Positions 1 to 64,000 of a stretch of 64,000 bases of DNA are shown here, piece by piece (positions within the stretch are counted from its first letter, which is position 1; each line of letters starts with the position of its first letter). The DNA lies in NCBI GenBank assembly GCA_950295325.1, contig OX485805.1, forward strand, positions 57,066,758-57,130,757. Direction: 5' to 3'. This DNA comes from Polytrichum commune. Lineage: Eukaryota; Streptophyta; Polytrichopsida; Polytrichales; Polytrichaceae. The notes beneath the pieces are model-generated. The model searched no databases. It had not been told where the DNA came from and was given only the letters and a program-made list of their open reading frames with translations. The translations under genes were made by a program, and so were the position numbers.

Positions 1-234
1 CACCAAAATTACCTAAGGTAAACAACTTCCACGGTTTACTCTTGGAAAGGAAGTACTCAAGTGGGCTTCCTCTTAATATACGATTAGGTAATCGTTTAGG
101 ACCGTAGATTCGCACCATCATATCTATGGTCGTTCATCCTTAGTTGGCCATTGCCTAGTACCAAGGTAAAACCTTTTAGGGTAAAAATTTATTGTGTGGT
201 GTCAGTTAGTTCAAATCAGACCTAGAGCTAGGTA

Positions 235-625
235 GAGAGAGAGAGAGAGAGAGAGAGACTCCGGTCCCTTTTTAGCAAGGGGCCGGCGTGAATAAAGTGT
301 CCATTCGTAATGCCAATGACCCGATGCCCACTGGACAAGGGGACATTGGGACAAATACTACTCTCCCCTTTCGAGGATGGACACTATAGTGACACACTAT
401 ACTAGTTCCTAGCTAGCCACTAGTGCCTTGAAGATACCGGACATGGTATCCCCCCAAAGGGCTTTGAGGTACCCATACAACAAGGTCCAAGGACCCCCCA
501 TCATAGTTGGGTGGACTAAGGTGGTGAGCACCACGCCGGCATGGGGAATAGAACCCACAACCTCCTCATTGGTGGCCATGAGCCCTAACCACCAAGCCAA
601 GGCCCGTGGTGCCTGAAGGCAACAC
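235..625 (-). repeat. tRNA-derived SINE-like element
   Basis: Read on the minus strand, the sequence near 600-585 (TGGCTTGGTGGTTAG) resembles a pol III A box and 555-545 (GGTTCTATTCC) resembles a B box, spaced about as in a tRNA. A non-tRNA body follows, and a (TC)n run at 258-234 could be its 3' tail. I saw no clear target-site duplication. The small open frames across 409-616 on both strands are by-products. The first 234 bases of the window show nothing recognisable. Confidence 0.45.
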
Positions 626-735
626 CACTATAATATAGCATGGGAACATGTTATGGACTTTACATGGTGTAAGGCTAATGGTATGAATGAAGGCAATGGA
701 CATATTTAGTAGTAGGTTATAAGTTGTCGAAGACC

Positions 736-2899
736 TGTGAGGCCAAACCCCCCACCCTTAAGCGTCCGTAGTCCGAGTAGTGGGTTTGGGCTCACATTCC
801 TCCGCGGTATTGGATTTGGACTTGGATGAGTCCATAGTGCAAGGTTCACCCTTCAAGTGGTCTTGGATTTAACTGGAATTTCACTTTTAACAACTCAATG
901 TACGATTTCAATACGTATGTGGAGAATGCACAAGTTAACTATGTTATTTTAACCTCCTTATGCTCGGGTGCTATTTTGTCTTTGTTTGCTTCTAACGTCC
1001 ATCCGGCCGCTTTAGCTACACAAGCCCTTAAGGATATCCCTCTCCTAAATGGAGTCCGTGCCGTTGACTCTATACTACCACTTGAACTATCACTTGTGTA
1101 TTCCGTATCGCTACTATAAGAGGTCTCACTTGGTGTCTCCATACCGTACATAAGCCTTTAAGTATTAAGAAATACTTATGTGACTTATGTCAATCTCTCC
1201 CTCGCACCTTTGGTCTTTGCTTCCTTTGTCTTGCCATCGCGAGAGTGCTCCACATTCTCCATTAATTTGTGCACGTGGTTTATTTTTAAAGAGAGGATGC
1301 AAGTGTTAAAAAAACACTATTCTCTATAGTCAATCTCAAATACATTTACTTGTGAAAGCCACACATAACACTAACTAGCATAATGTAACTAACTACTTGT
1401 CTATGAGCTAATTAGGTAGGCTATCTACTAAGCTCCTTCATGAACCCATCTCTTTACTTTCTAATTACATAAACCTAGCTCCTTCATAAACCCAGCTCCT
1501 TTATAAACCCAGCTTCTTAGCTTCTAACTAAACAAACCCAGCTCCTTCATAAACCCAGCTCCTTCATGAACCCAGCTCCTTAGCTTCTAACTAAACAAAC
1601 CCAGGTCCTTCATAAACCCAGCTCTTTACTTTCTAACTAAACAAACCCAGCTCCTTCATAAACCCAGCTCCTTCATGAACCCACAACTTTGTAGTTGTAA
1701 TCCCCAACTACCTCACTAATTATTCAAGCCCTTAACTAATCTTCCTACCTAATTTCCCTAATTCTACTAACAACCCCTTTCTAATCACACAATTCTTCTC
1801 TAATCCTAAAATCCTAAAATCCTAGAGAGGAGAGGGGGAGAGAGAATTTCCTAACTTCACTAAGACTAACTAATCCACACAAGTATATTTTTGCACTCAT
1901 CACAACATCAAGTGCTCAACTCTTAAACATGGAACTTGCAACCACGTGTATTCAAAACATGAACTTTAAGTACCACAAATTGGAATCATGAATTAACTTT
2001 AAAATCCTTCACGTCAACACTAATTCTACCAAGAGGTCAAACCCTCTTCAAGGCTAACAAGCCTTGGCTCTCAAACTAAAAACTAAGCACACACATGTGC
2101 TCCAATATGGCTTCCCACACCCACACTTATAACTCGTGGGGTGCCTTGGAGCACAAAGGAAAGAGAGGATGAGTGAGGGAAGAATGAGGGATTATATAGT
2201 AAGCTTGAGGGGGTGAGCACCCTCAAGGCTCACGATAAGCCCTTGAGATTTCCTCCTACTTAGTAGGCGCCAATCCTATCTTCTAAGCCTTCCTCCCTCA
2301 AATGATCAACAAGGATCCTAATTCGAACATTTAACTAGCCTTGGCTTTCTACCTACCACACTTTACCAAACTTGGGATGCTTCAACCCAAACTTAGCCTC
2401 CTTCGCTTTCCGCCGCCATAACTTTCTCCCCTTACTTTCCCAAATCGTCGCTCACCACTTAATTCAAACCACGATGCTTAACTCGTGATTTGATTGGTGC
2501 TTTGAAAATTTGCTTATCCTCCACCTTGCATTCTTCCTTGGGCCTTCCCCATTAAGTGGCCATGATGAGGTGGTCCACTTGTGCGCTCCATGTGATCCTC
2601 CATTCATCCCAATTCGAATGCACTTGCCTCTTGAGTCACTTTGGTTGTCTCCATCCATTTGTACTAGCCTACTCACTAACTACTCAATCCAAGTTCTCCT
2701 TACCTATCCTCATTCACTCAAATCCTTCCGAAGGTAAAAACACAATAACAACTCACATCCTAGCCTCTTACAACATGGTACTTCTAAGACTAACATTTCA
2801 CTTTTTTTATATTTTTGTGAAGTAACATGCTACTTCAAAGTGCATCAACTAACGTTTCAAGGGTCTAAGACTAAATGTGGGCACCCTTTTGGGCTCACA
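736..2899 (-). mobile_element. Solo LTR of an LTR retrotransposon
   Basis: On the minus strand it starts TGTGAGCC and ends GGCCTCACA, the short inverted ends of an LTR. It is flanked by the perfect 5-bp target duplication AGACC (731-735 and 2900-2904), and no primer-binding site follows it, so it is a solo LTR. It is nearly identical, in opposite orientation, to the LTR at 61793-63768. It differs from that copy by about 0.6 kb of extra sequence (roughly 874-1475) and by lacking the other copy's internal 477-bp duplication. A TATA-like ATTATATA lies at 2191-2198. The part at 1430-1690 is a minisatellite of a CCCAGCTCCTTCATAAA-like unit. Confidence 0.92.
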
Positions 2900-2904
2900 A
2901 GACC

Positions 2905-4354
2905 CTACCAACTTGAGCAAAAGAAGTTGTTTTATTAGAGTAAGACTTTACCACATGCAATTCATTTGGAGACTAGAGTGGACTAAGGCTTTAATTGATG
3001 GATATAACCTAGCAAATGATGCATTGATTTTACATAACCTTATGGATAATTGTTGTGAAAAATCACTAGATAAACCGAAGATGAAGATGATGATTACAAT
3101 CTTGCAAGTATGGCCGAATGACTATAAGTTAAACTAAGAGGAATTAAATTTGAGATTTTTGCAAAGCATAATTCATGACATGTAAAGACGATGCGGCTAA
3201 TTGAAAAGACATTACCCCATATTTTGTTATGACGATTAGCCATTGACAATTTGCCAAGCTATTGAGCTTCACGACTGATTAGAGTATGGGCTTAAGGTAG
3301 TAGAAGTCCACACACATAGGATACAATTCACCCACGATGGGAGGAACACAATGAACCATAAGAGTGTGAATTAAGCTTAACAAAGGAAGAACGAGGGAGT
3401 AAAAGACCTAGATTGTTACTGTAATTCTTAATCCAATGTGACATTAATCCTTATAGACATTAACTCAGTCTTCCCTGCAATCTAGCTCCATGGGTTGTTT
3501 TTTTGTGCCAGTATTTAAGTGATAGCAAAAAACTAAGTACACTTGAATGGAACTTAGTTTGAGGAATATTGAGTGCCATGAATCCATGATCATTGTACAT
3601 ATCAATGTACAAAAAGAGGCATAATCCCTCATGTGATACCACGACTAAGTTGGGGTAAACATTTGGGTAATGGGCTCGCATTCATGCCGGTACAATGTAC
3701 GGGCGTTTGTTTTTCTTTTTCTTTTTCTTTTCTATCAATGTACAATGTTATGTAAGCTTAGTACATACTTTTTTTTTCCTTTCTAAAAATCAAACATCAT
3801 AAGTGATAAAATGAAGTTGTTGTTTGCATTGCCCTTTGAGGACATGAAAACATGTATTTTGTAGAGATAAATGGAATTGATCCTTCAATGGTGACTATGC
3901 CCAAATGCTTAAGAGTTAGGAGGAGACCTTTGTGTCCATGGAAAGAGCATGAGAATCCCCACAATATTGTGTGTGTGTGTGTGTGAAATTCGGCCAAGAA
4001 TTGCTATGTGAAACTAATGTATGCCATCCAAAGCCTTCAAAATTTGCATGACCTACAATATCATTGGTTTGGTGAGAAATTGCCACACAATTTGTGGACA
4101 TGTTAATTAAAGCTATTATGGGCTCATGGCATGACCAAACAGTGTAAACCCCTTTCCATATAAAAATTCTCTAGGTTGCTTATCAAACATATTTTCAAAT
4201 AAAAATTAGGGGAAAAAATAAATCCTAAATTTGTGCCATTTTAGATAGGATAACAATACAAAACATAAATTTGCATGAGATTTAGAGTCATACATGACTT
4301 GGAGAGCATTTACGGGTTAAGGTATATGTGCTTAATATGGTAACTTATGTTAAC
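2905..4354. other. Spacer without recognisable genes
   Basis: AT-rich sequence with only short chance frames. A (GT)n microsatellite lies at about 3969-3984. Nothing else is supported. Confidence 0.6.
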
Positions 4355-4402
4355 CAATCACCTATATTTGAGCGGTATGTGGCTAGGTGGAGGGAAGCCA
4401 AG
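4355..4402 (+). repeat. Fragment of dispersed repeat family R
   Basis: The phrase around CACCTATATTTGAGCGGTA matches the start of the repeat whose fuller copies lie at 25380-25745 and 26125-26490. Only about 48 bases are recognisable. Confidence 0.4.
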
Positions 4403-6841
4403 TGATAAGCGGTGAGCAATATCATGTGAGCAATGATTTTAAATATAGGGAAATAATGTGATTTTAGGTAAACGTGTTAAATTTAGAAACTAACTTTGAA
4501 ATATATTATATGTAAGTTAATTTTTCTAAGTAAACACGCATTGTGGGGGCCTATTACCATGTACATGTGGGAAACTTTAAGTCAAATGTTGAATTTCAAT
4601 ATTCCAAATCATTTTTGTGTGCAACCAAATAATTTTGGTACATATAATGTCCTTTCCTTGCAATTCAAAACAACATGGTAAACACTAGAGTAGCATTAGT
4701 ACTCGTGCTCAACAACACTGGCCAACTCAAAGAACCACATGATCCACCTTGCATAGAAATTTAAACATATAACAAAGTTTGTTTGCGGTAAATCCGTATC
4801 CCTTTCTTTCCCAAAGCTTGAGACAACATTTTGGTGAAGTTTAGGCACATCATCGGCAACACGGTTGGCGGCATCCTCCTTGTGGATGATGTCAATTATT
4901 ACTCCAAATTCTAGATATAGAATGGCAATGGCTCTAACAACGTAGTAGTCATCCACGAGTCCATCATTATCCCAATAGTTTTTGTAATCAACCACCGGTG
5001 TTGTTGGATTCCAACACATTGTTTTGGTAAATATAGCGTTTGGGTGTGCGTCCAGGGTTAGCGACACACGAAATGGGATTGAGGGATGGGAAAGGTTGCA
5101 ATTGTTGATAGCATGTAGCGATGTGACAATGCTTCCCTCTTCTGCTATTGTAATCTAGCATCCTCATGAGCCAACACCTCCTCCTTGGACAAATTGGTAC
5201 ATATCTTCAATGGCCACATGTTGGGTACTACATTACAGTCTAGCAAATACTTCTTCGTATCATTCAACAAGTTTTGCCCTAATGACATCAAACTTGTATT
5301 CCACATTGTTGGTGGAGCGGAACTCCTTCTTCAACCCTTTGTACATTGGAATAGGGGTGCCATGTTTGCCAACTTTAACTTTGGCAATGCACAAAATCCA
5401 TATGTTTGTTTGCCTTGCCCAACATCTTTTGGCAGAGTTGGGTGGCAATCTTGCAATGTGCCACTAGGAAGCAAAGCAACCAATCTCCACACATGGATGG
5501 TTAGTTGGTCACTCATTCTAACATTAATATTGGGTTTGTAGAGTCAATGACTTTGCATATTGTTACTTGTTCATAGGAAGAGGTCATTTACTCATTTTGC
5601 ATTGCAAAAGTGCGTTGGTGAGGACGTGGATGTGGGATCCATTGAAGTCTTTTTTTAAAAAAAAATTGCAAACTTAGCTCGTGAACAAATATGTCGCATG
5701 GAGAGGTGCACATGAGAAAGACTCCAATCCATGCAGGTCTTTATCGAGGTTTTGACTAAACCTAGAGCAATGTCCTTGATGCCTATGCATCTAGAAGTGA
5801 TTGGATCCCTACATGCATCTTGTTTATGCTCACATACATTATGTTTGTTCTTTGTGTACTTGGTGGTGATTGATTTGTGATGTCCACGAGCTTGCTTGTG
5901 GATGCAACGGCCGCCACCTTGTGGCCTTCGAGGGAGATTCTATCATATTCGATGACATTTTTTATCCTTTGTGCAATCCTCCGCCACTCTTAGCATGCAA
6001 AAATGCCCCATACTATCTCCCGCCTGGACGAAGATGAACCTATTTGGGAGGTTGCAAAGCGGTCTCCAATCAAGTAAGTTTGTTTTCTACTTAATATGTT
6101 TATTTCAAAGTATTTGATTAAACTCAAAGTTCTTACTTTCTTATAACTATGGTACTTGTGTGCATAATTGTGAACATGTTGGACTCTCTTCTGAGCTTGA
6201 CGGTGTTCCCTTCAACATGCAAAGAATGTTGCTAAAGTTTTGGCAACTTCCACTACACCGCTTGCATATCAAAGGTCCCGACAATTGAGGCGGTGCACAT
6301 ATGTAGATGATGAGGGATGATAGTGAGAGTGAATCGCGTGGTAGTTACTCATAGACATGATGTTTGAGTGCTTGTGGTTTAATTATAGTTTACAACGTGC
6401 TTTGTATAAAACATCATCAATGGAGTTTGTTTTTTGACAATTTTGCATTGTTTCATTTGTTCAATGTAGGAAAATTTTCAATTCAATCACCCGCTTACCA
6501 TGCATGTTACCCCTAAACCATACATGATTGTGAGAGCAATTGTTATGTTGAATGTTGTTGAAATGATATATGAATTGTGAGAATACAACCTAGAACGGAA
6601 ATGAAGTTGAACCGTGAATGTGTGGACCCTAAGCTTTGCCATAAATCGTGTACTAACTAAACCAAGGGTCGAAAAACTACAATGGTTATAGGTTATTTGT
6701 GTGTGTAAAACCACTAGAATGAAAACCATCACTACTCATGTGTTACCGTCCACCGCTCACATGATAGCATTTCCCTTGCTAGATGTGGCTCCAAGCAAAT
6801 ATAATAGAGAGAGAAAACACACACACTCATACACACGTCTA
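4403..6841. other. Spacer with degenerate open frames
   Basis: Two minus-strand stretches look weakly protein-like. One is a 123-codon frame at 4696-5067 that I do not recognise. The other, at about 5170-5450, is interrupted by stops, and its phrase KEFRSTNNVEYKFDVIRAKL is faintly like the Myb/SANT-type domains that accompany plant Harbinger elements. Neither is strong enough to call a gene. The rest shows nothing. Confidence 0.3.
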
Positions 6842-7040
6842 AAGGAGATTGGACTATGTTGATAATCAAACAACCATTCTAAACTCACTAATCATCATGA
6901 TTTTGGGGACCTACATGACCATTTCATGAGCACGAGATTCTTTATTCTATATTCAATAAGACATTCACATGAACTCCGAAGTCTACAAATCACATGTTTC
7001 ACATGCTAGGAGGTGTGCGCTAATCATAAAAGGTAACCAT
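6842..7040 (+). repeat. Dispersed repeat family R, partial copy
   Basis: Shares the segment AGGAGATTGGACTA and the later GACATTCACATGAACTCC region with the copies at 25380-25745 and 26125-26490. It is diverged and lacks the first third. Confidence 0.5.
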
Positions 7041-7877
7041 TCAAAACCCACTTTAAAAAACAAGAAAATATTCGCTTTGGACTTTGTAATTCTTGTATTT
7101 TTCCTTCAAATTATGAAACTTGAAATGACAATGTCCATGATCCACAAATGCTGACTGGACGAAGCAATTCTCAAGCCCATCGGACGGTCATGTATGTTTG
7201 TGGATGTGAACGTGCGGGGCTCCCTAAATACCCCCGACGATCGTTGCAGGTGTCAGGCTCGGAGGCCAGGTTCGGTGGGGTTCATTTTTTTGGCCCTCCC
7301 CGTTTTAGCCCCTTGGTGACTTTTTTTGGTTTTTTTTTGCTAAATTTGGGTCTTGCGGCCCCAAATTACCCTAGGGAGCCCCTTATGAGATCAAATAAGG
7401 CCCCACCCAATTAAAAAAATAGGGGGCATGTTTTATCCCAACCCTGCCACCCCCTCCCAAACCTAGCCTCCGAGCCATGCTCGATGGGGGTTTTAAGGCA
7501 GATCCGTGAACGTGCCCACATTAGGGCCACATACCTTAGTAGGTGCTAATATAACCATGTTTTTTGACATATAGGCCCAAAGCCCGACCCAACACGAGCC
7601 ACCACACTAGGACAATTGCCGAGAACTTTCATTTGGGCCAGCCTCGTATACTCCACCTGTCCGTAAGCATGGAGTGCCGGACCCGCCCACGTGGCTTCCC
7701 AAGTTCCAAGCATAGGGTTCCCGGCCTTTAAAGTAGGTGACATTCTCGTATTGAGTAATAAAGGCAATCACAATGCGAGTGGGCTTTCAGGCTCATTTAT
7801 CATCCGCACCATCACGCCGGGAGTGCGGGGAGCAAGGGTGGAAAAAACCCACCTTATTTTTTGGCCGATGCATCGGG
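7041..7877. other. Spacer without recognisable genes
   Basis: A GC-richer patch with G/C homopolymer runs at 7270-7500. The open frames here show no family resemblance. Confidence 0.5.
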
Positions 7878-8280
7878 TTTTGGTTTTAATGTAAAAAATC
7901 CGATTTCTGCGAATAAAACTATGGTTTTATTCTAACGCTTGGCACTTGCCATTCGGCACCATCATTGGCGGATGTTGGGCTTTCTGTCCTATAATCTCAA
8001 CTGATTTGTAATAAAACCGAATCAAATTGGATTTTGTTGGACCTCATATGATTGGTTTTTTGAAAAAAAATTGGCATCTGGTTTTTGGTTTTAATGTAAA
8101 AAATCCGATTTCTGCGAATAAAACCATGGTTTTATTCAAACGCTTGGCACTTGACATTCGGCACCATCGTTGGCAGATGTTGGGCTTTATGCTCTATAAT
8201 CTCAACTTATCTGTAATAAAACCGAATCAAATTGGATTTTGTTGGACCTCATATGATTGGTTTTTTATAAAAAAAATATT
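7878..8280. repeat. Two-copy tandem duplication, 205-bp unit
   Basis: Copies start at 7878 and 8083 and are near-identical, sharing for example TTTTGGTTTTAATGTAAAA and TGTTGGACCTCATATGATTG. No coding potential. Confidence 0.85.
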
Positions 8281-9678
8281 ATGAAAAACCCAACTATAAA
8301 AAACTGTATGGTGTTAGCCTTGGTAGGGACAAGTTTTCCAAATGGCCCGGCCTCCCATTTACGTTCATAATGCACATGACAAATCACTACATTAATGGAC
8401 ATTGTATTTTATGTCATTGTGGTAACTTTTGTAGTTACACTTCTTATGAATAAGGGCCGCTTCACATATGGTTGTCCAAGTCGAGAGGCTGTGGGATTGA
8501 ATGGCCAAACTTTGTTGAAAGTCGAAAGAAATGGGCTGAAAATAGCCAACAAAATAAAGGAATTGGAGCCTTCGGCTGGGCATAGTGTGAAGGCCAAGAC
8601 TGAAGCCCAGAGGAAGAAGGAGCATCCCACTTTTATTCCATGCCCAAAACAACTCCTCCGATCTAATGGCCAAGATCTTGTCAATGTTTGATTTATTTTT
8701 TTATGGAAAAAAATTGATGGCCTCTCGATCATAGTTTGGGTTTCCATTCCTGTCCGACCTAAACTTCCTTTGAGAGTCCGTGCCTTGGTCAAAAAGTATT
8801 GCTATGTAGGCATTTTAAATTATGACAGCCTTTGGACTTTGGTCTCCATTGTGAAGGGTCGAGAGGGCTGAGTTCTTGGTTTCTTGCAATATGATTGGTG
8901 GAAATCGACGGCCTCTCGACCTTCTGCTATAGTGTGAAGTGACCATAACTTTACAAATATTGTCATCCCGACCTACGTATTGTTCTTCCATTGTTGGTAT
9001 GGAATGCATCCTAGCATTTATGAAATGAAATAATGTTATGGATGAATGAAATTAGGATGAAAAATTACTTGGAAAATGACAGTTATTGCAACATTGTAAA
9101 TCTATAATGTCCATATTTTTCTTTACAAGGAATGATAAATAATGTTAGGTTCATGTTTAGTGTTGGTGACATTGCACGTGTGGTTTACAATTAGTATTGA
9201 GCAAGACAAATATAACTGGTGATACTAAATACAATGTTTAGTGTACTAGGATTGTGGGGCCTAGAACACAATTCCCTTTTGACATAGACGGTCATTTCTA
9301 CATGACCCTATTTATAATTGTTGTAGACTGCACTCGACACATGTAAAACGGGATCATGTCACAATGACCGCCCGTGTCTAGTGGGAAGTGTGTTATCGGC
9401 CCCACAATCCCAATACATTGATTCTCCCAATTAGTGGTTGTTACTATTCAAAGTTACACAATGTTGTAGTTGTTTAATGAGAATTTTATATTTTACCAAG
9501 CAAAGTCATTTACGTTCTATAATGCCCAAGCAACCTATTAAACTTCTGATAGTAAAGATTAAACTCACGAGTAAGACGTTATTGTGTTGCATAACTCCAA
9601 ATAGTAACACACACTCATTCGGATAATCAACATGATGAATGATGTCATTGAATTTTGATTGGCCTAGAAATACCAGTT
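8281..9678. other. Spacer without recognisable genes
   Basis: Overlapping open frames of about 100-127 codons lie at 8392-8792 on both strands. Neither resembles a family known to me, so I treat both as chance. Confidence 0.5.
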
Positions 9679-9990
9679 GATAAGGTAAGTGGGTCTTAAA
9701 TGGACGTTTTCTCTTTGCAGTCACTTCTTGAAAGGATACGAAACATGCAAATTAGTGCAAGGTGATTAGCAAGTTTGAAGTGTGATTGTAACCACAGTCC
9801 TAGTAATTTTCGATGCACATATAGGTCTCTTCGATCATATTGACTATCACATCTAGAATGATTATCAAATTTCGAGCATGTGGTGCAATCTCTTTTCGAT
9901 ACATGTATTTTTGGGTGTCCATTATGAAATCCACATCCAACCATACACCAAACTCAAAAATAGATGTCCGTTTAAGATTAGAAAGCAAAT
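9679..9990 (-). repeat. Dispersed repeat family R, near-full copy
   Basis: On the minus strand it aligns throughout with the copies at 25380-25745 and 26125-26490: a TTTGAGT..GTGTATGGTTGG head, a GAGATTGCACCACATGCTC middle and a TAAGACCCACTTACCTT end. Confidence 0.65.
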
Positions 9991-11218
9991 AAGGGTCATC
10001 TTCATGATGTGTATTTTTTGGGGGCTATGGGCTTGCGGAATGATAAAGACCCTATAATCAACTTAAAATTTTGCTCGAATTCAAACCCTAAATGTTCAAG
10101 TGGCCCAATTTGGTTTTCATGGTTAATAAGGGATGCTTTACACACCAACCTTGAGCCATGACCATGAGAATCTAAGGGGCCATGAAAACCATCCAAAAGC
10201 ATGTATCGTGGGACATAGAAATCCAAATTTGCAATTGATGGCCCTTGAAGTTAGTGTAAAGTATAAGTGGACGATGTTGAGGGACCATAACCTATCTATG
10301 GTTGATCTAGAATAATAAGTAGTCATGACACTTACATCTGTATAAGAATCATTAACAACTAACTGCATATTCCAGCCCCTATTTTTGCCTTAGACCAACA
10401 TGTTTTTGATGGGCTTAACAAAATACATAGTAGACCATGAAATATTATCCACTTGGTATCATGTAAGACTCCATGTGGATTTTACATCCATTCAAATTTT
10501 CTTCGGTCCCTAACGTCCCCTCATGATATAGTGTAAAGTGAACTTCAACCATCTTCCGTTTCTTGACCTCACATAATTTGCACATCATGCATTAAAGGCC
10601 CTCAAGCTACAATGTACAAGTGGTCCTAAAATACCCTTGAATTAACTCAAAATTTGGGTCAAATTCAAACCCTAAATGCTCAAGAGCCCCAATTTGGTAT
10701 TCATAGTTAAATGGAAATATGTCAACTAGTTGTGATTTATGTGTGTTGGGTATCCTTCAATGAGGTAAGACAATACAATTTAGTAAGTTAAGACTCCAAT
10801 TCTCCGTATACCATCACCGGTGAGAGGGAATTATCGTACACTAGCACACCTCTCATACATCTAACATAAAAGCCCTAAAATAGTATGCAAAACTTAGGTT
10901 AATTTTCTCAGTCGACGTGACTTTAAAATTAACTTTATAAATCTATGAGTCAGTCTACTTGAGGTCATTTTGACATGAATCAACAATGAACCTATAGGGG
11001 GTCAAGTTTCAATGTTGGATGGATGAGAGGTAAGCATCTATATGATATTTCATTTGTTACATCCACAATAACGTTCAGTTTAGTTGGGCTAAATTTCATG
11101 TTACCTTAGATAACTCCAAATAAGCAAATCCGCGGAAATCATGCTACGGGGTCCTAAGATTCTCATGATAAGAAGAAGTTGCATATAAACTTAATGTTCA
11201 ACCTTAGTAATCACCGAT
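9991..11218. repeat. Spacer with one duplicated segment
   Basis: About 65 bases at 10060-10125 recur, diverged, at 10647-10712; both contain AATTCAAACCCTAAATG and end in a GGTTTTCATGGTTAA-like phrase. The rest is unannotated spacer. Confidence 0.5.
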
Positions 11219-11347
11219 CATAATATTATTTAAATCCATAACAATGTTATGTGGGACTGGCAATCTGAATGTGGGGAATATCCGAGAATACTACGTGGAA
11301 TATTGTCAGTCCCACATAACATTGTTATGGATATGAATAATGTTATG
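11219..11347. mobile_element. MITE (family M1), 129 bp
   Basis: The two ends form an inverted repeat of about 45 bp: CATAATATTATTTAAATCC at the start matches the reverse complement of the end, which carries AATAATGTTATG. The same family is at 28042-28197. Internally it holds GAATGTGGGGAATAT. The target duplication is unclear. Confidence 0.8.
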
Positions 11348-11738
11348 ATTTTGGTATATTTTAAATCAAACATTTCAACAAAACATAAACAATGTTTTTA
11401 AGTATAGTATGTAATCTTAAAGAGGTCACTTGCTAGAGAACAAAACCTTGTATGAAATGTTGTGGTTTGACATGAGAGTGTCGAGCATCTTGAAATAGAC
11501 TCGAGACCAAATTGTCAAGGGGTGTATTCTTTACAATGGAGGTTTTTGAGCAGTGCTCAAAATTGAAGCCCTCATATGAATTTCATTTTGAAGGGCTCTG
11601 AAATTTCAGCATTGCAATTGAAGGGCATATCTAAATCTAGGACGTCAATGGAAAATTTTCAAAGAAATATAAAACTTATATTAAAATTATGCATGATTTG
11701 CATGGTATATGCTTCTAGTACAATGAAATAATGAAGAA

Positions 11739-12999
11739 TCAACCATCTAACTTCACCTCTTGAAGTGACAATGCCCTACGCTTATTGGTTACTATAGCGG
11801 TTTTCCAAGTGTCAAAAATGCCATTCCAATTCATGAATTCAACTCCCAAACTGTTTAGGCTAACCCTCATCAATGCATCAAGTGTGTCAAGGTTTAAGCA
11901 TGTTTTCCTTTCGCTCTTAACCCAATTCTGCTTTGAAAAACCACGCTCCAAAACATCAGTGCTAGTAGGGATCACAAGTATGGCTTGCCATAGCAACATT
12001 AGGGTTGGCCAATTGATCTTAAACTCTTGGTCACGGCCACAAAAAACCCAAGCTTCATGCATACTTCGGTGTTGACAAGCTAAAGATAACATCTCCACAA
12101 ATTTGAGCAACTCCGCATTGGCTTGATCAACAAGAACAGACTTCCACTTGACATATGTCACCAACTGGTTTAACCATTGCTTAGGTTAAAGTGCCTCGAT
12201 CCAATGCATCCATGGGATAGTGTTTTGGGCTGAAAAACCTAGCCGCATTAAAAATGGGCAAGTTGGGGAAGCGATCATTTAGTGAGTCAATAACCTTTTG
12301 GACATATAGTCTACCAAGAATGATGCAATCCTCCAACGAGCCCCCTACATCACACCCGGACATAGAGTCATAGTCCAAGTATGCACTTTCTCACAACTAA
12401 ACCTATCAACATACAAGATCTCTCCAGTTGGCACCACGTTGCGCAAAAAAATTCCCAAATGTTTGGTTGTTGTGCCAAAAACTCACACCCAAATAGTGTC
12501 TCCGCAACAAATTGATTGTCACATCGATAGTAGAGGCTATGGATATGATATCTACGAGATCAAACTGAAATTTCCGATTGAGCTTGTTCAATTCAAGTAG
12601 CACATCAACCAACAGATGGATGAAGAATTGGAACTACAGAGAGGTGATATTTGTGTACTATGCGTGTTCTTCAGCTTGCCATGACTCCAAAATTGCAGGC
12701 ATACAAAAAACCATCCTCTCCATGACCATGCCGCGTGATAGCCACCGTACGGAATGAATATGCAAAACCACTCGGGTTTCTTTGCGAAATGCAAGTAACA
12801 ATTTCACCAACGTGCCTCGCCGAATCACCGATCGTCCCAACCACTCATACACTTTATTGGCAGCTCGGTCAATGAAACCAAGGCATGAAAATTCGTCATT
12901 AGCGTCATTCGCAGCTAAAGCCTCTCGGTGAGCTATGCAGTGTGTTCCAACCAGATGAGGTACTAGATCTCGAAGTCGGGCCACCAATCCTTGATGCAC
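11739..12999 (-). pseudogene. hAT transposase remnant (C-terminal part)
   Basis: Four minus-strand open segments (12658-12999, 12406-12612, 12181-12378, 11739-12164) in different frames read in order as the C-terminal part of a hAT-family transposase. The first contains GTHCIAHREAL, like the HC..H motif of ZNF862-type hAT proteins. The last contains a hAT dimerisation signature, DVLERGFSKQNWVKSERKTC followed by LNLDTLDALMRVSLNS. Frameshifts and stops separate the pieces. The N-terminal half is absent: the fragment stops at the internal terminal-repeat copy at 13006. It is a dead gene inside the element at 11551-13189. Confidence 0.75.
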
Positions 13000-13005
13000 A
13001 CCAGT

Positions 13006-13189
13006 CAGTGCTCAAAATTGAAGCCCTCGTATGAATTTCATTTTGAAGGGCTTTGAAATTTCAGCATTGCAAATTGAAGGGCATACTTAGACATGAGGAT
13101 TATGTTTTGAAGGGCTATTTTCCTTGAGGTATTTTTTGAAGTCCCAAAACCCATTTGAAGGGCACTGAAGACTTCAATTTTGAGCACTG
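13006..13189. mobile_element. Internal 184-bp MITE-like unit of the hAT element
   Basis: It carries both terminal inverted repeats (CAGTGCTCAAAATTGAAG at 13006, its complement ending at 13189), so it looks like a complete short non-autonomous derivative. Its first ~85 bases repeat the outer left end (11551-11640) almost exactly. The 8 bases before 13006 do not match those after 13189. Confidence 0.75.
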
Positions 13190-13280
13190 CTTTTGAGCTT
13201 TTGAGTCCTTGGGTATCTATGATGACCTACTCCTCCACTACAACAGTGGAGCCTCATTTGAAGATAAACAAAAACACTAA

Positions 13281-13438
13281 TAGCATGCCCACACTTACTG
13301 GTGCGGGTCATCAGTGAACAGTTCCCATCGACATTGGTTATATCTAGTGGCTCTCACTAGCTACACGAACTCTAAAAGTGGCGCATGCTAGTAGGTGTCA
13401 TTCGTTGTTTGCCCGAACCAATAAGTGCGGACATGCTA
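13281..13438. mobile_element. MITE (family M2), 158 bp
   Basis: TAGCATGCCCACACTTACTG at the start is the inverted complement of the end (ATAAGTGCGGACATGCTA), flanked by TA, possibly TAA, on both sides. The family's second copy is at 17331-17508. TA/TAA duplication suits Stowaway- or Tourist-like elements. Confidence 0.75.
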
Positions 13439-16400
13439 TAAGTGATAGAAACAACAACCCTTGTTGCTTGACATGTGTTGAATTTATTAGTGTTCTTGAT
13501 GAGCTCTCCCTTTTTCCGCATAAGACATCACACACAAGAGTCACCTCTACATTGCACATGATATTGACCTTTATAGGATAACTCTCTTATGTCACCTCTT
13601 CGAACCGTTTGTATTGAAAACATGCCTTTAGGTGTTATATTATTATCTAATCATGTTAATGGTAGCAACAATAGGCATTCTCAATTTTGTTTGAAATAGT
13701 TGTGTGGATGTTCCAACAAACACCAAAACCAAATGCAACGAACCATCTCTAATACTTATACTGTTTCATATATATGTATATATATAGTTCTAATGTTATC
13801 TCAAGTTCATCTTGTTTAAGACTTATATTCCACTCCAAAATCAATCAAACATAGAAATAAGACTTCTAATTTTAGAGTCTATTCGTCATATCCGATCTTC
13901 TTAATCAAAGTTGAAGATTGTTATAGTATGTCCTTATGCATTAAATTAAACCACATAAATTAACCCTAAATCCATACGTGATTTAGAAAAAAATGCAAAA
14001 CACTCTAAGAGGGTTGTTTGAGTTGGATGTTTTCACGTACCATGGCAAAAGGATTGGGACAAAACAAGTATGACAACTACGGTTGTCACGAGAAGAAAAT
14101 ATATGGACTTGTCAAATTGGGCATTAACTCATCTTAGTTGAGTTCTTCTACATTCATTTCGGACCAACAAACCACAATTACATCTCCACCCAACATACCA
14201 AATTCTACTAACTTCAGATATTAAGGACACAAACAATGATTTGTATGCATGCTAAATATAGTCAACATGAACAGTTCAAACCACCTTCTCAAAACAAAAG
14301 AAAAACTCCATTTCAACCAATTTCATCTAGTTCAACATATTTGAGTGATAAACAATGAATCCATCGAAAAAAATGGGATGGATACAAGTCCGATAGTCCA
14401 AGTGCATGGGTATCGCATTTCCAATTAGTCTTATGAGCATGTTGACATCAAGGGTCGATAATGCCCCTTGGTTCAACATTTTCTCATGGATTTAAGGGGG
14501 TAGGGTCGTGGTAAGTTGACAACCGGAACAAAAGGATATCTCCAAAGTTGTCAAGAATAGAATCCGACTACATATATAGTAGCAATGTTAGAGATTATCA
14601 TGTGTTAAGTTTGATTGGATGCTCGTTGGGGCCCAAGACCGGCGGACTTGGAAACCAATCGCGCTATCAAACGCCCCCCCAAATCAAGGTTTCTTGGGGA
14701 CCATCGTAGATCATGTTGGCCCGAAATCTAGGAACATGTTAGACACTCCTCGTTGAAATCTACGGAGCAAGTAGATACCAAGTGTGGGAGGCGGGGTTAA
14801 GATGACCACCCTTGAAGGAAACATGGGGCCATTTGGGAACAAACCACACCAATCAAGGACTATAGGTTTCACACCACGGGACATGTTGAGGTGGTGGCCC
14901 ATGGGGGTGATGTGGCATCGCCTCCCAAGGGTCAGTGGGTTGTTTCTTAAAATAGAATAGTGAAATAAGGAAGGGTACTTGATGTAAAAGAAAAAAACTT
15001 GGCTAAAAGAAGTTACTAGGAACGGACCAAAGAACATGTATGTATTGTATGGTTGGGTTGGGTTGCCCATGTTTAGATGAAGAAGGTCATGTTTTGCAAC
15101 TTGTAAATGAAATCCATCACGACAAGTGTTTTGAGTAATTTGTGCATTTGTGGGAATGAAGCTAAGACGCGGGCAAGATTGTGAGCAACCCCCTATAACC
15201 AAGTGTTGGGATCCTTCCTTAAGTGAAATATTGTAATAGACCTTGCAAGGGCCTTATTACCAAGTTTTTAGGTTTGTATTAGAGGTGGGCCTCTTAAAGT
15301 GTTAAGTTCATTCATAACAAATTTTTGTATCACATGAAACTATCTTGGGGTGTTCATTTAAGATAAGGTTTGAAAAATCCATCTAGGCTTAATAAATACT
15401 TCTATCCTCATAGTAGTCGAATGTCAATTAGAGTTCATTGAGGGGGATTTAAACATCGTTGGAAGGTCTAACATTACCCTCATGCATATATTTGGATGAG
15501 TTTATGATCCACAACAAATGCCCATCATCGCACGCCTAGTTCAATATATCAATATGGGTGTTTTGGACCCCGACATAAACCCACCGTCAGAGGGCTTTAT
15601 ATAAAACCGGACTTGAAGGGCCCTACCTTGCTGAAACCCTAATGGGACCAATGCATTCCGCCAATGATGATGTCACATGTGCATTCCACGATGACTCAAT
15701 GCATTGCCTAGCAATATAATGCCATGCACCGTAAAAGTGAGAAACTCCATTTTTGAACGCCATCTCATTAACACATGAAGAAACATGCCCGAGTGTTTGA
15801 ACCTCTAAGCATCTACAAGGTCCGAATTGAGTTTCTCCAAGCAAGAACTAGCATATTTGAGGTACATACTTTCATTTTTAGCTAATCATGTTAAAGGTAA
15901 TCCCATTCAAGGCAAACTTATTCCAATTGTGTTATTTGAGTAAGTTAAACACTTCGATGCTATTAACAATTCAAGTTCAAATACGCAACTTGGGTGCCCT
16001 TTTATGCAAATACACATGTTGTATTTTGATCATCAATGCCTTGTTTGAGTATATATATATATATATATAAATAATGTTTTTCTCCTTGACATAATACAAT
16101 ATGTATAGCAAGGTTGCAAACTTATAAACATGTAAAAAATGATTTATGAACTTGGTGAAGCCCATCTAAATTGTGTGTATAGCCATATATGAGGACCCCA
16201 CGTCCTTGGAAAATCACACCATTTCCAACATTGGTGTCCAAATTGGGCTTTATACCAATATTTTGACAAATACACTAAAATACCATGACAATACTTTGAT
16301 AATCGCTCCATATCCACACCCATATGGCATTGAGTTATCTCAAAAAACCACGTATTAATATGGCATCGATAAAAATGATACCAATACAAGTCTAAACTTA

Positions 16401-16677
16401 TATTGGATTAGTATTATATATATTTTAGCTATTCGGATATCTATAATGAAGATTTCACATTTTTTTTTGTTACCAATGGATATGAATATTTAAACAATCT
16501 TTCTTTTTCCATTATCCATTATGGTCTATATACCTTGTAAGAACCTTCATACTTAGTTCCTAGAAAGTATGGTCAATCGTAAGTTCCTAGAAATTTGTTG
16601 ATGAGTTCATTCCTAAAATTAAAATCAACTTTTATTATTATTTATATTTTCTAACACATGAGGTGCATTTTGACCAC
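13439..16677. other. Spacer without recognisable genes
   Basis: The longest open frame is 163 codons on the minus strand at 14711-15202. It resembles no family I know, lacks introns and neighbours, and is probably chance. A (TA)n run lies at 16049-16070. Nothing else is supported. Confidence 0.5.
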
Positions 16678-16775
16678 CTAGCTAGTTTTTTTTGTCAAGT
16701 AGAGAGACGCTTTCATGGCCGGGAATCGAACTACCAACCACTCCATATTGTTTGGATAGCTCTCCAATATCATCC
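16678..16775 (-). repeat. Possible SINE 3' part with B-box
   Basis: On the minus strand GTAGTTCGATTCCCGGCC resembles a pol III B box. It is followed by GCGTCTCTCTACTTGAC and an A-run, as in tRNA-derived SINE tails. No convincing A box, so this is tentative. Confidence 0.28.
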
Positions 16776-16805
16776 GGCAGTTTAGGATCATCTCGAACCA
16801 ATCAA

Positions 16806-17134
16806 TGAGCTCGATTGAGTGGGATTTGAAGTCGATGAAAAGAATTGGAGATCTCTCTCCATTCATTTATCTGCATGTGCTTTGGAGCACACCATGGCTG
16901 GATGTTCATCCATCCATGTTATATTTTAATTCATAAATTTCATAATTTATGCAATACTGGGCTTTGGTGGGTTTACACTAGTGTTGGATTGGTATCATCT
17001 TTTTTCAATATCATCGGGGTATTTGTAATGTGGATTTCACCTCTCTTTTCTAATACTAGTAGGGTATGGGTAATTGCCAATATTTGTGTTATCAATAGCA
17101 TTCGGGTCTATATACTATGCAAGAACCTTCACAC
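16806..17134 (+). repeat. Left arm of a large inverted duplication
   Basis: About 330 bases that recur in inverted orientation at 17546-17895, sharing for example GAAAAGAATTGGAGATCTCT, GCATGTGCTTTGGAGCA and ACTAGTAGGGTATGG. The arms have diverged by substitutions and small indels but stay collinear. Confidence 0.85.
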
Positions 17135-17330
17135 CTAGATAAAGTCGCCCTAGTATTTATATGGTTTATTATGGTATCGATCCAACTAATAATTCCGTTA
17201 CACAAAGATTCTCTCCCCTTGGCATACCCACCCAAGTATCAATATTAAATTGGTATAAATATTTTGATATGGTGAAAGAGTGGCCTATATGGAAATTAAC
17301 TAACCCTTAGTTGGGTCAATATCTTTCTAA

Positions 17331-17508
17331 TAGCCCACCCACACTTATTGATGTGAGCCAACAATGAACAGTGAGTACCAACAGTGAACGGTGAATACCA
17401 ACACTGGTTACATCCAGTGGCTATCACTAGCTAAACCAATTCTAAAAGTGGTTCTTGCTGATAGGAACCGTTCACTGGTGGCTTGCACCAGTAAGTGTGG
17501 GTGGACTA
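17331..17508. mobile_element. MITE (family M2), 178 bp
   Basis: Ends TAGCCCACCCACACTTATTG and, inverted, TAGTCCACCCACACTTACTG, with TA at both borders. It sits in the spacer between the arms of the inverted duplication and is related to 13281-13438. Confidence 0.8.
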
Positions 17509-17545
17509 AAAGTCATATTAATATTAGGGCAAGTTTATCTAATTG

Positions 17546-17895
17546 TGAATGTTCTTGCATGGTATATAAATCCGAATGCCATTGAAAACAAAAATATTGG
17601 CAATTATCCATACCCTACTAGTATTAGTAAAGAGAGATGAATAGCTCATTATAGATATCCCAATGGTATTGAAAAGAAGACGACACCAAACCAACATTGG
17701 TGGAAACCTACCAAAGCCCGGTATTGCAGAAATTATGATATTTATGGATGAAAAGACAACATGGATGGATGAATGTCCGGCTATGGCGAACAAGCCATGG
17801 CCAGAAACCCTAGCATGCTCCAAAGCACATGCGGATGAATGAATGCGGAGAGATCTCCAATTCTTTTCGTCAACTTCTGATCCCATTCGATCGAA
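17546..17895 (-). repeat. Right arm of a large inverted duplication
   Basis: Inverted partner of 16806-17134. It carries an insertion of about 20-30 bases near 17790-17815 relative to the left arm. It ends roughly 60 bases before the likely TON2 leader. Confidence 0.85.
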
Positions 17896-17961
17896 CTCGT
17901 CGACAAATTTCTAGGAACTTCTGATTGACAAAACTTTCGATTAAGTTTTCATGCACGATCC

Positions 17962-18891
17962 CTGCCATTTTGGGGTGGTGGGTGGGGTCCATTATTTGTT
18001 GGGTGCCGCAGGAATGGTGAAAGTCGAAGGCGCTCGGAGCTTCGATCTTTACGATTAAGGTAAGGGATTTTGTTTTTGGGTTCTTCAAGGAATTTTGATC
18101 TCCATTCCAAAGAGCGGTTCTTTTTGCCATGATAGCCCTCAATGGCACAATGTGAGCAAAGCGGCATTGCATTTCTCGAATACGTAGCATTGCAGAGTAT
18201 TCAATTTGTTGGGGGCTTAATTTCTGCAAATTACAGAGCTTCGATTTTGATGTTCACGGTCCTTAGAAATGGTAGAGCTTCGATTTTGATGTTTATGGTT
18301 CTTAGAATGGCAGAGCTTTCAGTTTGTTAGGGTTCGATTTTCTGAGAATGGTAGAGCTTCGGTTTGGATGTTTAGGGCAAGAGATTTTGTTTTGGGGTTC
18401 TTCAAGGAGTTATGATTTTCCTTCGGAACAGCGATTCTTTTTGCCATGATAGCCCTCAATGGCGCAATGTGGGTAAAGTGGCATTGCATTTCTCGAGGTG
18501 TTTAGAATGACAGAGTTTTCGAATTGTTGGGGTTCAATTTTCTTAGAATGTTAGAGCTTCGATTTTGATGTTTATGGTATGATATTTTGTTGGGTTCGTC
18601 ATGGAGCTAAGATCTTTTTGCTCTGAATGAATGTCCTCAATGGCGCAATGTGGGTTTACCCTACATTGTATTTCTCCAGGTATTTAGAGTGCTAGGGTTT
18701 CGATTGGTCGGGGTTCCAATTCCTTAAAATGGTAGAGCTTTGAATCTGATGTTTGGGGTAAGAGATTTTGTTGGAAGGTGGCATTGGATTTCTCGAGGTT
18801 TTTAGGATGGTAGAGTTTTTCTATTTGTTGGTATTTTGTTGACAAGAGAGTGCTTTTTTGTTTTGTTTTTCAATCGATGGGTCCCACAGGA
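17962..18891 (+). promoter_or_regulatory. TON2: Likely TON2 5' leader with a repeat-rich leader intron
   Basis: A strong donor, AAG|GTAAGG, at 18059/18060 and acceptor-like CACAG at 18891 suggest a non-coding first exon and a leader intron of about 830 bases. The presumed intron consists of three to four degenerate tandem copies (near 18079, 18399, 18596, 18773) of a unit containing CCTCAATGGCGCAATGTG and GCATTGCATTTCTCGA. Exon limits are inferred from splice signals only. Confidence 0.45.
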
Positions 18892-18982
18892 GTACTTCTT
18901 GTAGTATTTTGAAGAGCAAGGGAGTTGGTGAGTGCAGAAGTATCATATTATTTCTGTGCTGGAAGTCTGCTTCTAAAAAAAC

Positions 18983-21900
18983 ATGGAGGTTAGTGAGGGA
19001 TCACAAACGGAGAGTGTGTCACAAAAGGGGCCACTCCCTTCTTCAATGATGTGGGTCAAACAGCTCCGAAATTATGTGGGGTCAGGGGAAGGACTTGGCT
19101 CCGAGCAGTTGACAGGTTTGAGCTTTGACCAATGTCATTTCTTTCCCTTGAGCAGTAAGGAGTTCCCACTTCATGTAGAATATGAAACACGAAATTCGTG
19201 TGAGATGATTAGCAAATCCAAATTGTGCCTCAGCCTTTTCCCTCATAATTTTCAGAGCTCATATGAGTATCTTATTCATCATTTAAGTGAAGTTTCTCCT
19301 TCTCATTCCATGATCATACAGGTCTTCCAATTATTATGTTGACTATGGAGCCTAGAATGGTTAGCACATTTGGAGCATGCAGGCCATTCTCTTTGAAACA
19401 CATGATGCCTTTTTGGTGTCCGTTCTTAGATCCACACCTAACCACATACCACTCAAATATAGGTGTCCAGGTTATTGCTATGTTGGATAAACACCCATCT
19501 ACCTTACTCTCAATTTTATTATCAGGGGTGAGTGACCTCCAGCAGCTGTATTGGGAATGTGGACATGTTTTCTTGCCTTCAATTTGACAACAATTATTCA
19601 TTTGTATAGAGATGGAGACAAAGAGAATCCTTCTTGAAGCGTATAAAGAGCGCCAACAGAAAGCAGCAGCTGCAGGAGCCATTCCTAGTTTCTACAAAAA
19701 GGCATATCCCCCTTATCCTCCTTTTGAGTTTTTCGGTCCTTTGCTTGTATGACATGGATTTAGGGTTTTGAGCATCAAATGCTTGTTACCTAGGTCGTAG
19801 CGGGACAAGTTCAAGAACATAACATCATTTGTTGTTTAGGTAATCAGGTGTTAAATGGTCGTTTTGATCTCTGTACCCACTTCTTGTAGGTTGCGAAGAA
19901 CACAATTAGTATGAGATGATTAGCAGTTCTAAATTGCGTCCGTTGCCATTTGCCTCATATTTTTTGGAGCTCATATGAATATCTTATTCATTGTCAAAGT
20001 GAAGAGTCTTGAGCTCAAAGGCCAAATATGTCAAGGTTAACATATTTTAACATATTTTAACATATTTTAAGCACATAGTCTAATCTCTTTCAAACACATG
20101 ATGCTTTTTTGGTGTCTGTTCTTACATCCATTCCAAACCACACATGACTCAAATATAATGGTCCGATTAGAAAAAGTGATTGAAAGGCCTTTCCTTAGTT
20201 AGCCTGCTCTTTTTGCGAACAAGGAGATGGGAAGGTAGGCAGGTTGAGGATTGTCACTAGAAAAATTTCAGGTGAATGTAGTCAGTGAGGAAATGTGATG
20301 GTATTTGCAATCTCATTTTGAGTACTGTCTTGGTATTTATCAGAAGCCCTCAGAGGGCTCTGCAGGTGTGAAGGTGCAACGGCTTGCCAAGTTTCGGTTC
20401 CTGAAGGTGCACCACATTCTTTCTTGATACATTCCATTTTTGTTGTTCCATCAAATGTCTTGCAAACTAAACCTGGGTTAACATTAGAGTTCAAGTCCAA
20501 GAAACTTGGGTCCAAAACACTTCTCAAGGGACCCAGGCTTGAAGATTGGTTTCTCAAATTAGAGGGAGTATTCTCGTGATTGGGGACTGTGGAGATTTGG
20601 TGGGAAAGTGATGCCACAGTAGCGCCACTTCATTTTTTCATACCTTGGACTGGACCCTAGTGTAAACTCCTTGGGTCCAAAATTTAGGTCCCGATCAATA
20701 GTATTGCTCAAATTGGAGTCTTGGACGCTAGTTTAAACCTCCCTGTATTCCAGCGATGTAGGCGAATTTGGTGTGTTCTAACAGATTGTTTTATATCCCG
20801 TTTCAGAAGCAAGCTGAGGTCCTATTGAATGCTGACGACTTGGATACCATGTGGGTTTTGTTGCGTGAGAACTGTAGTATTGATGAAGCAAGTAATACGG
20901 AGAAGGTTGGAATCCTCTCTCTTATTTATTTATTTAAGCATTGTTTGTCTGTGTCTCATCATGCAAGTCAACAAAATTATTTACTTCACTGGTGGATCCT
21001 TACTTGAGTGTCAATTTTGGGCATGCAGATGAATTATGAAGACTTCTGTCATATTGCCACCTTATGCACAGAACAACTTGGACCAAAGTGCAGGAAGTTC
21101 TTCTCAGCATGCAACTTTCTGAAGTTTGAGAAAGATGACTTTGGACGCATTGCAATACTGCCATTTTATCTCTACGTGATGCGCACAGTAAGTCGAGTGT
21201 GACCTAATTTGTACCACCCTATAGTAGTAAGTTATGGTCAGTTTCGGACACCCAAGTGATGAAATAATTAATTTAAAGATGTCACATAGGATATATAACC
21301 GCACTTAACTAACGACAATATGACATGTGGCACTTAGAATTCTAAGCACTCATGGGTATAATTAATCAAGTACAAAGAATGTGACAGGCATGTAATGTAG
21401 GATTGATAAGCAAAGAATGCACTAATTTCTGAGGATCTGCCCTACGCCTCAGGTTCTGAACAATCAAGTCTGCATTGACTTTGGGTCATCAATGTATCTC
21501 AGAATTGGTCTTTTCTTTGTGCACCATCAGGTTTCATTAACACAAGCTCGAATTGATATGAGTGAATTGGATGAAGATGGCGATGGTTTTCTACAACCAC
21601 AGGTGCAGAAAGACACTTAAAGTGACTTTCCCTTAACCTTCAGAGATTATGCAACATTTCCGTTTGTCAACTTTGCTGGCATATAGGATTCAACATGGTG
21701 TCGTATCTGATGACTGTGCTTTCAATGTTTTTTCTCAGCAAGAAGAAACCATGAAAAAGTTGCTGTAGTTGACATATGAGTGCTTAATTCTTCAAAGCCT
21801 TGTTGAGACCTGTGCACAATTGAAGTTAAATGTCAGGCAGTGAGTTCATAGTGTTTGTGGTTTGCAGGAGATGGAGGCTTATATTCGAGGTCTGATTCCA

Positions 21901-24900
21901 AATTTGGCTCAGCTTTGCAACATTCCTCCTCCATTTTTGTCCATGTACAGCCGCATTGCAGCCCGGAAGTTCTTTTTCTTCTGTGATCCACTGAGACGAG
22001 GTCTGCTGCCCACTTTCTTCTTAATGTTGTTGCAATCAGATCAAAAGTTGCATAGTAATTTTCCAAGTCACAGTCTTCCACTGAAGAAGTCCACTAAGTG
22101 AGGATATGTACAGTAGTTCTTTTTGTTGGAAGAGATATTGCTTTAATTGCTGGAAGTAGTTCTTGTACTTGAACTTAAGTGGATAGAGGTAAATGGATAG
22201 TCCTATTGGGTTCAGAGGTGATACATCTGTCAAATATTCTTGTAGCTACTCGTGTTTCTTATGAGATTTTGAATGGTCCAGGGAAATTATGCATCAAGAA
22301 GGTCCTGCTGAGTAACTGTTTAGCAGAGCTTATGGAACTCCACCAGGTATTTATATTCCTTACACATTGACAATGTCAATAATGTGAACTATGTAGAAAT
22401 GAAGGTGCATTGTGTTGTGTCATATCAATTTCAATTTTCAATAACCACCATAATTAAGTCTCATGGACATTTTCATTATTGTGTCTTTGCAGACAGGCTA
22501 CTAGACCTCTGTCCTTCTACATTGTCTTGTTTTTCTTGATTTTCATTTGAGTGTGGAAATATTAGCTGAATGTATACATGTGAGTATCTGGCACTAGAGC
22601 ACTATTTGAGGACCACTTTGTGGGTTTAATCTCTTTTTGCTTAGTCCTCTGCTCAACAAAGCTTTGGCATTATAGTTATCCTTCAAGTCATGGGACTTTT
22701 TGTTGGGAGTTTGTCCTCTATGACTTTCCATCGATTATATTGCATACTGAATCTAGAAATTCTTTCCACTTGTGGTGCATGCTGGGAAGTAGCATTTGAA
22801 ATTGAATGATGAGCAACCTATTTTGGTTCATTCAGGGTCAAACTTATTTTAGCACCTCTTGGCATGCCAATACGAGTGTGACCCTCAATGATTCGATATA
22901 GAATGTTTTTTGTTCAAACCTCCAAACTACCTCCAAGCATGCACCAAAACTTACCAAACATGGAAGGTGTTGTATACAAAACAACCAATTCCCAACCAAA
23001 AGTCATGTTGAATTAAAGCACAACTCTAATTTCTTGAGTTTGTTTATGATGTGTTGAACAAGTTGCTTTTGTTTTTGATTCCTAGGAAACTGAGGAGGAA
23101 GGTGGGGAGCCAGAGCCTGCAGATAATTGGTTCTCTCTCAGCAGTGCTCAACGGATTTGTGGTATGGTTAACCTCTTTACTCAACAAATCATAATGGAGT
23201 GTAGAAATAAATGCATTTTAGTGAGCAATAAGATTGTTTTGAAGCTTCACTATATTGGAAGATCCAGTCTTTGCATGTTCTTGCTTGTTTTGACGATACT
23301 CCCACAAACGGATTTGCGAAATCTATCTTACAAAATAGATGTTGTGTTTGGACTGGATTTGCACAGACACATTCCTGGGATTGGATAAGGATATGAATGG
23401 CACATTAAGCAAGGAAGAGCTTCAGGGATATGCAGATGGCACCCTAACTGACATCTTCATTGAGCGAGGTTAGCCCTACTCTTTTTTACAAGTAATTTCA
23501 TTCTGGTACTCTTAGGTCCCCTTTCCACTTGGAGCTCAAGTTGAGAGCTTGAGTTGAGCTTTAAGAAAGGAGCCTTCTTGTTGGGGGAGGGCCTCTTATG
23601 AGTGCTTGTTCACTCAAATCCACTTAATATACGGTCTCTCAACTTGAGACCTTGGAAGGTTTTACCGAACTTACAATGCTTAGAGGGCTCCTTGATGGAT
23701 CCCATGTGGAATGATTATGACAAGATCTTGGTCAACTAGTAACCTACCTCCATGTGGTAGCTTGGAAATTGTCGAGAGCTTGAGCTCTCATTTTGTGGGC
23801 CCCAAGCCAACGGGCTTTCAATCATTTTCTGGTTTGTCATGTATGCTTCTTCATCTAGTGTCATTCTCCCCTTGATCTCTCACTCGTCTAGTGAGCATGG
23901 CTGCTTTACAGTTGCTCGAACTATTGAGAGCTTGAAGATTGGTCAAGCTTTCCATAGTTTGAGCTTGGGATGAAAGCTCGTCAACTCCAAGTAACAAACT
24001 CCCAAAAAATTGTAAGTTGGAGCTCTCAACTTGAGCTCTAGTGTAGAAGGGGCCTTAGAGTATCAGACAATACATGTGTGTGCATGTGCAGAGTTTTGTT
24101 GTTCTAGGATATGACCAGATTTTGACTCCAAAATTATATGTTTTTCCTCTCTCACAGCAAAGGAAGAAAAAATGAGGAGGAAAATAAGACCTTGAACATT
24201 TATTCCAAGTCTCATTGGTGTGATGCTCTAGTAGTAGTAGGATGGCTGTACAAATTCTAAGGGTGAACTCAAACAACAAATTGGTGAACTGCCTCTACAG
24301 TTTTCGATGAGCATGTGCGGAGGTGTGGGCGTGGAAGTGGGGGCAAAGCACGGGAGATGGATTTTGAAAGTTTTCTTGATTTTGTCTTGGCCCTGGAGAA
24401 TAGAGAGACTCCTGAAGGTTTGACTTATCTTTTCCGGTGCTTGGACCTTCACAATCGCGGATTCCTCACAACTGTTGATGTTCACACTCTCTTCAGGTCT
24501 GTGTCTAAAACCTTCAGCTTGTGAAATAAATATCTTCTATTGGAACAACAGTTGTATTATCTTGTTCTGTGTCTTGGCATTGTTCAAGGGGTTATGGTAA
24601 GCACACATAAAACTGACAAATTGAGTGCTGAGCACAATTTTTATCATTAGAATGGTAAATTTTTATATATTCTTTTTGGCAAGATGAAGAGGATTCCAAA
24701 GCATTAAAGAAAGCATTTGTTTAAATACCTTATGGAAAAGGTATAAGGGCTTGAAGCTTCATTTGGAGGTGACCTAAAAACAACACTATCAGATGTTCAG
24801 TTGGTGTACATCCTCATAATCAACATGCACCTATTGTATAAGGTTTTTAAGTGTTGGTTTTGGGTTTACATACTGTAGTGCGAATTGCTAGGATCATGTC

Positions 24901-26066
24901 AAAAGTACCACTAAAGAAGGTTCAGCTTGTTAGATACCTTGTATTGGAATGGCACTTGTACTATCTTGTCATGTGGATGAGTATTTTCTTATATTGTTCA
25001 AGTTTTCAATAGGGTAAGTTAGAATCATTTCTATGGTGGAAGAAAAGAAGAGTCGCAACTTTCGAGCCATGTTGGCAACTCGATACTCTCTTCCCACAAC
25101 AATCAAGAACTGGAGAATTCCTGCCTGCTTTCCTTGAGACAGGGAAAGCAAGCCTCATTACTTCCAGACATTTTGAATTTTTCTTTTTCTTTTTCTCATG
25201 TGATATTGAAACTGTATAAGTGGCCGGTTTGAAAGCTTAGAATCGTGATGATTTGGGAATTGTTAGATAGATAGGTAGTCCGTTTCCTCCAGTTGTTCTT
25301 GAAACGGAGCTCATGTTAAATACTACAGATATGGTCCATTGTTTGCAGTTTCAGATTAATGTAAGCAGGCCTAATCTGGTTATTCATCTTAAATGGGCAC
25401 CTATGTTTGAGTGGTCTGTGGTTATGTGTGGATCCAAGAACAGATGCCAAAGGGCATCATGTGTTTCAAAGAGATTGGACTACGTGCTTAAATTTGTTAA
25501 CCATTCTAGGCTCAATAGTCAACATCATAAATGGGAGGACCTATATGACGATGAAATGAGAAAGAGAAGAGAATCTTTACTTTGACAATCAATCAGATAT
25601 TCATACGAGGTCCAAAAATTACGAGGAAAATTTCTACAGGCATGATTTGGATTTGCTAATCATCTTGCACTATTTTTCGTGTTTCATGTCCTATGAGAAG
25701 TGAGTGCAAAGCTACAAGTGTGTGTGTAAGACCCACTTACCTCAGCTGCACCGAATAACCGTTGATTCAAAATCTCATGCCCCATTGATTTTTGTATAAT
25801 CTCGGTGGTGCAGGGATGTTCATCAGAAATGGATAGAGGGTGGGAACTATGACCTGTGCATAGAGGATGTACGTGATGAAATTTGGGACATGGTGAAGCC
25901 TGCGGACCCATTGAAAATTACACTGTCCGACTTGCTCTCTTGTCGGCAAGGAGGCACCATTGCAAGTATGCTGACTGATGTGCGAGGATTTTGGGCCCAC
26001 GACAATAGGGAAAATCTTCTTCAAGATGAAGAGGAACCTACTGATGCAGCTCCGGAAGAAGAGTAA
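18983..26066 (+). CDS. TON2: TONNEAU2/FASS, PP2A B''-type regulatory subunit
   Basis: Regulatory B'' subunit of protein phosphatase 2A; in Arabidopsis TON2/FASS works in the TTP complex that organises cortical microtubules and the preprophase band. Twelve coding exons with in-frame joins: 18983-19115, 19610-19701, 20344-20406, 20807-20905, 21029-21187, 21531-21602, 21868-22000, 22282-22346, 23086-23161, 23367-23468, 24301-24496, 25814-26066. They give 480 residues, the usual length. Family hallmarks: LLNADDLDTMW, MNYEDFCHIA, GRIAILPFYLYVMRT, FFFFCDP, and the C-terminal DVRGFWAHDNRENLLQ. EF-hand-type loops are DEDGDGFLQPQE (exon 6) and DKDMNGTLSKEE (exon 10). All introns are GT-AG except intron 2, whose only fitting donor is GC. 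The start ATG opens the conserved SSMMWVKQLRNYVGSG segment. No disabling change seen. Confidence 0.97.
19117..19480 (-). repeat. Dispersed repeat R copy in TON2 intron 1
   Basis: On the minus strand it has the family head (ACACCTATATTTGAGTGGTA), the AAGAACGGACACCAAAAAGG and TGTGTTTCAAAGAGAATGGC middle and the ATATGAGCTCTGAAAATTATG tail region. It fills most of the 494-base intron. Confidence 0.75.
19846..20170 (-). repeat. Dispersed repeat R copy in TON2 intron 2
   Basis: Same orientation as the intron 1 copy, including GTGTTTGAAAGAGATTAG and ATATGAGCTCCAAAAAATATG. The centre is partly replaced by a triple CATATTTTAA repeat at about 20040-20070. Confidence 0.7.
23507..24062. mobile_element. 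Foldback/MITE-like element in TON2 intron 10
   Basis: The ends are inverted copies: TACTCTTAGGTCCCCTTTCC at the left and, inverted, TACTCTAAGGCCCCTTCTAC at the right, each followed by AGAGCTCAAGTTGAGAGCT-type sequence. Length 556 bp. The target duplication is uncertain because the inverted repeat seems to extend into the flank. Confidence 0.75.
25380..25745 (+). repeat. Dispersed repeat R copy in TON2 intron 11
   Basis: Full-looking copy: GGGCACCTATGTTTGAGTGG head, GTGTTTCAAAGAGATTGGAC, then ATACGAGGTCCAAAAATTACG and the TAAGACCCACTTACCTC end. It is opposite in orientation to the copies in introns 1 and 2. Confidence 0.8.
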
Positions 26067-27100
26067 ATTGGTTGTTCTTACCTGAAGTACAACATAATGG
26101 AAGTACATACGGTAAGCAGGCCTTTTCATGGTCAGTTCTTCTAATCAGACAACTATATTTGAGTGGTGTGTGGCTGAGTGGATGTAAAAACAAACGCCAA
26201 AAGCATCATCATGTGTTCAAAAGAGATTGGACTACTTGCTCAAAATATGATGATCATTCTAGCTCAATTTGTCAACATATTTGGAGGGTGGACCTATATG
26301 ATCATATAATGTCCATGGGAATCGTCACTTTGATAATGAACAAAGTTATTCTGATGAGCTCCAAAATTACTAGGAAAATGGCTAAGGCCATGATATGGAA
26401 TTGGCAATCATCTTGCAGGAATATCATGTCCCGCAACCTATGAGAAGTGGTTGCAGTGCTAAAAGAGTCCATTTAACCCCCGTTTACCTTGCTGCAGACC
26501 ATCTTTGGCGAAAGAAGAACCTCCGCTGCAGGATCCGAGACCGTAGGCTGTTTTCATCAGTTCTTGATGCCATTTTCCACAAAGTGCGACTTCAGTTGTG
26601 TACCTGAATGATCTTTGGCTCATCAGATTTGGAGTTGAGTAAGAGAGTACTTTTGGACGGTCTTGTGAAAACTCAGAAAAAGGAAGATCTTACAGTCGTT
26701 CTGCAGGGTGAGGCTCACATTCATACCACGTTGGGTGGTCTCGTTTGAATCTTGAAAACTGGAGGCTGGCATTTTCAAGCGAGCTTATACATCTTCTCTT
26801 TGTGTAGGATATTTTTCATCTTTGACTCAGGTGAACTTTGTATTATAGAGGAGCCACAATCACTTCTGTCTCGATAGTTTTTTTGGATCCAACACAGGGC
26901 TATTGACCATCCCATTTGCAAGGTAGATCATTTTGCCAACTTCAGGGTGACGAGTTACTGTTCCCTTGGCTGTAATTTTACTGCATTCTTGTCCGACCAA
27001 GCTGGGGTTGAAGGTGCTTCATTGCAGGACATTATTGTAATTTTAACATAACTGGTCATGGCTGAACTATTTTTGATTTTATGATATAAGCATGAGCTTG
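26067..27100 (+). other. Downstream/3' UTR region of TON2 with repeat R copy
   Basis: Directly after the TON2 stop lies another R copy (26125-26490), ending at TTTACCTTGCTGCAG, which looks like a 3' splice site. The transcript may therefore splice across the repeat into 3' UTR sequence beyond 26496. I cannot place the polyadenylation site. Confidence 0.45.
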
Positions 27101-27600
27101 AAGAGACAACGTAAATCATGGGTTTACCATGATGAGGATGATTCCTTCATGAGTTATTTGTATTCTACTAGTAAAAACCACAGGGCAAAATTATTAGTGC
27201 ATCAGTGGTTTGATGTTGATCCACAAGGACGAGAGCATGCATTCCGGAGGGCACTTTTTATAGTTGATTTGACACCGCAATTACTTCAAAGACCCTGAAT
27301 ATATCTGGTGCAAGTCTTTTGAGATGTATCGCCCATAAACCTGTAAGGGATCAAGTTTCTATGCTGGATGGATGAGAGGTATTCTCGTGTGCAAAAACTC
27401 CCTTTCACCCAATCTCAAGAAGTGTAGGTAGAGAAATGGAGTAAATAGAGGATAGGCTCAAGGGCCATTGAGGATCTAGAATAAAAGCAGGTGTACTGTA
27501 GGTATTCTAAGGGTTCGATACAACACATATAAATTTTTTTTCTGGCTTTTCTTAGTAGACTTCGGTTCCCAGTTGACATTGGCCTCTGGAATGACAAAAA
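27101..27600. other. Spacer without recognisable genes
   Basis: A 68-codon frame at 27092-27298 shows no family likeness. The T-run for the neighbouring tRNA gene (minus strand) is at 27596-27600. Confidence 0.5.
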
Positions 27601-27610
27601 GAGTGTATAA

Positions 27611-27682
27611 CGCCGCTGCCGGGGATCGAACCCGGGTCACCCACGTGACAGGCGGGAATACTTACCACTATACTACAACGAC
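27611..27682 (-). tRNA. tRNA-Asp(GTC), nuclear
   Basis: On the minus strand 72 bases fold as a standard cloverleaf: acceptor GTCGTTG/CAGCGGC with discriminator G, the A-box region TAGTATAGTGGTAAG, anticodon loop CTGTCAC with anticodon GTC, and B box GGTTCGATCCC. Compared with the usual plant nuclear tRNA-Asp it has two wobble pairs (T5-G68 and G30-T40) that keep the stems. A TTTTT terminator follows about 10 bases downstream. It is unlike the plastid Asp tRNA. Confidence 0.96.
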
Positions 27683-27784
27683 ACGTGGCTCGCATTGAAT
27701 GGTAATCAGATCCAACGCTTAACACACATGAATGGAAGTGTATGATTTTATTTAGTATATATACAACAAAATTTCCTTCCCCCC

Positions 27785-27925
27785 TCCGCCTGCTCACAGC
27801 TAATGAATTGAGCTTTGATTTTGTTAGGACGTGGCACTGGTACCCCTCTTTCATGCCAATATGATTTTGGAGAAGGAGAAAAACATAAGGAGTCCATGCC
27901 ATGAAAAAAGTGAAGTAATCCGCGC
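27785..27925. repeat. Degenerate repeat shared with 34004-34130
   Basis: Shares AGCTTTGATT, CTCATGCCAA-type and GTGAAGTAATCC phrases in order with 34004-34130. It may derive from an old coding element, since a minus-strand frame gives DYF.F..M in both copies. Confidence 0.45.
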
Positions 27926-28041
27926 CACTTGGGCTACATCAAAGTTTCTAGAGTTTGATTCTATCACTAACATCTGCATTCTTCTATTATGATTATCACT
28001 ATTCTTTGTATAAATGTTACAATTGGCAGTCGTTTCACAAG

Positions 28042-28197
28042 CATAACATTATTCAGATCCATAATACTGTCATGTGGGATTGACAATATTCTATAGAATA
28101 TTCTATGATATTCCCACATCCATGTTGAATGTGGGGAATATTCCATGAAATAATGTCAGTCCCAGAGAACACTATTATGGATCTGAATAATGTTATG
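28042..28197. mobile_element. MITE (family M1), 156 bp
   Basis: CATAACATTATTCAGATCC at the left is the perfect inverted complement of the right end (GGATCTGAATAATGTTATG). Internally it has paired GAATATTC-type motifs. Family partner at 11219-11347. Confidence 0.9.
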
Positions 28198-28555
28198 AGT
28201 CACATGCCCATAAGCTATGTCAAAAACATTGTGGTTGCTCCTAGGAGGAATCACACTATGGACTATATGGGCGGAAAGTAATGACCTCACCTTTAACATA
28301 ATCAAGTGGGAGATCGGGAAGGTGCAACAGATGATCTCGCAAGGACTCAATTATGTGTGGCTTGATTGGGCAAAAGCCCTCAAGGATGCGCTAAGGGCGG
28401 CCATCTATGACGATGCTCTTGCTAACTTTGATTCTAGATGGGACGTTAAGAAACTTCTCTATCATAGGATCAACACTAGGAGAATGGATTGGAACACTAG
28501 AGAGCCTCTGACGTGTTGCCCTCAAATCTGTGTTGGTACATGGGATGGTTGACCA
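28198..28555 (+). pseudogene. LINE-type retrotransposon 3' fragment
   Basis: The frame at 28217-28552 reads LLLGGITLWTIWAESNDLTF and then KWEIGKVQQMISQGL. This resembles the stretch after the reverse transcriptase of plant non-LTR retrotransposons (pattern LW.IW.ERND..F). The normal R of the ERN motif is S here. The frame is stopped directly upstream, where the MITE at 28042-28197 ends, so this is a truncated relic. Confidence 0.5.
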
Positions 28556-31500
28556 GGTAATTTGTACGCCCAAAAGGACCTTGACATACACCATTTGGTA
28601 CAACTGCATGAGCATATGCCCACAATCAAACTCCCTTGGTCCCCCCCACCCCCTCCCCCCAATATATACTCCCATACCTCCTTGCACTGGTCTCCAAATA
28701 TGTTATGACTCACCTCTTTCCATAACCCATACTTTTGTTTGGACATTCGATTAATGTTCACACTCAACATGAACATCGTCATCAGATGTGTCCACTCCAC
28801 ATACATCCGGACAATGCTATACATTCATACATCCCTCTCACTTGCCATCCCGATTAGCGAGAATGTTGGTGTCCTGTGCCACCTCCAAATTGATGGGTTG
28901 TGGTCTACCCCTTGGTGCATTTAGTCTTCTTCTTATGTGTGTACCTCCTGGTGTCAACCCCGGAGTCCATATTGGAGTTCCCCCAAAGCATTATTTTCCG
29001 CCATGCGGAGGTACCATTGGTGTGTTCTCTTCATCCGCCATGGTTGCCTCTAAACCAAACATTTTTTTGTTTTGTTTTTTGGCCTAATATTGATTTATTC
29101 TAGAATGGTAGAGCTTTCAAATTATGCGTTAACATCCAATGAGTTTATTTAACATAAAACCTACACTTATATTGTCTAGAAAATATTCTATTATGTAAGA
29201 CACTTCCAAAATAAGTGTTTATATATTTGCAAAATCCGGTAATATTTCAAAACTATTTTCCATATTTTTAATAAACAAAGCGGCCGCAATGGATTATGGT
29301 GTCATGTGTGAAATGGATAATGTATGTACGTATGACATATGTAAGTTGGTGTGCTCTAATAAAGTACAGTTCTTGAACACAAACCCACAATATGGGGCCT
29401 CCCACTCACCTCAATTTCCAAGTGGCAATGGTTGTTTAGCAACCAAGGATCCACCAGAGCAAGGGTAGAATGAAGTGGGCTCCATATACACCCACAAGGA
29501 GGGCATCGATTGGATGTAACTCCTCCCTACCCAACCCATGAATGCCACATCTCCATGAAGGATATGGCAGTCGACATATCGACTGCTCACAAACAATTGC
29601 ATGGGTTGCCAACTGCAATGGTGCAGTTGTTTGCTTGTCAGTAGTTGACTTTTAAACTAGGTGACTGTTAAAAAATAATTGTCCTAGTGTGTCCATTGCT
29701 CTTCAACAATCAACTTAATGGACAATTACAATGAGTGGATGACTGTTAATGAAGGGACGTTTGCTAATGAGAGGTCGACTATAGTACATATTTTCATCTG
29801 AACAGTTGACACAACAAGGTAATTGCTCACAAACAGTTATGTAATTTAAAAACCAATTGTTGGCGAGCAAGTGACTTGGCCCCATTGACTACTCTCCACC
29901 AGTATACAATTTATCCCAAGGTAAACTATTTTTGACCCCCCTGGATGTGACGATTATGGGTTTGGAATCATGTCGTTGTCACAAAACGTGGCACAATGTG
30001 ACGGAGTTAAGAACGCGGTTTGTCCGAAAAAATACAGAGTCTTTTGTTGCAGTAGTTCTTTCTAATATCATAATTTGCTCCTCACATCCACCAATTCTTC
30101 AATTGTCCCAAAACCATCCCTCAATCTTGCCCAAGTCCACTCAAATTGCATAGTATCCTCATTGCTGACCTAGTCAACTTCACCTCCATGTAACTCTCCA
30201 CTCCTTCATGTTCTACATACAAAACTTTGCATGGTAATTGGATACCTCATCTTACTCACCTATTCATTTTCATTTTCATGACTAGCTAAGCAATGTACAA
30301 TTCATGATGTAACTTTTAATCAAACTAATATTTGTCCTCACCAATTCTTTAAAGATGTGGTTGAATCAAGATAAAAAAATCTCAATCTATAATATAACCT
30401 ATGGAGCTGGAATTTCACCATAATTGAGATAATGCATCTTTCAAATTAGCTTTTTAATCTCACATTCATAGCTACAATAGTTGCGGAGAACCAAACTCTC
30501 AAAGTTGGATTACTTAGTTGCAATAGTTCTAGACCCCTTTTGCTTCAACGCTTCAATACTCCTTCTCCAACATGAAATACACCCTCAAATTTTGCAAATA
30601 AGTGAAGTACCTTACTAAAAAAACTTCTCCAAAATATTGCAATAAGATACTTCTCCCATCATGCATAATAGACCAAAACCCGGGATCCAAATTCTACCTT
30701 CTTTATAAACCAAATGTAAAGGATACAACACTTTGCCTAGTGCGTATCCTCACTCTTCCAAGTAAACTCAACACTCTCACCTTCTCTAAGCACTTAAAAA
30801 TACTCACGCTCTCAACCCATAAGTTCTCTAAATACAAACTCCTTCAAACTCTTCAAGAATACCCACAAGAATGCCTCACCACCCTTCTTCTATTCCTTAA
30901 ATCATCTTTTTCCTTGCCCCCTTTGACCAAGAGGAAACCATCAAGTTTAGGGCATCAAAAAATCCTACGAGGCTGGGTAATGGCCGTTGCTGGTAAACCT
31001 TAACCTTCCTTAACCCTCAAGTCTTCTTTACCAAGTCCTCCCTACCAACTACACCGGGTCTTGAACTCAAGACCGATTCTCAACTAAACAACTAATTAGA
31101 ACATGATTAATACGACATCATATTAACATTCACCTACATGCATATTTGGAGTAGCAATAACACATGTAAATGCCTAGGATTTAAATACTAACCAGCCCAC
31201 ATCATGACACTGCCCTGATGGTGGGCCAATTGCGAATGGGAAGGATGCATGCCACGAGTTGGTCCCAACTCTTTATCAAGTGGGACACCGACTTCCCAAG
31301 GACTTTGTTAGCGAAGTTGGTTGCCAACTATCGATCACCATTGCTGGTGAATTTATTGCTTTCATCTTCGGCATCTAAACCCTCCACCATCCCCACAATC
31401 CTCCCACTTGCTCAATTAGAATCCATTTTTTGAAGCAAGAATTAAAAAAAAATTAAAAATTAAAAATTTTGAGTCGTTGTATTGTGCATTGGCCAACCAC

Positions 31501-32689
31501 TACTTGCTCTCAAGCTTCGTCCATGGAATTTGTGCCACATTTGGCCGGTTATACTCCACATTAGTTTGGAGTTGATGATTTTAGCCAAGAAATTGCACGT
31601 CACTCATCGTCTTAGTGGGATGAAAATAATTTGCTAAACAAACTCGATTCAAATCCAAAAGACTTTCAATCATCAATATCTTGAGTTCAAAAAAATACGT
31701 CCTAGCAATCAATTTTTTTAAGTACGATGTTGTTTTTAGGATGTGTCAATTACCACAACAAAATATATCATGGCTTATGGATTAGATGACCCCTAATGTT
31801 ATTCAAGACCACATTGTGGTCTGAAGTTCAGTTGGAAGACCTCCTTTTTAAGAAGACAATTTCTTTTGGGATTTGTGCAAGGTTTACTTTGGGATGATGT
31901 ATTGAGAAGTGAACTTGGGTTTACCATACTATCTTTGGTTCTTTATTGAGCTCATAGCCAACCTCCAAACCAGTGAACAATTTTCCAACGTAATTATTAC
32001 ATTCATGAAAACTATTGACTTTGAGTCTTCAAATTGTGTTTGTCTCAAAACACAAATTGTTGTTGCGAGTATGTTTCTCTATTCACCTAAAAAAAAGAAA
32101 TACAATCAAAAGTTGAGATCATCCAAATATTAATTTCCAAAGCATTAAACTCAAATAATTGATAAGAACTGCAAATTGCATCATTCTTGTTTCAAATTTG
32201 GTATGTGTATCACCATGATGATTATTATGCATAGTAACTCAATTACAAAACAAATCAACATCTTTGATATCTTTGATGTACCGCATGACAAGTATCCGAT
32301 TTCATTAATAAATGTTGTTCACACTTTATACATACAATCATGTTTTGTTGTGCCTTTTAAAATGTGTTGTAAGTTTTCATAAGAGAAACACATCTACAAA
32401 CTATCCAAACAAACAAATATCATCTTCAATTCATGAATTTTTTCTTAAGTTTTTGCTTTGAAAATGCTTACATGAAGCTCATGACCTCATAGAAGAGGTC
32501 CAACCATGCATATGGATAAGTTCTTTAACTTTGTGTCAACAATTTTGGTAAGTCATTCATAAAGCAAGCTGGAAAATCTCACTTTATACATATCTAATCT
32601 TGAAAACACAAAACCTTGGTCAATGCAATGGTTACCAACTTTGAACACCATCCGAGAAATAATTGTTTAGTGTCCTTCAAGATTATAAT
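28556..32689. other. Long spacer without recognisable genes
   Basis: Only short frames; the 133-codon one at 30602-31003 is of low-complexity composition and matches no family I know. Repeated phrases around TTGCTCACAAACA (29587, 29823) hint at old repeats. Nothing else supported. Confidence 0.5.
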
Positions 32690-32905
32690 AAAGAAAATGG
32701 AAACAAACAATATCCAGAATGACATCACCACTACTACAGCTTGGCAATGTCCATACGATGACCTAGTAAAGGATTATTTATCACATTTAATGAGCACAAG
32801 ATTTTTCAATTGATAATGAATAAGATATGCATGCGAACTCCAAAAATTATAAGGAAAGTGGCTACGGCCATAATTTGGATTCGTTAAGCATCTCGTACTA
32901 ATTGC
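32690..32905 (+). repeat. Dispersed repeat R, 3' part
   Basis: Contains GATAATGAATAAGATATGCA, CGAACTCCAAAAATTATAAG and GTGGCTACGGCCATAATTTG, matching the second half of the family. Confidence 0.7.
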
Positions 32906-34956
32906 GTGTGTCAAAGAATGTTTTATTCTACCCCTGGGAGAACTGGGCATTTTCACTTCCTCCTACCTTTCTATCTACTTGTCACTTTGTTGGTTCTACT
33001 ACAATACTGATAACACAGTCTATAACCCCCGTTCTTCTCTAAGTCCTACCCATTCTCTTACAACCTATAGTGGTCAAGTCCTAGGGCCCTTCATCTTTTA
33101 CTCTACCGGGCTTCCGTGCTACCTATTGGGCTATATTACCAATAACATTTGCCAATGCTGGTATAATAATACGACTGCGTGCTTAAGGTCGCTACCGGCT
33201 ACTAGTACTAACCTCTTTCACCCCCTTCTCCTTGCACCTATTATAGCTATTACATGACATTTCCTTCCTTACGTGACTACCATCCACTGATCATCATGGT
33301 AATACTATAAATTTGGTGAGGATAGGACCTTCTAGTACCACCGTCCTAACATCCAGTAGATAGATGACCCTATTCATTTCTATCTCCTTGGTTTCTTATA
33401 CCTACCCATTCTCCCCCTACTAATCTCCCCCTTCTCTTCTACTAATTCCAAATCTTACTCTTGAACTATTTCATACCCTTCCTATAGTGATGTGGTAGTG
33501 TTAAATTCATGAGCCACTTAACATGACCTCGTCTATTGGACTAATTCCATTCGCTACCACCAAGTAGCATTTAAAACAAGAGCTAATGCTATTGTACTAA
33601 CATTCCCTAGTTCAAGACATGCAACATAACCATACACTCATGCCATGATACACACAATTCAAAAAACATACATCCAAACACTTCTTCAAAATGGTAACCT
33701 AACCAACACCTTCATACAAAATCGGATTACCCCCATCATTGTTCACTCTCCCCTTAAATATTTTGGTCCCCATCCTATCTCAACCTCCACACCTCCAAAC
33801 AATGGTTCTTCTTCTTTAGATTCTTCTCTCTTATCCTTATCTAATTCTCTTTTTTGACTAACCCTTATCCCTTCCTATTTACTTCTACTTTTAAGGCTTT
33901 TTAAGTAAAGGTAGCTTCTAACTATTGTTAACAATGTGTTTCATATCTAGGAGAAGTCAACTAATTTTTTTTTTATAAAAAAAGAAAAAAACCATTCAAA
34001 ACCCTTAATGTAATGAACTTTGATTCATTCAGACGCTAGATTGCTACCCTTCCCTCATGCCAAAATAATCTAGCAGGAGAACAACTCAAAGAGTCTATGT
34101 CCATGAGAAAAGCGAAGTAATCCTGGTCACTTGACTCGAGTGCAAACTTGTGAATGCACTGATACAAAAATGTGATCCCCTTAAAGATGGCTCTTCACAA
34201 AGTGTCTTCTACTTCTGAAGGATCTAACTTAAATGTAAGGATCCACATGTTACAATGACTCACCTACTTGAGTGTCTTATCTCTTATTCAATATGGACAA
34301 CTATCCACATGTTGGTTCAAGTTCACCTCCAAGTTCCTCTATGCGGTTCCATGATTAAATGAACTGACAACGAATAAGTTAGGAGATATACTTTGTCCTC
34401 TGCTTCTCTGCCTGCATTCAGAAGAAAGCTATCTCACATTATTGGTACTACCTCTACCTCATCGCCTCCCAATTTCAAATCACCGATCGGCCTCCACTTC
34501 CTAGAGACCTCTCAATTCGATCTTGTCAAAAAGAATCACACCACACACCACTCCGGACCAAAATTATACCTCCAACAACCGAATGAGAGAGCATCACAAC
34601 TTTGCAATCTTCAACTCAAAAGACCACCCGGACACAAACCTAGACTAAACATTTCCTATGTATATATCCTCTATGCTAGGCTGATGATGATGATCTCTGG
34701 AATGACTCACATCAGGTGAGAGATTTAGAACTGCAAATAGAAATGTTCCTTCAATAATCCCACATTCCCCATTACCTAAGTATCCCAGCTTAACATTCTT
34801 CAAGTCCCAACAATTTTTCCTACTATGAAGTGCCTCCTACAAGTGTCTCATGTAAAATTTCCTGTCATAAACTTGGGAAATGTTCAACACTCTCAACGTA
34901 TGCTAGTGGAACATAGATAACGTCTTACATTGCACTTTATTGGCACCTAAGCATCC
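32906..34956. other. Pyrimidine-rich spacer downstream of the receptor gene
   Basis: Much of 32950-33900 is strikingly C/T-rich on the plus strand, giving long meaningless frames. A degenerate repeat at 34004-34130 is shared with 27785-27925. The TNL terminator should lie just below 34957 but I cannot place it. Confidence 0.45.
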
Positions 34957-35208
34957 CTAAGCATCACTTATTGGCGCCCTTGTCTCATGGATGCAAAAGA
35001 AATCCTTGGGATCGCAAGGCCACTCGTCGAAACAAGTCAGGCAAAGATCGTAGTTGAATTTACTGGAACTGACAACACGACTAGACTTATCATGTGTACA
35101 GTTAATTGTGAAGCAACTCTGGCAAAAATTTCTAGGGCGTCTCTTGAGTGTGAACCGAGGTCCAACCAAAGGCATTTGTAAACATCCATCACATTGAATT
35201 CCTGAGTG
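34957..35208 (-). other. ZZ-type zinc-finger segment of the receptor
   Basis: The last 83 codons begin HSGIQCDGCLQMPLVGPRF, matching the H.GI.CDGC..P..G.RF opening of ZZ domains. Further pairs CQSC and YDLCLTCF follow, then a Cys...His end. About 15 extra residues lie between the second and third Cys pairs compared with a minimal ZZ. Same exon and frame as the LRR region, so it is part of the receptor. Confidence 0.7.
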
Positions 35209-38200
35209 CTCCTTGGCCAGATGGACGGATTGAAAATTGCTACGTCTGGTGTTATGAAGCTGTAAATCTGAACTCCTGGGGAGAACCGCGAATTGACCTC
35301 GTGGAGGTATGTTTGGGACTCCCTCAATCTGGCCTGTAGAAAGGGCAAGTTGAAGTCGGCTCTTCCATTCCTCGCCATCCTTGCAATACTCTGGAGGAAG
35401 CCTTGGAATTTGTTTCAATTTGCTGCAGCACAGAACAAAGAATCTCTTCAATTTTGATGCACGTCGAAGATCCGATATTGTCTTCAACTGGAAGCAAAAG
35501 GAGCAGTCAAGAGATTCCAACTCCGACAAGCGGCCAATACCGCCAACCTTCTTCACATTCGTCCACGCAATATCAAGTTTCTGCAAGTTTGAGAGTGGAC
35601 TGAAATCAACCAATTGGCTTAACAGACTCCCGCGCAAGCTGAGGATTCGTAATGTCGTTCCCAACATGATCAGTTCAGCAGGTAGCATTCCCAATGGTAA
35701 ATGTTCCAGGTAAAGTTCCTTTAAGTTCGTGATTGTGGCTACCTCTGGTATGTCTTGCTCTTCCATGTCTTCGGGATATTTTTCAAGAAAGTATCCTCGG
35801 ATCTTTTCTTGTGATATTTTGCTCATTATAAGCTCTTGTAGCTCCTCAACTTCTGAAGGTCGGCCTCTCACTTCAAGCTTCCATAGGGCCGGCAAGTTTT
35901 TCAATTTTGGCATACCTCCACCAGTCCTCCATGTCAATTGGGCCTCACAAAGCTTTGAGCAAGACTCAAGAATAATTTGAACATGAGTATTCTCACCCAT
36001 AAACACCACTGCTGTCAACTTTGAGCAAGAACGGAGGATGAATGGGTTTACCAATCTGCCACATCTTTTCACCTCAATAAGTTTCAATTTTGAGCAGATA
36101 CTGAAATCTGGAAGAATCTTTAGACTCGAATTAGCTGCAAGCTGAATAAGGCGCAGCTCCATACGCCATTCTGTTTGCAGCCGTTTGAAAACTGGTTGGT
36201 CCCCACTATAGTCACCCGGTGTCCAACTCAACACTTCCAATTGCGAGCAATCATATATCAGAAGGTGCCTTAGATTTCTCATTTCCCCAATAAAAAATTT
36301 ATGTATGTGTTTGCATTGTACAAGATGTACCACAACAACATTAGACCATGGCTGCATCTCGGGTAAATGGGTCTTGCAGGCTCGCAGCAACACTCTCTGT
36401 GCAGCAGACCAATTTGTGCCCCCTTTGAAATTTGATTTCTCCACGAATACACCAATCTCATTATTCCCGCTGTTAGCGAGGTATCGCTGACCAAATTCCC
36501 TGTAAAGGTCGTGCATGGTAATGCCAGTATGCTGATCATAACTCAAAAATGACTTTCTCCGCAATTCTGAAAGCTGTGACAATTGTGAATACAATCCACG
36601 TACAAGGTTCAAACTTCCCTCCAAACAAGTCCAGAGTTACATACAATCCAACATCACTACAGATATATCTAGCAAAACATATTATTATTTGTCACCAACT
36701 CGAATCTATGGACGTCTGTCATTTTTCTCATTTCACGCCACACTATAACCTAACCTTTGATTGCATCAGAGATAGCCTGCTGAACTAAACAATCAAAAGA
36801 AAAAAGTATTATGTTTCCTCACATAGTCCAGTGCTAGGTTTTTATAGTGATATATATAACGACAGAATCACAAGAAACTTTGGGCAATCTACCACGGAAG
36901 GAAACATGAAGTGAGGTGGTAAAAACCTGGTGAACAGGTCTCCATGGTCGAACATGTTGCAATTAAAAGTTAACACTACATGGTTAATTCAGCAATTAGA
37001 AGGCATGGGTCACGGACCTTTGTGTCTATACAATCACGTTCGGACTTTCCGTGAATCTTGAGCAAGTAGTCAAAAACTTGGCGAGGATCTGAAATGGTTG
37101 CTGTTGACGCGAACACGGCCACGTCAAGGAACAACTGCTTTCCTGTCTCACAGAGACTATCAAAATCAAGTCCTAGAATGTTGAAGATATCCTTGGACTC
37201 ACGAGAATGATACAGCATCAGACTTGGATCCTCCAAGTTCTTTTTCCAATTTAATATGCTGCTCCTGTCAACATAACGATCCTGCAAGAAAGATGCAACA
37301 GAACGTAGTGCGAGTGGGTGGTAATGCCCAATGTTGCGGTTCCCAGATGTAGTACTACTGACAGTGTTTTGTGCAACGCTCTCTTCAGTCATAAAGTAAC
37401 AACATTTCAGGCAGTCTCGTAAGACCTTAATTTCCTCCACGTTGAGTGATGATGTCGATTCTATCATGGGTGCAGCAGCAATCTTCAGGAAAAGTTCCAT
37501 GGCCTCCAATTCGTTCAAGTTTGGAATGGGCTTACAACAAGATACGTCATGAAGGACAGAATTCACAATATCTTGACTTCTTGATGTAATCAGTACTTTG
37601 CTCTCTGGACAGGTGATATACTCCAAAATGTTCCGAGCCTCCTGTCGAGATGCTTCATCATCTTGAACATTGTCTATAGCCAGAAATACAGGCATCCCTT
37701 TCAATCGTTTTTTCAAACGATCAATAGTCTGCAAGCAAACATTCATCAAATTAAGTGTAAGAATACAAGAATTACTTCCTTAGTTTCCCAAGAATACGTA
37801 ATGAAGTATCCTAATGATGCAGATTGACTAAAGCCATAAAGTTCGTTATCTAATATTCCTCTAGCATGATGTGTAGATTTTGAAAGTGTTGGACTTAGAT
37901 CGCCTTCAGTGACTGCTTTAGCACAACGATAAGACCTGATGTGTATCACAAAATTCTCAATTCTGTTGAAGTAAAATATGCGGGATGCACTGCAGACCCT
38001 AAAGAATATATATTGCTGTCGACACAGCTGAGTCAGAAGTGACGTAGGAAAGGAAGATAATTCACCTTTAAGAAGACAAGGAGAACCTAACCCCATCATG
38101 TATTTTGAATGACATAGGGTTCAAATCAATTACGTGAAGTTGTATTTGAGATTACAAAACATCTGACTGACCTTTGATTGGGGCCTGCATTTATTACCTC

Positions 38201-40031
38201 ATTCGCTGACAAGTCCTGAATATTTTTAGTAGGAAAAGGTGTAAGTTTTTGTAAAAGCTTCTTTTGACGGTCAAGTCTGTGTTCTTCGTCATGGCATCCA
38301 AGCTCCACGTGAAACACTTTGGAACCAAATTCAGATGAGAAATGGCTACACAACGCTTTGCACATTGTTGTCTTGCCTAAACCGCCCATGCCGTACAATC
38401 CTAGATACTTTACTCCGCTGCTGTGAATAGAACTATCTTGGAACAACCTTGAGAGAATCTGCATTCAATAAAGAAACACATCAGAGATTATATCCTTGCT
38501 TGTGAACTGCATATTGACAGTGCTGATTACTTCACATACAAAACCTCCATAGAAAATTTCACGATTCCAGGATACAGGAATGTTTCAGAATCTGGTCAAA
38601 CAATTTTCGTGTCACGTACTCACGACGTAGTTCAATGCTGGTTAACTTCATACCATCCCCCTTAAATGCGAGGTTGTCCCAAAATGATTTATCGGCTGAT
38701 CTAAACTTCAATGTAAATTGTAAAGAGGCAAGTCAGTTAACCATCATCTCTTGCTACACTGGATGACTAAAACAGAACTCAAGGTGGCACTACGAACTAG
38801 GACTGAAGCAAATGGCTTCCGGGTGTTGTCCTTAGCGAAGTGAATCGATTTGTGATGAATTCTGTTGATCCACATTGAGTTCCTATCTGGGATGCACTAA
38901 TATTCCAACGCTTCCACTTGAAATATGAGGCCTCCCAACCCTCTAGCTCATTTTGTGATGACACGTAAAGAGAACTCTGACAATTGGTGGGCGACACATG
39001 CATGACTTTCCTGCATGGATTCTTCACCTGGACCGACTTAGAAATTCATTCTAGTTCTTTGTCACCAGTCAACCATCTTTCATCAAAAATGGACAAGATA
39101 AGGCCAATTAGAGCACCTACGCTATTGGAGATTTTTACTCACCTCACAAAGTCGACCAGCACCTTGTATGTCCTTGATATCACTGTCTGAATCTTGTGGC
39201 AACAGTCTGAGAGCGCTTTCAACAATGGCCTTGCAGAGGCGATAGTTTGACCCATTATACTTTTTGATATCCAACATATTCACCTTTCGTAGTTTATGCA
39301 GAGCTTCTGCACATTTCTCCAAAGTAAGCCTGCTCGGATGCTTTCCTTCTGAATCGAGCTTTATTAGTCCCTCCCATTTCTCCCTCCATAAATGTTCACG
39401 AAGATCCTCCACTTTCAGGCCATCGAACAAGACGGGAAACAAGTGCATCTCACGGTTGAGCTCTTTCTGCGCATCTACGAAAGTAAGAAGTTCCAGCATT
39501 GGCCACTTGCTGATCAAAAACTGCTTGGTTAAGATGATGACTGCCACTTTACATTCCTGAGCAGCCTGGATAATACGAGGTGGGAATTCCTTTCCAATTT
39601 CCAAGCTGTGATGCTCCATATCAAAAAAAGGATAGTGGCCCTCATTCTCAAATTCATGGTACAATTGCTCCACAAACTGTTTCTGAGACCCACTATGGCT
39701 TAAAAAGATAGTGTGTGATGGTTCTTGGCTTGGATGAACTGCAAGGCTGCAAATATAACATATTTCAATAGGTATGTCAGAAAACCCCTCAGAGCAGCAT
39801 GATTGGGCGTTTATAAGGGCTCACTTTATACACATCAGAAAATCCTTACCTAACATTTGCCACCAAAAGTTGTCCGGTCGAGGGAGTCTCCGGAGCGCCA
39901 CACTTCAAGTCTGGCTCCTTGGGACGGGATATTGGAGTCATCTTTTTCTCTGCCGTCCAGTGAGAAGAAATAATCCAAGAGATGATTCCAGCTACTAGAA
40001 CTCGAAACCAAGACAGAATAAATAACCCCAT
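34957..40031 (-). CDS. TIR-NB-LRR immune receptor with C-terminal ZZ zinc finger
   Basis: Intracellular plant immune receptor. Exons on the minus strand: 39850-40031, 39143-39746, 38198-38458, 37018-37728, 34957-36618; all joins keep frame, giving 1,139 residues. Residues 1-25 are hydrophobic (MGLFILSWFRVLVAGIISWI). The TIR domain is about 72-230: it starts IFLSHSGSQKQFV and keeps the Glu of SKWPMLEL, the position of the NADase catalytic Glu in plant TIRs. NB-ARC motifs: P-loop GMGGLGKTT (285-293), kinase-2 FLAIDNV (~365), SKVLITSRS, GLPL-like HYHPLAL, MHD at 621-623. An LRR-like region follows to about 1050, then a ZZ-type zinc finger. No stop or frameshift, so it is probably functional. The join between exons 2 and 3 could hide a short extra exon, and the exon 5 acceptor is weak. 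Confidence 0.92.
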
Positions 40032-40283
40032 GCTGTCTACTCAGGGTACTGCTATAACTTTCCCGAGGACAAAAGGATAACAGAGTCACCACCGACTTGT
40101 CTCTCCTACCCCAGATTGTGTGTCCACACAACTTGACCTATTTTGCAACCTTGTGCGACTGCCTTGAACACCTCGCTCGGCGTCCGGCCAAGAATTTCCT
40201 CTTCTGGGCATGTTTAGTAGTCGAAGGGTTGCCAGATTCGTAAATACATCTTTTGGGTATTCGGCTAACGAGAACATACTGGA

Positions 40284-40290
40284 TTTTATA
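40284..40290 (-). promoter_or_regulatory. Candidate TATA box of the receptor gene
   Basis: Minus-strand TATAAAA lies about 253 bases before the ATG at 40031, a plausible distance for a plant 5' UTR. No start-site evidence. Confidence 0.35.
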
Positions 40291-41194
40291 GACTAGATTC
40301 AGAGGACTGAACCAAAAGCTATTTATGAATTGTTCAAGCAGCACTGAACTAGGAACACACTCGAGCGTAGATCACGACTATGAATAAGCGAAATTATATC
40401 TCCACAATCTACACTATTGTGTACGGCAGCTTGACCCAAAAATCTCCTCAGCGTGGTGTGCATTAACACCGTTCTGATGCATCTCCTCTTCCACTAGAAT
40501 TGTAAAATCGCAGATAATCGAGTGGCCGTGCTGATTGATTCCACTTCCGTGTCTCAAGTGCTCGACCCCCCAGAGCTATTATTTCATAGATACAAAAAAG
40601 GTCAGATACATTTACACATTGATATACACCATGATCCTTAAACTCTACTCTTACACTTCATCATCAAGTTAACAACAACTTACAGGCATAGAAATTCTAC
40701 AGACAGAAGTTTAATAGCAAATCAACCACAAGGGTTGTATCTTCGGGAGAGACGACTCCTTGAGTACGTTCGTCCACTGAGTGAACATTCATCCTTATAA
40801 CGCCTTCCATATAGTTCTATTCTTTAAACTAGCTTCACACTAAACTAGGGCTGCTTTACACTACGGTGGAGAAGTCCTCCGGTCATGAATTCTAAGGGAA
40901 ATGCTACAATTTGATTGGCTGAGAGTGATACTCTTGTCTGGTGGTGGTTTACACTACGGTCAAGAGTCTTTTGGTGAAGAACTTTGTACATGGATGAAAA
41001 ACTAACATGTTTGCCAACGTGGCGACACTTTTTCGAAGGGGAGTTCTCCAGAGGACAAGTTTCTTGGGCAACCTCAAAGCCTCGAACAAGAGACTTGGCC
41101 TCTGGAGAACTCCAACTTGAATAAAATATTTTTTCCTTAGAGAAGAAGTCTTTGCACTACTGTTCTCCTTCTTTAGTATGACACTTTTGGAAAA
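40291..41194. other. Spacer upstream of the receptor gene
   Basis: No protein family seen. An inverted pair of the phrase CTCTGGAGAACTCC lies at about 41045-41060 and 41100-41115, suggesting a small foldback inside. Confidence 0.4.
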
Positions 41195-41266
41195 TACAAA
41201 AAAAGTCGTATTATTAGGGTGTCGTATAAATGAGTGTCGTATTAACGAGGTTGGACTATACCAACA
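41195..41266. mobile_element. pogo/Tigger-like transposon end (single end)
   Basis: Read on the minus strand it starts AGTCCAACCTCGTTAATACG and continues with repeats of TACGACAC, the style of pogo/Tigger termini. It resembles the element end at 52404. No partner end found, so this is a fragment. Confidence 0.35.
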
Positions 41267-41886
41267 CATAATTTCTCTAAAAATCAATAAGAAGATAGTG
41301 TTACCTACTTATCAACTTTAATTTGGATGTATTATAGAGGTGGAACATTTTCAAATAAATTCTTGTCATGAAAGAAGTTCTAAAACATTGCCATATATAT
41401 TTTATTTTTTGATCAATATAATTTTTTTAAATATCAATACAATGGTCATTTAGGGGGTCAGAACACTATATTAAACATTTCGGGACTTTGGCGTCAATAT
41501 GGGACTTCTGGAGTGTCCATTGAGATCGCATTGGGAACGCATTGGGAACAAATCCTATGTTGTGTAGCAGTGACCCCTAATGGACTCCCAGTTGATTGCA
41601 ACACTACTTTGACCGGTTCAAATGAGTGGGTGAGTGGAGGCTACAGCCTTGTACTCGAAAGAAAAGAATTGGTAACCCATACACCAAGTTTGTAGAACAA
41701 TTACTGTTTGAATTGAGATCTTTATTCCTGAAGCATATGTCGAATGCCTCATTCTTAGGCGTCTACATACATGTTTGGCTATATATATGTCCCCACCGAT
41801 ATGTGGCTAAAGGGGACGCATTATCAACTATAGTATTTAATACATGTTGTGGCTTCTACAGGTCGCTCAATTGTAGTCCTGCCTCG
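41267..41886. other. Spacer beyond the 3' end of the large minus-strand gene
   Basis: AT-rich, with no recognisable feature. It may contain the 3' UTR of the gene ending at 41887. Confidence 0.4.
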
Positions 41887-42775
41887 TCAAGCGATACGAT
41901 TATTTCCACGGTCACCCAATCCAGCCCGCAAAAGTCGAACTGCCCTTGAGTTAGGGCCTTGAGATTCAATGAGTGAAATTTGGTAGTCCCGTGTAGCAGC
42001 GGGGTGCACGATGGCCAAAGTTCCGCATGGAGGTGTTGAAGCATCTGCGAGGGTGCACATACTGGTGTCAACGCCCTCCACATGGTTAATGGTGGAAGGG
42101 AGCTTCGTCATGGCGGGTTGAGGGGCATAAGTCTTCCCAAGTGATGCCAATCCAGCACGTAGAAGACGAACACCTCTTGAGTCAGGGCCTTGCGATTCGA
42201 TTAGCGCAATTTGGTACTCGCGGGTAGGGGTGGGGCGCATAATGGATAATGTATGGGCGGGTTGTGGTCCGTCATCCATTGGGGGGAGCATATTTAGGTC
42301 AACATCCTGCAGGCCGACATAGGCAAAAAACATTCTCCAACTTATTGCCCCACAAATACCACCAACATTCATATACATGCACATACATTCCACGCCAAAT
42401 GTTGGAGATTAGATAGAGATTGAAAAGGAGATTTGCAAAATATTTATTTGGGTAAGAACATTCCCAGGTGAACAAAATGAGCTATATTTACCAGACTCTG
42501 TCCTTCAGGGGTTGCTTCAGTGAGGGGTGACACACTTTGAGAGTTAGCGACCCGGATAGCTTCTACGCCCACGTGGGCGAGTGAGAAGGGATGGCAGGCC
42601 AGTACTACGTTGTGTTCATGCCGCGGGGTGAGACACACGAATGCCGATCGCTTGGAAGTGGATGGTGTGTATCCAGCAGGAGGAAACTGAACAAAGCATA
42701 TAATACACAATGTTACATGCCATACAATTCATGAACCTTACATGCCCTAACCTAAACCCTACATGCTAACTATCT

Positions 42776-43558
42776 TGGGACAGCAGTTATAGGGTGCAAG
42801 TCGGGTCGATTGGAGTGCTTGTTGGCCATCATAAGTGACTCCCTGACTGGATCGTTATGCGGGACCGGCTGTTGCCCAAATCTATGTGTGATCACAAAAT
42901 CGCGTACGTCGCTCATTGTCGAATTGAACATACGTTGGAAGTAGGGGAGAAGAACTGCTCTCATATCCGCAGTTGCCTGTTTGTTGGTGGTGAAGGAATC
43001 GGGAAACAATACATTCCCGGGAGGATTACAAGCACCTTTGTAGGGGCTGTCATCCACAAGAACAGTGTTCTCAATAGTGGCAGTAACACGTCCGGAATCA
43101 AGAGATACAGGCGGCCACCAAAATGTTTTGTTTAAACTCTTGAAGAACAATATTGATTATGGCTTTAGGGGGTTCCTGATCTCATTGTCCCAGATGTCTT
43201 TGAATGTGATGCAATCCTCCTGGCCAAGAACTATTGCAGGTCTTGACATCCCATTGAATAAAAACTCCACCACGAGGTCCACAGTGGACTTTTTCATAGA
43301 TGACCATATGCAAACATAGAACATTTGGGTCATTCTCTCCCAAAAGTGCTTGTAACCCAGTCTAGGTAGGACAGCTTTGGGACCGACAATCGCCGGACCC
43401 TTGTCTGGCGCACGATCTTGCACCATCCATGTGGGTAAAGCGGAACGGCCGCGAGGAATACAATGACAAAATATGCCATTCAAATCGAACACCAGAATGA
43501 ACCTTCGGTCGGGTACAGCAGCTAGCGCCTGGCGACAGGAATCCACTGTCAACTTCTC
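42776..43558 (-). other. FCP1/NIF-like phosphatase segment (HAD fold)
   Basis: HAD motif I reads ILVFDLNGIF (43475-43495) where active FCP1 enzymes have DxDxT/V; the second Asp is Asn here. Next comes FYVCIWSSM (motif II position), then KSLNKTFW and ENTVLVDDSPYKGACNPPGN (43043-43057 for VDDSP), the FCP1-type third motif. An in-frame TAA at 43157-43159 lies inside the domain. The lost Asp suggests low or no phosphatase activity even if the stop is bypassed. Confidence 0.6.
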
Positions 43559-46500
43559 CTGCTTTACTCGAATTACATATAATGTTGCAACTAATGAAAA
43601 TTGTGGAACTTCATATATTCAATAACTTACATTCATATATTCATTAACTTACATTCATATATGCAATAGGTGCATATATTGATATGGGGGTTTATAATGA
43701 ACTAAATATTAAAAGTTATTATGAACTGGGAAACCAATACCTCGAAAGTTATGGGATTGAATTCCCAGCGATCCGATGGTCCTACTGAAGGGTCTTGAGG
43801 GTCCCTAGAAATAAGTCTTTTAGCACACGCTATTCCCATCTCCCTCGTGAAAACTTGAGAGATGTTCCTATCGTACGTTGGGTAGTTGTCAGCGTAAACA
43901 AAAAGTTTATCATAAACAACGTGTGGGTTGAAGGGCGCATCCACAGTCGTTTGCGCACTTTGTCCACCCTGAACCCAAAACTACGCGGAGATGAATGTTT
44001 GGGACACAAATAAACCGGGTATATTGAAAAGAAAATCCAGTGGACCAAGTGAAATTTTATTGAGAAGGGGAAACGAAGCTTACACAAACTAAGTGCCATG
44101 AGAAGGGGAAACGATGCTTACACAAACTGGGAGAGCTGGCCGCACACGCAGCTCTGGGCAAGTGACCTCGGAACGGCTGGCGTGCATAGCCCGCCAAGCC
44201 TCAAATGGACGTTCGGCTATTTTTGTATTGTCAGGGGGAAAGTCGGGGAACCTGTCGTCGCGTGGCCAACGTTCCACGACTTTCTTGACATGATGTGGGC
44301 CGGCAGAAGATGAAGGCTCCGTTGGATCGACGACAGCGGGCTCCGTTGCATCAACGACAGCAGGCTCCTCACAATGTGGAGCCTCGGGTTGGCAAGGGCC
44401 TGCAGAAGAGGAAGGCTCCGTTGGCTCCACGGTAGCAGTACAGTAACAAGGTGGTGATATTGGTTGTTGCAGGCCTGCAGATGATGACCCGGGCTCTGAA
44501 TGTTCGATGACAGCCTGCTTCAGAGCAAGAGGTTTGATGGCAGCAATGTGGACCGCTGTGGGTGAAGGCGACTTGACCACATCATCGTCACTACCTATAG
44601 GCAAGAGGGGTGAACGATCCCCTTTGTCCAAAGGGGTGACGACAAGCGTTGGACTTCGACATGTAGTGGCAATGGGGGCTTGCATGGGGCCAACTATAAG
44701 TGAGGTGTCCTCTTCGGCTGCACCCGTTTGCGGGACTGCTGCACATGGTGATTCTGGCCGTGTGAAATCAATGATTTGCAAACCAGCCTGTGAATTGAAC
44801 ATGCATTGTTAATGACAGCCATTGCAGACAATGTATAGACGAAACACATTTCATTGAATGTAAAATGTACATCTTCCAAGTACCCAGTACATGGTGAGTT
44901 TGGCTACAACTAAAATGTCCTAAAGGTTTTTAAGTCCAATGCTCTAGTCAGCCTTGGATTGCGATCTACAAACGGCTTCCTATTCTCCAAGTGGTTTGAT
45001 TATGATGCGCGGCCTCCAACCTGGATCAAACATCCCGGCGGAGATTCAGTGACTAGCATGTTTAAAAACAATTGGAAAAGCGAGAATAGGTCAAGGATAT
45101 TTACCTCATCTTCAACAAGCTGGGAATCATGTGAAGGCCCCTCCAGGCATCCGGCATCTGCAGGTGAACTTTCCACTTCATTCTTCTCGGCCGATTTCTC
45201 AGCAACCTCCGGTTGATCCACATGAGCTGGCTCGACTTGAGGAAGGACATCTTGGGAAGGGTCAGTACCAATGGGGACAGAAACAACCTCCGCATTTGCT
45301 GGTACAGGGGCAGGAGTAGGAATTGGCGTGGGCACGGCTTGACAGGGTGGCATGGCCTGGGCCATGGCATCCTTGAACAGGCTCGTTAGTAAGCCTGGTA
45401 AATTTTTATTCAAAATGCCCATCATGAGAGGTTCCAAAACAGCCGTCGTAAGTGGGGGCTCCACGGGCTTACCATGGCGGCGTTTATGCCTATCCTTAGT
45501 TGAGGACCGACTTCGTGAGCGAGAGGACTTCCTATGTGGAATGTCCATGGCACCACTAGGACCAACATCGGCAGTACTGGGTCTGAGGGGACTCTGTGGA
45601 ATGTCCATGGACCCACTAGCACCAACTTCGGCGGTATTGGGTCTCTGTGGACTATGTGCAGTAGGCTGTGGAGGTTGGTAGGTGTCGGGAATAGAACGAG
45701 GGGACTCCAAAACCACATCGACATCTTCGACCTCCTCTTCGACATCCTGGGCCTCTTGGATATCCTGATCCTCCTCAAAGGCATCATGATCCTCTTCTTC
45801 GACATCCTGGTCCTCATCTTGGTGTTTTTCATCCTCCTGGTCCTCAACCTCCTGGTCCTCATCCTCCTGGTCTTCATCGTCAACTGGGTCTTGGTCATCA
45901 CGGTCTTCGTCATCGAAGTCAAGTTGCTTCGCTCGTAGCGGCGAAGCACCGAGATCGCAGGCAGTCGACATATGCTCTTCCAACGGAGTCAAACCGCCAG
46001 GGGCATCATCGTCCGAGTGATGGGACGTGTGGGGGGATTCGCCATGGCTCTCGACGTCGGTATCCCGTTCACTTGGAGGCTCCACAGACTCGTCATCTTC
46101 ATCGTCAGGAAGATCTTCCACATCGGAGGGGTTTCGGTCAATGTCCATGGCCTCGATCGGTTCGCGATCTTCGACATCCTCCTGTGTAGCAACCATACAA
46201 TGTCAACTATCATCTCATATAAAGGGGAAGTGAGAAAACGATGATTTTCATAAACACAAGAAAGTAATTCATTAGCAATACTTACCAAAAGCAAGGGTGG
46301 ATCTGGGTTGAGGTCAGGGTGAATGTGGCCATCGTGGGCTTGGTACTCATCTTCATCTTCGGCTTGTTCAGCGAAATCCTTCAGCTTAAGTACGCGAACA
46401 CGTTGAATCAACGCGTCCAGAATATGCAAGAATGCCGAATCCATGTAGGAAAAGACGTTGTAATCGTGCATCTGGAAAATCAATGAGGTTAGATAAATGG

Positions 46501-48029
46501 AAGAGGGAAGAGGTGAAAGGGAACGAATTGAGATAGTTCAGATAGGTAGAACTCACCAACGCTGCAGCAACTGGTTTCAAGCCCCCAAATAGATTGAGAA
46601 CCATGCCTCCCGCGGAACCCATGTACTCCAAGAACTTAATATAGATCTCCATTCTGAGCTCCCCTCGATTCACTTCATATGTTAACTCAGACCAATCCTT
46701 GGGTTTTACTTTGTATCGGCGCGAATCCGGGGCTAGCATTGGACATGCAATTACCTTCCACCTGGGAAATTTATCTGGGACAATGAGGTGGTCGATGTAG
46801 AGGGCAGGGGTTTGCCTCTTTCCAACTATTTCTTTGGGGTCGGCTATCTCCTCTGCAGGACAAGGGAAATAGAACGACGGGACGATCACAAACGTGTTGG
46901 GATGTCTGCGCATAAGCGACGACATGAATACGAGCGAGGCATCATGGCTACGCAAGTCGGAGACAATCATCCAAGCTGGAACAGATTTCACCCTTGGTGT
47001 CCATTCCGGAGAGCACAAGTATTTAACCAAGGACTCCACAACTTCAGGAGGGATTGGTTCATCTACACATCCAGGGATGAACCTGAAGTCCAGAAACCCG
47101 CGGCAATGGTGCTTCCCTCAATCCACTCAACATCACTGGAATCTTGTTTGGGAATCACCAATCGTTTCTTAATGGCATTATGTGACACCCACCGCGTGAT
47201 CACTTGCCCTGTGCATTCGTTGAAATTTGTTTGCAGCCAGTCGCGAAGCAATCGGTCTAAAGCCGGTTGTACCGGTAAGGACTTGTTGTTAGTCGCCCTC
47301 TTTCTGTTCAACCACTCTGAAGTCGCAACCTGGTAGAGCTTTACCCATTTCGGCTTTGTAACTCCATGCTCCCGTTTGAATTTTGTCCATATGTCGCGAT
47401 CCAGGAACCCATTCCCCTCATCATCCTTCTTCCACAAGCCAACTTTATTGGGATCCCGCTTATCCAACTCTTGCAACAAGATATTCTTCCACTTGCGGAA
47501 ATTGCACCATGACTTCAGTGTCACGACATTGCTGTTCTTGCAAGGCCTGAGAGTGACACTAGGAACGCCATCCTCTCCCCTCCCTTCTAAAAGCCGTCTC
47601 GCTGCCAGGTGAAAGTCTGGCTTTGTGAGTCCTGACATACTCTTGAATGTCTCCCTTGTAAGGGGTTTAGTCACGAAAGGTTTCTCCACGAAGGGTGTTC
47701 CCTGCCTTGGACTTCTCGTGGCGAGCTCGCAATTTTTGTTGAGCCTCCACATGATCCTCCAGGTCTGTGCGTCCTGGCTTGTCCGGGTTGATAAATAAGC
47801 CCTTCTCGTGCGACATGAACACTTTCTTCCACAATCTTGATGTTTCCTCAGGGGCCATAATTAACGTGAGTTCCGCTTTAAGATCGTTATGCGTGATCCC
47901 TCTTGCGATTGCGGTGAATGATGCCTCCATGCTGGTAGTAAAGTTCTGCACATCATGGATATAGGATACATTGGTTTAGGATACAATGGTTTACAATGTC
48001 TGCATGATCAACACTTTAGGTGCGCCTCA

Positions 48030-48057
48030 CCACTTTCACTCGATCGAGTGAAAGTGG
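48030..48057. repeat. 28-bp perfect palindrome in intron 1 of the large gene
   Basis: Core TTTCACTCGATCGAGTGAAA extended by CCAC/GTGG, and beyond that by a near-complementary CCTCA/TGAGG flank. It lies in the 172-base intron 47946-48117. Confidence 0.95.
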
Positions 48058-48117
48058 TGTGAGGTCATGTCAACACTTGAGAGAGGTCTGATGAATTAAG
48101 GGAGCAGAGTAACATAC

Positions 48118-48642
48118 CTTCCAAGCCAATGTTTTCTCAGGGTCTTGTGTAGCCTCAGAGGCGTTCGCACGCTGCTTTTCGGGTTTGTTCAACTTCACCC
48201 AAACCCTGCGACAATACAGAATTTGTGTAGTCCATGTCGGTGTGAACTTGTTGAACGAGTTCGAATTGTTCAATGTATATGAAAGCCTGACGGTCATGCT
48301 CGGATCCTCTGTCCACACAATTGTGCAGGGCCACACCTTTAACTTCTCCTTGAGCTTCGGATCGGTATCTCGATGAGCAATTATTTCCGTAGATGCGGCT
48401 ACAGTATGTTGCCCATTGATTATGGCGAATTGCATGTTCTTGATGTCATCCCATGTCATGCCTTCCCGCCATGTCTCACCTTTCTTGAACTTCGGCATCA
48501 AACACAGATTGTGCTGAGGCCAAGCAGGCGGGGTTTGGATAAGGTAGTTCTTCATGAGGTTCACCCCACTTGGATCTAAAGGCCGCGTAACTTGATAAGC
48601 TTTTGCGCCCTTCATTTGTTTGATGGGTACACGGAATATCGA
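48118..48642 (-). other. ParB/DGQHR-like segment
   Basis: Codons at 48401-48421 read INGQHTV inside MQFAIINGQHTVAASTEII. This resembles the (D/N)GxHR core of ParB/sulfiredoxin-fold proteins, with the Arg replaced by Thr. A later LSYTLNNSNSFN may match their conserved Asn. Similarity is motif-level only; fold prediction is needed. Confidence 0.4.
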
Positions 48643-49612
48643 TTATGCGCCGAATGGATAAATGTGCCCAAAAAGTTGCAAAAACTTCTTCCTATCCAGA
48701 GCAGCTTCCTCAAGGCTGGGTTGTTGACCTTGCGATATAACTCGACCCTTCTCCGCTTGAGTCAAGACCAGTGGGGTTTCCTCATGCATAACAACGTCGG
48801 GCTTCATTTTCTTTTGCTTTGATTTCTTCTCGGGTGACAAAGCCCTCTTTGCTTTCTTTTTCCTTCCACTCCCGGCATCCCCAGCATCCCTCTCCGTGTT
48901 CTGAGAATCTGTAGAAACGTGGGGCACCACCTCGTGAGGCTTCATTCTCTCCGTCTCCAGTGATGCGGTTAGCTCTTCAGGTTTTTTCCCCTTCTTTGCC
49001 TTCGGCTGTTGTCCAATAGAGCTGCCACCTTCATCGGCCTTGGATTTCAGTATAACCTCGGCTTGCTTCTTCTTTTGCTGCCTTGATTCTTCCCGTGTAG
49101 CTGCCTCTCTACTGTTGATGTCTTCCAGTGTCTCCAACACAAAGTTTATGGCTCTTTTGGATATTCCAGATGACATCACCTTCTCTATCTCTTCCTTCTC
49201 CTTCGAAGGGAATGAGGCCATGGACTCATAAAATGGCACCAAGAGAAATGTATGCTTCTTGCAATCAATTGATAAAATTCTCTCTTCCACCCCCTCCATA
49301 ACCGAAACCTCTAGCCTGTCCCTCGCTCCCACATGAGCGATGGTAATTGGATTTCCAGGGTTCGGAATCCAACTATTGTTTACCTTGTACGTAAATATAA
49401 GCTCGTACCCTGAAGATTTGTTTCTCTTGTTAATGGCCAGCGACCACTTCTGCAAATGAGAGTTTCTAATTACCCATTGAGCAGTTGGTCCTGTTTGTTT
49501 GACTCCAACTATATCTATCCAGAAAACAACTTTGTCCATGCCTCCTGCAATGGTATGTGAAATAAGTTAATCTTCAAACCACATTAATGCATCACTCAAC
49601 TCAACATTAATG

Positions 49613-49634
49613 CTTTCACTCGATCGAGTGAAAG
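49613..49634. repeat. 22-bp palindrome, leader-proximal copy
   Basis: Core palindrome with one extra C/G pair on each side, 74 bases upstream of the ATG at 49539. The flanks beyond are not complementary. Confidence 0.95.
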
Positions 49635-49686
49635 TGAGCCATGGTTGTCCATGGCACAAGCAGGCAGTCAGCACGCGAGCGCTGGT

Positions 49687-49939
49687 CCACTTTCACTCGA
49701 TCGAGTGAAAGTGGCCAGTGGCCAGCCATGGCTCTCAGGCAGCCAGCACGCCAGCGCTGGGCCACTTTCACTCGATCGAGTGAAAGTGGCCAGTGGCCAG
49801 CCATGGCTCTCAGGCAGCCAGCACGCCAGCGCTGGGCCACTTTCACTCGATCGAGTGAAAGTGGCCAGTGGCCAGCCATGGCTCTCAGGCAGCCAGCACG
49901 CCAGCGCTGGGCCACTTTCACTCGATCGAGTGAAAGTGG
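49687..49939. repeat. Tandem array, 75-bp unit, four palindromes
   Basis: 28-bp palindromes (CCAC + core + GTGG) start at 49687, 49762, 49837 and 49912, exactly 75 bases apart. The 47-base linker is nearly invariant and has its own palindromes (CCAGCGCTGG, GCCATGGC). The unit length, divisible by three, leaves all frames open, producing spurious ORFs. The array ends 148 bases before the ATG of the minus-strand gene. Confidence 0.97.
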
Positions 49940-52401
49940 CCCAGCGCCTCCAACCCTGAAGAGTGTCCGTACAGTCAGGTGTGAACGGGGATATTTCCCA
50001 CCACTATATCTTGAAATATACTTCGACTGTAAACTTCTTATTTCTATGTCTTTGACATTCAATGCAAGCCGGGAAGTGTACCTGATGTGTGAAGAATATG
50101 GATGTATATTTGCTACTCAGTCTCTGCTTGCACGACCTTCACTTGGAATCAACAATAAGAGCAGGAGTGGGGATTTTACATAAGTTCTGATTACTGTAGA
50201 AACCAATACCATGTCTTGCTACATGGATCAAGATGGAGGTTATTTAATATTGTGTACAGGAATATGGCTAATCTGAATGCTTATGCTGCAAGGATTCAGG
50301 GGCCTGGATTGAAAAAGAAAAACCAGAATGTGATTAGGTTCCAGTTGTAAATACCTCAAAAAGTGAGCATATCGAAGGAAAATTCAAGATGCCGATTGCA
50401 CTGAACAAATTTAGGATGCTGGGGGTGAAGATTTCAATGAAGCATAGCAAACAAACAATGTGGAACACGAAAATTGACTTAATACACTTGGAGGCTCCAG
50501 GTGCATACTCTTTAGAAATCAAGAGTATCAGGGTGAACATCCCGAATCCATGGAGATGGAACAAACAAAAGAAGATTTCTTAATAAGAATTCAGGGTGCC
50601 TAATGTATAGAAAAACGTCAAGCAAAATGCATTCAATGAAATAAACATAACCAGGATGCTCTTTGTGATATACTGAGTGGATCCCAGGTGTGGATGGCAC
50701 TTCAGGAGGGTGGAGGAATGTGCGAAAAGGGAGATATGATGCAGATTGTGAATTGAAAAAAGGAAGATGCAGATTGTTGAGCAATGTGCATACTAGAGGC
50801 AGAGCTCAACCACATTGGAGTGAACCAGGTGCATACTACAAGATATCAACCAGATTGGAGTGAACCAGGTGCATACTACAAGATATCAACCAGATTTCAA
50901 TGAAACAAGGTGCATACTAGAAGAGATCAACCGGATGGCAGTGAAGCAAGGTGCAAGGTGCATACTAGATCAGCAATTTCAATGAAGCAAGGAGCATAGA
51001 CGAAGGCAAATGCATAATACACTTGGAGCCGGGTGCGGAGAGGGAGAGGGTGCACAATGTTGCAACGGAAGAACCAAGAGGAGAAAACACTAGGATCGAA
51101 GAGGAGAAAACACAATGAAAGTGTTGAGCGGGGGAGGTCATTCTGGACCCAAGATTGGGAACGGCCACGTCCCTTCGCCCAAGTGCCGATGGTCAGGATT
51201 GTGCCGTCAATAATGGACGGCCCAGATCCTAGACGCCGGACCATGATGGGCGGACGAGTAGGCTAGGGTGTAGTTTCACCCGTTCTCATTAAGGAGGGTG
51301 TGGGTTAGTAGGAAGGGTACTTCCTACTAACTGTAGAGGGTATTGATTGCAAACTGTATGATGTTAGTTGGTGCTTTCACTTATGATTCACTTAACTTAC
51401 CAAATGAGCTTTCGTCCAAATGGCTTGATTCCATCACAATGGTTCAATTTAGATATGATACGGCCACCGCCACCGCTTGGCTGGTACATAAACCGAAACC
51501 CCTATATTTGAATGGTATGGGGTTCAGTGAGGATCAAAGAGCAAACATCAAGAAGACACGTTTAAAAGAGTGTACTATGTATTGAAACGTTGATAATCTC
51601 TACTCTCAAAAACGATTCAGTTGAATGGACCTATATATATGCAGCTCAAAAATTATACATATACACATACATATTCATATACATATACATATATATTTCA
51701 CCACATGTAAGAAGGTACTACACCGTTTATGATGTTTAGTGTCAAGTGCACAATTTGCGAAGGGCCTAAACTAGATGCCGGCGGGGTCTCAAAGTGTCAA
51801 GGCTAGCCTACTAATTGCCCATATGATACAATTCATCAACATAAGTAACATGTTTAAGCAAAAATATTAATTAAAAAATCTACATTATGACAGTGAGAGT
51901 AGCACATTGGAATACTTTGGACGACAATTTAGCGCTCCCTTGTAGTCCAAATATTTCTTTTCTGAGCAATTTTGTCTTGAAATCATCATCAAAACCTTGA
52001 GTTTAATTTCCGAGTGAAAAATAAGGTGGGGTGATCAAACCTAAAAAGTTTAATTTGTTTACTGGGCCCTGCATTCAATAAGTATTGTTACATTGTTTAT
52101 GGTGTTTAGTGTCAGGGAATAAATTTGAAGGGTTGCTTGTATTTCATAAGGAAGGGTAACTTAAAATTTTCCCTTTCAAAATGAAGGGTTAGCTCAAAAA
52201 TTGCCCTTCATGTATGTATTGAAATTTTTGTTCAAAGTGCACATTATCATGTTTATCATTTAAGCGATGTTCAATACTATTATAATATAAGTGAGACCAA
52301 ACTTAAAGAACACACATGGTGAAAAGATAGAATAATAATTTCAATAATGAAACATTGATGTTTGAGTATATTGAAACGGTACTGACATTTCAACATATTG
52401 G
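49940..52401. other. Spacer with short tandem repeats
   Basis: At 50814-50950 a roughly 40-base unit containing GAACCAGGTGCATACTAC and GATATCAACCAGA repeats two to four times with decay; related phrases recur from 50390. (TA/CA)n-rich sequence lies at 51655-51695. No gene seen. Confidence 0.5.
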
Positions 52402-54173
52402 TACAGTCTAACCTTGATAATATCACAGCATCCGTTTCACCATAAAGTGTGATATAAGCATTGAAGGTGTCATATTTGATAATGTCACATTCTGAAGATT
52501 TGTGCATAATGTGATATTATCAAAAAAAATAGGTAGACAATCAAAATAAAATTTCAATGTAAAAAAAGAAAATAACAAATACAAGACTTCAATGTTTTTA
52601 CATGTAAACTCTAATTCAAAATTGTGAATAACAGCAAGAGCACATCATAATCTGTCATTGAGACCAGGTAAAGACCTCTCACTAGAGACAAAGGAGCTTC
52701 TAATGTCACATTGTTTTAGTGATGTTTATTGTCCAACACCAATTCTAATGAGTTTGTTATGGATTTTTTCCATTCCTAACAACTCCTGGGTGTTGAAAAT
52801 CTGAAAACCTTGGCTAACCATAAAATTCAAAACATCTTTAGCATATTTTTGTGCATGATCGCTTAGCTATACTACTTTAGACTCGTCATCACAGTGACTG
52901 CTATCAACAATCAATGGGTCTTCTTCCATGGAATCACTAGCTTCCAATGTAGCAACAACAACAAAAACAACAACACAACGAATAACACCTGCACTGCAAA
53001 CCAATTGAACTAATTTAGCTTAAGTCGACACTTACTCTGTACCTAGACCAGCTCACCTAACCGTAGAACTTAACTAACATCCCAAATTACTTCACACAAG
53101 CCGAAACCCTCATAGACACATATTAGGTGAACACATGTGACGGAAGGTGGGATGCATATTAGAGGCCGAGAAGTCTTGCAGACCTTGGACAACTAACCAA
53201 CTAATTCAACTATCAGTTAACTAGTTGCCTTTCGTAACTATAGTTGTTTGTGATTTGACCTGCCAAAAAATGTAGTTAACTATAGTTATATCTAGTTAAC
53301 TAAAGTTGGGCACAACCTGTAGTGTAGTACCATGACAGATCATAGCATCTATATATTTTCCTTCTCTTTTATTCAAAATTTAAATTTGGGACTTGATTCC
53401 AGTTGTGATCCGCACTCAATCAACACCCAATGAGCATCATGATGATGACTTCATTATGTCTAAGTTACTTAGAGTATAATGGGTTCTAGTCCTTCTTGGG
53501 ATGGGCCTTCATGGGTGACAAACATAAGGTCTATTATAGAAGTTATGTAATATACGTTAATTCAAAAATGAAATAACTTGTTGGTTGACTCCTTACATTT
53601 TTTGGAACTCTCAAGTTGTAGTTGGTTGAATTTTTTTCTAGTTAACTATAGTTGTTTTTTAATATGGTCTTAAATATTTCTAGTTAACTATAGTTGTTCT
53701 TCAAATTGGTTTGAAAATTTCCTAGTTAACTATAGTTGTTTTCTAATGTCTTGAAAAAACTCTAGTTAACTCTAGTTATTTTGGCAGTTGTTTAAGGTCT
53801 GAAGTCTTGACAGTGCCGTCCCATACAACACCTTTGAGTGCCGTGTATAGACAACACCGTTCAAAGTTGGTGCACATGGGCGGCTCATGACCATGTGAAT
53901 AGCATTGCATTATCACAGGGGGCGGCTCATGACCCTTTTGGCTATTACAATCTGTCCATCCAACCATCACATACAATCCATCCATAATTGATATTATAAC
54001 GTTCACACTACGGATTTTGGAGTATTTTGGAGTATTTTGGATGTATTTTGGATTTTGGATAGTGGCATTGTCTAGGATGATAGGGATAATAACAAGGGAG
54101 TTTTACACTAAGAAAATCGGTTTCAAACTTTAAGGTGTTCTATTACCAAGGGTGACATTATCAAGGTTAATAG
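52402..54173 (-). mobile_element. pogo/Tigger-like DNA transposon remnant
   Basis: Left end CTAACCTTGATAATATCAC (from about 52409) is the inverted match of the right end at 54152-54173 (GTGACATTATCAAGG). Inside, minus-strand sequence at about 52690-53000 reads, with stops, as the C-terminal tail of a Tigger/CENPB-like transposase: GMEKIHNKLIRIGV followed by TSLKQCDIRSSF, like the rkQttItsFF tail. The catalytic part is missing. The spacer filling it carries many TAGTTAACTATAG motifs. Confidence 0.55.
53209..53781. repeat. Clustered TAGTTAACTATAGTT motifs
   Basis: Copies or near-copies at about 53209, 53271, 53292, 53639, 53682, 53721 and 53762, often followed by GTT and a T-run. Each has the palindrome AGTTAACT at its core. 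Confidence 0.8.
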
Positions 54174-55075
54174 AATGTATCAATGATAATCTCGAGGACA
54201 ACAAGAAAGCAGTAGTAGAAAGATGTAAGAAATTCACAATCTAAATCACTCTTGAAATCTTCTATCCTTCACGGACATTTATAGAGGGACCGGTGGCCTG
54301 TAGTAGGATCTTTAAATATATCTAGATTTCCCCTAAATTTAAGTTAAGGTACATATTATACCTATAACCGATAACTTAAGAATTTCAGCATAGCATATCT
54401 TCGGTTATCAAGAAGGAGTTAATTTTTCTGCGTAGGAAAATAATGTCCATGATGAATGTCGAGCTTTTTTTCAAAATTGATTAAGTAAAGTTAGAATTAC
54501 TACAAATTTTGCAAACATGAAAGTTGGTTAGAGTCCATAACCAACATATAGCTTCACCCATGACCGACAACAACTATTTCGACAACTTCCCCTCCACGAA
54601 GTCATATGGTCCTCACGTTTATAATATAAAAACATCGACTTCTGCTAATTTAAGCCATGCGCGTTCATGCATAGGTCTACTTGTCGGTGATGGGTGCGTT
54701 ATCGGTTATGGGTGTCTATACCTTAGGCCTACGCGACGGTGTAAGGATGTCGTGTGTTCATTGTACTACGCATAAGTTAACTTGGGTTGAACTTCTTTAT
54801 TGCAAGGTGGTAAACTTTAAGGTTGTCTGTTGGTTATAATAACATAACAGATGTTATGTTATTGTTGTGTTGATTATAACATATGGTGAAAGTGGGTGTC
54901 GCAAGGGTTAGCCCTCCATCCGATATTAATATTGTGCACTTTCATAAGCCTACTAGTAGGCAATCTGCTAGCAAGTATTCGAGACCTTCTACCACTAAAT
55001 AATAGTGGCAACTACAACGCCACTAACTACACTAAGTGGTGAATAGTGGTGCGCAATAAACAATCCTCTCAGAAC
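54174..55075. other. Spacer without recognisable genes
   Basis: No family-like frame. A small inverted pair ATAACATAACA/TGTTATGTTAT lies at about 54838-54865. Confidence 0.45.
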
Positions 55076-55228
55076 CTAGTTAACTATAGTGGTGCTTGAT
55101 CACTAACCTATTAATGATTAGTTAACTATAGTGGTGCATGATTGTTGACCTTTAAGGTTTAGTTGATGATGATATTATTTGTGCATGATCATTGACCTAT
55201 TAATGATTAGTTAACTATAGTGGTGCAT
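55076..55228. repeat. Degenerate tandem repeat with TAGTTAACTATAGTGGTGC
   Basis: Copies start near 55076, 55119 and 55207, sharing TAGTTAACTATAGTGGTGC and CCTATTAATGAT. The core is the same AGTTAACT motif as at 53.2-53.8 kb. Confidence 0.8.
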
Positions 55229-57547
55229 ATATGTCCCAACCCACTCTAGTGATATTTAGTGTTAGATACACAAAATACGAACGCATACACTAAATATTAG
55301 TAACCCTAGATGAAAGTAAGTAACATTCATTGTGAACTCAAACACTAAACTTGGACTATGGTAAGTCACATGCCCAAATTTAGTGTTAGTAAGGATGTGA
55401 AAAATTCTTAACAAAGATAAGAGAAGGTGCATGGTCGTAGGGAGGGTGGTGGCGCATTTATGTCTAACACTAGTTATACGACTAGTGTCATACCAAATGT
55501 GTAAACTTCTTATGGGTATAATAATTATGCTTTGACAAGTTTACTCTCATCCATCAACATGTGGAACACTTGACTCCCCAATGCATAGGTTTGTGGCCTT
55601 CGTCACGATGATATGATTCATTCAACGTCGGCTAGATATTAAACTCATTGTCTAGGGGTAACGTTTAGAACTTGGGGTTCAGGCATAGAGTTTTAGTTTT
55701 TAGAGTGCATGTTTAGGATGGAGGGTTGAGGCTTGTAGGTTGAATTGTAAGCATATTTATGCCAATATGTTTGAAATGTCACTATGTTACTTGACCCAAG
55801 ATTGATCACTAGTTTAAATGGTGAAAGGTTAGTGACCATAACGTTACCCCATTTTTCAAAACACCACATTGGAGCTTCAAATGACCGTTCCATTCGTAAT
55901 GGCCACCCTTGCATTTTGCACATAACTGAGCTCATTGGATTTCAAAGGCAGATTGGAGCCCACTAAATAACTTAACCCATAAACCCCAAACCCTAAACCC
56001 TAAACCCTAAAAAGTTCACAATTATTGCGCACTGGAGTGGGAGTGACAACACAACAATCAGTGACAACTTCAAATGTTTGACAATGTATGCCATATTTGC
56101 CAACCACCATTATATTAATTTCATGTAGTTTTCCAATCTAGTGCACGCCATATACTACTAGGCAGTTGTGTTGTCCAAAATTAATGCATAATCCAAATAT
56201 ACTCAAATCCCTGTTTCCATCAATTGAGGTAGCTCTTGGTTTGCTCTAACTCTAACTTAAGTTTGGATTCAATTTGTCTCTTAGACTAGTAGCTCAAATA
56301 AATGCCAATGAATCTACCTACACCAATATTGGCAATTAGGTAGTCTTGCACTAATCTATTGGCATGTCACATTACTTGATTATTTATTACCAGTACAACA
56401 AAATACACAAATTTTGTATGGACTTTAATTGTGATAGGAATGAACCAAAAAACTTAATATAAGGTTTTTGATCCGAGTTTGACCTATGGAAAGTTGCTTG
56501 CGTAAAGAGGCGATGTAAGAGGCAACACAACTTTACCCATTTGCGAAGGCAACCTAATTACACGTACTAAGGTTATGAGTGTGGATGGAAGGAAAGTGGA
56601 GAGGTCATAAAGGGGAGATCCAATGGGTGAACTCCCAATTACGAACAATATAGGCACTTTCAACAATTGACTCCGACCATTGCAAGAGCAACTGCTTGGG
56701 CGTGAACTTTTGAAGACATGATGTGAAGATATGTGACACGTGGCATGCTCACAGGAATTTGCGGGAATGGCCAGTGTTGTAACTGCTTCCTACAGGGTCC
56801 AAGCCATGCATTTATTTGGATGCATTATTGCCACGAAGACACTTGGACACATGGTGATTAAGGTTTGAGGGCCTTATGTTCGCGCTTCTTAATTAAACAC
56901 CTATATTTGTCACTAACGCAGATCAATTGTCCAAGAGTTGTATGCTTGTAATACGTGCAGTTATGAGGGAACACTAAATGAACACGTGTTAGGATGAGAT
57001 TAACTTACGACGTGCTCAAATGTAGACAACGCTTTAAATTGACTAGTTTGATCAGCTGATTCAAATCATTTTAGAGTTCTTAGACTATGACTTAGCTATT
57101 GGACCTAACAAAATAATGTAAAAAGTGTGACCAATGGTGGAAGCAACCGATTCAGACATAGCACTTAATATGAATATCAAATATATTTGGGATTGGTTTT
57201 GTATCATGGTAGCCCATTCATTATTTGCTTCAAATGCAAACCAAAGTGGTACTTCGAGTATAGGGTTTAGGGTTTAGGGTTTAGGGTTTAAGTAGGCTGA
57301 TGGGCCTCCAGAGGCTACTCAATCTTCACTAATATTAACCCACATGCACTTTTCACCTTTCATTTAGGGTATTGGACTAATTGTTAAATAGGGTAGAAGG
57401 GTCTAGGGTCAATTCGAGACGGCATCCTCAGATGAAGTTGGAGGCGCAAATTTCAAATTCTTCCAATTTAATTTATGAATTGTTGAACCCCATAAGCCCA
57501 ATGGGGTTACTATAATGGGGTTAATAAGCCCCTTCCTAATTTGCTTC
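55229..57547. other. Spacer with two interstitial telomere-like repeats
   Basis: (CCCTAAA)3 lies at 55988-56013 and (TTTAGGG)4 at 57261-57292, in opposite orientation and 1.25 kb apart. No genes recognised between or around them. Confidence 0.6.
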
Positions 57548-57763
57548 TATTGGGAAGTTACTAACCTCTGTTGGGAAGTTACTAATCTCTATTGGGAAGT
57601 TACTAACCTCTATTGGGAAGTTACTAACCTCTATTGGGAAGTTACTAATCTCTATTGGGAAGTTACTAACCTCTATTGGGAAGTTATTAATCTCTATTGG
57701 GAAGTTACTAGTAACCTCTATTGGGAAGTTGGGAAGTTACTAACCTCTATTGGGAAGTTATTA
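57548..57763. repeat. Minisatellite, 21-bp unit
   Basis: About ten copies of CTATTGGGAAGTTACTAAC with C/T variation, one partial duplication near 57724. The unit is a multiple of three, so the overlapping 107-codon frame is an artefact. Confidence 0.95.
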
Positions 57764-58540
57764 AGACATTATGTCAATGTTGAGAGATGTGCAAAGCACA
57801 TTGTAATTGGAAATTGGACCCACCCACATAATAATTAATTTTGGATTAATATTGAAATAGTTAATATGAATTTCGGAAGGAGAACTCATCGGGGTGCCAT
57901 AAACCACTCCGATAGCATTGGGAGCATGGCAATTTATCTGCAATACTACAAGCATACATAGATACGTTGGGATGAGGGCCGATGATTTAATTGTAATTGT
58001 TATGACATGTTGGGGACATCCATTTCTTTTCAAGAGATTCAAGGTCTAGGGGTGCAAATATCTTCAACCTTGAAGCCGGTGCACAAATGTAGGTTGCAAC
58101 GACAATGAGCGCTTGTGAGTACCTCAACGTTGTACGCGCCTCAATAGCAGGGTGTGATGCCACAAGTGCGATGGAAGTGGTGGGCTGAGGGTACCTGTTG
58201 ATAGGACCACATTCTGGCGTGTTTTCATCTCATCAATCAAACTTGGATCCAAAGGCGTACCAGCGGGTAGTACGCGCTCATAGTAGTGATGCCCAAGAGT
58301 GGGCGATGTGCTAACTATCATTACAGGATTGGGGGTGGACCGGATTGGCTTAAACACATCATGCCGAAAATAATGCAAAACAATCCCACTAACACAATTG
58401 TATCAAGGTGCATGTAAAAACCCACCCAAAGGCATCAAAAGCCGTCCGCATACGGATCTGTGACGGCCTAAAACGAAAGGGAGGGAACCTTCAAAATTGG
58501 ATTAGGGCACTATTCTCCCACCAATTCTGCTACACCCGAC
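57764..58540. other. Spacer upstream of the DUF7869-type gene
   Basis: An 84-codon minus-strand frame at 58124-58378 (LPAGTPLDPSLIDEM) looks mildly protein-like but matches nothing I know. No other feature. Confidence 0.4.
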
Positions 58541-58547
58541 TATATAA
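58541..58547 (+). promoter_or_regulatory. TATA box of the DUF7869-type gene
   Basis: TATATAA, followed by GCCTGGAAGGAGC, 275 bases before the first palindrome and 939 before the ATG at 59480. This implies that the palindromes downstream are transcribed in the 5' leader. Confidence 0.5.
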
Positions 58548-58815
58548 GCCTGGAAGGAGCACACTCGAACCCTCTTTTGTCGCCCTTTGTGCCAGGGAGC
58601 ACAACACCACAACATTCTTCTTTCTATCCCTTCCAGGGATCAATTTCACACAAGGTTCGGTCCTACACAACAAGAAACACCTGATCAAAGAGGCGCTGTT
58701 CAATGTGCCGTTCCATATGCATGGAGCATTGCAGCGGCACCATATTTGCGGGGCCCTGTACCCATCCCTGCAGTCCGTACAGTACGGCCCGAACAACCGG
58801 CGCTGGGAGGCCCAA

Positions 58816-58964
58816 CACTTTCACTCGATCGAGTGAAAGTGGTGGGCCTGCAATCGACTCGCCAGCCCACTTTCACTCGATCGAGTGAAAGTTTTGTGGC
58901 GCGGCGCTGGCAGGCCCACCACTTTCACTCGATCGAGTGAAAGTGGGCTGGCGAGTCGATTGCA
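58816..58964. repeat. Three palindromes in a nested inverted repeat
   Basis: Core palindromes at 58816-58841, 58869-58892 and 58919-58946. The segment 58850-58892 (GCAATCGACTCGCCAGCCCA plus a core) is also the inverted copy of 58921-58964, so alternative hairpins can form at two scales. Located in the leader of the gene starting at 59480. Confidence 0.93.
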
Positions 58965-59163
58965 TGGGGATGAACATGTGATTGTTTGGGGATGAGGATG
59001 TGATTAGTTTATGGGGAGAGGATGTGATTGTTTGGTGATCGACGTTTTTATTATCGACACAAATAATATGTATAGAGGGAGGTAGGTGTTAATCGGGTGG
59101 GATAGATTGGGTAACATCTATTTATGACCGGATTTTCTGAGAAAAGAAAAGGCATGAAGGGCC

Positions 59164-59257
59164 CAATATGTCGTGTATGTGGCGCGGGCATGCATCCCAC
59201 TTTCACTCGATCGAGTGAAAGTGGGATGCATGCCCGCGCCACATACACGACATATTG
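59164..59257. repeat. Perfect 94-bp palindrome
   Basis: Two 47-base arms with no mismatch and no spacer, centred at 59210/59211 on the shared core TTTCACTCGATCGAGTGAAA. The outer arm sequence (GGCGCGGGCATGCATCCCAC) is unlike the flanks of the other copies. It ends 222 bases before the ATG of the plus-strand gene. Confidence 0.97.
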
Positions 59258-59479
59258 TAACAGGTGATATAGGTGATATCTAGTGAGGTCACAAGGCAGA
59301 TAATACAGGATGAAGTTTTCGTTCTTTAGGATATCTACAGTTGTGTTTTTAGTTTAAACGTTTGGTGATTGCGAGTACAAGCACTAATATGATTCAATAG
59401 CGAATGGTACGTGAAGCTATATCAGGCCTAAGTTGTAACACTGACCGCGCAAGTGTTCTTGTGCAGATTGGCCGAGCAC

Positions 59480-61797
59480 ATGGATGCGGAATCTACCACA
59501 GAGGTGGTTTTCTAAACTAAGATGTTTCACATTGTTTGTTGGAATATGTTTTACTAATGAAGTGTTTGTGCAGGGGTCATCCCTTTCCGACGCAATATTC
59601 TCGGAAGATGAAACTGTTCCGGTTGAAGATATTGACCCGAATTGCAGTGGACTTCGTAGGGATGATTGGGTGAACAAGCCTGTTATGCTTGTGAATGAAC
59701 ATGGACACAATATGGCAAAAGGAATTTGCCGTAATGTAAACCCAATTGACTGCGTGGAAGACAAATGTTTGGGACCTGATCACGTTGGTGTACTAATAAT
59801 GGAGCCTATTCATGGCATGATGGACATGGGGGCCATGTTTGCTTTGAGGGCGTGGCCAATCTCTCGTGTTTTCCACGGTGGTTGCACTCTGGCACATCAT
59901 CTCCTTGTTAGTGGCCACAGATTACGGGCACAAACCAAGTCGCTGGAGAAGCGAAGGAAGGACGGGAAGAGAGCGTATGAAACATCCAGGATACCAGAGC
60001 GTCGTAAGCCAACGAAAAAATCCCAAATACTAACCAATGCAAGCATACAACAACTATCTGCAGTTTTGTGTTGTGATCGCGAGTGCCTTAGATTCTTTCC
60101 TAGAGATGAGGCTCTCGCTCTTCGAACTGAATTTTATGATTGCTCCACAAGGATGAGGCATGCAAAACGTCTTGAGGTCCACGGACAAGTACATCCACTT
60201 CCGGGGGGGCATACGAATGTGGTAACACTTAGTGGACGTGATATTTGCCTAATCGCATGGAGGCACATATTTGTGATTTCAAAAACCGCGTTCTACAGAA
60301 ATCGACAAGAGTTCAATTGTGGGGTGCGACCACGAGACCATGGGAACTTGAACACCAAACGGTATCGTGTGTCCACTCAGCAAGCCACTGCCACTCTTTC
60401 CAACCTCTTAGAGGACAAAGCGGACATGATGCCTCATAAATCCCGCACTTTGCCTAATGGTACTCGAGTAGTGGAGATGGTCTTGCCTCGCGGCACAAAA
60501 TGGAAGAAATTTTTAGTTACAATCAACCAGGTTAGTAGGCTCCCGATGTTCCACTTAGTCCATTTTCAATGTGTTGTTAGTGATTGCCTCAATCCAGGTG
60601 TTCTCATTTCTGTGGCTGTCTAAATGTTGTATGTGGTATGATATTCAGGTGAATGACAAATGTGGGTTGCAACCAATCTCTCTTTCGACTCTGAGCCAAA
60701 TAAGACAGAATTATTTTAAGCACTACGTGACAAAAAGAGCAGGGGACAATTTTGCTCGCTGTGGGAAATGCGATTCACTTATGGCTATTATTCTTCAACA
60801 TGTTAAAGGTTCTGCCGCACACACCGGGTTTTCCAAGCAGTTGGAGAAGCACCAGGCACAGCAAGAATCCGCTCGTAATGCTTACCGTTGTATGAGAGCG
60901 TTGTCCATTGAGCATCCGCGCAAGGTTTTGACCATCATTCACGACAAAATGGACCATGGCAAAACTGCATCTCCATGCTTTGCTAACAAGAACAAAGACA
61001 CTGATATGTTCACGAAACTACCACTTTCCGTGACAGGCATGATGGCTCATGGCCATGGAGATGAGAGATATGCTCATTATGCATTGGATTTGTATCCTGG
61101 TGATTGCAACCATACTGTGGGCTCATTTGCGAGGCTTCTTCGCGATTTGGAACAGCCCCCGGCTTCATCATCTCGCATGTTATTCCATGGTGCGGGTCGG
61201 TCACCGCTTTATCGTGCTGTTCTTCATGGGAGTGATGTATGTTTGTCAGGATTACGACCTCCACCTAGTGAGCCTATTCCAGCTGTCTCGCTTCCACCCG
61301 TTTTGCATGTTCAACTCGATAATTGTTGGAAGGACAACAAGTGTAGATATGTGAAGGCATTTTGGTCCATGCTCACGGCCAAAGGTATATTCACAGAGGT
61401 CCACGTGTCTTACCTTTTAGTTGGTCATACACATGACGACATTGACGCTTCATTTGGTAGATGGAGTATGGACTTGCGTGAACATGATTACCCCACTATC
61501 CCCTTGCTCATGAAATCATACATGGACATGGAGAAGGTCCCTATCATCCCACATATGATAGAGGAGCTTCCAGATTGGAGGGCTTTTGTTAGTGAGTACA
61601 TTCCTGATGGCCAAGACAAACTCATTGGCCATACGAAAGCCCAACAATTCAAATTTGTTGTACGGGATGATGGTTGGCCCGTCATGCATTACAAGGTGCT
61701 TAGTACGCATGATGAATGGTTGCCCAAGGATGGCATATTGATGTGGAAATCCAACATAAAGGGGGAGCCAGTTTTCCCACCTGGGGAACCTTTGTGA
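59480..61797 (+). CDS. DUF7869-type transposase-like protein, 3'-truncated by an LTR
   Basis: Probable RNase H-fold transposase of the DUF7869 type. Exons 59480-59503, 59574-60530, 60649-61797 join in frame (709 residues). Family-like features: a Cys-rich entry CCDRECLRFFPRDEAL, CLIAWRHIFVISKTAFYRN, KCGKCDSL, then IIHDKMDHG, VQLDNCWKDNKCRYVKAFWS and LLVGHTHDDIDASFGR, the Asp/His residues expected at the active site. The tiny first exon (MDAESTTE) has a weak donor; a start at 59484 read without that splice is the alternative. The last codon TTG and the stop TGA are partly LTR sequence (LTR begins 61793), so the true C-terminus is lost. The leader has four palindromes shared with the large minus-strand gene. 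It may keep its catalytic core but is probably impaired. Confidence 0.75.
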
Positions 61798-61990
61798 GCC
61801 CAAAAGGGTGCCCACATTTAGTCTTAGACCCTTGAAACGTTAGTTGATGCACTTTGAAGTAGCATGTTACTTCACAAAAATATAAAAAGAGTGAAATGTT
61901 AGTCTTAGAAGTACCATGTTGTAAGAGGCTAGGATGTGAGTTGTTATTGTGTTTTTACCTTCGGAAGGATTTGAGTGAATGAGGATAGGT

Positions 61991-62939
61991 AAGGAGAACT
62001 TGGATTGAGTAGTTAGTGAGTAGGCTAGTACAAATGGATGGAGACAACCAAAGTGACTCAAGAGGCAAGTGCATTCGAATTGGGATGAATGGAGGATCAC
62101 ATGGAGCGCACAAGTGGACCACCTCATCATGGCCACTTAATGGGGAAGGCCCAAGGAAGAATGCAAGGTGGAGGATAAGCAAATTCTCAAAGCACCAATC
62201 AAATCACGAGTTAAACATCGTGGTTTGAATTAAGTGGTGAGCGACGATTTGGAAAAGTAAGGGGAGAAAGTTATGGCGGCGGAAAGCGAAGGAGGCTAAG
62301 TTTGGGTTGAAGCATCCCAAGTTTGGTAAAGTGTGGTAGGTAGAAAGCCAAGGCTAGTTAAATGTTCGAATTAGGATCCTTGTTGATCATTTGAGGGAGG
62401 AAGGCTTAGAAGATAGGATTGGCGCCTACTAAGTAGGAGGAAATCTCAAGGGCTTATCGTGAATTAGAAGGAGAACTTGGATTGAGTAGTTAGTAAGTAG
62501 GCTAGTACAAATGGATGGAGACAACCAAAGTGACTCAAGAGGCAAGTGCATTCGAATTGGGATGAATGGAGGATCACATGGAGCGCACAAGTGGACCACC
62601 TCATCATGGCCACTTAATGGGGAAGGCCCAAGGAAGAATGCAAGGTGGAGGATAAGCAAATTCTCAAAGCACCAATCAAATCACGAGTTAAGCATCGTGG
62701 TTTGAATTAAGTGGTGAGCGACGATTTGGAAAAGTAAGGGGAGAAAGTTATGGCGGCGGAAAGCGAAGGAGGCTAAGTTTGGGTTGAAGCATCCCAAGTT
62801 TGGTAAAGTGTGGTAGGTAGAAAGCCAAGGCTAGTTAAATGTTCGAATTAGGATCCTTGTTGATCATTTGAGGGAGGAAGGCTTAGAAGATAGGATTGGC
62901 GCCTACTAAGTAGGAGGAAATCTCAAGGGCTTATCGTGA
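61991..62939 (+). repeat. 477-bp tandem duplication inside the LTR
   Basis: The segment beginning AAGGAGAACTTGGATTGAGT at 61991 restarts at 62468 and runs to the phrase GGGCTTATCGTGA. The two copies are almost identical, and the solo LTR has only one copy. Confidence 0.95.
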
Positions 62940-62970
62940 GCCTTGAGGGTGCTCACCCCCTCAAGCTTAC

Positions 62971-62977
62971 TATATAA
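62971..62977 (+). promoter_or_regulatory. LTR TATA box
   Basis: TATATAA followed by a C/T-rich stretch (TCCCTCATTCTTCCCTCACT), typical of an LTR promoter. Conserved in the solo LTR at 2191-2198 (minus strand). Confidence 0.55.
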
Positions 62978-63768
62978 TCCCTCATTCTTCCCTCACTCAT
63001 CCTCTCTTTCCTTTGTGCTCCAAGGCACCCCACGAGTTATAAGTGTGGGTGTGGGAAGCCATATTGGAGCACATGTGTGTGCTTAGTTTTTAGTTTGAGA
63101 GCCAAGGCTTGTTAGCCTTGAAGAGGGCTTGACCTCTTGGTAGAATTAGTGTTGACGTGAAGGATTTTAAAGTTAATTCATGATTCCAATTTGTGGTACT
63201 TTAAGTTCATGTTTTGAATACACGTGGTTGCAAGTTCCATGTTTAAGAGTTGAGCACTTGATGTTGTGATGAGTGCAAAAATATACTTGTGTGGATTAGT
63301 TAGTCTTAGTGAAGTTAGGAAATTCTCTCTCCCCCTCTCCTCTCTAGGATTTTAGGATTTTAGGATTAGAGAAGAATTGTGTGATTAGAAAGGGGTTGTT
63401 AGTAGAATTAGGGAAATTAGGTAGGAAGATTAGTTAAGGGCTTGAATAATTAGTGAGGTAGTTGGGGATTACAACTACAAAGTTGTGGGTTCATGAAGGA
63501 GCTGGGTTTATGAAGGAGCTGGGTTTGTTTAGTTAGAAAGTAAAGAGCTGGGTTTATGAAGGAGCTGGGTTTGTTTAGTTAGAAGCTAAGAAGCTGGGTT
63601 TATGAAGGAGCTGGGTTTATGAAGGAGCTAGTTAAATCCAAGACCACTTGAAGGGTGAACCTTGCACTATGGACTCATCCAAGTCCAAATCCAATACCGC
63701 GGAGGAATGTGAGCCCAAACCCACTACTCGGACTACGGACGCTTAAGGGTGGGGGGTTTGGCCTCACA

Positions 63769-64000
63769 TAATTGGTGCGTCCGCCGGGAGCGAAGCGGAA
63801 GGTAGTTACAAGACTTGGAGGCGACTAGGAGACTTGGAGGCAACTAGGAAAAATTGGAGACACAAACTTGAGAGAAGGGAAGGAGCACCCGAAACTCGGT
63901 AAGTATTCTCTCTTTGGGTTACATTTGAATTCATTGTATTTCAACTATTCCTTGGAATGAATTGCATTGTCAATTACGCAAATTCATTTTTGAGGAAGGA
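63769..64000 (+). mobile_element. Start of the retrotransposon internal region
   Basis: Begins TAAT then TGGTGCGTCCGCCGGGAGC, a variant of the motif that commonly follows the 5' LTR in plant Gypsy-type elements and serves as or replaces the primer-binding site. An untranslated leader follows; gag-pol would lie beyond the window. Confidence 0.65.

Follow-up and report, generated by a model that had tools for sequence, protein, structure and literature searches.

Palindromes at matching places beside the two genes of large moss DUF7869 transposons: putative binding sites of an element-encoded regulator

The palindromes that recur in the 64,000-nt stretch of Polytrichum commune DNA analysed here (the window) are all located inside a single mobile element, a terminal inverted repeat (TIR) DNA transposon of the cut-and-paste type that encodes a DUF7869 protein and, divergently, a protein with a DGQH motif. 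In related families of this element, the matching positions near these two genes are occupied by palindromes of a different sequence, as though lock and key were fitted to each other family by family. Judging from the sequences, the palindromes are probably binding sites of a fast-evolving regulator that is encoded by the element and acts on the element's own two genes.

The 20-mer TTTCACTCGATCGAGTGAAA was present in ten exact copies in the window, as an earlier note on this DNA had reported, with 0 expected (100 shuffles), and no copies with 1-3 mismatches were found in the window. The starts given in that note were 1-4 bases lower than the exact ones, because flanking paired bases had been included. 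Nine of these strandless sites are located upstream of genes, again as described before. Five precede the minus-strand ATG at 49539, namely one at 49614-49633 and an array with a unit of ~75 bp (49691-49710, 49766-49785, 49841-49860 and 49916-49935), and four precede the plus-strand ATG at 59480, three of them with a 52-bp spacing (58819-58838, 58871-58890 and 58923-58942) and one (59201-59220) at the centre of a perfect 94-bp palindrome (59164-59257). The tenth (48034-48053) falls within intron 1 of the minus-strand gene, and is therefore also part of that gene. The part of the window not occupied by the element contained no perfect palindromes of 18 bp or longer other than a 22-bp one at 8116, TA runs at 16050-16069 and an 18-bp, AT-rich one at 28085.

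The element in the window is a copy of family A that starts at 41462 on the plus strand, continues to the last position (64000) and has its right terminus beyond the window, at C3:57139720; both termini were located by a pattern search. Its total length is ~31.5 kb, a figure that counts a probable nested insertion from 61793, and its left end was fixed by a second copy that starts at exactly the same point with a 98-99% match. The left terminal inverted repeat (41462-41489, plus strand) is an exact 28-mer whose inverted partner is located at C3:57139693-57139720, and in the family A copies such exact 28-bp inverted termini, which begin AACACTATATT..., are 22-31 kb apart. The window's copy is flanked on either side by the 4-bp duplication TCAG, all 10 family A copies examined had a target duplication of 4 bp, and the duplications were CATA in the C1 copy and TAAT in one family D copy. 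The element ends carry another repeat, GTTCCCA, unlike the internal palindromes. No description of the element or its sites was seen among the open-licence papers listed for DUF7869, Sola, VANC, ParB, TnpA, palindromic transposase sites and moss DNA transposons.

The two genes, which had been called unrelated, are the divergent genes of this one element. The DUF7869 gene, which encodes the putative transposase (59480-61797, plus strand; limits of the 5′ exon judged by eye), is interrupted by the insertion, which begins at 61793. The DUF7869 profile (PF25273) matched family A with a Pfam E = 7.2e-41 and 140.3 bits, against a cut-off of 26, and family D with 142 bits, and a frame of 704 aa was reported as open for each of the 13 other copies of family A, although in two of these one stop falls inside the match. 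Exon 1 of the minus-strand gene (48118-49539) carries in this copy an in-frame stop at 48643-48645, and 10 of 13 other family A copies keep an open frame of 499-508 aa whose match contains no stop. Intron 1 (47946-48117, minus strand; boundaries called by eye) has the form GTATGT...CAG, with its GT at 48117 and its AG ending at 47946, holds one palindrome, and is found at the same position in families A-F. The name ParB-like, which we keep for this gene, refers to the DGQH motif only: a match to the ParB family was not obtained at E up to 1, either with seven DGQH proteins against Pfam and NCBIfam or with a profile against PDB. The same searches (seven diverse proteins; a profile for PDB) gave no significant match in Pfam, NCBIfam or PDB and no recognised DNA-binding domain, the best scores being those of YEATS (E = 0.021, one of seven proteins) and AgrC (E = 0.029, PDB). 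For two of the window ORFs, AlphaFold models built from single sequences had mean pLDDT values of 31.8 and 36.6. As to an FCP1-like function, which had also been suggested, none was found among the window ORFs scanned, and an NLI/FCP1-like phosphatase ORF (E = 1.6e-13) is located downstream of the ParB-like gene in one family D copy.

The earlier note had proposed a search of the whole genome for the 20-mer. There are 236 exact TTTCACTCGATCGAGTGAAA sites genome-wide (0 for the reversed control), and these are not randomly scattered but clustered by the two gene types; 219 of them were placed in copies of family A or of its close relative A'. When the first 50 sites listed per pattern were compared with A-C type matches only (63 of 150 ParB-like and 67 of 135 DUF7869 matches listed), all 50 sites of A, all 50 of C and 33 of the 50 of B had a ParB-like or DUF7869 match no more than 4 kb away, as did 55 of 20,000 random control positions; the remaining 17 listed B sites had no used match inside this distance. 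The sites are internal: in the C1 copy the exact ones are at least 6.8 kb from one end and at least ~4.2 kb from the other. Degenerate sites are common in A' and E, and the place upstream of DUF7869 holds no site in the family D copy at C3:36942435, the A' piece L053 or the C piece L072.

Across seven families, six half-site types were observed, placed alike in the ParB-like leader and intron 1 and upstream of DUF7869. The half-site is TTTCACTCG in families A and A', TTCCACTCG in family B (upstream of DUF7869, ATCCACTCG), TTCCTCTCG in C, GTTTGGGTCG in D, TTTACGAACG in E and TTTACGGACG in F. The site positions are conserved down to 21-23% protein identity. The earlier suggestion of binding sites shared within one mobile family is well supported at the level of sequence: these candidate binding sites accompany both genes in copy after copy, and six more families have them there in a sequence of another type.

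The sites have a common design, in which a half-site of 9-10 bp that ends in CG is repeated in inverted orientation around a 2-bp spacer; this spacer is unconstrained in family E and varies in C and D. With the strands counted separately and a 7-bp half used for B, one exact half-site was followed by its mirror half (up to 3 mismatches) in 339/342 cases in A, 110/110 in A', 34/36 in B, 109/111 in C, 31/32 in D, 158/158 in E and 21/21 in F. In the window, complementarity continues 1-37 bp past the half-sites (nine distinct sites), so that the claim that the flanks differ yet stay complementary was correct there; it did not extend to D and E, where 2.54 and 2.89 of 10 flanking pairs were complementary, with 2.5 expected by chance (sites with identical surroundings were entered once in this and the following count). 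Mismatched pairs showed no wobble bias (30 G.T, 32 A.C and 68 others). Selection on pairing past the half-sites was therefore rejected as a general rule, and hairpin control by RNA or DNA is not supported as one. The palindromes may nevertheless have a role as RNA. They could act in transcripts, from the 5′ leader and intron 1, for example as binding sites of an element protein that would control splicing or translation, or as a source of small RNAs, and this we consider unlikely. It would agree with the very long perfect palindromes of A, B and C (arms of 47, 54 and 35 bp) and with the nearest intron-1 sites, which start ~0-145 nt past the 5′ splice site in families A-F, adjoin or lie on it in D and E, and overlap it in E. 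Against it, pairing does not go past the edge of the half-site in D and mostly does not in E, a G.U bias is lacking among the mismatches, and the sites upstream of DUF7869 are well clear of the coding frame, those of E being ~0.4-1.5 kb away from where the matched ORF begins. The free or variable spacer and the absence of wobble bias thus favour the view that the sites are recognised as double-stranded DNA rather than as RNA hairpins.

Binding of a DNA transposase to motifs repeated within its own element is common, and sites are located upstream of the DUF7869 gene, so that the palindromes could be places inside the element to which the DUF7869 transposase itself binds, for its self-regulation or titration. 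This appears improbable, since the sites differ among A, B and C but the termini hardly do: 27 of 28 terminal positions agree between A and B, and the figures are 24/28 for C and 20-21/28 for D-F, so that the sites do not track the ends where a transposase should act. Furthermore, of 46 half-sites (up to 1 mismatch) in the whole copy of element A, only one falls in the terminal 1 kb on the left and none in that on the right.

We also give little credence to an absence of any regulatory role, in which the sites would have spread as minisatellites or copied hairpins through unequal exchange or fold-back synthesis. The length of the leader array does vary among copies (3 sites in L012, 5 in the window and 15 in the C1 copy), the extended palindromes look copied, and in L070 and L071 deletions between adjacent cores recreate a site. 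Slower change of the core was not clearly visible either. In family C, the core was equalled in conservation by 28 of 479 control windows of 20 bp, a second core was more variable than most windows, and CpG decay, with 2 of 30 cells inside the core and 19 of 429 elsewhere, was not lower in the core, these counts being made without L072, whose site region is missing, and with gapped cells skipped. In family A there were 0 differences in 1120 core cells, 0 in 1036 long-arm cells and 14 in 8979 others, a weak test of selection within the family because family A is too young. Passive spread, however, leaves unexplained why one sequence is common to unrelated leaders and intron 1, with all of them changing jointly between families, and why positions are conserved at 21-23% protein identity. 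Small palindromic insertions were considered separately and rejected, given the conserved places, the family-specific sequence and the shared minisatellite units.

A true ParB-parS-like system, in which the DGQH protein would load as a clamp on the palindromic sites and then spread, is highly improbable: palindromic sites adjoin the gene of a protein whose DGQH motif we read as ParB-like, and the window ORF has a weak AIPR match (E = 0.089), but the profile searches described above revealed no ParB domain and the single-sequence fold model was of unusable quality (pLDDT 31.8). The half-site TTTCAC resembles parS, presumably by coincidence, and differs from it in that the moss halves are separated by further bases.

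For the regulator that we favour, we infer protein binding, the identity of the binder and an effect on transcription or silencing as follows. The sites would be bound as double-stranded DNA by a homodimeric, sequence-specific regulator encoded in the transposon, most likely the fast-evolving DGQH-motif protein, whose own leader and intron 1 hold sites. Arrays located both in the regulator's own gene and ahead of the gene for the DUF7869 transposase would then place the two under joint control, and the effect would most probably be a VANC-like one that keeps both expressed or unsilenced, with autorepression as the alternative sign. Because site and protein are proposed to diverge together, each family would be mainly self-acting. 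Six site types and their element proteins in one genome form a natural series, and therefore a change of regulator and target together without loss of function is directly testable. If the effect is anti-silencing, such systems would have arisen more than once.

The closest analogue is the anti-silencing of VANDAL elements by VANC. According to passages of one report on Arabidopsis, VANDAL elements encode a sequence-specific anti-silencing system whose VANC motifs form tandem repeats in non-coding parts, in the introns of VANC21 and VANB21 and upstream of VANA21, and these motifs differ by family and change along with the protein (PMC5735166). The moss elements share with those described there a family-specific motif that is repeated in an intron of the regulator gene, here that of the putative regulator, and upstream of the transposase gene. 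The VANC motifs in these passages are 8-9 bp long and in a single orientation, whereas the moss sites are dyads of 20-22 bp with a spacer (PMC5735166). A bolder reading, which we offer as speculative, is that a second lock-and-key self-activation system evolved independently outside Mutator, in giant DUF7869 elements with a 4-bp target duplication, where a DGQH protein, possibly a eukaryotic relative of ParB-type clamps turned anti-silencing factor, would recognise a CG-centred dyad, and where the site type would have changed at least five times at fixed positions.

Mutator-like elements make a longer target duplication, and the moss element, with 4 bp and DUF7869, belongs to another class of element than VANDAL. 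In CACTA elements, TnpA of Spm/En is encoded by the element, binds repeated motifs and controls the element promoter; these motifs are subterminal, whereas the moss sites are internal and the moss ends carry the GTTCCCA repeat. CACTA/Spm elements have CACTA termini and a 3-bp duplication, unlike the moss element with its own terminal sequence and 4 bp. Target duplications of 4 bp are made by Sola-type and other DNA transposons, and the moss element resembles the Sola type in this duplication and in its TIRs, the two features compared. The palindromes also provide a clean marker for the annotation of these large elements.

The window contains ten copies of the 20-mer palindrome TTTCACTCGATCGAGTGAAA, every one exact; copies with one to three mismatches were not found there, and the chance expectation was nil (none in 100 shuffles). 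Five of the ten sites lie before the minus-strand gene (ATG at 49539) and four before the plus-strand gene (ATG at 59480), as the earlier note had described from the sequence, and the tenth lies within intron 1 of the minus-strand gene. Outside the mobile element that carries them, the window holds perfect palindromes of at least 18 bp at 8116 (22 bp), 16050-16069 (a TA run) and 28085 (18 bp). Genome-wide, the 20-mer was found at 236 sites and its reversed control at none, and the proposed link to the two genes held: each of the first 50 listed sites had a match of one or the other gene no more than 4 kb away, versus 55 of 20,000 random positions. The same was observed for the first 50 listed sites of family C, and for 33 of the first 50 of family B, the count being based on 63 ParB-like and 67 DUF7869 matches of the A-C type. 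Of the other 17 B sites, which lie more than 4 kb from the matches used, C1 has 11, grouped in three clusters, while C2 and C3 have three each; those on C3 are just over 4 kb from a DUF7869 match. Within the compared pieces of family A and its close relative A' lay 209 of the A 20-mers, and ten further listed ones adjoin A' matches at C2:23276338 and C2:23286536, so that 219 of 236 were placed in A or A' copies. Exact whole sites of the other families numbered 109 in B (an 18-mer), 146 in C and 1591 in D, with no reversed control in any of them; for D the link to the genes was established only for the copies read. Family D cores are partly arranged in arrays with a 78-bp spacing, e.g., at positions 616401-617280 of C1.

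The stretch 41462-61792 belongs to one mobile element, with 98-99% identity to a second genomic region and an abrupt left edge. The terminal 28-mer has an inverted partner, located by pattern search, at C3:57139720, past the window end, so that this copy measures ~31.5 kb; full-length copies elsewhere measure about 22-26 kb, a difference that fits a probable nested insertion of several kb, which starts at 61793 inside the DUF7869 gene. A 300-bp direct repeat (61991-62290 and 62468-62767, 99% identity) was observed in this probable insertion. All ten copies for which both ends were examined, including that of the window, have a perfect 4-bp target duplication; the duplication is CATA in the copy on C1 and TAAT in one family D copy. 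Near the termini there is a repeat distinct from the palindrome cores, TGGGAAC/GTTCCCA; in the C1 copy, three of five TGGGAAC lie within the first 100 bp and all 12 GTTCCCA within the last 340 bp. The element also contains an inverted pair of telomere-like (CCCTAAA) repeats between the two genes (55970-56010 and 57253-57293) and a minisatellite of 21-bp period (57525-57764).

The product of the plus-strand gene is a DUF7869 protein, which elimination and conservation mark as the putative transposase. On the minus strand, the gene begins with a large exon 1, at the end of which a domain with an invariant GQH motif is encoded (7/7 aligned proteins); "ParB-like" is a name of convenience for it. 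Pfam, NCBIfam and PDB profile searches gave no support for a ParB assignment, and an AIPR match to the window ORF had E = 0.089. Exon 1 carries an in-frame stop at 48643-48645 in the window copy; among the 13 other family A copies, 10 have it open over 499-508 codons. Matches genome-wide numbered at least 150 for the ParB-like protein (all of them scored, out of 864 candidates) and at least 135 for DUF7869 (from 101 scored of 2010 candidates). The two genes, first taken to be otherwise unrelated, form a divergent pair of one mobile element that recurs in many copies. In one element of family D, an NLI/FCP1-like phosphatase ORF (PF03031, E = 1.6e-13; L011:4741-5583) follows the ParB-like gene on its downstream side.

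In other families the same type of element carries other palindromes. The half-site is TTTCACTCG in A and A', TTCCTCTCG in C, GTTTGGGTCG in D, TTTACGAACG in E and TTTACGGACG in F, and family B has two, TTCCACTCG in the leader of the ParB-like gene and ATCCACTCG upstream of DUF7869. In all six families inspected (A-F, one copy each), the first intron of the ParB-like gene holds at least one site, although the ParB-like proteins of D-F share just 21-23% identity with that of A. Families E and F also have their own motif arrayed upstream of DUF7869 (ten sites in L093, six in L094, at up to two mismatches in the half-sites). Upstream of DUF7869, no site was found in the A' piece L053 or the C piece L072, nor, at up to five mismatches, in the D copy at C3:36942435 except those adjoining the ParB-like gene; in a different D copy, two sites stand some 2.1-2.3 kb above the match to DUF7869. 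The pieces L023 and L024 contain no perfect core palindrome, and 10 and 11 sites, respectively, at up to four mismatches.

Starting from exact half-sites only, and counting both strands, the mirrored half was sought 2 bp on with up to three mismatches, and was found in 339/342 cases in A, 110/110 in A', 34/36 in B, 109/111 in C, 31/32 in D, 158/158 in E and 21/21 in F. The two central bases are fixed in A, little variable in B and F, varying in C and D, and free in E, where 55 of 89 mismatches fall at the two outermost positions; the sole feature common to all families is a CG on both sides of the spacer. The earlier proposal that the flanks stay complementary, as if pairing itself were selected, stood in part. 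The flanks outside the half-sites show high complementarity in A, A', B, C and F, at 5.9-6.9 of 10 pairs (the units of an array are not independent), but it is at chance in D (2.54) and near chance in E (2.89). Long arms are thus not generally required, including the perfect palindromes of 94 bp (59164-59257), 108 bp (L006+L007, local 14602-14709) and 70 bp (L008, 1989-2058) centred exactly on A, B and C cores, which give the impression of a copied hairpin end. Furthermore, mismatched pairs were as often G.T (17+3+7+3 = 30) as A.C (19+2+6+5 = 32; others 68), so that nothing here indicates selection for RNA pairing, and that part of the proposal found no general support. The dyad structure, the spacer and flank patterns and the lack of a G.T excess together point to a site that would be recognised as DNA by a dimer.

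The transposase is a less likely reader of these sites, although they lie upstream of its gene. The termini are almost unchanged between A and B (27/28 positions alike) and still close in C (24/28) and D (20/28) while the sites differ, and the terminal 1 kb of the family A element is almost free of half-sites, which argues against it. The ParB-like protein is favoured as the putative reader, because it changes quickly (56% identity from A to C, 21% from A to D, in aligned ORFs) and its own gene has sites at two places. According to two published accounts, VANDAL elements of Arabidopsis encode VANC proteins that bind short motifs specific to each family and remove silencing (PMC5735166; PMC10398659); tandem repeats of the motifs lie upstream of VANA21 and in introns of VANC21 and VANB21 (PMC5735166). 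This layout of intron and upstream arrays is strikingly similar to that of the moss sites, but the elements, the proteins and the site symmetry are unlike those of the DUF7869 elements; the system may therefore be called, by its layout, a variant of the VANC-like way of working, and not a member of VANDAL/VANC.

The case is founded on the turnover of sites at fixed places, and not on conservation or CpG-decay tests. In family A, 0 of 1120 core cells, 0 of 1036 long-arm cells and 14 of 8979 other cells were changed, the family being too young for the test. In family C, one core had a pairwise difference of 0.012 versus a median window of 0.047 (28 of 479 windows were as low), and two other core positions had 0.033 and 0.305, the latter where the alignment itself is variable; CpG decay was no lower in the core than outside it. 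In L070 and L071, deletions between adjacent family C cores restore one intact site.
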